31,287 nucleotides of DNA from a virus. The notes beneath the pieces are model-generated. The model was not told the origin of the DNA, made no database searches, and saw nothing but the letters and a program-made list of their open reading frames with translations. Location of the stretch: IMG/VR virus record IMGVR_UViG_3300025083_000139, positions 1-31,287 of that record; one strand, 5' to 3'. Below, piece by piece: positions 1 through 31,287 of the stretch. Position 1 is the first letter of the stretch. Every line of letters starts with the position of its first letter. Made by a program: the position numbers and the translations under genes.

Positions 1-598
1 CGTCTATGTAACTGTTTGAACCATTGTGGTATATCTGTAAATCGCCACCTGTTGCACTGCCAAATGTTGCTTTGTCATTATCAGCAAAGACAATATCGTT
101 GCCATTGGACTGCAAGTCGCCGCCTAATTGTGGAGTTGTATCCTCGACTACGTTACTAATACCGCCGCTTGACGGAAGATTGGTTAGTCCACTTCCATCT
201 CCTGTGACTGCCGTTGCTGCTAGTGTTCCTTGAACAGTTACGCCTGTGGCAGTCGTGTACATTTTACTACTATTATTAAAATAGAACCTCGCGCCACTGT
301 CCTTATCAAACTTGCCCATCATTTCGTTGTTGTCGGTACGAAACATAACGCCACTGCCGTTTGACTTAATGTCGAGAAAACCAGTTCCAGTATCCTCAAT
401 TATTGAATTTGTACCATCGTGCGAAATTTGTAAATCGCCGCCAGTTGCACTGCCAAAGGTTGCTTTATCATTGTCAGCAAAGACGATATCGTTGCCATTA
501 CTTTGCAAGTCACCACCCAATTGTGGAGTGGTGTCTTCCACTACGTTGTCTATAGCGGTTAAATCCGCTATTTGTTCTACCTTAATTTTTTGCGACAT
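1..598 (-). CDS. Second tail-fibre-like protein, 3' end cut by window edge
   Basis: The reading frame opens at ATG 596-598 and runs without a stop to the left edge, so about 199 residues are visible and the C-terminus is missing. It contains two copies of a roughly 45-residue module beginning NVVEDTTPQLGGDLQSNGND and continuing through IVFADNDKATFGSATGGDLQI, separated by a TGDGSGLTNLP linker. The same NVVEDTTPQLGG and TGDGSGLTNLP elements occur in the tail fibre at 970-3918. Such repeated beta-rich modules are typical of shafts of fibre proteins from marine phages, often ending in an S74 chaperone domain; that end lies outside the window. The gene follows the 119-aa ORF by only two bases and is most likely a second receptor-binding or accessory fibre. 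The role is inferred from repeats and position. Confidence 0.75.
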   Translation of the reverse strand, partial: MSQKIKVEQIADLTAIDNVVEDTTPQLGGDLQSNGNDIVFADNDKATFGSATGGDLQISHDGTNSIIEDTGTGFLDIKSNGSGVMFRTDNNEMMGKFDKDSGARFYFNNSSKMYTTATGVTVQGTLAATAVTGDGSGLTNLPSSGGISNVVEDTTPQLGGDLQSNGNDIVFADNDKATFGSATGGDLQIYHNGSNSYID

Positions 599-600
599 AT

Positions 601-960
601 CTATTCCTCGCTATCCACTATTGCATCCCACCTCAAACTATCTTCGTTCCAGACATAAAGTTCACCATCGTTGGGATGTGCTACTGGCGGTTCCCATATC
701 CAGTCTGTACTATTTAGTGTCCAAGAATTGTAGGGTTGTGGTGGATAAAAAACGTCTGCTCTTGCGTCATAATTATAACCAATGCCAGCATAGTTTTGTC
801 TCAAAGGAGTACCGCCTAAAACATGAACACCGTTACGTGTGTTGTAAGAGGTTTGAATCCAACTTCCAGCAGTATCATCAACAAACGTGTCAAAGAAATC
901 AGGTTCAGCGACTATTACGTTTATGACTTTGCCGTTTAATACTTTAGCAAAATGTCCCAT
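601..960 (-). CDS. Conserved marine-phage protein, fibre-associated, unknown function
   Basis: 119 aa, starting at an ATG with an AGGAG Shine-Dalgarno sequence that overlaps the end of the tail-fibre gene region. It opens MGHFAKVLNGKVINVIVAEP and contains GSWIQTSYNTR, GGTPLRQNYAGIGYNYD, PPQPYNSWTLN and a Trp-rich WEPPVAHPNDGELYVWNED C-terminus. From memory, proteins with this pattern are widespread in cyanophages and other marine phages, commonly near tail-fibre genes, and have no settled function. No signal peptide, membrane helix or catalytic motif is visible. It sits between two fibre genes, so a structural or fibre-assembly role is plausible but only inferred. Confidence 0.8.
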   Translation of the reverse strand: MGHFAKVLNGKVINVIVAEPDFFDTFVDDTAGSWIQTSYNTRNGVHVLGGTPLRQNYAGIGYNYDARADVFYPPQPYNSWTLNSTDWIWEPPVAHPNDGELYVWNEDSLRWDAIVDSEE

Positions 961-969
961 TACCTACTC

Positions 970-3918
970 CTATACTGCATATCTAATTATAACTACGCCA
1001 GAACCACCTGCAGCAGCACCTGACACGTTAGTGGATGAGCCTCCACCACCGCCACCAGTGTTTACTGTTCCGGCTGAGATACCTGCGTTATTATTTCCGC
1101 TGCCGCCTCCAGTACCGCCGCCGCCAGAGCCACCTGACGAATTAGCTGTTCCTGAATAGGTGCCGCCACCGCCGCCACCGCCACGGTACACAGTAGTTCC
1201 AGAAATAGCTGAAGCAACTCCATCTCCACCAACACCGCCTTGTGAGTTAGTAGAACCAGTACCAGTGGAATCTGCACCTTGTTGGCCAGCACCACCGCCG
1301 CCACCGCCGCCATGTGTCAAATTAGCTGGAGTGCTACCTCCATCAAAACCTTGACCAGATGTTCCAGAGCCGCCTGCGCCTGTAGCACTGCCACTTGAAC
1401 TGCCGCCGCCACCTGACCCACCTGATCCACCAATTCTATTTGTACCCCAGCTACCGCCGCCACCGCCGCCAAGCGAGGTTATACCATTGAATACTGAGTT
1501 ACTACCGGCAGTTCCTCGTGGATTATTTGCACTATTGCCACCAGTCGCACCAGCACCACCAGCACCTACTGTGACAGTGAAACTACCAGCCGCTACGGTC
1601 ATAGATGCTTCTGCGGTTAAACCACCGCCAGAGTTTTCGCCAGAGACATTACTTCTATATCCACCAGCACCTCCACCAGCACCATGTTGAGCGCCGCCTC
1701 CGCCGCCTCCAGCGACTACAAGATATTCAACTGTTCCACCTGCAGTGACTGTAAATGTACCACTGGTTGTAAATGTATGGATTTTATATCCACCACTTTC
1801 TACAACAGTATTACCACCAGTAGCAGCTACCGTAGCCGAAGAGCCACCGCCAGAGCTTGATGTGCCATCACCTACCAGCCGTGAAGATATGTTTGCTCCA
1901 GTAAAAGGTGCAGTCGTAAATGTCAAGGTTGTACCAGAGACTGTGTAGTCAGTCGTTGGCCTTTGCATCAAGCCGTTGATCGTTACCAAAAGATTATCAG
2001 CGCTATTTGGATCAGTAGTTATTGTAAACGCTGTTGTAGTATTATCTCCAGTGAAGTTGTCTAATGTAATAGCACCGCCGCCAGAGCCACCGGATTGAGC
2101 AACCCAATCATAGTCTGTGCCGTTCCAGCTTAAAACCTCATTTGTTGCTGCGGTTGATTTGTTTAAATGGGCGTCAACATTACTGTCACTGTAAGAAGTT
2201 GCACTAGCACCCCAACTTAAATTACCTGACCCATCTGTTTGCAAAAATTCATTTGCAGAACCGTCAGTGTCTGGAAGTGTCAGCGTGTAGCTTGCAGCAG
2301 CCGAATGTGGTGGCCCTTTAATGGTGATGCCGTGGCTGTTCTGCTCACAGTTAAGAACAAACTGACCAGCGCCTTTTGTGGCGTTACCTTTAAATACAAC
2401 CTTGCCGCTGCCATTAGGGTCAAGGTCAATGTCACCGTTTGATGTGCTAACAATATCCTGATTATTAACATCCAAATTACCGCCAAGTTGCGGAGTTGTG
2501 TCTTCTACTACGTTTGATATACCGCCACCAGCGCCGCCGGATTGAGCAACCCAATCATAGTCAGTACCTGTCCAACTAAGAACCTCATTCGTTGATGCAG
2601 TTGATGTGTTGAGGTGAGCGTCTACCAAAGGCTCTACGTTAGCTGCATCTGTAACGTCTGCTAACTCTTCAATGTTAGTGAGCTTAGTCTTTTCAGCATC
2701 TGTAAAGGCGTTAGTATTAAGTTCAGCCTCATAAGCGGTCTTAATTTCTGCGCCAGTTTGGTCAGCAGTAGCATTATCTTCGATGTTAGTGAGCTTAGTC
2801 TTTTCAGTATCTGTAAAGGCGTTAGTATTAAGTTCAGCCTCATAAGCGGTCTTAATCTCTGCTCCAGTTTGGTCTGCTGTAGCATTATCTTCGATATTAG
2901 TTAGCTTGTTGTCTTTAACTGTAGTAAATGACGCTGTAGTACCATCTAAAACAGAAGAATGTGCTTGAACATCAGAGCCAATAGCAACGCCAAGGTTAGT
3001 TCTTGCAGTACCAGCATTATCAAGGTCACTGAGATTGTTGGCTGCTAGCAAGTCACCGCTGCCGCCAGCAGATTGAACCACCCAATCATAGTCAGAGCCA
3101 TTCCAACTAAGAACTTCACTTGCTGATGCTGTTGATGTGTTTAGGTGGGTGTCAACGTCACTATCACTGTAAGAGGCTGGTAGATTAGTTAGTCCACTAC
3201 CATCACCTGTCAAGGCTGTTGCCGATAAAGTACCAGTGACATCAACGCTTGTGGGGTCTATCACCATCTTTCGTATGCCATTGGCATAAAAGTTAAGAGT
3301 GTTAGTACCAAACCCTAAGTAAGTGTTAGTGTCACCCTCGTGTACTAAATTGTTTTGAATAGAGACATTGTAAGCATCAGTAATGTTGTTACCATTCATG
3401 TCAAGACTGCTATCTGCAGACTTGAGCATAAAGCTAGATGCTTCAACGCCATCAACGGTGTCAGCATCTAAGCCAGAGCCAGTACCATCAACTGTCTTAA
3501 TTTCTGTAAGGATTTCATTAGCAGTCTGTAAGACCTGAGTTCCAGAAAAAACAATGTCTCCTGTCATCGTACCACCACTTAAAGGCAGTGATGGAGAGAT
3601 ATCAGTTAACTCTCTAGTTTCTTGTGCTGCGTGAAAGACCTGAATAGCTGAGTCATCCAAGTCTTCTTCAGTCAACACTGAGCCTGACGCAAAGTCAACC
3701 GCACGTGCTGAAAGGTCTGTGGTACGGCGAACTTGTACGACTGTACCAGTAGCAGGGGCAGAGGTTAGTTGTACAGTAGAGCTAGAAGGAAAAGTAAGAC
3801 CTGTCTCAGCCACACCGTCAACGGTTACACTAATTTCGTTAGTGTCTTGATATGTGAAGGGGATGGAGAACTGCGTAGTCGCGTTATCCCCTGTATAATT
3901 TTCATATGATAAAGGCAT
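970..3918 (-). CDS. Tail fibre protein with T7 gp17-like N-terminus and polyglycine-rich tip
   Basis: 982 aa. The N-terminal ~100 residues (YENYTGDNATTQFSIPFTYQ, then VRRTTDLSARAVDF and EEDLDDSAIQVFHAAQE) match the T7 gp17 domain that anchors the fibre to the tail. The shaft, roughly residues 230-640, holds two tandem 37-residue repeats beginning LTNIEDNATADQTGAEIKTA and three copies of an HLNxSTAxxxEVLSWxGxDYDWV module. Residues 727-982 form a glycine-rich domain opening TVEYLVVAGGGGGG with at least five long Gly runs, ending GSGVVIIRYAV. Comparable Gly-rich domains in other phage adhesins fold as polyglycine-II sandwiches and bind the receptor. AAGGAAAAC precedes the ATG. The fibre should therefore attach to the tail by its N-terminus and contact the host surface through the Gly-rich tip. 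The receptor is unknown. Confidence 0.92.
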   Translation of the reverse strand: MPLSYENYTGDNATTQFSIPFTYQDTNEISVTVDGVAETGLTFPSSSTVQLTSAPATGTVVQVRRTTDLSARAVDFASGSVLTEEDLDDSAIQVFHAAQETRELTDISPSLPLSGGTMTGDIVFSGTQVLQTANEILTEIKTVDGTGSGLDADTVDGVEASSFMLKSADSSLDMNGNNITDAYNVSIQNNLVHEGDTNTYLGFGTNTLNFYANGIRKMVIDPTSVDVTGTLSATALTGDGSGLTNLPASYSDSDVDTHLNTSTASASEVLSWNGSDYDWVVQSAGGSGDLLAANNLSDLDNAGTARTNLGVAIGSDVQAHSSVLDGTTASFTTVKDNKLTNIEDNATADQTGAEIKTAYEAELNTNAFTDTEKTKLTNIEDNATADQTGAEIKTAYEAELNTNAFTDAEKTKLTNIEELADVTDAANVEPLVDAHLNTSTASTNEVLSWTGTDYDWVAQSGGAGGGISNVVEDTTPQLGGNLDVNNQDIVSTSNGDIDLDPNGSGKVVFKGNATKGAGQFVLNCEQNSHGITIKGPPHSAAASYTLTLPDTDGSANEFLQTDGSGNLSWGASATSYSDSNVDAHLNKSTAATNEVLSWNGTDYDWVAQSGGSGGGAITLDNFTGDNTTTAFTITTDPNSADNLLVTINGLMQRPTTDYTVSGTTLTFTTAPFTGANISSRLVGDGTSSSGGGSSATVAATGGNTVVESGGYKIHTFTTSGTFTVTAGGTVEYLVVAGGGGGGAQHGAGGGAGGYRSNVSGENSGGGLTAEASMTVAAGSFTVTVGAGGAGATGGNSANNPRGTAGSNSVFNGITSLGGGGGGSWGTNRIGGSGGSGGGGSSSGSATGAGGSGTSGQGFDGGSTPANLTHGGGGGGGAGQQGADSTGTGSTNSQGGVGGDGVASAISGTTVYRGGGGGGGTYSGTANSSGGSGGGGTGGGSGNNNAGISAGTVNTGGGGGGSSTNVSGAAAGGSGVVIIRYAV
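2072..3177 (-). repeat. Dispersed ~120-nt repeats in tail-fibre gene (three copies)
   Basis: Three copies of a segment coding for (V)DxHLNxSTAxxxEVLSWxGxDYDWVxQS lie at approximately 2072-2199, 2524-2637 and 3057-3177, separated by other fibre sequence. The copies are similar at the DNA level (for example the shared CAACCCAATCATAGTC-type string on the plus strand) and are plausible sites for in-frame recombination within the gene. Boundaries are approximate. Confidence 0.75.
2672..2904 (-). repeat. 111-nt tandem repeat in tail-fibre gene
   Basis: Two near-identical 111-nt units start at about 2672 and 2783 and are followed by the beginning of a third at 2894. They encode the 37-residue LTNIEDNATADQTGAEIKTA repeat. 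Because 111 is divisible by 3, gain or loss of a unit keeps the frame, so the fibre shaft length can change by slippage or recombination. Confidence 0.85.
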
Positions 3919-3930
3919 TTGTTTTCCTTA

Positions 3931-6900
3931 TTAAGTTTCTTTTAGTGATGCTAAAGAATTTAAAATTTGCCTAGCCCCATAGAGGGATGAGAAGGGGAGT
4001 ACCCTTAACATACTTCTAAGTTGACCCTCAGATAATTCTGTATCAGGGCCAATTGACGCAAATAAATCCTTTAGACCCTTAGATACCCCAAGTCCCATAG
4101 ATACAGAGGCTGGTGTAATAGCTCTTGTACTACCATCCATTGTTCCTGTAGCTACTTGATAAAGATAACTGAACAAAGAAGCAGGACCAACTTGGTTCAT
4201 AGTACCAACTAGCCAGTTACCAGCCTTTACTCGTTCCTTCATGTAGTCTGCTTGATCACTACGTCCAATAGAGTTCATCCAAGAACGACTGTAGTACATC
4301 ATGCTGCCCATAAAAGTAGTCACTAACATTGTACGTGCTACTTCTGCAGAATCTCCGTTAGCTGCACGAACACCCATGCGTACTGCTTGTTGTTCTAGTG
4401 ACGATAAAGGGAAAGAAAGAAATTGAAATGCTGTCATACCAATAGGACTACGTAGCCACTTATTAACTGAACCAGCGTTCATTTCTTGTACACTAGTTGT
4501 AGCATCTCTACGCGCAGATAAAGCAAATATATTAGCTAATTCTTTGTCATCCCATTTATCAAGATTTACAGCATCTAATATCTTTTTGTCTTTATCTAAA
4601 TATGTAGAGTGTTTAACTATTTGCTTGTTTATAAGGGTAGCTTGATCCTTAGTGATACCCAATTGCTCTAATTTAATTTCTGAGTAAGGAAGACTACCTT
4701 TACGCGCTGCTGTTTCCCATGATACTGCATAGTTTAAAGATGCTATTCTACGTAGCATGTCAGTAATACCAGTCAGACCTGACATCATAGAGACAAATAC
4801 TCTACTCTTTCCTAGTACTTCATCTAACTTTGTAAACTGTCCAGCAGTTTTGCGAGACTCAAAGATTTCTCCTTCAAATCTACTTTGTGCGCGAGTGAAC
4901 TTAGATACTAGACCATCTGATCCAATACCAGTTGCTGCTGCCATCTCTCTACCTAGACTATCTTTGATCTCACCATTCTCAGCGTCACGTAAAAGCTGTC
5001 TATAACGAGGCACAGTCTTTTTAAGTATCTCAATGGAGTTAGGAACCATGACCATAGGTAGCTCCATAAGAGCAGCCATACCAGCCATGCCCATACTTAC
5101 GCTGTAACTTATTTCCCTAGCTCTATTCATAGTTCTAAGCATACCTGCACTAAGATCAGAACGGTAGATGTGTGTACCCTTGACCATATCATACATATAC
5201 TCAAGTCCACGCCTGTTCTGTTCAGTAGCACCAGCTTTCATAACTTTATTAAGTTGAGTAGCAAAGGTAGAGGCAATATCGTTAGTATCAATACCTCTCT
5301 CAGCTAATGCAATAGCACCAGACATTTGAAAAACGTATGTATCATAAAGATTTTGTACATTCTTTTCTACTAAGTCAGAGAACTTTACTGTCATAATCTC
5401 CCCCTTACGAGGGCCATTGCGAATCTTGACATCAATACTTGTATCAACATCCAATACCATACGAGGTTTTGCTCTGCCAATACCTTTAATTTTAGCACCT
5501 TTGTCAGAAACAAGTTCAACAATAAAGTCTAATTCATCCTCAGGTATACCAACTTGTCGTAAAACTTCCTTAAAATCATCAACATCTAAGTCATTATTAC
5601 CTAACTTCATTCCTAGCTTACCTTCAAAGTCTCTAAACTTTGTCATGTAGCCAGTAGCCAAACGCTTAATAAAGGTATCAATTTCTTGTTTAGTAGCTGC
5701 CTTACCCTTCTTAGCAGATAACTTAGCAGCTACCTTTCTTTCAATCTCAGGCTGTCCTCTACGAATGGCTGCTTCAGCTAGTTCATTAAACACAGGGTTA
5801 TCTGCACCTAACATATCCTCTAGTTTACGAATCTTAACTTGACTACGTAAACGAGGTAGTCCATAATCCTTAATGTCTAACAAAGTATCCTCAAAGAAAC
5901 CAGCTACATTCTTATTTACAGCTTCTTTACCTAAAGCTTCAATGTTAGGACGAAAAGCGTCAGCAATTGCTTGTGCTTCTGGACTTACTTTTTTACCTAA
6001 AAAAGCATCGTAAGCTTCTTCAAAGAGATCATTCTCTCTATTATCTATTACTTCAGTTTTACGGACACGTTTTTTAAAACTCTTAACAGCCCTTTCTACA
6101 GCAGCAGCAGGAATACCTCTAAATCTAGCTTGCGTCCAATCACGTGTTTCTAGCGCACCACCCTTAGCAGCATTAACTGTACCATCAGGATTAGGAAGCC
6201 AACCAGCAAAGGATGTTCCAAGTTTAGAACCAAGAAACCTTGCCTCAGCTACTGTGTCTTTACCAGATAAGTTAGCCATAGATGAAATAACGCCACGTGA
6301 CTTCTGAAAGTCTCCACGTGCAATGGCTACATTAGCCTGTTCTTCAGGACTAAGTTGCTCAAAGGTTCTGGCATCCACACCTGTTCCTGTTAGATTGTCA
6401 GCAGTCTTAAAGTCATCACGTGCCAAAGCTTCCTGAACATACTTTGGACCAAGTACCTCATCGCTATTATTAAAGATAAGGTTTAGTTCATCAGGAGTAA
6501 GGTCTTCCTCATCCACAAACTTACGCCGTGCTGTTTGGATAGCTAGACGCTTGGCACTTTGGTTGATAAAACCACCAATACCAACACCCACAGTACCACT
6601 AATAGCTGTCATAAGCAACAAGTCTTCATTAGTGGTTTCATAGTTACTTTGCTGTCTTAGACGCTCAAGTGCTAATGTTTCTCCTGCAGTAACTCCACCA
6701 AACAAAGCTGCATAGTTTTTTCCTTTAAGGAATTTACTAAGTAGGCTACTTGTCTTAGCTGTAGTTGCTCCCAAGCCAGCCCCTAGGGGACCAGCCCAAG
6801 ATAAAGCAGCACCACTACCTATCATAACTCCTATGTCAGCAGGATCAAATACATCAGATACAACCTGTGCAGCTATACCCTTAATACCAGCCAGACCAAG

Positions 6901-7284
6901 AAGCCGATTGGCTTCCTCAGTCTTTTTAAATTCATTGGCTAGATATCTTGCACGTTCAATACCATTCTCAGAAGCTTCTTCAAGAATACGCTCAATTGCA
7001 TTTCTATTACTAAAGCCACTTGTTAGGTTGGTTACATCCTGTGCAGTGAGTATAGTAGCACCTGCTGAATCAGGGCGGTTAAACTCACCCTTTATATTCA
7101 TATACGTACCTTGAGTAGCTTGACGCTTACCAACTAAGTCCCAAAAGCCAAGGTCTACTACTTCTTCTTCTGCTTCCTTCTGTGCTTTGTACATAGTGTA
7201 GTCACTAACAAAGTCAACTTTAGGAGAAGCAACACTTGTGTTAAACCCAAGGCTTTTTAGAAACTCTTGATTTTCGTCAGCCAT
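3931..7284 (-). CDS. Internal virion protein D (T7 gp16-like)
   Basis: 1117 aa with AGGAG ahead of the ATG. It is the last of the core-protein genes and lies directly before the tail fibre, exactly where T7 carries gene 16, whose product forms the DNA-ejection channel. The protein is long, largely helical in appearance, with hydrophobic Ala/Gly-rich stretches around residues 150-240 (for example GVMIGSGAALSWAGPLGAGLG and a second GTVGVGIGGF segment) and around residues 730-760 (SMGMAGMAALMELPMVMVP), consistent with membrane insertion during ejection. T7 gp16 (about 1318 aa) has a lytic transglycosylase domain at its N-terminus. I see no such domain here, and the shorter length fits its absence. 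The upstream gp15-like protein has a lysozyme domain instead. Assignment rests on position, size and hydrophobic pattern more than on sequence motifs. Confidence 0.75.
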   Translation of the reverse strand: MADENQEFLKSLGFNTSVASPKVDFVSDYTMYKAQKEAEEEVVDLGFWDLVGKRQATQGTYMNIKGEFNRPDSAGATILTAQDVTNLTSGFSNRNAIERILEEASENGIERARYLANEFKKTEEANRLLGLAGIKGIAAQVVSDVFDPADIGVMIGSGAALSWAGPLGAGLGATTAKTSSLLSKFLKGKNYAALFGGVTAGETLALERLRQQSNYETTNEDLLLMTAISGTVGVGIGGFINQSAKRLAIQTARRKFVDEEDLTPDELNLIFNNSDEVLGPKYVQEALARDDFKTADNLTGTGVDARTFEQLSPEEQANVAIARGDFQKSRGVISSMANLSGKDTVAEARFLGSKLGTSFAGWLPNPDGTVNAAKGGALETRDWTQARFRGIPAAAVERAVKSFKKRVRKTEVIDNRENDLFEEAYDAFLGKKVSPEAQAIADAFRPNIEALGKEAVNKNVAGFFEDTLLDIKDYGLPRLRSQVKIRKLEDMLGADNPVFNELAEAAIRRGQPEIERKVAAKLSAKKGKAATKQEIDTFIKRLATGYMTKFRDFEGKLGMKLGNNDLDVDDFKEVLRQVGIPEDELDFIVELVSDKGAKIKGIGRAKPRMVLDVDTSIDVKIRNGPRKGEIMTVKFSDLVEKNVQNLYDTYVFQMSGAIALAERGIDTNDIASTFATQLNKVMKAGATEQNRRGLEYMYDMVKGTHIYRSDLSAGMLRTMNRAREISYSVSMGMAGMAALMELPMVMVPNSIEILKKTVPRYRQLLRDAENGEIKDSLGREMAAATGIGSDGLVSKFTRAQSRFEGEIFESRKTAGQFTKLDEVLGKSRVFVSMMSGLTGITDMLRRIASLNYAVSWETAARKGSLPYSEIKLEQLGITKDQATLINKQIVKHSTYLDKDKKILDAVNLDKWDDKELANIFALSARRDATTSVQEMNAGSVNKWLRSPIGMTAFQFLSFPLSSLEQQAVRMGVRAANGDSAEVARTMLVTTFMGSMMYYSRSWMNSIGRSDQADYMKERVKAGNWLVGTMNQVGPASLFSYLYQVATGTMDGSTRAITPASVSMGLGVSKGLKDLFASIGPDTELSEGQLRSMLRVLPFSSLYGARQILNSLASLKET

Positions 7285-7307
7285 TTATAATACTCCTAGT
7301 ATTTATA

Positions 7308-10151
7308 TCAGGGAAATATTTGCCCAAAAGCAAAGCTATCTAAGTCTTCTGGTACACCTGAGTCTTTTATAGTTTTGGTTTTTTGTTTAGTCATAACGTC
7401 AGAAGGAAGTTTAAATAAAGTTTCTTTTACAAGTGCGTCACGCAAGGCTTCCATCCTAGGTCTAATTCCACTTGTCTCTGTACTTCCTTCAGCAGCTTCA
7501 TATTCTTTATGGTTTAAAAACTCTTCTGCTGCTTCCTTAAACCGTCCTTCGTTAATTAGTTCAGTAGTGTCGTGATCTTTTTTAATACCACCACGGAATA
7601 CTGTTTGAATTAACTCAACTTGTAACTCTGGTGAATAAGAACTAAACTTAGGAAATAATCTAAGTGTCGTTTTTATCTTATCATTCAAGTCTTTAATTAA
7701 GAAAGCTTTGGCTTCTGCTCTAGTATAAGTTTTATTGGGGTCTACATCAGGGCCATTATGCCCATAACCAACCGTCCAATGTTTCTCATACGTACCATCA
7801 AATTTTCTTAAACGGTACGGTTTAGATTTAAAATCTTCTAAAGCTACTAGTCTTTCAACAAACTTTTTAGACATTTCATCTGGAACTCCCTTAGGCAAAT
7901 CCAAAGAAATATTATCAAGAGTAGACGCACCAGCAGGAGTAATGAGAGAAGGTGGCGTAAAGCTACTCATGTCCATAGATTGATTAAGGGCATCATAAGC
8001 TCTACTCACTGGGTCACTAATGTAACCAGTAGGTGCAGGTGCTAAAGTGATACCAGAGGCTTCTGCGGCTTTCTGTGCCTCAATAGACATTAGTTCTGCT
8101 ACATCAGCTTGCTCTACAGATTTATTTAATTCCTCAGCTAACTCGTTAGCAAACGCTAATGAACTAGTTGATGTTAACTTCTGTAGATTAATAGTGCCTA
8201 CTTGTACCATGTTGCTGTAGTCACCCTCTGCGTATGCCATAAGATGTAACATGTTAACATTTTGTGAGTCTTGCTGCCAAGCAAAGGCCATGTCAGGGTC
8301 AAGGAAACCTGTGGTTTTTGAACCAATAGCTGTTAAACGAGGTTCTATGATTTCTTTTACACGTTCGTTATCAAAGGTACGTTCAAGTATATCATCAAGT
8401 ATTTTCTCATTAGCTTCTGAGTTAAGTTGTCCTTCTACTTTTTTAACCACTGAGAAGTGCCTAGGATCGCCTAAAGCAAGCGCATCAAATTGACTGGTTT
8501 TAAGTGTAAGGTAATTATCTCTAACTTGTGGTATAGCTAAGGCAACAGCTTCTTCTGCTGACATAGGTACTTCTGATATAAACATAATAGCTTTAGCTTG
8601 CTTCTGAACATCCATCAATAACGAGGGGTATCCAATCTGAGCTTCATCTATGTTAGTATTATCAAAGAAATAACCTGTATCAATTGTATCCTTAACTCTT
8701 TCCTCAGTAACTAATGTCTCCACTCTCCCAAAATCTTGGGGAATAGGTTTAGCTGCAAAGGGAGCAATGTCCCTTAGTTCTCTACCTGATTCCAACAAAG
8801 CATTTAGAGCATTTACTTTAAACTCTTGTTCTTTAGAAAGCTTCAAGGTAGACATGCTGCCACCCATAGACTTAAAATCTCTAATAGCTTTTAGCCCACT
8901 ACCTAAGGCAGCTAGTCCTTGGCTACCTTCGCTTACATCCCCACCCTGTAAAAAAGGTAGTCCTGCAGCAATAGGTAACTTATACCTAGCTGGTACTATC
9001 CCATGTGGATTATACATTGTGTTAAAAAAACGAGCTTCTAAGTCAACACGTTGTTGTTGAAGTGTCTCCATTACAGTGTCAAACGTAGCTGGATCATGTC
9101 GTCCTTGAGATTTAGCTATGCTAAGGGCTTCTACTTCATTTCTTAAATCTTGATCAGCTATAAAGAACTGTTCGTCTGCTGCCTTAGCAGACAGTTCTTT
9201 GGTATTAAGAATTTCAATTGTACCACCAGCACCATCAGATACTATAACTTTTTCCCCTATCTTTGCACCTGCAGGATTACCTGTAGCAATAGAGTCAGCT
9301 ACTAGTTTATTTACAGCAGCTTGCTTAATAAGAAGTTTATTAACTTTACTTGTTGCTTTAGTAGAAGCTGCTACGTTGGCATCAATTGTATTAAAGTCTT
9401 TAGCGTACCTATCAATACTTCTTAGAGACTTGCCATCCCTAGTTTGGATAGCATCTACAAATTTAAGATAATTTGTTCTTCCTCTTTTAGATTCCACTAG
9501 AGCAGTAGCTATTACTAGATCATTAGCTCTACGATAGTCACCACCAGTAACAGCTACGTGTTGATTAAAAGCATCAACCATGGCAGGAACAATTTGATCA
9601 TCTTCTGCTACACTACCTGCTCTTCTAATTGTATCATTAAACTGTTGATCCTGCTGCTCTATGTTACGTTTACGCTTTTCAGGACCAAAGTTATTAAACA
9701 TAAATAAAAGTTTATCTTGGTCAACTTTTTGATCAAAGGCTTGTAAAGCAAGAGGATTAATCTGTGCTTCATCTAAGTTCATTCTATAATCAGAATAATG
9801 CCTTGATACTCTTTCGGCTGCTTCTTCAGTAGATAAGGACAACCAATTATTTTGATTAGTAATCCAGTCTTCTTTTAGTCTAGCCGTTAAATTAATTGCA
9901 GCCATCTCAGCTTGATGCTGTTCATTAGCTCTTTTACCGTTTAACTCATCACGTTCTTGTTGTGCTTTTGCTTTCCTTGCTTCTTCTTGCATTAAATTAG
10001 TTACTGGTGAAATAGCATTAAGAAATTGAGATAAGGGTGAGGGCTGTACTATAGGTTTTTCAGGGGATACATAGGTATCTACAGGCCGTGCCGTTGGCGT
10101 GACTTCTGTAGGAGCATTAAGCTCACCTACTAGTACTCTTTGTTTAGCCAT
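7308..10151 (-). CDS. Internal virion protein C (T7 gp15-like) with C-terminal GH24 lysozyme domain
   Basis: 947 aa from the ATG at 10151, chosen over an in-frame GTG at 10160 because AGGTG sits 6 bases ahead of the ATG and the GTG directly abuts the gp14 stop. Residues 1-740 are hydrophilic, helix-rich and lack recognisable motifs, as expected for the gp15 core-protein position. Residues about 760-910 are a T4-lysozyme-type (GH24) muramidase: FVERLVALEDFKSKPYR with the likely catalytic Glu772, then FDG (Asp785) and WTVGYGHN with Thr793 in the place of the T4 Glu/Asp/Thr triad. A later VFRGGIKKD and GIRPRMEALRDAL fit the rest of the fold. The domain would cut peptidoglycan during DNA entry. 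In T7 the wall-degrading domain belongs to gp16, so this is an altered arrangement. Confidence 0.85.
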   Translation of the reverse strand: MAKQRVLVGELNAPTEVTPTARPVDTYVSPEKPIVQPSPLSQFLNAISPVTNLMQEEARKAKAQQERDELNGKRANEQHQAEMAAINLTARLKEDWITNQNNWLSLSTEEAAERVSRHYSDYRMNLDEAQINPLALQAFDQKVDQDKLLFMFNNFGPEKRKRNIEQQDQQFNDTIRRAGSVAEDDQIVPAMVDAFNQHVAVTGGDYRRANDLVIATALVESKRGRTNYLKFVDAIQTRDGKSLRSIDRYAKDFNTIDANVAASTKATSKVNKLLIKQAAVNKLVADSIATGNPAGAKIGEKVIVSDGAGGTIEILNTKELSAKAADEQFFIADQDLRNEVEALSIAKSQGRHDPATFDTVMETLQQQRVDLEARFFNTMYNPHGIVPARYKLPIAAGLPFLQGGDVSEGSQGLAALGSGLKAIRDFKSMGGSMSTLKLSKEQEFKVNALNALLESGRELRDIAPFAAKPIPQDFGRVETLVTEERVKDTIDTGYFFDNTNIDEAQIGYPSLLMDVQKQAKAIMFISEVPMSAEEAVALAIPQVRDNYLTLKTSQFDALALGDPRHFSVVKKVEGQLNSEANEKILDDILERTFDNERVKEIIEPRLTAIGSKTTGFLDPDMAFAWQQDSQNVNMLHLMAYAEGDYSNMVQVGTINLQKLTSTSSLAFANELAEELNKSVEQADVAELMSIEAQKAAEASGITLAPAPTGYISDPVSRAYDALNQSMDMSSFTPPSLITPAGASTLDNISLDLPKGVPDEMSKKFVERLVALEDFKSKPYRLRKFDGTYEKHWTVGYGHNGPDVDPNKTYTRAEAKAFLIKDLNDKIKTTLRLFPKFSSYSPELQVELIQTVFRGGIKKDHDTTELINEGRFKEAAEEFLNHKEYEAAEGSTETSGIRPRMEALRDALVKETLFKLPSDVMTKQKTKTIKDSGVPEDLDSFAFGQIFP

Positions 10152-10160
10152 TTGTTTCAC

Positions 10161-10772
10161 CTATAATTGATTGGAGCCAGCGTTTAGCCATGCTGATGAA
10201 GGATTATATGTAACAGGGGTAAACGCTGCAGTTTGACTGCCAAGGCTATCACCACCTAATCCAAATATATTACTATCACCGTAGTCTATTTCTGCTGCAA
10301 TAGCAGAAGAAGCCGTGCTTAATACAGCCATACCTAAACTTGGTTTTACACCACGTTGAACACTTCTAATTCTTTGCAACATCTGAGCGTTTAGCCCTAG
10401 TTTCTGTACTTCTATGTCATCAAAGAGAGCATTAGCTTGTTGAGAGAAGGTATCAAGTCCCTTGAGTTTATCAGACTCAGCTTGCGAAAGTTTTATAGCT
10501 TCGGTCTGTCCTGCTAAACCAGACTCACCACTAGCCGTTATCATAGCACCTTCACGTTTTAAAGCAGCAATAGCTAAGTCTTGCTTTTTCTGTGAATATT
10601 GTTCGCTAATCTGAACAGCACGTTTTTGTAAGCCTTGTATTTGTAAGTCTCTAGCTTGTGCTGCATTAATTCTGTTTTGCTGGTAGTAAGCTTCTTGTTG
10701 TTTAGCTTTATTAGAAGCGTCTATAAAACCGCCTATTCCTTGAGCGATTGATAGTGCTGTCAATGGTTCCAT
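10161..10772 (-). CDS. Internal virion protein B (T7 gp14-like)
   Basis: 203 aa, close to the 196 aa of T7 gp14. It begins MEPLTALSIAQGIGGFIDAS, followed by a long Gln/Lys/Ala-rich helical stretch (residues about 22-150) that looks coiled-coil prone, a short hydrophobic patch (SLGMAVLSTASSAIAAEI) near residue 150 and a Gly/Asn/Ser-rich tail. The gene is one base from the gp13-like gene upstream and is followed at once by the lysozyme-containing core gene. In T7, gp14 forms the outer-membrane end of the ejection channel with gp15 and gp16. The call relies on gene order, size and composition; no catalytic motif is expected. Confidence 0.8.
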   Translation of the reverse strand: MEPLTALSIAQGIGGFIDASNKAKQQEAYYQQNRINAAQARDLQIQGLQKRAVQISEQYSQKKQDLAIAALKREGAMITASGESGLAGQTEAIKLSQAESDKLKGLDTFSQQANALFDDIEVQKLGLNAQMLQRIRSVQRGVKPSLGMAVLSTASSAIAAEIDYGDSNIFGLGGDSLGSQTAAFTPVTYNPSSAWLNAGSNQL

Positions 10773-10773
10773 A

Positions 10774-11229
10774 TTATATCCTCACAAATTCTAAGAAGGT
10801 CTTGTTACCAACACCCCACGTGTCATGTCTCTTAATGAATACGCATCCTATATACTTTAACCAGTTGACTGCTTCTGTGTACTCAGCGTCACAAGCATTG
10901 GTTAATACTGGATACTTCTTGTTTAGCCTGTTAATCCATAGAAGAGACTCACGTGCAAATTGCCGCCAACCTTTCTTTAGTGGAGGGGCTGTAAGTAGCC
11001 AAGGCATACCTGTCATATCATCTATACCAACTATACCATACATACCAGCTAGTTCACCTGTCTTTGTTACTACAATAGTCCAACATTCTTCTGAGTGATC
11101 AAAACCTTCTTGTAATGCTACCTTAACACTGCCATGTGAGGCTAGTACTTCCTGTGTATCTTCTGGTCTTAAGTTTGTTGCCAGATGATCTACATCAGCC
11201 TGTACACTTGCTCTCACATGTAGTGTCAT
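10774..11229 (-). CDS. T7 gp13-like protein (DUF2833, acetyltransferase-like fold)
   Basis: 151 aa from ATG 11227-11229, which overlaps the stop of tail tubular protein B as TAATG and has AAGGAG five to six bases upstream. An upstream in-frame extension to 11268 would run deep into the previous gene and is rejected. The sequence RASVQADVDHLATNLRPEDTQEV, a central WTIVVTKTGELAGMYGIVG strand pair and a final GCVFIKRHDTWGVGNKTFLEF resemble GNAT-like proteins at the gene 13 position of T7-like phages. In T7, gp13 is needed for particle maturation. Whether it acetylates anything is unknown. Confidence 0.82.
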   Translation of the reverse strand: MTLHVRASVQADVDHLATNLRPEDTQEVLASHGSVKVALQEGFDHSEECWTIVVTKTGELAGMYGIVGIDDMTGMPWLLTAPPLKKGWRQFARESLLWINRLNKKYPVLTNACDAEYTEAVNWLKYIGCVFIKRHDTWGVGNKTFLEFVRI

Positions 11230-13568
11230 TATAGTCTCCTTGAGCGTAGGACGTAGAACCCTTCCCACTCTGCTGATTGGAAGATGCAGGGTAGAGGGTT
11301 ATCACTTTCTAATACAATACTTACTGAATTAGATTTACCTATCACACCAAAACGGTATGTACCAGACTCAATAGCAGCACGATTAAGTATGTTAGCACCA
11401 CTACCTACTACACGGCCTGTAAAGGTACGCACATATGGTGTACGTTTAAGAGGCGTTACGGTTACAGTAAAAAAGCCTGTATTGTTATAAACAACAGCAT
11501 AGTTTCTTAATTGTAATTGTCCAGTAGTAATAGGTTTGTTATCTTGCTTTAGTACAGGCTCAGAGAATTGGTATTTAAAGGTAAACGGAATACCAGCAAA
11601 GACTTTCTCAGAGTTAGCTAACTTTGCAGCTACCTCACTAAGTAAAATAGTTTCTCCTGTTTGATCTACATATATTACATTAGAGTCTACATAAGGTATA
11701 GTAGTAAGTCCACCTGTTTCTAACATTACGCGTCTATCTAAATGAATAGAGAAGTTACCTGTAGTATGAACTGTAGCATCATCAACAGACAAATTAATCT
11801 TTTCTAAAAACAAGTTGTTACTACGTTTAATTAACAAAAAGACATCTGCTCTGTTAAAAGATACACCTATTACATCACCATCAAATACCCAACGTGACCA
11901 TGAAGACTGTAGTTTTTCTCTACCACTCCAATAGTAACGGTAAACATAAATAGCTTTAGGATCATCTGCAGCTTGTGCAATAAGCATGTCCTCATTAGAG
12001 GATGTTTGTATATTTGTTGTAACACCCTTAAGATACTCAGGTACATGCGCTGTAATTTCTGTAGCATCATTGACATCAGTATCAGTGTCTACAAAATATT
12101 CCCACATACCTGAAAAGGCACCACGATTAGAAGAGAAGTATACATACTTACCAGCCTGTGATGGCTTGGCTATAAGACTAGCTTCAAACTCAGTGGTACT
12201 AGCTACGTTAATAGTTTCAGGAGTAAGGATAGGATTAGCAGTAACCTTGAACTGTGTTAAATCAGAGAAGAGTAATAGTGACTCGTTAAAAGGTACTGCA
12301 TGTTTAAGGATACTAACTTTGTTAGAGGACACTGCTACGTCAATAGGGTCGCTGTCTATAATTGTTAGTACTGACTTACGGAAGAAATCAAAATCTACAA
12401 ACTCACCTGCTCTAGCAAAGATAACATTTTCATCAGCTAGTAAACCTAGTCTATTACGATGAAAGAAAATATCAGCAATAGGATAACCTACAAAAGAAGG
12501 AAAGGGATTTGTATCATCGTTACCTACTTGACGGTCAGCATAACTAACTTCATCAAACTGAAAGTCACCACTAATTAATTTTGATAACTTATGTGGAAGG
12601 GTAGTAGCATCTAACTCAATAAGGGTATTAAGTTCTGTTGTTTCTTTCCACACACCATCAGTAAATTTAACATAGTAATCATCTTGTGCTTTCTGGTTAT
12701 CACCTGAGACCTTAATAACAAAATCATTTGGTCCCTCAATAGGAAGCTTTTTAAAGTCTGATGTTTCATTCTTGAATACAAGTAAGTGTTCGTTACCATG
12801 TGAGTCACCTACTTCTACTTGGAAGTCTGTAGTATCAGTTGACTGAATGTGTAATACTGAGCCATAGCGAGTAATTGTAATACCTGAAATAGCATTACCA
12901 TTAATAATGGCATCATAATAAGCAGTGTTTACAGTAGCAGCTGAAAAAGTATCTAAGTTTTCAGCAATCAAGTCAGTAGATGCACCACGCTCTGCGTCTT
13001 GTGTAGCTTGAGCGGTACCTTGAGTAGAAGATTCTGTGGCAAATTCTACTGTTTCTGTGGTTGAACCTTTAGTAATCCTTAAACGATATGTAGAAGCATA
13101 GTCAGCCTGACGTACATATACTAATGCCTCAGGGTTACGTGTAGGACTTGTGGCAGTGCCTTTAGCTACTGTTATATTCTTGTTTACAATAAAGGTTGTA
13201 TCTGCAATAGATACAGCAGCTAACTCTAAGCTAGGGTTGGTCAATCCATTCAAATAAGTAGCAGCATTATTGGTAACAGTCTTAGACACACCATCTTTGT
13301 CAAACACCCTGATATCACCAGCCGTATCTACCACCATAGAGTAGAACTCATTCTCATCCCTACGGATAGTATGTATAAAAGCTTTATCTAAATCAGAAAT
13401 AGTACCCAGATCAGCAACATGCTCAGAACTAGGACGCTTAGACAGTCCTGTTACCACGCTAGACAAAGCGTTCTCTTGTAGTTCTGCTTGTGTAGCTAGA
13501 CGTAGTGATGGTGGCTGTTGTGATACACCGTTAATAAGGTTAGGGATAGATTGACTGATGAGTGCCAT
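11229..13568 (-). CDS. Tail tubular protein B, nozzle (T7 gp12-like)
   Basis: 779 aa, very close to T7 gp12 (794 aa). The N-terminus ALISQSIPNLINGVSQQPPSLR is the characteristic start of this family, and GLSKRPSSEHVADL and the central FPSFVGYPIADIFFHRNRLGLLADENVIFARAG stretch are also typical. The start codon overlaps the stop of the tail tubular A gene (TAATG), indicating coupled translation and close stoichiometry. The product forms the hexameric nozzle below the gp11 adaptor ring and contacts fibres and core proteins. Complete, with no sign of damage. Confidence 0.96.
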   Translation of the reverse strand: MALISQSIPNLINGVSQQPPSLRLATQAELQENALSSVVTGLSKRPSSEHVADLGTISDLDKAFIHTIRRDENEFYSMVVDTAGDIRVFDKDGVSKTVTNNAATYLNGLTNPSLELAAVSIADTTFIVNKNITVAKGTATSPTRNPEALVYVRQADYASTYRLRITKGSTTETVEFATESSTQGTAQATQDAERGASTDLIAENLDTFSAATVNTAYYDAIINGNAISGITITRYGSVLHIQSTDTTDFQVEVGDSHGNEHLLVFKNETSDFKKLPIEGPNDFVIKVSGDNQKAQDDYYVKFTDGVWKETTELNTLIELDATTLPHKLSKLISGDFQFDEVSYADRQVGNDDTNPFPSFVGYPIADIFFHRNRLGLLADENVIFARAGEFVDFDFFRKSVLTIIDSDPIDVAVSSNKVSILKHAVPFNESLLLFSDLTQFKVTANPILTPETINVASTTEFEASLIAKPSQAGKYVYFSSNRGAFSGMWEYFVDTDTDVNDATEITAHVPEYLKGVTTNIQTSSNEDMLIAQAADDPKAIYVYRYYWSGREKLQSSWSRWVFDGDVIGVSFNRADVFLLIKRSNNLFLEKINLSVDDATVHTTGNFSIHLDRRVMLETGGLTTIPYVDSNVIYVDQTGETILLSEVAAKLANSEKVFAGIPFTFKYQFSEPVLKQDNKPITTGQLQLRNYAVVYNNTGFFTVTVTPLKRTPYVRTFTGRVVGSGANILNRAAIESGTYRFGVIGKSNSVSIVLESDNPLPCIFQSAEWEGFYVLRSRRL

Positions 13569-14152
13569 TAGATTGTTCTCCGTCCCTGCCTATCAATAAT
13601 GCTAAAGGTATCATAGTTGTCAAAGATGTTATGGTCATCAGTAGCTTTATCAAAATCTTTTAACTGTACTAAGGCCTGTTCTTCATCTTTTTCTTGGAAA
13701 TTGTGTAGTGTGTTAGAGCCTACTACACGATCTTGAAATATACGAGTAGCACGTAGTACAATATAACGCTTTGCTACTTCTGGTAGATCATCAAAGATTA
13801 ACTGTATTACCACATCAAGGGCAACATTTGTACTAATAATAAAAGTGTGATTAACTCTGTCGTACATTTTTAAGCCACGCTGCACAAGATTAGGCGCGTT
13901 AGCTTTTAGTGTGGCATCTGCTCTAAGAATATCAGCAGGTAAAATTATCTCACCTGCCACTGTCTTAGCAAAACTTTTGTTTAATTCTGTGTTAAAGTGC
14001 CAGCCCATAGACTGTACTTCTCTGTCAATAGTATTTAAAATACTTTCTGCAATCTCAGCTTCAACTAGTCCTGATGATAAACTATTTACTGGTGCCTCAC
14101 CAATGGCAGATAGCATTGTGTTGACTGCATCTAATTTACTTGTTCCAGCCAT
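13568..14152 (-). CDS. Tail tubular protein A, adaptor (T7 gp11-like)
   Basis: 194 aa, the same size as T7 gp11 (196 aa). It begins AGTSKLDAVNTMLSAIGEAPVNSL, the standard opening of the family, and has WHFNTELNKSF and AKRYIVLRATRIFQDRVVGS further on. An AAGGAG sequence lies 5 bases before the ATG, and the stop codon overlaps the start of the nozzle gene. The product forms the ring between portal and nozzle and carries the attachment sites for the fibres. Confidence 0.96.
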   Translation of the reverse strand: MAGTSKLDAVNTMLSAIGEAPVNSLSSGLVEAEIAESILNTIDREVQSMGWHFNTELNKSFAKTVAGEIILPADILRADATLKANAPNLVQRGLKMYDRVNHTFIISTNVALDVVIQLIFDDLPEVAKRYIVLRATRIFQDRVVGSNTLHNFQEKDEEQALVQLKDFDKATDDHNIFDNYDTFSIIDRQGRRTI

Positions 14153-14161
14153 GATAGCTCC

Positions 14162-14413
14162 TTACCATTTAACTTTGTTAGCCCAATAAGCAGCAGAGGT
14201 TTCACCTTTCTTAATATTCTTGGCATGTCTAGCCTTAAAAGATTTCTGTCTTGCTGTTGGTTTTCTATCACCTGTTACACCTTGTTGACCAAAGCGTATA
14301 ACTTTAGGTTTATCTTTAGTACCTATTAACACCGCATGAGACTTAGAGGCATTTGGCGTTCTTTTAGGTATCCGCAAACCCTTAAAGGTTTCTCCTGCGT
14401 GTGTAATAGCCAT
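14162..14413 (-). CDS. Small basic protein, probably virion-associated, unknown function
   Basis: 83 aa and strongly basic. Its C-terminal half, FGQQGVTGDRKPTARQKSFK through ARHAKNIKKG and SAAYWANKVKW, is a pattern I recall from proteins of cyanophages and pelagiphages that have no assigned function. The ATG overlaps the stop of the 51-aa ORF upstream (TAATG). It sits between the major capsid gene with its terminator and the tail adaptor gene. Charge and position suggest a capsid- or DNA-associated component, which is inference only. Confidence 0.8.
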   Translation of the reverse strand: MAITHAGETFKGLRIPKRTPNASKSHAVLIGTKDKPKVIRFGQQGVTGDRKPTARQKSFKARHAKNIKKGETSAAYWANKVKW

Positions 14414-14568
14414 TACTTTTTCTTTCCATACTTAGCCATGATAGCAGCTACCTGCTTCTGTGGCATACCACCAAAGGACATCTTCTTGCCTGTCTTCTTA
14501 GCCGCAGCTTTAGCTTGAGAAATACCTTCCTTAGTGTACTTATATTTTTTACCTGCAACTTCTGGCAT
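14413..14568 (-). CDS. 51-aa Lys-rich protein, unknown function
   Basis: An ATG at 14566-14568, preceded by a GGAGA Shine-Dalgarno sequence, opens a 51-codon frame: MPEVAGKKYKYTKEGISQAK, then AAAKKTGKKMSFGGMPQKQV and AAIMAKYGKKK. About 27 percent of residues are lysine. It is the first gene after the capsid terminator and overlaps the next gene by one base. Short Lys-rich proteins of this type are common in this part of marine podovirus genomes. They could bind DNA or the capsid interior, but nothing in the sequence settles this. Confidence 0.78.
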   Translation of the reverse strand: MPEVAGKKYKYTKEGISQAKAAAKKTGKKMSFGGMPQKQVAAIMAKYGKKK

Positions 14569-14583
14569 ATCATTCTCCAAAGT

Positions 14584-14612
14584 AAAAAGGGAGTAGCCGT
14601 TAAGCTACCCCC
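14584..14612 (-). terminator. Rho-independent-type terminator after the major capsid gene
   Basis: On the minus strand GGGGGTAGC pairs with GCTACTCCC (9 bp with one G-U) around a 6-nt loop, TTAACG, and is followed at once by TTTTT. It starts 8 bases after the capsid stop codon. T7 has its late terminator at the same place, after gene 10, where partial read-through lowers expression of the tail genes. The same use is likely here. Confidence 0.93.
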
Positions 14613-14619
14613 AATATTC

Positions 14620-15735
14620 TTAGGCTTCAACAAGACCAATACATGATGCAGGACGCAGGACGTTGTGTCCCATTGCGTACTTAGCAACCATGAGTGTGCC
14701 TTGACGATTGATCTGATACTCAGACTCCATGCCCAAGTCAAGCAACTTGACAGTAGCAACAGCTTCTGGTGTGAAGACAAAACCACGGAACTTAGCAGCT
14801 TCTGCAACCATGTCGCGTCCGTCTACAGCAGCAGTCGGAAGGTCATAGTGAGTAGTGCGTCCAGAACCAGCAGTGTTTGCTAGTGGAGCGTTATCATTTG
14901 TCTTACCTTCGTTAGCGTTACCTGTAGTGAAGTTCTGATACAGATTAGTTACGTCAGCATGGTTTGACATGATTACAGGAATACCTGCAATTGACGGAAC
15001 CATACCTGAAGCAATTGAACCGTTACCACCAAAGTCTTGGTTCATGTATGTCAGCTTAGAGCCATCAGTTACATCCATCAGTGCATAGTACTGTGCTGGT
15101 GGAAGGACAACTACAGCGTTGTCTGATGGTACGTTAGCAATGTCCATTGTTTTCTTGGCATCAAAGACTGCCTTAGCAAGCTTTGCTGGATCAAGAGAGT
15201 CAGCAGTAGCTGTACCAATGGTGACATTTGAAGTAAAGTCTTCTTCAGTAAAAGCTTTGTAGTCTTGAATAAGACCAGCAGCGGCTGTCGCATTAGTTGA
15301 CAGTGCAGCTTTAACAAGCATACGAGCTACATTCCGATCTGCTTCGTTAGCTAGTGCAATACCAGCTTCCTTTGAGTAGATTGAACGTACATCGTAGTGG
15401 TTGATTGCCTCATCAATGTTAGCAATGAACTGGCTTGAGATAAGCAAGTCGTCAATTGTGACGATACGCTCACCTGCACGAATAGCCCCACCTGTGATTT
15501 CGTTTCCGGGCGTCAGGTATTCAGCAGTTGCACGGCCTGTCATTGGGAATGAAGCAGACTTACCTTTTGAAATTGTACGAGTGCGTACTTTGTCCATAAG
15601 GACTTTCTTTTCCTCATAAGCTGTTAGGACTTCTCCTGCATACAGCTTGAGAAACAGGTCACGTACGTCACCTGATAGGTTATTCTGGCCTTGAAAGCTT
15701 ACGCTATAGGCCGGATTTGAAGCGGCTTGTGCCAT
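14620..15735 (-). CDS. Major capsid protein (T7 gp10-like)
   Basis: 371 aa (T7 gp10A is 345 aa). Conserved stretches match the T7-like HK97-fold capsid family: DLFLKLYAGEVLTAYEEKKV, ISKGKSASFPMTGRATAEYL and a TIDDLLISSQFIANIDEAINHYDVRS segment comparable to the T7 INHYDVRS-type motif. An AGAGG sequence precedes the ATG. The gene is isolated by a 213-nt structured leader upstream and a strong terminator downstream, which fits separate, high-level expression of the most abundant virion protein. No frameshift signal for a longer B form was recognised. Confidence 0.97.
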   Translation of the reverse strand: MAQAASNPAYSVSFQGQNNLSGDVRDLFLKLYAGEVLTAYEEKKVLMDKVRTRTISKGKSASFPMTGRATAEYLTPGNEITGGAIRAGERIVTIDDLLISSQFIANIDEAINHYDVRSIYSKEAGIALANEADRNVARMLVKAALSTNATAAAGLIQDYKAFTEEDFTSNVTIGTATADSLDPAKLAKAVFDAKKTMDIANVPSDNAVVVLPPAQYYALMDVTDGSKLTYMNQDFGGNGSIASGMVPSIAGIPVIMSNHADVTNLYQNFTTGNANEGKTNDNAPLANTAGSGRTTHYDLPTAAVDGRDMVAEAAKFRGFVFTPEAVATVKLLDLGMESEYQINRQGTLMVAKYAMGHNVLRPASCIGLVEA

Positions 15736-15870
15736 TTTAAATTACCTCTTAGTAATGTTAATGTGAGTTGAAGTACACTCTGCATTACACTACATCCTTT
15801 CTCCAAGATTGTCCCTCGCAAGGGGTCAGGGGTAATCGTTTGTTATGTTAGCTTCGTGTTAGGGATATAG

Positions 15871-15931
15871 TCCCTTCTAGGTACACCATAATGTAACTAG
15901 AAGGAAGGGGGAACTCTTATACAATTCCCCC
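15871..15931 (-). other. Tandem hairpins in the leader between scaffold and capsid genes
   Basis: The 213-nt gap 15736-15948 has no gene. Just after the scaffold stop, the sense RNA can form GGGGGAA/TTCCCCC (7 bp, 11-nt loop, 15907-15931) and then a larger stem of 15 positions (15871-15906, loop TTATGG) with one U-C mismatch and one G-U pair. A third short stem, GGGA/TCCC (15862-15874), overlaps the large one, so the two cannot form together. Neither large stem is followed by a U-tract. They may protect or delimit the capsid mRNA or be cut by RNase III, as T7 late mRNAs are. Confidence 0.7.
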
Positions 15932-15948
15932 AACCCCATGCAACAATG

Positions 15949-16710
15949 TTAAAACAGACTAGACTTGGCTAACTTATCAGCAACCTGCTGTCTGTAGGCA
16001 GGGTCTTTAGCGTATCTGGGGTCACGCATAGCAGCAGTTAATTCTGCATTGCTTTCAAACTTCCCACCAGAGGACACAGAGCCTGTTTGTCCAGTAAGTA
16101 GACTAGGTTCTGCCTCAGAACGATAACGAGCATTAAGACCTTGGATCGCTAACTTGATTTGATTAGTGTCACGCGATCCCATTGTTGAGTTAAAAGCATC
16201 AATTTCATCAGGGGGTAGATTATCTGCTGCCCACTGTACTAGTTCTTGATACTGTTCTGCACCACCTACTAGGTTGTACATACTAGATTGGACTTGTTCA
16301 GACAAAGCGTTCTGTCCGTCAATCCACGAGTCAACTACTGCCTTTGAAAAACCAGCCTCAGCCAGTGCTTGATAGGCATCTTCAGTTAATCCACCTAGCT
16401 CTTCATATTCCTGCTGGAACGCATCAAAGTCTAGGCCGTTTGCATCTAGTGCTTCAGCAATATCAGAAGGAGTAGCATCTGTTACCTGCTCTTCTGTTAC
16501 TTCTGACTCTTGTTCTTGCTGAGGTTTACCTAACTTACTCTCTAATGCAGAGTACGCCTTAGCCATATCCTCAACTGAATTAAATTTCTCAGGTAGCCAC
16601 TCAGGACGCTCAGGGTCTTGTTGACTACCTTCTACTTTAGCCAGCATAGCATCTACATGCTCTTGTGACTCAGCAGGTTCTTCTTGATAAGTGTTAATAC
16701 TGTCTGCCAT
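15949..16710 (-). CDS. Capsid assembly scaffold protein (T7 gp9-like)
   Basis: 253 aa (T7 gp9 is 307 aa), acidic in its first two thirds, Gln/Glu-rich and apparently helical, with a more basic C-terminus (RYAKDPAYRQQVADKLAKSS). It contains ERPEWLPEKFNSVEDMAKAY near residue 35, a motif typical of T7-like scaffolds. It lies between portal and major capsid, the conserved gene 8-9-10 order. The product should template procapsid assembly and leave the shell before DNA packaging; the basic C-terminus would contact the capsid protein. Confidence 0.93.
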   Translation of the reverse strand: MADSINTYQEEPAESQEHVDAMLAKVEGSQQDPERPEWLPEKFNSVEDMAKAYSALESKLGKPQQEQESEVTEEQVTDATPSDIAEALDANGLDFDAFQQEYEELGGLTEDAYQALAEAGFSKAVVDSWIDGQNALSEQVQSSMYNLVGGAEQYQELVQWAADNLPPDEIDAFNSTMGSRDTNQIKLAIQGLNARYRSEAEPSLLTGQTGSVSSGGKFESNAELTAAMRDPRYAKDPAYRQQVADKLAKSSLF

Positions 16711-16717
16711 TATTTAC

Positions 16718-18250
16718 CTAACCTTCTACAGCCCCTTTAGCTAACTGTGGAGCAGCACTTTGTGCTAGCTGCATAGCTGCTTGAGCTTCCATCTGTTCTT
16801 GTTGCATTTGTTGTTGCATCATTTGTTCTTGTTGTTTCTGCTCAGGTGACTTAATAAGTCCTGAGGTATCAATACCAAGTGACGCAGCTAGGCGATCAAT
16901 ATAATCACCTAAGTTCATCTCACTCTGAATAACTTCTGGCCCCAGCGGTTGAAGATATTGTAAGAAAGTTGCTAGTTTATTTAAGTCTTGTCCACGGCCT
17001 AGTGCCTCAATGCCTGTTACTACTGTAGGCTTGACACTATCCTTAGGCATACGTGGCATCTTACCTTGCTTAGTTAATGACTCAAGCAGTAGGTTAATTA
17101 GTGGTAGCTGAAACTCCTGTGATAGAATAGAGTACACACCGCCAAGGGCTGTCTCTAGTTCCTGTGCCATGAAGCGTACTTCTTCTGCCGTTACACGCTC
17201 TGCTGATCTTTGTACAGAGGAGTTTAGTAGAAAGGCAGCACCAAGTCTATCGTTAATCATACGCATAGTCTCTAGTGAAACACGGAAGTCACCACCTTTA
17301 GCTACCTGTAGGGTAGACACATCATTACTGTCACCCTGTAAGAACGCACCATTAGGTGCAGCAGCTAGGTCTTTACTCTTTGTAGTACCATTAGGACGTA
17401 CAAGGAACAATACCTTAGCTGACGCTGCGCTGCCTTGTACAATAGCTTTTGTTAAAGCCTCAAGACTGCGTAGATCACCAATGTATTCTTCAATAAACCC
17501 TCGCCCATAGTCCTCACCGTCAATACGGATAAACCGTAATGGGATGAAGGGGCTTTGGTCTAGCTTAAATTTACCCTTAGTCTTTTCAATAGTAATACCA
17601 GCTACTTCCTGCATGACTTCGTATCTATTGTCTACACGCTTAAGGCATGTGTATAGATCGTAGCTTTTAACAGGAGTATCTGATGGTGGGATCATGTCCT
17701 TTATTTCATCAGGTAATGTAGATGGAGCCATAGACTCCTTGGTAATAATCTCTAGCACATTACCCATAGTGTCACGCTTAGTGCAGTAACGGTCAGGCCG
17801 AAATACTTTCATTCCACCTTCTTTAGGCATGTAAACAAGAGCATTACCAGTGACGATAAGTAACTTTAGTGCCTCAAATACTGGCACACGAATAGCCTTA
17901 CCCTCAATCTCTTGCATAGCAGCACGTTCAATACGTGCAAGTCCTTCTTCTACTTGACCACGATTTGCACCTGCTAGTTGTTGCAAGTCAAAGTCATCAA
18001 TAGTTAGACGAAAGAATGGACTGTTTGGTGGGAGCAAGGCAAGCAATAGCTTTGATGCTAGGTTGTTTACACCTCTTGCTCCAATACCTTGATAAGGTGT
18101 GGCATAAATAGAAGAACTACTATGACCTTCCTCTGGCAAAAGAGTAGGAATAGTAAGCCTTGCTGCTTCTCGCCCTCGTTCTAGGAACGTATCTCGTTCA
18201 CTTTCTAGTTGGCTGTAGCGTTTAGCTACTGTACCTACATCTTGTTCCAT
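16718..18250 (-). CDS. Portal protein, head-tail connector (T7 gp8-like)
   Basis: 510 aa (T7 gp8 is 536 aa). Family hallmarks include RYSQLESERDTFLERGREAARLTIP, the GARGVNNLASKLLLALLPPNSPFFRL stretch and RSAERVTAEEVRFMAQELE. The C-terminus is Gln/Met-rich (EQKQQEQMMQQQMQQEQMEA), a composition often seen in this family's tail. A TAAGGA sequence lies before the ATG, 10 bases after the stop of the 57-aa ORF. The product is the dodecameric ring through which DNA is packaged and ejected and on which the procapsid nucleates. Confidence 0.97.
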   Translation of the reverse strand: MEQDVGTVAKRYSQLESERDTFLERGREAARLTIPTLLPEEGHSSSSIYATPYQGIGARGVNNLASKLLLALLPPNSPFFRLTIDDFDLQQLAGANRGQVEEGLARIERAAMQEIEGKAIRVPVFEALKLLIVTGNALVYMPKEGGMKVFRPDRYCTKRDTMGNVLEIITKESMAPSTLPDEIKDMIPPSDTPVKSYDLYTCLKRVDNRYEVMQEVAGITIEKTKGKFKLDQSPFIPLRFIRIDGEDYGRGFIEEYIGDLRSLEALTKAIVQGSAASAKVLFLVRPNGTTKSKDLAAAPNGAFLQGDSNDVSTLQVAKGGDFRVSLETMRMINDRLGAAFLLNSSVQRSAERVTAEEVRFMAQELETALGGVYSILSQEFQLPLINLLLESLTKQGKMPRMPKDSVKPTVVTGIEALGRGQDLNKLATFLQYLQPLGPEVIQSEMNLGDYIDRLAASLGIDTSGLIKSPEQKQQEQMMQQQMQQEQMEAQAAMQLAQSAAPQLAKGAVEG

Positions 18251-18260
18251 GTGTTATTCC

Positions 18261-18434
18261 TTATACAATAATCTTGCTTTTATATCTTTTCATACGCTCA
18301 CTTTGTTCAATAATAGGAGCAGATGAAGTAGTATCAGGCATCATGTCAGTAGGTTCAGCGATCTTTTCTTCTTCATCAGTATCTTTACTCATGAGTTTCT
18401 TAACTTCACTTGTGTTTACTGTGAAAGCACCCAT
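18261..18434 (-). CDS. 57-aa protein before portal, unknown function
   Basis: ATG 18432-18434 with AGGAG 8 bases upstream; the frame reads MGAFTVNTSEVKKLMSKDTD, EEEKIAEPTDMMPDTTSSAP, then IIEQSERMKRYKSKIIV. An acidic first half is followed by a short basic end. It shares the MG start and basic C-terminus of the two gp7.3-like proteins just upstream but lacks their Gly-rich end. It occupies the position between T7 genes 7.3 and 8. A small virion or assembly component is possible, not shown. Confidence 0.75.
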   Translation of the reverse strand: MGAFTVNTSEVKKLMSKDTDEEEKIAEPTDMMPDTTSSAPIIEQSERMKRYKSKIIV

Positions 18435-18443
18435 ACTGCTCTC

Positions 18444-18659
18444 CTATCCGACAGGAATGTTCAAACCTGAACCACCATCACCACCTATGTTAGCAGAACC
18501 AGTCTTAACGACTAAAGCTTTTTTACCCTTACGCCTACGTCCCATTTTACCACCTTCTGTTTCTACCATAGCTTCAGCTTCCTGATCCATTGGTTTAGCA
18601 GCAGCGGTAGATGAAGCAGGTGCTGATACTGGCTTGGAGCTTCTAATAATTCCACCCAT
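18444..18659 (-). CDS. gp7.3-like tail/virion assembly protein, copy 2
   Basis: 71 aa with AGGAGA before the ATG. The C-terminal part GRRRKGKKALVVKTG...GGSGLNIPVG matches the ending of T7 gp7.3 (RKKARAGGKKSLSV, then GGGINI), a protein needed for adsorption and tail assembly and located just before the portal in T7. The N-terminal half is Ala/Ser/Pro/Glu-rich and probably disordered. It is clearly related to the ORF directly upstream (both start MGG(I/L) and end basic-patch plus SG(S)GL(N/Q)IP), so the pair arose by tandem duplication. Confidence 0.75.
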   Translation of the reverse strand: MGGIIRSSKPVSAPASSTAAAKPMDQEAEAMVETEGGKMGRRRKGKKALVVKTGSANIGGDGGSGLNIPVG

Positions 18660-18660
18660 T

Positions 18661-18888
18661 CTAATCTCCTGTTGTTGGAATTTGTAAGCCAGAGCCAGAA
18701 CTACCTGTCTGTATAGAAGTGTCTTTTAAGTCAACACGTAGCTTACGCTTGCCTCTTTTCTTTTGTATTTGATCTGCGTCTAAACCCTGACCAGCAAGCT
18801 CAATATCTGGTGTCTTAGCGACAGCAGTTACTGGTCTAGCTGGTGCAGGTAGTGGTCTAGGTACTGATGATCCGAATAATCCACCCAT
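18661..18888 (-). CDS. gp7.3-like tail/virion assembly protein, copy 1
   Basis: 75 aa, with GGGGAA as Shine-Dalgarno sequence. MGGLFGSSVPRPLPAPARPV is followed by a KKRGKRKLRVDLKD basic patch and GSSGSGLQIP near the end. The basic patch plus Gly-rich IP/NI-type ending resembles T7 gp7.3, and the position (before the portal) is the same. The ATG lies 3 bases after the upstream stop and the gene ends just before copy 2. The Pro/Ala-rich N-terminus is likely flexible. The assignment depends on a short motif and order. Confidence 0.75.
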   Translation of the reverse strand: MGGLFGSSVPRPLPAPARPVTAVAKTPDIELAGQGLDADQIQKKRGKRKLRVDLKDTSIQTGSSGSGLQIPTTGD

Positions 18889-18891
18889 GTG

Positions 18892-19074
18892 TCATTCCCC
18901 ATAATCTTCGTTATAAATATCTGTAAGTTTCTTTACTACTGATTGTTGTCCCCTGAGAAACGCTAGCTCCTCAGAGGTGATTTGTTCATGTGGAAGTTTA
19001 TCTGGATAAAGCTCCTGTAAAGCGTTCAGTAGAGCAGTAGTAATGTTTAATGAATATCCTAAGACATTAACCAT
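18892..19074 (-). CDS. 60-aa protein opening the structural module, unknown function
   Basis: 60 aa: MVNVLGYSLNITTALLNALQ, then ELYPDKLPHEQITSEELAFL and RGQQSVVKKLTDIYNEDYGE. It appears soluble and helical, with no motif I recognise. It is the first gene after the promoter-like element at 19094-19109. Only a weak AAGTGAA-type ribosome binding site precedes the ATG. It may be translated early in the late transcript. Confidence 0.7.
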   Translation of the reverse strand: MVNVLGYSLNITTALLNALQELYPDKLPHEQITSEELAFLRGQQSVVKKLTDIYNEDYGE

Positions 19075-19093
19075 ATTAAATTCACTTTCGCTA

Positions 19094-19109
19094 ATAGGTA
19101 CAGTTTAGA
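19094..19109 (-). promoter_or_regulatory. Putative phage RNA polymerase promoter, structural module
   Basis: On the minus strand TCTAAACTGTACCTAT is identical over 16 nt to the element at 27765-27780. It begins at the base after the RNR stop codon and is followed by TAGCG, 20 bases before the first structural gene. The position between modules, minus-strand direction and likeness to T7 promoters (a CTAT(A)G end at the expected start site) support a phage-polymerase promoter. The start site is not determined. Confidence 0.7.
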
Positions 19110-21008
19110 CTATATGTCTACTAATTCACAGGCTCCTGCAGTACAAGCTAAAGTCTGGCTACCAGAAGTAGTGTCTTCTTTTTCATAAGCAGACAAAGCT
19201 GACCAATCAATCTTAGAAGGCATCTGTTTCTTGAGTTCTTCATAGGTTTCTTTATCCACATCTTGATAAGGAGCTTGTGCATACGTGTGGTCACTATGAG
19301 GTAGGAACGAAATACCTGAGCAGATGTCAAAGTTATCGTAGACCCATGCACCTACTGCCATCCACTCTGCATCCTTGACTGTGATAGTCACTGATGGTTT
19401 GTGTTCACACCAGTTAAGTGCGTAGTTCTTCCATAACTCTAGCTGTTGTAGTGCAGTCATATCATTACGTGTTACAGCACCAGATGGTGATTTAGTAGGG
19501 AAGCTAAATACTGTAGTAGAGTCAGGCTTCATCACGCATGGTTCAGCAGGAATACCACTATCCTTCATAAACTGTGTTAGTGGGTCTTTGTTGTCACCAC
19601 GCACAGTACGAATGTAGTAAGCACTATGTCGTGCATGAATACCAGAAGCTGTATCGGTAAGCTGAGATACAGTACCAGATGGCTTGACACAGGTAATAGC
19701 AGCAGAAGGATCGACACCTAGTTTATCAGCATAGATACGATTGACATCAATAGCCTGTAGCTTAAGCTCTTTGAGCCAGCGTGGGCTATCAACAGTCTTA
19801 GATAGTACATTGTTATCCATGATACCTGTTAGTGATACACCAAGTAGACGCTCTTCTTCTGTGTTCTTCTGCCAAATCTTACGTAGGTATGGCATCTTAG
19901 TAAAGGTAGACTGTGCTGTACCAAGGATGGTAGCTAGTCGTACCTTACGGCGTAGACTTTCTAGGTCATCATGTTCACGTACTACTACCTCTGTCAGATT
20001 ACAGAACTGGTATGGGCGTAGGATAATTTCAGAGCAAGGGTTAGTACCCCACTCATGTCCTGTCTCCCTACGTCCATTCATCTTAACATGGTTGTCTGCT
20101 GCTGGACGAGAGAAGATACCACGCTCACCAGACTTAGACTCTACGAGAGATAACCACTCACGCATAAACCCTTCCATGTCAGGCTTGTCTGTGTAGGCTA
20201 CAGAGTTATTAGCCAACGCACGTTGACCCTCGTTCTCCCACCACTGACCTGACTTAGCATGTGCCATACGTCCGTCACTGAGGTTAGACAGGCTGATCAT
20301 GGCTGATCGGCGTACACCACCTACTACCACAACCTCACCAATCTTACACATGATATCGTGACACTCAATACTAGTAAGCTTACGTCCTACTGCACCTTTG
20401 AACTTCGCCACAACAAACTTGAACAAGTCATCAAGAGGCTCAGGTCCACTAGCTCTACCACCAAAAGTCTTAAGCCTAGCACCTGCTGGTCTAATCTTAG
20501 ACATGTCCCACTTTGGAATGTCACCTGAGTACAGGTGTGACAGTAGCTTATGTAAAGCCCTAGCCCACCCTTCCTTGCTATCCTTAACTGCAATGACATC
20601 ATCACTATAGTCTAATGCCTCAGGTATATCAGGAAGCTTGGCAATAGACTGACGCTCTACACTGAAGCCGACACCAGTGCCACACAGTAGGATAAACATA
20701 GCCTCATCAAAGGCACGGATGTGATCCACAGGTAGGTAACTACAGTTGTAGATGCAAGTGTTATCACGGTCTGCTGCTACCCCTGCTGTCATCAAGGCTC
20801 TCATGCTAGGCATCACCTCAAGGTTGATGATTGCTTCCTCAATTTCTTCTAAGTCTTTTGCAGGTAGACCAGTAATAGCAATGTAGTTGATATATCGTTG
20901 CACTGTCTCAGGCCAAGTCTCTCGCCTGTTCTCTTCTTCTAGCCACCGTGCATATCTGCTAGTAGCAATGAATGTTTGGTAGTCAGTTGGTAGGTAATTG
21001 CTACTCAT
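19110..21008 (-). CDS. nrdJ: Adenosylcobalamin-dependent ribonucleotide reductase, class II (NrdJ type)
   Basis: 632 aa, resembling the monomeric Lactobacillus leichmannii enzyme (739 aa) but shorter. The functional residues align: Cys89 (NCSYLPV) and Cys336 as the redox pair (Cys119/Cys419), Cys325 in NPCSEI as the thiyl radical site (Cys408), Glu327 and Asn323 beside it, and Cys622/Cys627 in the C-terminal CTAGAC, the swinging dithiol (Cys731/Cys736). The 11-residue spacing of Cys325 to Cys336 is exactly that of the bacterial enzyme. It makes deoxynucleotides for phage DNA synthesis without a separate radical subunit and independent of oxygen, but needs B12 from the cell. The ATG overlaps the MazG stop (ATGA) and has GGAG 7 bases upstream. 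Confidence 0.95.
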   Translation of the reverse strand: MSSNYLPTDYQTFIATSRYARWLEEENRRETWPETVQRYINYIAITGLPAKDLEEIEEAIINLEVMPSMRALMTAGVAADRDNTCIYNCSYLPVDHIRAFDEAMFILLCGTGVGFSVERQSIAKLPDIPEALDYSDDVIAVKDSKEGWARALHKLLSHLYSGDIPKWDMSKIRPAGARLKTFGGRASGPEPLDDLFKFVVAKFKGAVGRKLTSIECHDIMCKIGEVVVVGGVRRSAMISLSNLSDGRMAHAKSGQWWENEGQRALANNSVAYTDKPDMEGFMREWLSLVESKSGERGIFSRPAADNHVKMNGRRETGHEWGTNPCSEIILRPYQFCNLTEVVVREHDDLESLRRKVRLATILGTAQSTFTKMPYLRKIWQKNTEEERLLGVSLTGIMDNNVLSKTVDSPRWLKELKLQAIDVNRIYADKLGVDPSAAITCVKPSGTVSQLTDTASGIHARHSAYYIRTVRGDNKDPLTQFMKDSGIPAEPCVMKPDSTTVFSFPTKSPSGAVTRNDMTALQQLELWKNYALNWCEHKPSVTITVKDAEWMAVGAWVYDNFDICSGISFLPHSDHTYAQAPYQDVDKETYEELKKQMPSKIDWSALSAYEKEDTTSGSQTLACTAGACELVDI

Positions 21009-21325
21009 CTATTGTCTCCATTCCCTTGTAGTACGCCACGTTCCTTGCGGCTCTCTAGTTTTTGTATATTCATAGCAGCTATAACTTGTAGGCTATAGTT
21101 AATATCCCTAGCTACTGCTGCTACATACCACAACACATCGCCTAGTTCTTTGGCAATCTCGTGTGCTTCTTTCTTAATATCTTTACCATCTCGTACAATC
21201 TTCTTTACCTTTTCTGCTACCTCACCTGCTTCACCAGCTAGGCCAAGGGTAGGATAGGTTAGCTTGTACTCTTCTGGATAGATGGCAGTCTTATTAGCGC
21301 GTTCTTGGTAGGCATTAAAATCCAT
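21005..21325 (-). CDS. MazG-family nucleotide pyrophosphohydrolase
   Basis: 106 aa from ATG 21323-21325. An upstream in-frame start at 21382 would add 19 unrelated residues inside the preceding gene. The core LGLAGEAGEVAEKVKKIVRD followed by EIAKELGDVLWYVAAVARDI is the MazG pattern: the EExxE-like helix (Glu residues of GEAGEVAEK) and the ELGD Glu and Asp bind Mg2+ and the triphosphate. The family hydrolyses (d)NTPs or ppGpp-like molecules. Phage copies are thought to clean or reshape the nucleotide pool. It overlaps RNR by 4 bases, which supports a joint nucleotide role. Confidence 0.92.
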   Translation of the reverse strand: MDFNAYQERANKTAIYPEEYKLTYPTLGLAGEAGEVAEKVKKIVRDGKDIKKEAHEIAKELGDVLWYVAAVARDINYSLQVIAAMNIQKLESRKERGVLQGNGDNR

Positions 21326-21326
21326 A

Positions 21327-21530
21327 CTACTCTTCCCCAATCTCGCCACCGTCATTCTTAGTACAGTATACTTCACTAACATAGTTGAACCCCATGCCCT
21401 GTAAGAAGGACTTAAAGTTATACATCATGTCTGGTAGGTATCCCTCTGTTTCAAAAGAATGTTTAATAGTTCCTGTAACATTCCCATCTTCATCTGTATG
21501 CTCACACTTGAAGGTAATATAATCGTTCAC
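21327..21530 (-). CDS. 67-aa conserved phage protein, unknown function
   Basis: 67 aa, starting at a GTG (21528-21530) with GGGAG 7 bases before it. The GTG overlaps the stop of the DUF3310 gene (GTGA). The sequence NDYITFKCEHTDEDGNVTG, then TIKHSFETEGYLPDMMYNFKSFLQGMG, looks like a small alpha/beta protein: a strand pair followed by a helix. I recall similar small ORFs in marine phages but no function. It lies in a nucleotide-metabolism cluster and abuts MazG. Confidence 0.75.
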   Translation of the reverse strand: MNDYITFKCEHTDEDGNVTGTIKHSFETEGYLPDMMYNFKSFLQGMGFNYVSEVYCTKNDGGEIGEE

Positions 21531-21811
21531 CAGTTTACTCCCTTTGTTTTCTTTAGTAGATCAATCATCTTGTTAAGATACCATACTGCTTTCTCTGCAT
21601 CCTGAATGGGGTTGCCCTTCTTGAATAGGCGTGAGCCTGTGTACTTAATGACATTACCATGACAGTAGCTAATAGCTTCATACTCACCTAGTACGTCCAC
21701 GATGTAGTCAATAGTTTCAATGCCACTAGCTGCGTAGTGGGCAGGGCTGTTTACCATGTCAAACTCTGCTTGTGCTTTCATGTAGGCTTCATGTCGTTGT
21801 GGGGCTGCCAT
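21527..21811 (-). CDS. DUF3310 protein (T7 gp1.7 nucleotide kinase-like)
   Basis: 94 aa. The DUF3310 signature is clear: VNSPAHYAASGIETIDYIVD, AISYCHGNVIKYTGSRLFKKG and DAEKAVWYLNKMIDLL. In T7 the same domain occurs in gp1.7, reported as an unusual nucleotide kinase that confers sensitivity to dideoxythymidine; many phages carry only the short domain, as here. The ATG at 21811 is chosen because GGAGAGG lies 7 bases upstream; this makes a 34-base overlap with the exonuclease gene. The alternative ATG at 21781 has no ribosome binding site. Confidence 0.88.
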   Translation of the reverse strand: MAAPQRHEAYMKAQAEFDMVNSPAHYAASGIETIDYIVDVLGEYEAISYCHGNVIKYTGSRLFKKGNPIQDAEKAVWYLNKMIDLLKKTKGVNW

Positions 21812-22512
21812 AACTTTACCTCTCCTGTGTCTGTGTCATACTCACCATTACGTAGTATACGTGCTAGCCTTGCGTTCTCTAGTGCTACTTCTTCTGATAA
21901 GCCTTTCTTATTGTACGCAGCAACCACTGTATCCCACGTGCAACCAGAAGACAGAAGTTTATTAGCAGTCTTGGGACCAACAGTTGGACAGCCGCTATAG
22001 TTATCTGTACTATCCCCAACCAAAGTTTGGTAAAGGAAATTGTAGTTAGCTTCTGCTTCAGTGATTGTAACCACCTCTTCATTAAGCCAGTGCTGCGCTG
22101 GTATAGTAAGTAAGTCCTTATCTTCAGACCAGATAATTGTATCTGGATTAGAAGTACCAAGTATCCCCATGACATCATCTGCTTCTAGTCCTTTATACAT
22201 TATGGTGTTGTACTTGCTCATCATATAATGTCTTGCATAGCTAAGAAGCATTGGCTTGCGTACATCTTTACGATTAGCTTTGTAATAGGGAGCTACCTTT
22301 TTACGGAAGTTATCTTGATCAGATAGAGTGACGATACAGTCTTGAACAGGGGCAGCATCTACTAAGCCAGAGATATATTCTTCTAGCTTGTAGTCTACAT
22401 CATGTTCCCAAGCATGTAGTGTCCACAACCCATCTCCCCAATGCGTAGGCTTCTCTGCTACCACTGCTGCTTTGTAAGCTATTATGTCTCCATCAATAAG
22501 CAGTAGGGTCAT
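21778..22512 (-). CDS. 5'-3' exonuclease (T7 gp6-like)
   Basis: 244 aa from ATG 22510-22512, preceded by AAGGGG at 9 bases. An upstream ATG at 22551 lies in the preceding gene and adds only a Lys-rich string. The FEN/5'-nuclease metal-binding acidic residues are visible: LLLIDGDIIAYKAA at the start, YKANRKDVRKPM, GLEADDVMGIL, WSEDKDLLTIP and VGDSTDNYSGCPTVGPKTAN with the helix-hairpin-helix element GxxxVGPKTA. T7 gp6 (300 aa) removes primers and degrades host DNA. The C-terminus here is shorter. The order polymerase then exonuclease is that of T7. Confidence 0.93.
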   Translation of the reverse strand: MTLLLIDGDIIAYKAAVVAEKPTHWGDGLWTLHAWEHDVDYKLEEYISGLVDAAPVQDCIVTLSDQDNFRKKVAPYYKANRKDVRKPMLLSYARHYMMSKYNTIMYKGLEADDVMGILGTSNPDTIIWSEDKDLLTIPAQHWLNEEVVTITEAEANYNFLYQTLVGDSTDNYSGCPTVGPKTANKLLSSGCTWDTVVAAYNKKGLSEEVALENARLARILRNGEYDTDTGEVKLWQPHNDMKPT

Positions 22513-22693
22513 CGTGTATATCCCCTTTCTTTTTTTCCTCATCTTTAACATTGTTGAGTGTTACTATCTTGATACCTGTAGTCACTTGTATGTAGTCAAG
22601 GTATGACTCAACAATCCACTTGATACATAGGCAGATAGACACGCCAAAGAATGAGGCAGTGAGTATCAACCTAAAGATAAAATCAAAGTCCAT
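22493..22693 (-). CDS. Small single-span membrane protein (66 aa)
   Basis: From ATG 22691-22693 (AAGGAG 10 bases upstream) the frame encodes MDFDFIFRLILTASFFGVSI followed by CLCIKWIVESYLDYIQVTTG and a charged end with DEEKKKGDIHDDPTAY. One hydrophobic segment covers residues about 5-27, then an amphipathic middle and an acidic/basic tail. It overlaps the GIY-YIG gene by 11 bases and the exonuclease by 20. Size and layout recall the one-span T7 holin gp17.5 (67 aa), but the location in the DNA-replication cluster is not that of a lysis gene. Function unassigned. Confidence 0.72.
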   Translation of the reverse strand: MDFDFIFRLILTASFFGVSICLCIKWIVESYLDYIQVTTGIKIVTLNNVKDEEKKKGDIHDDPTAY

Positions 22694-23243
22694 GCTGGAT
22701 ACACTCCTTAGCCTGACCAACAGACATCTTGAACCACTCACCTCTACGTTCAGATATCTTCTCAGCAATTTTGTGTGCAGCAGCCTCAGCCTTACGCCTG
22801 TCTTTACTGTAGACAGAGTAAGCTAGTACATAGTTACGCAGTGGGCTACTAGTCTGATAGTTATCTAGTCTGTTCTCAGCGTTTATAGCCATGCCTATCT
22901 TAACCCACTCAGGCCAAGCAGAGTTAGTAATGATATAGACTTCACCTGCCTTTTCTTCATTGTAAGATCGTAAGACGGTAGCTCCAATAGTTTCTGCCAG
23001 TCTCTTTAGTCTATTCTTTTTACGCTTAATACTGTCACAAGATGTACAAGTATATTGTTTTGTACGAGCATTACCATGTGACCAGTTGTCTCCTTCTTGT
23101 AAAGATACTGTGCAGTGGATGCAGTTTCTAGTGGGTGTCTGCCCAGCTTCGTCCGTACTTGTATTCACTGTCGAGTCTACATCTGAACTTGAAGTGTTCT
23201 TCAACGTCCCGCATACACTTAAGAATAATTCGCCCTGCTTCAT
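22683..23243 (-). CDS. Zinc-finger GIY-YIG nuclease-like protein
   Basis: 186 aa. Four cysteines (Cys41, Cys44, Cys66, Cys69: CIHC and CTSC) form a probable zinc finger. A GIY-YIG/T5orf172-type domain covers residues about 100-175: GEVYIITNSAW, WVKIGMAINAENRLDNYQTS, the AEAAAHKI helix and GEWFKMS with the family's conserved Glu near the end. Such proteins are homing endonucleases or DNA nicking enzymes in phages. The only start upstream of the zinc finger with a ribosome binding site (AAGGAAGG, 8 bases) is ATG 23243, so the gene overlaps the DNA polymerase by 116 bases in another frame. Catalytic competence cannot be judged. Confidence 0.82.
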   Translation of the reverse strand: MKQGELFLSVCGTLKNTSSSDVDSTVNTSTDEAGQTPTRNCIHCTVSLQEGDNWSHGNARTKQYTCTSCDSIKRKKNRLKRLAETIGATVLRSYNEEKAGEVYIITNSAWPEWVKIGMAINAENRLDNYQTSSPLRNYVLAYSVYSKDRRKAEAAAHKIAEKISERRGEWFKMSVGQAKECIQHGL

Positions 23244-24837
23244 CTTCCTGACCTTCCTTTACTATTACTTGTACTTCATCGTGAACAAACGCTACGATGT
23301 GTGCTTCTAGTCCTGCCTTCTTGATAGCATCAGCAATGAATACATACCAAGTCTTGCAGATGATTGCTCCACAACTTTGTAATAAAGTATTGAGTGCAGC
23401 GTGGCTATGTCGGATAGGAATGATACGTCCATCCAATCCCTTGACCCAACCTCGTTCATCTGCTGCACTGGCAACAGCATCCTTTAGATACTTAAGTGCT
23501 GGTAGTTTCTTCAAGAACTTCTTCTTGATTGCCTTACCTTCTTTCGCACCCTTGCCAATGATCTTGCCTGTCTTCTCATCACCACTGCCATAAAGAAATC
23601 CATAGATGAATGTCTTGGCCTGATTACGTGACTCAAGACCAGCAGCCTGTTGGTTAGCAGTATGAATGTCACCATTCAAAACAACGTCAGCATATGATCC
23701 ATTGTCATAAGCAGCCATGTAATGAGCAAGACAACGTAGCTCCAAGCCAGAAGCATCAGCCCCAAGTAGGCTGTAGCCCTTCGGAGATATGAAGAGTGAT
23801 CTACATTCCTTGCCATACTCTGCACCCAAGCTAGGTATCTGCCCTGTGTTGGGATTAGAATGAGTACAGCGAGAGGTAACAGCACCCATGTGATTAACTC
23901 TACCATGTATCTTACCCTTCTCTTCAAGCTTGAGCCATGCTTGCTTACCTGTAGCTAGCTGACCTATTCGTTTGTTGAGGAGTAGGTACTCATTTAGTAG
24001 CTTGGCCTCTGGCATATCAATACCAGCCAGCACTGTCTCATCTACCTTAGGCTCACCTGTCTCAGTAAATAGCTCAGGCTTCCAGCCTCGCTTCATTAGT
24101 CGATCAGCAATCTGCTGTCGTGATGCAGGGTTGAAGGGGATAGTCTTTGTCTTAGTCTTAAGCTCTATAATAGTAGGCTCAAAGGTATCAACCAACTCCT
24201 GCTCAATCTTACCCCTACGTCCTGCAAGAGTGGCATACAATTTCTGTGCAGCCTCGACATCAAAGTTAAAACCTCGCTCCTCTTGCTGGATGAGCAGGGT
24301 GTGTAGTCTGTGTTCAAGGTCAAGGGCTGGTTTACTGAAGTCCTTTGACTTGATCCTTTCGTACAATACCTTGGTGACACTCGTGTCTTGTATGCAGTAG
24401 GTGAGCATGTCAGAGGTATATGTTGTAAAGCTTTCGCTACCATTATTGAAGTCACCTTTTAGTTCTCCTAGTCTGTGACCCCATGCCTTTAGGCTATGAC
24501 TACCAATCAACTTAGCAGGGAAGTTTCCCTTCCTGTGTAGCTTGAAGTCTAGTTCCTTTAGGTGAGGCCAGATTGTTCGTGAACATACCAACGTGTCTAC
24601 GATCTTACCAGTGTAGGTATAATCATAAAGCTTCTTTATCACACGCAAGTCATAGTCAATTACGTTATGTCCAACTAATGTTGTTACATTATCATCCATA
24701 AACTGTAAGGCTTCTTGCATCTGTGTTGGGTCAAAGGTGTGTACCTCATCAGTCTCTACGTTTCTGAAGACATGACACCATACTTGATTTACTTCTTTAA
24801 GTAAGTTGTCTGCTTCTAAGTCCCATATGTATTCCAT
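23128..24837 (-). CDS. DNA polymerase, family A (T7 gp5-like)
   Basis: 569 aa from ATG 24835-24837 with GGAG 7 bases upstream (an in-frame GTG at 24852 is possible but lacks one). The 3'-5' exonuclease motifs are present: IWDLEADNLL (Asp6, Glu8), LVGHNVIDYDLRV and YCIQDTSVTKVL. Polymerase motif A is LGADASGLELRCLAHYM, motif B is RNQAKTFIYGFLYGSG and motif C is VAFVHDEVQV. T7 gp5 is 704 aa. The difference is in part explained by a short thumb, so the 76-residue thioredoxin-binding loop of T7 appears to be absent and processivity must come by another route. The C-terminal KYGRSWADTH is a typical ending. Confidence 0.96.
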   Translation of the reverse strand: MEYIWDLEADNLLKEVNQVWCHVFRNVETDEVHTFDPTQMQEALQFMDDNVTTLVGHNVIDYDLRVIKKLYDYTYTGKIVDTLVCSRTIWPHLKELDFKLHRKGNFPAKLIGSHSLKAWGHRLGELKGDFNNGSESFTTYTSDMLTYCIQDTSVTKVLYERIKSKDFSKPALDLEHRLHTLLIQQEERGFNFDVEAAQKLYATLAGRRGKIEQELVDTFEPTIIELKTKTKTIPFNPASRQQIADRLMKRGWKPELFTETGEPKVDETVLAGIDMPEAKLLNEYLLLNKRIGQLATGKQAWLKLEEKGKIHGRVNHMGAVTSRCTHSNPNTGQIPSLGAEYGKECRSLFISPKGYSLLGADASGLELRCLAHYMAAYDNGSYADVVLNGDIHTANQQAAGLESRNQAKTFIYGFLYGSGDEKTGKIIGKGAKEGKAIKKKFLKKLPALKYLKDAVASAADERGWVKGLDGRIIPIRHSHAALNTLLQSCGAIICKTWYVFIADAIKKAGLEAHIVAFVHDEVQVIVKEGQEDEAGRIILKCMRDVEEHFKFRCRLDSEYKYGRSWADTH

Positions 24838-24855
24838 ACTGTGTCTCCGCACTAG

Positions 24856-26463
24856 TTAAAATTCTAAGTCTTCATCGTCCTCTTCAAAGAATACCTCTAC
24901 CATTCTACCTGTATCCTTAATGTACTCTAGGCTATTACACAACCCTGTCTCACCTGACCATCTGTTCTTCAACACTCTGATGTGTGAGATGTGTGGGTTG
25001 TCCTTGTCCTGTTGGTTACGCTCAAGTCCTACAACGATGTCACTTAGCTGACCGATAGCAGCACTACCACGTAACTGTGCCATGCTAGTCTGTGCGCCAT
25101 CCTCATGTCCTTTGTCACCAGATGGACGCTTGAGGTGAGAGATAAGGATGAGGCCACAGTTAAGTTCCTCAACCAGAGTACGCAAGCGAGTCATAGTATT
25201 GTCTATCAATCGCCTCTCATCTCCACCCTCTAGTCCACTAACAACGATACTAATGTGATCAAGTACAATGTAATCGCAGCCACAACCACGGACAAGGTAG
25301 CGTATCTTGGATAGCAGATTATCACTATCAGTGCTACCCCAGTGATCGTACAGATATACTCTACCAGACCCAACTGTTGCATCAAAGGCATCTTTCAATT
25401 CCTCTTCGTTGATGTTAAGTCCTTGTAGGTGGAGAGGTCTGTTGAGTTCGATAGACATGAGGCCAAGGGCAGTACGCTTGATGTTCTCTTCAAGTGCAAT
25501 GTAACCTATGGTCTGTCCATTGTTGATGAGACTGTGTGCTAGCTCACGTGCTAGTTGTGACTTACCTATGCCACTACCAGCAGTGATGGTTACGATCTCA
25601 CCCTTACGACAACCACCTGTCTTCTCTTGTAGGCCAGCGTAGGGGTAAGCTACTGCCTCTCTGTCATCTACTGATGTTACTACATCCCACAGTTCAGTAC
25701 CAGATACGATACCATCAGGTCTGTACGTCTTAGCAGACCATACAGCATTGATTAGTTCCTCACTGCGTCCTGCTTGTACCATCTCACTAGCATCCTTGAG
25801 TGGAAGCGTAGCAATCTTGGCCTTGTTGGGTGGTAGGATGTTAGCACACTCACGTGCTGCAGCCTGACCTACCTCATCCTGATCAAACATAAGGATGATG
25901 CTGTCGTAACCACACAACCATTCAATGGCCTTAGCAATAGCTTTCTTTGCACCTGCTACACCATTAGGTATACTGACCACACTATACTTGTTGTCAAAAG
26001 TTTGACTAAGTGATAGTGCGTCTACCTCACCCTCAACAATGGTAATCATCTTACCCTTGTCACGGCACAGGTGCTGACCATACAAGCCAGCCTCTTTGAG
26101 ATTACCTAGTACACTGAAGTCTTTGTTAGCAAAGCGTAGCTTCTGTGCTACCACCTCACCATCTTTGTTGTAGTAGCTGGCTACCTGTACTGTCTTGCCA
26201 TGATACTCAGCTACTCCATAACCCCAGCGTCTTGCAGTCTTCTCAGTAATCTTCCTCTTGATCAGAGCGACAGGCTCTGGTGTAAGGAAGGTATTGTTGT
26301 AGTTCTTAATAGGCACTACGTTCTGCATAACCTCTCCTTCTGGTGGGGTGTAAGTGTTACAAGAGAAACAGTAGTGATGACCATCAGTATAAAAAGCATT
26401 GGCATCACTACTGCCACATTTCAAACAGGCTTCATGCCCAATGAGTTCGCTATCCTCTTCCAC
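24856..26463 (-). CDS. DNA primase-helicase (T7 gp4-like)
   Basis: 535 aa (T7 gp4A is 566 aa). An N-terminal zinc finger (Cys13, Cys16, Cys32, Cys35) reads the primase site. The TOPRIM primase core has IVEGEVDAL (Glu144, Asp148) and FDQDEVG (Asp194, Asp196). The RecA-like helicase has Walker A GSGIGKS at residues 296-302, a Walker B region DYIVLDHISIVV, and LILISHLKR further on, with an acidic C-terminal tail (FFEEDDEDLEF) like that T7 gp4 uses to bind the polymerase. The start is GTG at 26461-26463, overlapping the previous gene by 14 bases; the next Met is beyond the zinc finger, so GTG is needed. Confidence 0.95.
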   Translation of the reverse strand: MEEDSELIGHEACLKCGSSDANAFYTDGHHYCFSCNTYTPPEGEVMQNVVPIKNYNNTFLTPEPVALIKRKITEKTARRWGYGVAEYHGKTVQVASYYNKDGEVVAQKLRFANKDFSVLGNLKEAGLYGQHLCRDKGKMITIVEGEVDALSLSQTFDNKYSVVSIPNGVAGAKKAIAKAIEWLCGYDSIILMFDQDEVGQAAARECANILPPNKAKIATLPLKDASEMVQAGRSEELINAVWSAKTYRPDGIVSGTELWDVVTSVDDREAVAYPYAGLQEKTGGCRKGEIVTITAGSGIGKSQLARELAHSLINNGQTIGYIALEENIKRTALGLMSIELNRPLHLQGLNINEEELKDAFDATVGSGRVYLYDHWGSTDSDNLLSKIRYLVRGCGCDYIVLDHISIVVSGLEGGDERRLIDNTMTRLRTLVEELNCGLILISHLKRPSGDKGHEDGAQTSMAQLRGSAAIGQLSDIVVGLERNQQDKDNPHISHIRVLKNRWSGETGLCNSLEYIKDTGRMVEVFFEEDDEDLEF

Positions 26464-26701
26464 CTAACCCATTCCTCAGGGTACGTGCAGTGTTCTCTAG
26501 TCCCTTGGCTATCTCTAGGATTAGATCATCGTCATACTTGATGTCATCTGAGAGCATTGCATGTGCCATGTCATGATAACTTTTAGACTCTGCTAGTTCA
26601 TGTTGATCTAAATAGACTGATACACTCAAACCATATTCACCAAACTCAGCGTTCATATCTACTTCAGATACCCATTCTTCTTTTATATCTATGATACTCA
26701 T
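26450..26701 (-). CDS. 83-aa acidic protein, unknown function
   Basis: From ATG 26699-26701 (AAGGAG 5 bases upstream, ATGA overlap with endonuclease I): MSIIDIKEEWVSEVDMNAEF, then GEYGLSVSVYLDQHELAESK and a helical half ending in RTLRNGLGGRG. It is acidic and has no recognisable motif or membrane segment. The tight overlap with endonuclease I upstream and primase-helicase downstream suggests co-translation in the replication operon. T7 has small genes 3.5 and 3.8 at this spot (lysozyme and a homing endonuclease), but the sequence matches neither as far as I can see. Confidence 0.75.
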   Translation of the reverse strand: MSIIDIKEEWVSEVDMNAEFGEYGLSVSVYLDQHELAESKSYHDMAHAMLSDDIKYDDDLILEIAKGLENTARTLRNGLGGRG

Positions 26702-27057
26702 AGCCACTCCTTAGGTATAGTTCCTTCTGCCCAAACAAAACCTTGTCGGTCTGCCCACTCACCACATGTCATCTTAGTACCATCCTTCCTTTTCTTTGCA
26801 CCTTGGATCGTAGCACTGGCGTTCTGAAAGACAAAGCGTACATCCAAGTCAGGATACTGTGCCTTCACTGCCTTCATCTTGCGTTGGCTATCCTGTCTAA
26901 GATAACCCTTGAGTTCTACAATCATATTACCAACTGCTAAGTCAGGGATGTAGTGACGCTCCACATGGTAGGCCAACTTCTCTGGCTCGTATACATATGG
27001 AACGCCACGCTCATCTAGGTCTGAGATAACCCTTGCCTCAAAAGTCCCTTTCGTCAT
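26698..27057 (-). CDS. Endonuclease I, Holliday junction resolvase (T7 gp3-like)
   Basis: 119 aa from ATG 27055-27057 (AGGA 8 bases upstream, 20-base overlap with SSB); T7 gp3 is 149 aa. The active-site acids align with T7: FEARV (Glu20), YEPEKL region (Glu35), YIPDLAV (Asp55) and VELKG (Glu65, Lys67). The rest, QYPDLDVRFVFQNA, YGEF-like CGEWADRQGF and IPKEW, also follows T7 (HPELDIRIVF, GEFCEKHG, IPAEW). It cuts branched DNA formed in replication and recombination and contributes to host DNA breakdown. The T7 basic C-terminal extension is missing. Confidence 0.95.
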   Translation of the reverse strand: MTKGTFEARVISDLDERGVPYVYEPEKLAYHVERHYIPDLAVGNMIVELKGYLRQDSQRKMKAVKAQYPDLDVRFVFQNASATIQGAKKRKDGTKMTCGEWADRQGFVWAEGTIPKEWL

Positions 27058-27727
27058 TGACACTATCCTGTGGTGTAACTGAGGTATCATCTTCAAAGCG
27101 AGCTTCTTGGTTGTTGTCCTTGGCTACTGCTGCAGCAACAAACCCACCCTCTACTGGCGTTAGTTCACTGGTATCCATAGACTCTGCTAGGTGGAGAATC
27201 TGAAGCTGCCTAAAACGTAGTGAAACACCCACTGTCTTGTTACTAAGCATTACATATGGGTAAGGCTCAACCACAATCTTAACTGTGGATTTAGCAGTCA
27301 CCTTAATTGGCTCAGTAATAGGTGTTGGTGTTTTGCCATCAAGACTACGACTAATTCCCATAGCGGCATCCCACACTACTGGCTTCTGAGTAAATGAACC
27401 ACCATCCCTCTTCTCAACGACAGCATTAAGCTTCGCTTTGATTAGTGTTTCACCAGTCTCATTGCCATCCATGTCTCTTGACTTGGAACCTGTTGGTACT
27501 ATGGACAGGGACTCAGAGAGTTGCTTGCGCTTATTCTCAGGAGCTTCCTTGATAGCTTGGTCTAGCTTCTTCTGTGCTAGTTCATCAAGATATTCACATA
27601 GTTTTTCAGCACGTTCTGGTTGTAAGTTGATAGCTACATCATACACACCATGTGGTTTGACGAACTTTTTGTTAGGTTCAAAGGCGTTACACCATGCAAC
27701 AGTTCCTTCGATTGTGATCGTATCCAT
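27038..27727 (-). CDS. Single-stranded DNA-binding protein (T7 gp2.5-like)
   Basis: 229 aa, the size of T7 gp2.5 (232 aa). It starts DTITIEGTVAWCNAFEPNKK and contains DVAINLQPERAEKL and a VEPYPYVMLSNKTVGVSLRF strand region of the OB fold. The C-terminus is acidic and ends in an aromatic residue (DSVNDERDF), like T7 gp2.5, where this tail contacts the polymerase and helicase. AGGAG precedes the ATG. It is the first gene after the polymerase and the promoter-like element, so it should be strongly transcribed by the phage enzyme. Confidence 0.94.
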   Translation of the reverse strand: MDTITIEGTVAWCNAFEPNKKFVKPHGVYDVAINLQPERAEKLCEYLDELAQKKLDQAIKEAPENKRKQLSESLSIVPTGSKSRDMDGNETGETLIKAKLNAVVEKRDGGSFTQKPVVWDAAMGISRSLDGKTPTPITEPIKVTAKSTVKIVVEPYPYVMLSNKTVGVSLRFRQLQILHLAESMDTSELTPVEGGFVAAAVAKDNNQEARFEDDTSVTPQDSVNDERDF

Positions 27728-27764
27728 ACAATATCTCCTATGATTATGGATCGTTAGTCTGGCT

Positions 27765-27780
27765 ATAGGTACAGTTTAGA
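27765..27780 (-). promoter_or_regulatory. Putative phage RNA polymerase promoter, replication module
   Basis: On the minus strand TCTAAACTGTACCTAT, followed by AGCCAGA, so the region reads ...TACCTATAG as in the T7 promoter core CACTATAG. It is identical over 16 nt to the element at 19094-19109 and lies between the polymerase stop codon and the SSB start. Two exact 16-nt copies at module boundaries are very unlikely by chance in 31 kb. Confidence 0.75.
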
Positions 27781-27781
27781 A

Positions 27782-29431
27782 CTATGCAAAAAAGTACTGT
27801 GATTTCAGTATGTTCTGCAGGTCTAAATTACCTGTAGCTGGTGGTTGTGGAACATCATTTGTTCCAAGTACGACAGTAGCATGTTCTCGTAGCTCTGTCA
27901 ATACATCATGTTCAGTATACAACCGAACAAATTCTTCTCGTAATACTTCAGACAAGCGAGGCATGTCAGAACTGTGAGTACCATAGCTGTCGTGTACCAT
28001 GGCAAAGTCCTTGATGCCCTGCTTCTTACACGTGTTGATAGTCTTAGTCATAGCTGCAGCATCCAGTGAGTGGATGAAGTTAGGGCTCGCACCTGAAGCA
28101 GTACGCCTCTTACTCACCTCGTTGTCTCTGTCCTTGTTAAAGATAAGCGCAACTGTAGTACCATTGATGTGTGTCCAGATACGTTTCTTATCTACCTCGT
28201 TGTAGTTCTGCATGACCAGCCAGTTAGTAGGTGTAACCCACTCCATGTGCCTGTTGTGTTCAGCATAGACAGCACCCACTTCCTTGATGTAGTCCATCAC
28301 TTGTCGTGCTGACTCGATGACACCATTGATAGCTGACCACACGTGCTTGGATAAGTAAGCAGAAGCTTTGAACAAGTCATCACCAAAGATGTCAGGCTCA
28401 CCCTTCTCAATCCTGTCTCGTATCGCTTCGTGAATGTAGGTACGACAGGCGTGGATAGTACCACTGTAAGGTACAATCATCACTGGTCTTTTAGTCAATG
28501 CCCTGTTGATACCAAACTCTATAAATTTTTTTGCTAAAATTTCTCCCTGTTCTGCATCCTTTAGGACTGTCCTCATTGCTTCATCTGCTACCTCAGTATA
28601 GATATCCTGAGGCAGAGTGGCAGGTATCAGATTAGTAGCCCTACCACCACGCTCATCACGCAGGATAGCTGACAGGTGTTGTAGTCCATTACAGCTACCA
28701 TCAACAGACGTAGGTAGATGAGATATGAAACCCCAGCCCTGCCTGACTAGGCCAGTAAACTCAAGACACCAGCCTAAGAATTGGTAAGGCTTGTCAGCAT
28801 CCAGCCACCACACGTTATCGTATGGGTTGTCAGCCACTCGCTTGATCTCATCAGCATTATCCCATGCCCATGACTCACGCTGGTCTAGTGTTACCTTGTC
28901 GTTACCATACAAGTTAGCACCATGAATACAAAGCCAACGTGCGTCATCCCAATTGTTGATAGGCTTACCATCTCTGAATATCAGCAAGGCTTTGCTCCAG
29001 TCTGCTGACTGAGGTGACATGAAGGTACTACTAGCATACTTGCGTGACCTGAAGTCATTCTGCCACACATAGTAGAACTCATCGTACTTACTGTACTGCT
29101 CGCCAATCTGTAGTGTACGCTCCACTTGGATACGTTTACTCACTGTCCTATTGTTGAACGTGTATATCTCGTTGCGTTTCTTTGACCAGTTCTTAAACTG
29201 TTGTCTCTCCTCTTCATCCATAGCTGCTGGTTCCTTGTTAAAGGGGTAGCTAGGCAGTGGTCTGTCCTCTCTGGCTGGTAGCCCACCCCACTCCTGTCCA
29301 CTGTCCCACAGTGAGCGTATAATCGCCAGCAATGGCCTATTGATTTTCCATGCAGTGTGCTGCAGTGTGTTAAGGCAGTCAAATTCCTGAGATAAGTCTC
29401 GCTTTTTCAGCTTGGTCATGTGTTCCTTCAT
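27782..29431 (-). CDS. T7-type RNA polymerase, C-terminal catalytic part of a split enzyme
   Basis: 549 aa beginning MKEHMTKLKKRDLSQEF, then LQHTAWKIN aligned to T7 residues 323-331. All catalytic positions of the single-subunit family are present: Asp244 in SVDGSCNG (T7 Asp537), Lys314 in ALTKRPVM (Lys631), Tyr322 in VPYSG (Tyr639) and Asp481 in MVHDSYG (Asp812). It ends YFFA like the T7 FAFA foot. By itself it lacks the N-terminal domain that opens the promoter and binds nascent RNA; that part is the preceding ORF, in the same frame, ending 3 bases before this ATG. AGAGGA lies 6 bases ahead of the ATG. Together the two ORFs (806 aa) cover nearly all of T7 RNAP (883 aa). Confidence 0.93.
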   Translation of the reverse strand: MKEHMTKLKKRDLSQEFDCLNTLQHTAWKINRPLLAIIRSLWDSGQEWGGLPAREDRPLPSYPFNKEPAAMDEEERQQFKNWSKKRNEIYTFNNRTVSKRIQVERTLQIGEQYSKYDEFYYVWQNDFRSRKYASSTFMSPQSADWSKALLIFRDGKPINNWDDARWLCIHGANLYGNDKVTLDQRESWAWDNADEIKRVADNPYDNVWWLDADKPYQFLGWCLEFTGLVRQGWGFISHLPTSVDGSCNGLQHLSAILRDERGGRATNLIPATLPQDIYTEVADEAMRTVLKDAEQGEILAKKFIEFGINRALTKRPVMIVPYSGTIHACRTYIHEAIRDRIEKGEPDIFGDDLFKASAYLSKHVWSAINGVIESARQVMDYIKEVGAVYAEHNRHMEWVTPTNWLVMQNYNEVDKKRIWTHINGTTVALIFNKDRDNEVSKRRTASGASPNFIHSLDAAAMTKTINTCKKQGIKDFAMVHDSYGTHSSDMPRLSEVLREEFVRLYTEHDVLTELREHATVVLGTNDVPQPPATGNLDLQNILKSQYFFA

Positions 29432-29434
29432 AAC

Positions 29435-30208
29435 TTATCCTCTTCTGATTATAGGCACATCATCTAAAAAGCCTGCGTGATACCCACCACCATACACTGC
29501 AGTCCAGTCCTTGGGTGGTATGATACAGGGTGTCCAGCGTGGCCTTGCTGTCTCCATGTGTTCATTAAAAGCCTTGACCCATTCCTCTGTGATAGGTGTT
29601 GCGCGTAGGAATGTAGTGGTCTTGTTCCTTGCTGTTGATAGTTTCTCTAGTCGTACTACACCTGTGTTCTGTATGACTACATCTACTAGGCGTAGTCCTA
29701 CATGGATACGTTCTTCACTACTCCATGCTAAGTCTTTGTACCCATCCTTGTTCATCTTGTTAGTCAGACCAAAGCGTCTGGCAGTCATGCCTTTCTCATT
29801 GGCTTTCTTGATTGTGTTCTTTGCTATGCTGCCCTCTGCAGCTATCCACTTATCAAGTCTGTCCTGCATCTCTACGTTAGAACCTATAGCCTTTGCCACT
29901 TTCATTAGTGTGTTAGACTTGCTGATCCCATCAACCATAGACACAAGCGTTAGGTATGCTACCTTGTCAGGTGCCATGTCTTGCAGTCTCTTGTAAGCTA
30001 TGTCTCTGTTACTTGTTGGTGTGTTCTGTAGTTTCTTTACACCATCTGCAGTAGCAGATACGACAGTAGCTATGATAGTCCTGCCATGTAGGGTGGCAGA
30101 CTCCCTGCCCTTAGCCATGGCACCATCTCTTTCCTTACGAAATCTGTTGATACCTGCAGTCAACATTTCCTGTTCAAGTTGCAGTTGATTTTCTAAACTG
30201 TACCCCAA
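29435..30208 (-). CDS. T7-type RNA polymerase, N-terminal part of a split enzyme
   Basis: 257 aa. LENQLQLEQEMLTAGINRFR aligns with the T7 segment LAREQLALEHESYEMGEARF, KVAYLTLVSMVDG with EAVAYITIKTTL, ERIHVGLRLVDVVIQNTGVV with DSIHVGVRCIEMLIESTGMV, and PCIIPPKDWTAVYGGGYHAG with PCVVPPKPWTGITGGGYWAN. It stops at a TAA equivalent to about T7 residue 300, before the thumb. The start is TTG at 30206-30208 with AGGGGGG 7 bases upstream; a stop codon lies five codons further upstream, and the next ATG (30166) has no useful ribosome binding site. A rare start codon may keep synthesis low. This part should supply promoter melting and upstream DNA contacts. Confidence 0.92.
   Translation of the reverse strand: MGYSLENQLQLEQEMLTAGINRFRKERDGAMAKGRESATLHGRTIIATVVSATADGVKKLQNTPTSNRDIAYKRLQDMAPDKVAYLTLVSMVDGISKSNTLMKVAKAIGSNVEMQDRLDKWIAAEGSIAKNTIKKANEKGMTARRFGLTNKMNKDGYKDLAWSSEERIHVGLRLVDVVIQNTGVVRLEKLSTARNKTTTFLRATPITEEWVKAFNEHMETARPRWTPCIIPPKDWTAVYGGGYHAGFLDDVPIIRRG
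29438..29443 (-). promoter_or_regulatory. Ribosome binding site for the second polymerase ORF
   Basis: AGAGGA on the minus strand, at the end of the first polymerase ORF and immediately before its TAA, is 6 bases from the ATG of the catalytic ORF. The layout GGA-TAA-GTT-ATG is ideal for termination followed by re-initiation, and supports a real gene split instead of a chance nonsense mutation. Confidence 0.7.
30191..30204 (+). promoter_or_regulatory. Reverse-oriented copy of the promoter-like element at the polymerase gene start
   Basis: Plus-strand TTCTAAACTGTACC is identical over 14 nt to the upstream half of the minus-strand element at 27765-27781, but points the other way and continues CCAAGAG instead of TATAG. 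It covers codons 2-6 of the polymerase gene and ends one base before its TTG start codon. It could be an inactive or antisense binding site for the phage polymerase. Function is inferred only. Confidence 0.5.
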
Positions 30209-30237
30209 GAGAAGACCCCCCTGTTACATATATAGTA

Positions 30238-30387
30238 TTATACTAGTAGTGAAAGCACTGGTACTCCTACTATCATAGTCAACATAACTAGGAACTGTAG
30301 TCCTATGAAGTTCTCGTTGTCTGTGTAGTATCCAAGTATACCTGTGATTAGTATAGCGATAAGCATTAGCCATACAAAAGCTTCCAC
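30238..30387 (-). CDS. 49-aa two-span membrane protein
   Basis: A GTG at 30385-30387, overlapping the stop of the zinc-ribbon gene (TAGTG), opens a 49-codon frame: (M)EAFVWLMLIAILITGILGYY, then TDNENFIGLQFLVMLTMIVG and VPVLSLLV. Two hydrophobic segments (about residues 4-20 and 30-48) flank a short polar turn with TDNEN, giving a hairpin-like membrane protein. The GTG has a poorly spaced GAGGA, and an ATG eight codons in would shorten the first span. The gene precedes the polymerase by 29 bases. Small early membrane proteins of T7-like phages often act on the host envelope, but no function can be given. Confidence 0.65.
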   Translation of the reverse strand: MEAFVWLMLIAILITGILGYYTDNENFIGLQFLVMLTMIVGVPVLSLLV

Positions 30388-30569
30388 TACTCCTCACCAT
30401 AGTGAGCCATCATCCACCCCTGTTGTGATGTGGTTACTTCTCCTTCTGGTTCCTCTGTCCACTCAGCTAGACAGTTAATACAAAAGCACTCCTTCCTCTG
30501 ATCTACTGCGTACAGGGCTTCAGCCCCTGTGTTATTACAGTATGGACACTTAACATATCCCATGCTCAT
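30387..30569 (-). CDS. 60-aa zinc-ribbon protein, early region
   Basis: 60 aa with AGGAG 8 bases before the ATG and an ATGA overlap with the upstream gene. Two cysteine pairs, CPYC near residue 8 and CINC near residue 30, spaced for one zinc ion, form a zinc ribbon; the rest (LAEWTEEPEGEVTTSQQGWM) is acidic. Early phage proteins of this type may bind nucleic acid or host transcription proteins; nothing more specific is visible. Confidence 0.8.
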   Translation of the reverse strand: MSMGYVKCPYCNNTGAEALYAVDQRKECFCINCLAEWTEEPEGEVTTSQQGWMMAHYGEE

Positions 30570-30760
30570 GACTTTCTCTCCTCTTTTACACGCAGTAACT
30601 TCCCCTCTGTATACCCCATCTTAAACTTGATGTGATACTCAGCTAAGGTATCCTCATCATACTGGTTGTCGTACTTCACGGCGTGATAGCCGTTGTGATA
30701 TCCCATGATATAGGCATCATCGTACTTGTTGCGTCTTAGCTGGTGCTTGTAGTTATTCAT
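30566..30760 (-). CDS. 64-aa Tyr-rich protein, unknown function
   Basis: The start is set at ATG 30758-30760 because AAGGAGG, the strongest ribosome binding site in this region, lies 6 bases upstream; an in-frame ATG at 30814 has none. The product begins MNNYKHQLRRNKYDDAYIMG and contains a repeated GY pattern (MGYHNGYHAVKYDNQYD and KMGYTEGKLL). I recall small phage proteins with such (A/M)GYxxG repeats but no function. It ends in a 4-base overlap with the zinc-ribbon gene. Confidence 0.78.
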   Translation of the reverse strand: MNNYKHQLRRNKYDDAYIMGYHNGYHAVKYDNQYDEDTLAEYHIKFKMGYTEGKLLRVKEERKS

Positions 30761-30810
30761 CGTCTGCCTCCTTCTTGATTGCATAATTGCTTTTGTTACT
30801 GGTGTTATCC

Positions 30811-30996
30811 TCATGTCTTAAACAAGTCCATTGGATAATCACTTTTTTGTACGCCTGCCCTACGATAGATGCTTGCAAGCCATGTGTACCTGTCTTCCTC
30901 ATCTTGTATCATATTCATGTCATGTTCTGCCATCAATCTATAGTCTTCATGCGTCACTACCTTATTCACCTTCATGTCTGGATCACCCCACACCAT
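30811..30996 (-). CDS. 61-aa protein, unknown function, early region
   Basis: The ATG at 30996 directly follows the stop of the upstream gene. A second ATG seven codons in (MKVNKVVTHEDYRLMAEHDM) has GGGGTG 8 bases upstream and could be the true start. The product is acidic and helical (NMIQDEEDRYTWLASIYRRA) with no motif I recognise. It lies in a run of small early genes. Confidence 0.68.
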   Translation of the reverse strand: MVWGDPDMKVNKVVTHEDYRLMAEHDMNMIQDEEDRYTWLASIYRRAGVQKSDYPMDLFKT

Positions 30997-31158
30997 TTAT
31001 CTCTTACCCTTCTTTCTCTTGTTGGCTTGTTTCTTCTTACTAGGTTGCCACTCAAACATTTCACCAGCCTTCATAGGTGCAATGGTTGTCCACTTAAAAG
31101 TACTGTGAGTGTGTTTAGTGCGTACCCCTACGCCTTGAAATATAGGATCATTCTTCAT
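30997..31158 (-). CDS. 53-aa basic protein, unknown function, early region
   Basis: ATG 31156-31158 with AAGGGG 7 bases upstream: MKNDPIFQGVGVRTKHTHST, then FKWTTIAPMKAGEMFEWQPS and a very basic end KKKQANKRKKGKR. The stop codon is immediately followed by the next ATG. The Lys/Arg-rich tail suggests nucleic-acid binding, but there is no recognisable domain. Confidence 0.72.
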   Translation of the reverse strand: MKNDPIFQGVGVRTKHTHSTFKWTTIAPMKAGEMFEWQPSKKKQANKRKKGKR

Positions 31159-31162
31159 TACT

Positions 31163-31287
31163 CTACCCCTTCACTGCTACGATTAAAACTACCACTACTC
31201 CTATCACATACAGTAACAGAACACAACCCACAAAATAGTCTTGAGGTTCTAATATTTGTAACTGATTGTAGACACAGAGTAATGTAT
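31163..31287 (-). CDS. Small membrane protein, 5' end cut by window edge
   Basis: An open frame enters from the right edge and ends at the TAG 31163-31165. The visible 40 residues are TLLCVYNQLQILEPQDYFVG, then CVLLLYVIGVVVVLIVAVKG, with one clear membrane span (about the last 22 residues) and a short basic end. The stop lies 4 bases before the next gene, whose ribosome binding site falls in its last codons. The start codon is outside the window. It is probably another small early membrane protein. Confidence 0.55.
   Translation of the reverse strand, partial: TLLCVYNQLQILEPQDYFVGCVLLLYVIGVVVVLIVAVKG

Follow-up and report, generated by a model that had tools for sequence, protein, structure and literature searches.

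In phage T7 gp14 opens the outer membrane, gp15 builds a tube that spans the periplasm, and the inner membrane is reached by gp16 (PMC8954989), whose N-terminus carries the wall-cutting activity as an SLT transglycosylase. Some gp15-like proteins carry the lysozyme activity that T7 has on gp16, and the gp16 hydrolase domain can swap to a gp15 homologue (2022 review PMC8954989). The phiKMV gp36 and SP6 gp36 proteins and K1-5 are listed as virion lysozymes in a 2017 review, the phiKMV domain being C-terminal and active (PMC5380687); for phiKMV gp36 the work cited in PMC5380687 is that of Lavigne 2004 and Briers 2006, and for K1-5/K1E gp35 and SP6 gp36 as virion lysozymes PMC5380687 and PMC8954989 cite Moak and Molineux 2004. 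In its deposited record phiKMV gp36 is annotated as structural, with a C-terminal lysozyme domain, and as a component of the phage injection needle. A lysozyme on a gp15-like protein is not new, having been known since 2004, and is ordinary for the field. What is new at the locus described here is that close relatives appear to have exchanged the C-terminal end of this protein for unrelated, predicted wall-cutting enzymes, much as parts are changed in a plug-in slot.

The window analyzed is the whole 31,287-nucleotide stretch of the IMG/VR virus record, and its gp13-like to gp16-like genes lie on the minus strand. Gene order is gp12 nozzle (PF25675), gp13-like, gp14-like, the lysozyme-bearing gene, gp16-like and tail fibre (PF03906). 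The gp13-like protein (10774..11268) matches phrog_308 with E=1e-29 and PF11090 weakly, whilst the gp14-like ejection protein (10161..10772) matches PF24072 T7_gp14 with E=1.7e-11. The gene in the gp15 position (7308..10160) is a minus-strand ORF encoding 950 aa from a GTG at 10160 or 947 aa from an in-frame ATG at 10151, and its assignment as an ejection (core) protein with a C-terminal GH24 lysozyme draws on the ORF and its translation, a PF00959 match and gene order. Elsewhere in the window two neighbouring minus-strand ORFs, 29435-30208 (257 aa) and 27782-29431 (549 aa), together encode a T7-like RNA polymerase, the split falling after the N-terminal domain with AGAGGATA just before the ATG of the second ORF. 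The same split is present in relative L012 (L147:9938-12369; 74% and about 80% identity), which has a further break in the catalytic part of the polymerase.

A Pfam search of the 950-aa protein found a single domain, PF00959 Phage_lysozyme at residues 777-902 (7455..7832), with E=7.3e-10 and a score of 39.7 bits against a curated cut-off of 22.3, and the protein also matched PHROG 7 (endolysin) with E=4.2e-13. When the last 200 aa alone were used in a PDB sequence search, the phage 21 endolysin R21 (3hdf) was matched with E=2.4e-6, the alignment running through WTVGYGHNGPDVDPNKTYT in the window and WTVCHGHTGKDIMLGKTYT in R21. An AlphaFold2 model of the lysozyme region was of moderate confidence (pLDDT 67), and a Foldseek comparison of this region recovered the lysozymes of R21 and T4 as moderate matches (probability 1.00, best E=2.7e-3, TM about 0.4-0.5). 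The predicted catalytic Glu (7836..7838) and active-site Asp (7797..7799) and Thr (7773..7775) are residues 772, 785 and 793 counted from the ATG, or 775, 788 and 796 from the GTG. The earlier note had placed a GH24 domain with Glu772, Asp785 and Thr793 at the C-terminus of the 947-aa protein; its numbering is that from the ATG at 10151, and all three residues are found there. A profile score above cut-off, the Glu-Asp-Thr set and a moderately matched lysozyme fold confirm the predicted assignment of the domain as a GH24 (T4-type) lysozyme. The protein ends in a tail, KTIKDSGVPEDLDSFAFGQIFP (7311..7376), which is present in relatives L011 and L023 of the same cassette type and absent from L008, L012 and L013.

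These data bear on whether the domain could be a catalytically dead module with a structural or wall-binding function. Within the domain, model confidence is lowest in the stretch surrounding the catalytic Glu and Asp, and the window has spacings of 13 (Glu-Asp) and 8 (Asp-Thr), longer than the 9 and 6 of R21. Against this, all three residues are invariant across divergent copies (6/6 homologous sequences, among which the five relatives share 49-80% identity with the window), and relatives place other enzyme families, rather than binding domains, at this position. A dead module is accordingly a very unlikely explanation of the domain.

The downstream gene encodes a gp16-like ejection protein of 1117 aa (3931..7284), which matches phrog_342 ('internal virion protein with endolysin domain') with E=3.5e-70, as expected of the T7 gp16 family, although the match starts only at profile position 287 of 1235. 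No Pfam match and no meaningful NCBIfam match were obtained for this protein, and comparison of a profile built from seven of its relatives with one of phage SLT domains revealed no similarity; the same Pfam test applied to T7 gp16 as a control detected SLT at residues 15-127 with E=1.7e-31. A hidden transglycosylase in the 1117-aa protein was considered and rejected, as the Pfam, NCBIfam and profile comparisons detected none. The absence of a recognizable transglycosylase from this protein agrees with the earlier note, and neither of the outcomes it had named as contrary to its reading, a transglycosylase in the 1117-aa protein or a 947-aa protein without GH24, was observed. Its contrast with T7 is likewise correct, since T7 uses another enzyme family on another carrier. 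The T7 ejectosome (PMC8954989) and the window share the gp14-gp15-gp16 gene order, with homologous gp14 and gp16 proteins, but T7 gp15 carries no enzyme and is not detectably homologous to the window protein.

Comparison of the core of the window protein with T7 gp15 gave no detectable sequence similarity (hhalign probability 0.3%), and neither did comparison with K1-5 gp35 (no BLAST or phmmer match; hhalign probability 1.0%) or with phiKMV gp36 (BLAST, phmmer). Homology of the core to T7 gp15 or K1-5 gp35 was thus rejected as undetectable by profile comparison. A weak profile match was obtained to gp15-position proteins of RHEph01, Lo5R7ANS and HTVC134P (96.5%, 10% identity). The label 'gp15-like' and the proposed tube role consequently rest on gene order, and these data give no polarity for a move 'from gp16 to gp15'. 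Like the window protein, phiKMV gp36 occupies the gp15 position, has a C-terminal lysozyme and is followed by a gp16-like protein, and it matches phrog_2083 'internal virion lysozyme motif'. In K1-5, PF00959 was detected by the same test at residues 776-910 of 982 aa, nearly the same place as in the window protein, and the gp16-like protein again lacks SLT. Lysozyme activity is published for both phiKMV and K1-5. The gp14-like/gp16-like position and the C-terminal lysozyme of the phiKMV gp36/K1-5 gp35 type are therefore found in the window protein, whereas a homologous core is not: that of phiKMV gp36 is not detectably similar to it and those of K1-5/K1E gp35 and SP6 gp36 are not detectably homologous. 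Nor was cassette exchange found described for any of these proteins in the literature searched. By layout the window protein would work like the phiKMV gp36/K1-5 gp35 type, although sequence comparison does not support common descent of the core.

The pelagiphages HTVC134P and Bylgja (gp36 / gp11, pesticin domain protein) are marine autographiviruses which, like the window, have a lysozyme in the ejection-protein operon. In HTVC134P, unlike the window, a split gp16-like protein bears at its N-terminus a lysozyme of the pesticin type, such that the enzyme has changed and the carrier has been kept; Bylgja is annotated in the same way.

To describe the C-termini of related proteins, 79 loci of 172 confirmed relatives were kept from a gp16 profile search and, together with earlier loci, yielded 78 gp15-like proteins, all relatives being metagenomic contigs and the set including some near-identical copies and some proteins truncated at the start. 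C-termini were sorted using local cassette HMMs trained on members of the same set. A predicted enzyme cassette (GH24, pesticin-type GH24, HES/transglycosylase-like, CHAP, or two of these) ends 72 of the 78 proteins. The pesticin-type GH24 cassette is the most frequent (24/78), followed by the HES/transglycosylase-like cassette (13/78), GH24 plus CHAP (9/78) and GH24 plus an unnamed domain (8/78), whilst window-type GH24, CHAP alone and HES plus CHAP are each present in 6/78; the unnamed domain stands alone in 4/78, two of them truncated, and 2/78 have no cassette. Among representatives, PF00959 scored above cut-off in L011, L023, L031, L045, L066 and L068, and CHAP did so in L053. The domain layout in related marine phages, to which the earlier note had pointed, thus bears out GH24 at the gp15-like C-terminus in some relatives, whilst others carry unrelated cassettes there.

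Assignment of the HES domain is less certain. Pfam support is weak, with 14/21 members matching PF18013 Phage_lysozyme2 (best 3e-5) and 3/21 matching SLT (best 0.003), and hhalign pairs the HES profile with phage SLT domains, with the catalytic Glu and a G-x-x-QF motif in register (E=7e-5, probability 62%). A fair model of the L008-type cassette (pLDDT 79) found no fold match in the PDB (best E 2.9), and PDB sequence searches with this cassette gave nothing convincing, so that the assignment rests on the motif and weak profile hits. The L008 cassette is, with less certainty than the window domain, a putative transglycosylase/lysozyme-like domain.

Several further features of these proteins and contigs were observed. 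The unnamed domain, of about 170 aa, follows or replaces the lysozyme in the C-termini of L041, L066, L078, L096 and L097 and resembles the C-terminal part of phrog_7348 (annotated endolysin). The gp15-like proteins of L053, L060, L085 and L089 have two predicted wall-cutting domains in series, glycosidase-like and CHAP, and those of L079 (4870-6975) and L099 have no recognized cassette. When other ORFs of the clade loci were scanned, no cassette domains were found save a 60-aa fragment at the edge of L056, which is probably the end of the gp15-like gene of that contig; a cassette-domain match in L024 belongs to a different phage. Other viral contigs (L121-L124, L126, L127, L130, L131 and L135) also encode the HES...GRGLMQFEP domain, there on separate proteins about 207-490 aa long, some of which are possibly endolysins.

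The limits of the exchanged segment are seen most closely in contig L008. The window and L008 are 91.2% identical in DNA from 11300 to 7924 (to codon 746), no identity is present from 7923 to 7301, and identity resumes from 7300, at the ribosome-binding site of gp16, at 86.2%. The segment 7301..7923 therefore has no DNA homology to L008 by blastn and sliding identity, between flanks that are 91% and 86% identical, and in place of GH24 L008 has a domain with the motif HETGG...GPARGLLQYEP. The Ala-Gly-Ala at 7926..7934 (residues 743-745 in the 950 numbering) belongs to a junction motif, ITPAGAST, and the DNA match to L008 extends only one codon past this tripeptide. An Ala-x-Ala is present at the core/cassette junction in 22/26 sequence clusters compared with 41% of background windows in the same proteins, an enrichment with a nominal p=8e-6 for clusters that are not independent. 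Junction motif variants ITPAGAST, DEAQAAT and SDEAEAAT were seen in the window, L012, L013, L021, L031, L054, L077 and L094, and a degenerate pattern for the window-type junction returned raw matches. By eye the stretch before the Ala-x-Ala does not look like a signal peptide. The Ala-x-Ala could serve as a linker, as a patch for recombination or for cleavage.

Differences in cassette between close relatives could also arise as chimeras of metagenome assembly, an explanation to which the presence of the exact L008 junction in one contig only lends something. However, the boundaries are in frame at a conserved motif, the downstream gene is intact, and each main cassette class occurs at the same place in several independent contigs, leaving assembly chimeras an exceedingly improbable source of the pattern.

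Exchange is not confined to the C-terminus, as the IMG/VR relatives of the window protein are three-part mosaics of a module A, a module B and the part after codon 745. Module A (codons 1-268; 9357..10160) is an interchangeable N-terminal part of the core, recognized from DNA matches and allele comparison: L013 and L021 are about 90% DNA-identical to the window up to its end and then diverge, whilst L009 and L012 carry a different allele there, with about 16% aa identity across much of its length, and match the window beyond it. Module B (codons 269-745; 7926..9356), recognized from per-50-residue identity and DNA matches, is the middle of the core and is represented by three or more alleles among relatives; beyond codon 745 several unrelated forms are seen. 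Module A is swapped as a block between relatives (L009 and L012 versus L008, L013 and L021), independently of the enzyme cassette.

When cassette architectures were placed on a tree of the gp16-like protein with 49 tips, at least 20 changes were needed (minimum possible 8, shuffled mean 31.7), on a quick tree with long branches flagged by the program and for a gene that may itself recombine. Clustering of the HES class on this tree was that expected by chance (8 changes for 8 tips, shuffled mean 7.6). The window belongs to a clade of five members with gp16 proteins 88-90% identical to that of the window, and these five carry three classes of cassette, window-type GH24 (window, L011 and L023), pesticin-type GH24 (L012) and HES (L008). 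L085 and L086 have nearly identical gp16 proteins and CHAP is present in only one of the two. The L079 protein is 75% identical to that of L081 over about 700 residues and ends at 702, just before gp16, whereas L081 continues past this point into a HES cassette.

It could be supposed that an ancestor replaced the gp16 transglycosylase by a gp15-borne GH24 once, with stability since. SLT is present on T7 gp16 and absent from the gp16-like protein of the window, and the K1-5 and phiKMV layout indicates that gp15-borne lysozymes can be stable, but such a history is hard to reconcile with the number of changes on the gp16 tree, with three classes among the nearest relatives of the window, or with a cassette absent in L079 and present in its close relative L081, and it has little probability. 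The proposal of the earlier note that the ejection machine had swapped both enzyme family and carrier protein thus stands as a contrast with T7; it does not stand as a single swap, given repeated exchange at the same site, nor as a new arrangement, given phiKMV, SP6 and K1-5/K1E. Judged from these sequences, the cassette of close relatives has been exchanged repeatedly between several predicted enzyme families at the same site.

The domain, its conserved residues, the gene order, the exchange boundaries and the repeated exchange on the tree are best explained if the C-terminus of the gp15-position ejection protein of this marine T7-like phage is an exchange site for predicted peptidoglycan hydrolases whose role would be to breach the wall so that DNA can enter, which is quite probably the case. 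Location in the virion, enzyme activity and timing, as well as selection exerted by the host wall or by immunity, are what we infer for this protein. On infection the gp15-position protein would leave the capsid and help form a tube across the periplasm, and most likely its C-terminal domain would cut glycan strands during tube assembly, the GH24 muramidase cleaving MurNAc-GlcNAc bonds so that the tube could pass the wall, with Glu772 as the presumed general acid acting with Asp785 and Thr793. The gp16-like protein would have lost, or never had, a T7-type transglycosylase. Recombination would replace the whole cassette just after the Ala-x-Ala linker and before gp16, incoming cassettes being putative lysozymes of two subtypes, a transglycosylase/lysozyme-like domain, CHAP, or pairs of these.

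A role as an endolysin, serving mainly host lysis at the end of infection rather than DNA entry, was also considered, as no separate endolysin was recognized among the scanned ORFs of the window or ten further ORFs of the 40-kb relative L012. Endolysins can be unrecognizable, however; moreover, the carrier of the domain is a core protein encoded between gp14 and gp16, and biochemically studied proteins with such a layout are virion-associated (PMC5380687, PMC8954989). A role mainly as endolysin is thus unlikely and use of the domain in DNA entry is preferred, though a second function in lysis is conceivable. An extended form of the exchange-site interpretation, in which the C-terminus is a dedicated exchange socket across a large marine phage clade, the Ala-x-Ala is a recombination site and perhaps also a site of cleavage freeing the enzyme in the periplasm, and diversity is kept by host wall chemistry or inhibitors, is conceivable but rather doubtful.

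That whole enzyme families have been exchanged time and again at a single site, with neighbouring genes nearly identical, is a sharper statement than the known occurrence of gp15-borne lysozymes. Both ejection models in PMC8954989 have gp16 do the cutting; with the enzyme on the gp15-like protein, it is this protein that would have to arrive at the wall early enough to cut it. The 2017 review (PMC5380687) had found virion proteins with two enzyme domains in phages infecting Gram-positive bacteria and in no others; two predicted enzyme domains on one protein are seen here in L053 and L085. In marine viromes internal virion proteins are among the under-recruiting genes of metaviromic islands, for a reason called obscure (PMC3909814); in contrast to the present data, no enzyme cassettes are identified in the parts of that source considered here. 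Cassette exchange is a candidate cause of this under-recruitment, and the exchange-socket interpretation, if true, would help explain why internal virion proteins fall in metaviromic islands. These data suggest that entry through the wall is a trait of host interaction that changes fast, as receptor binding does.
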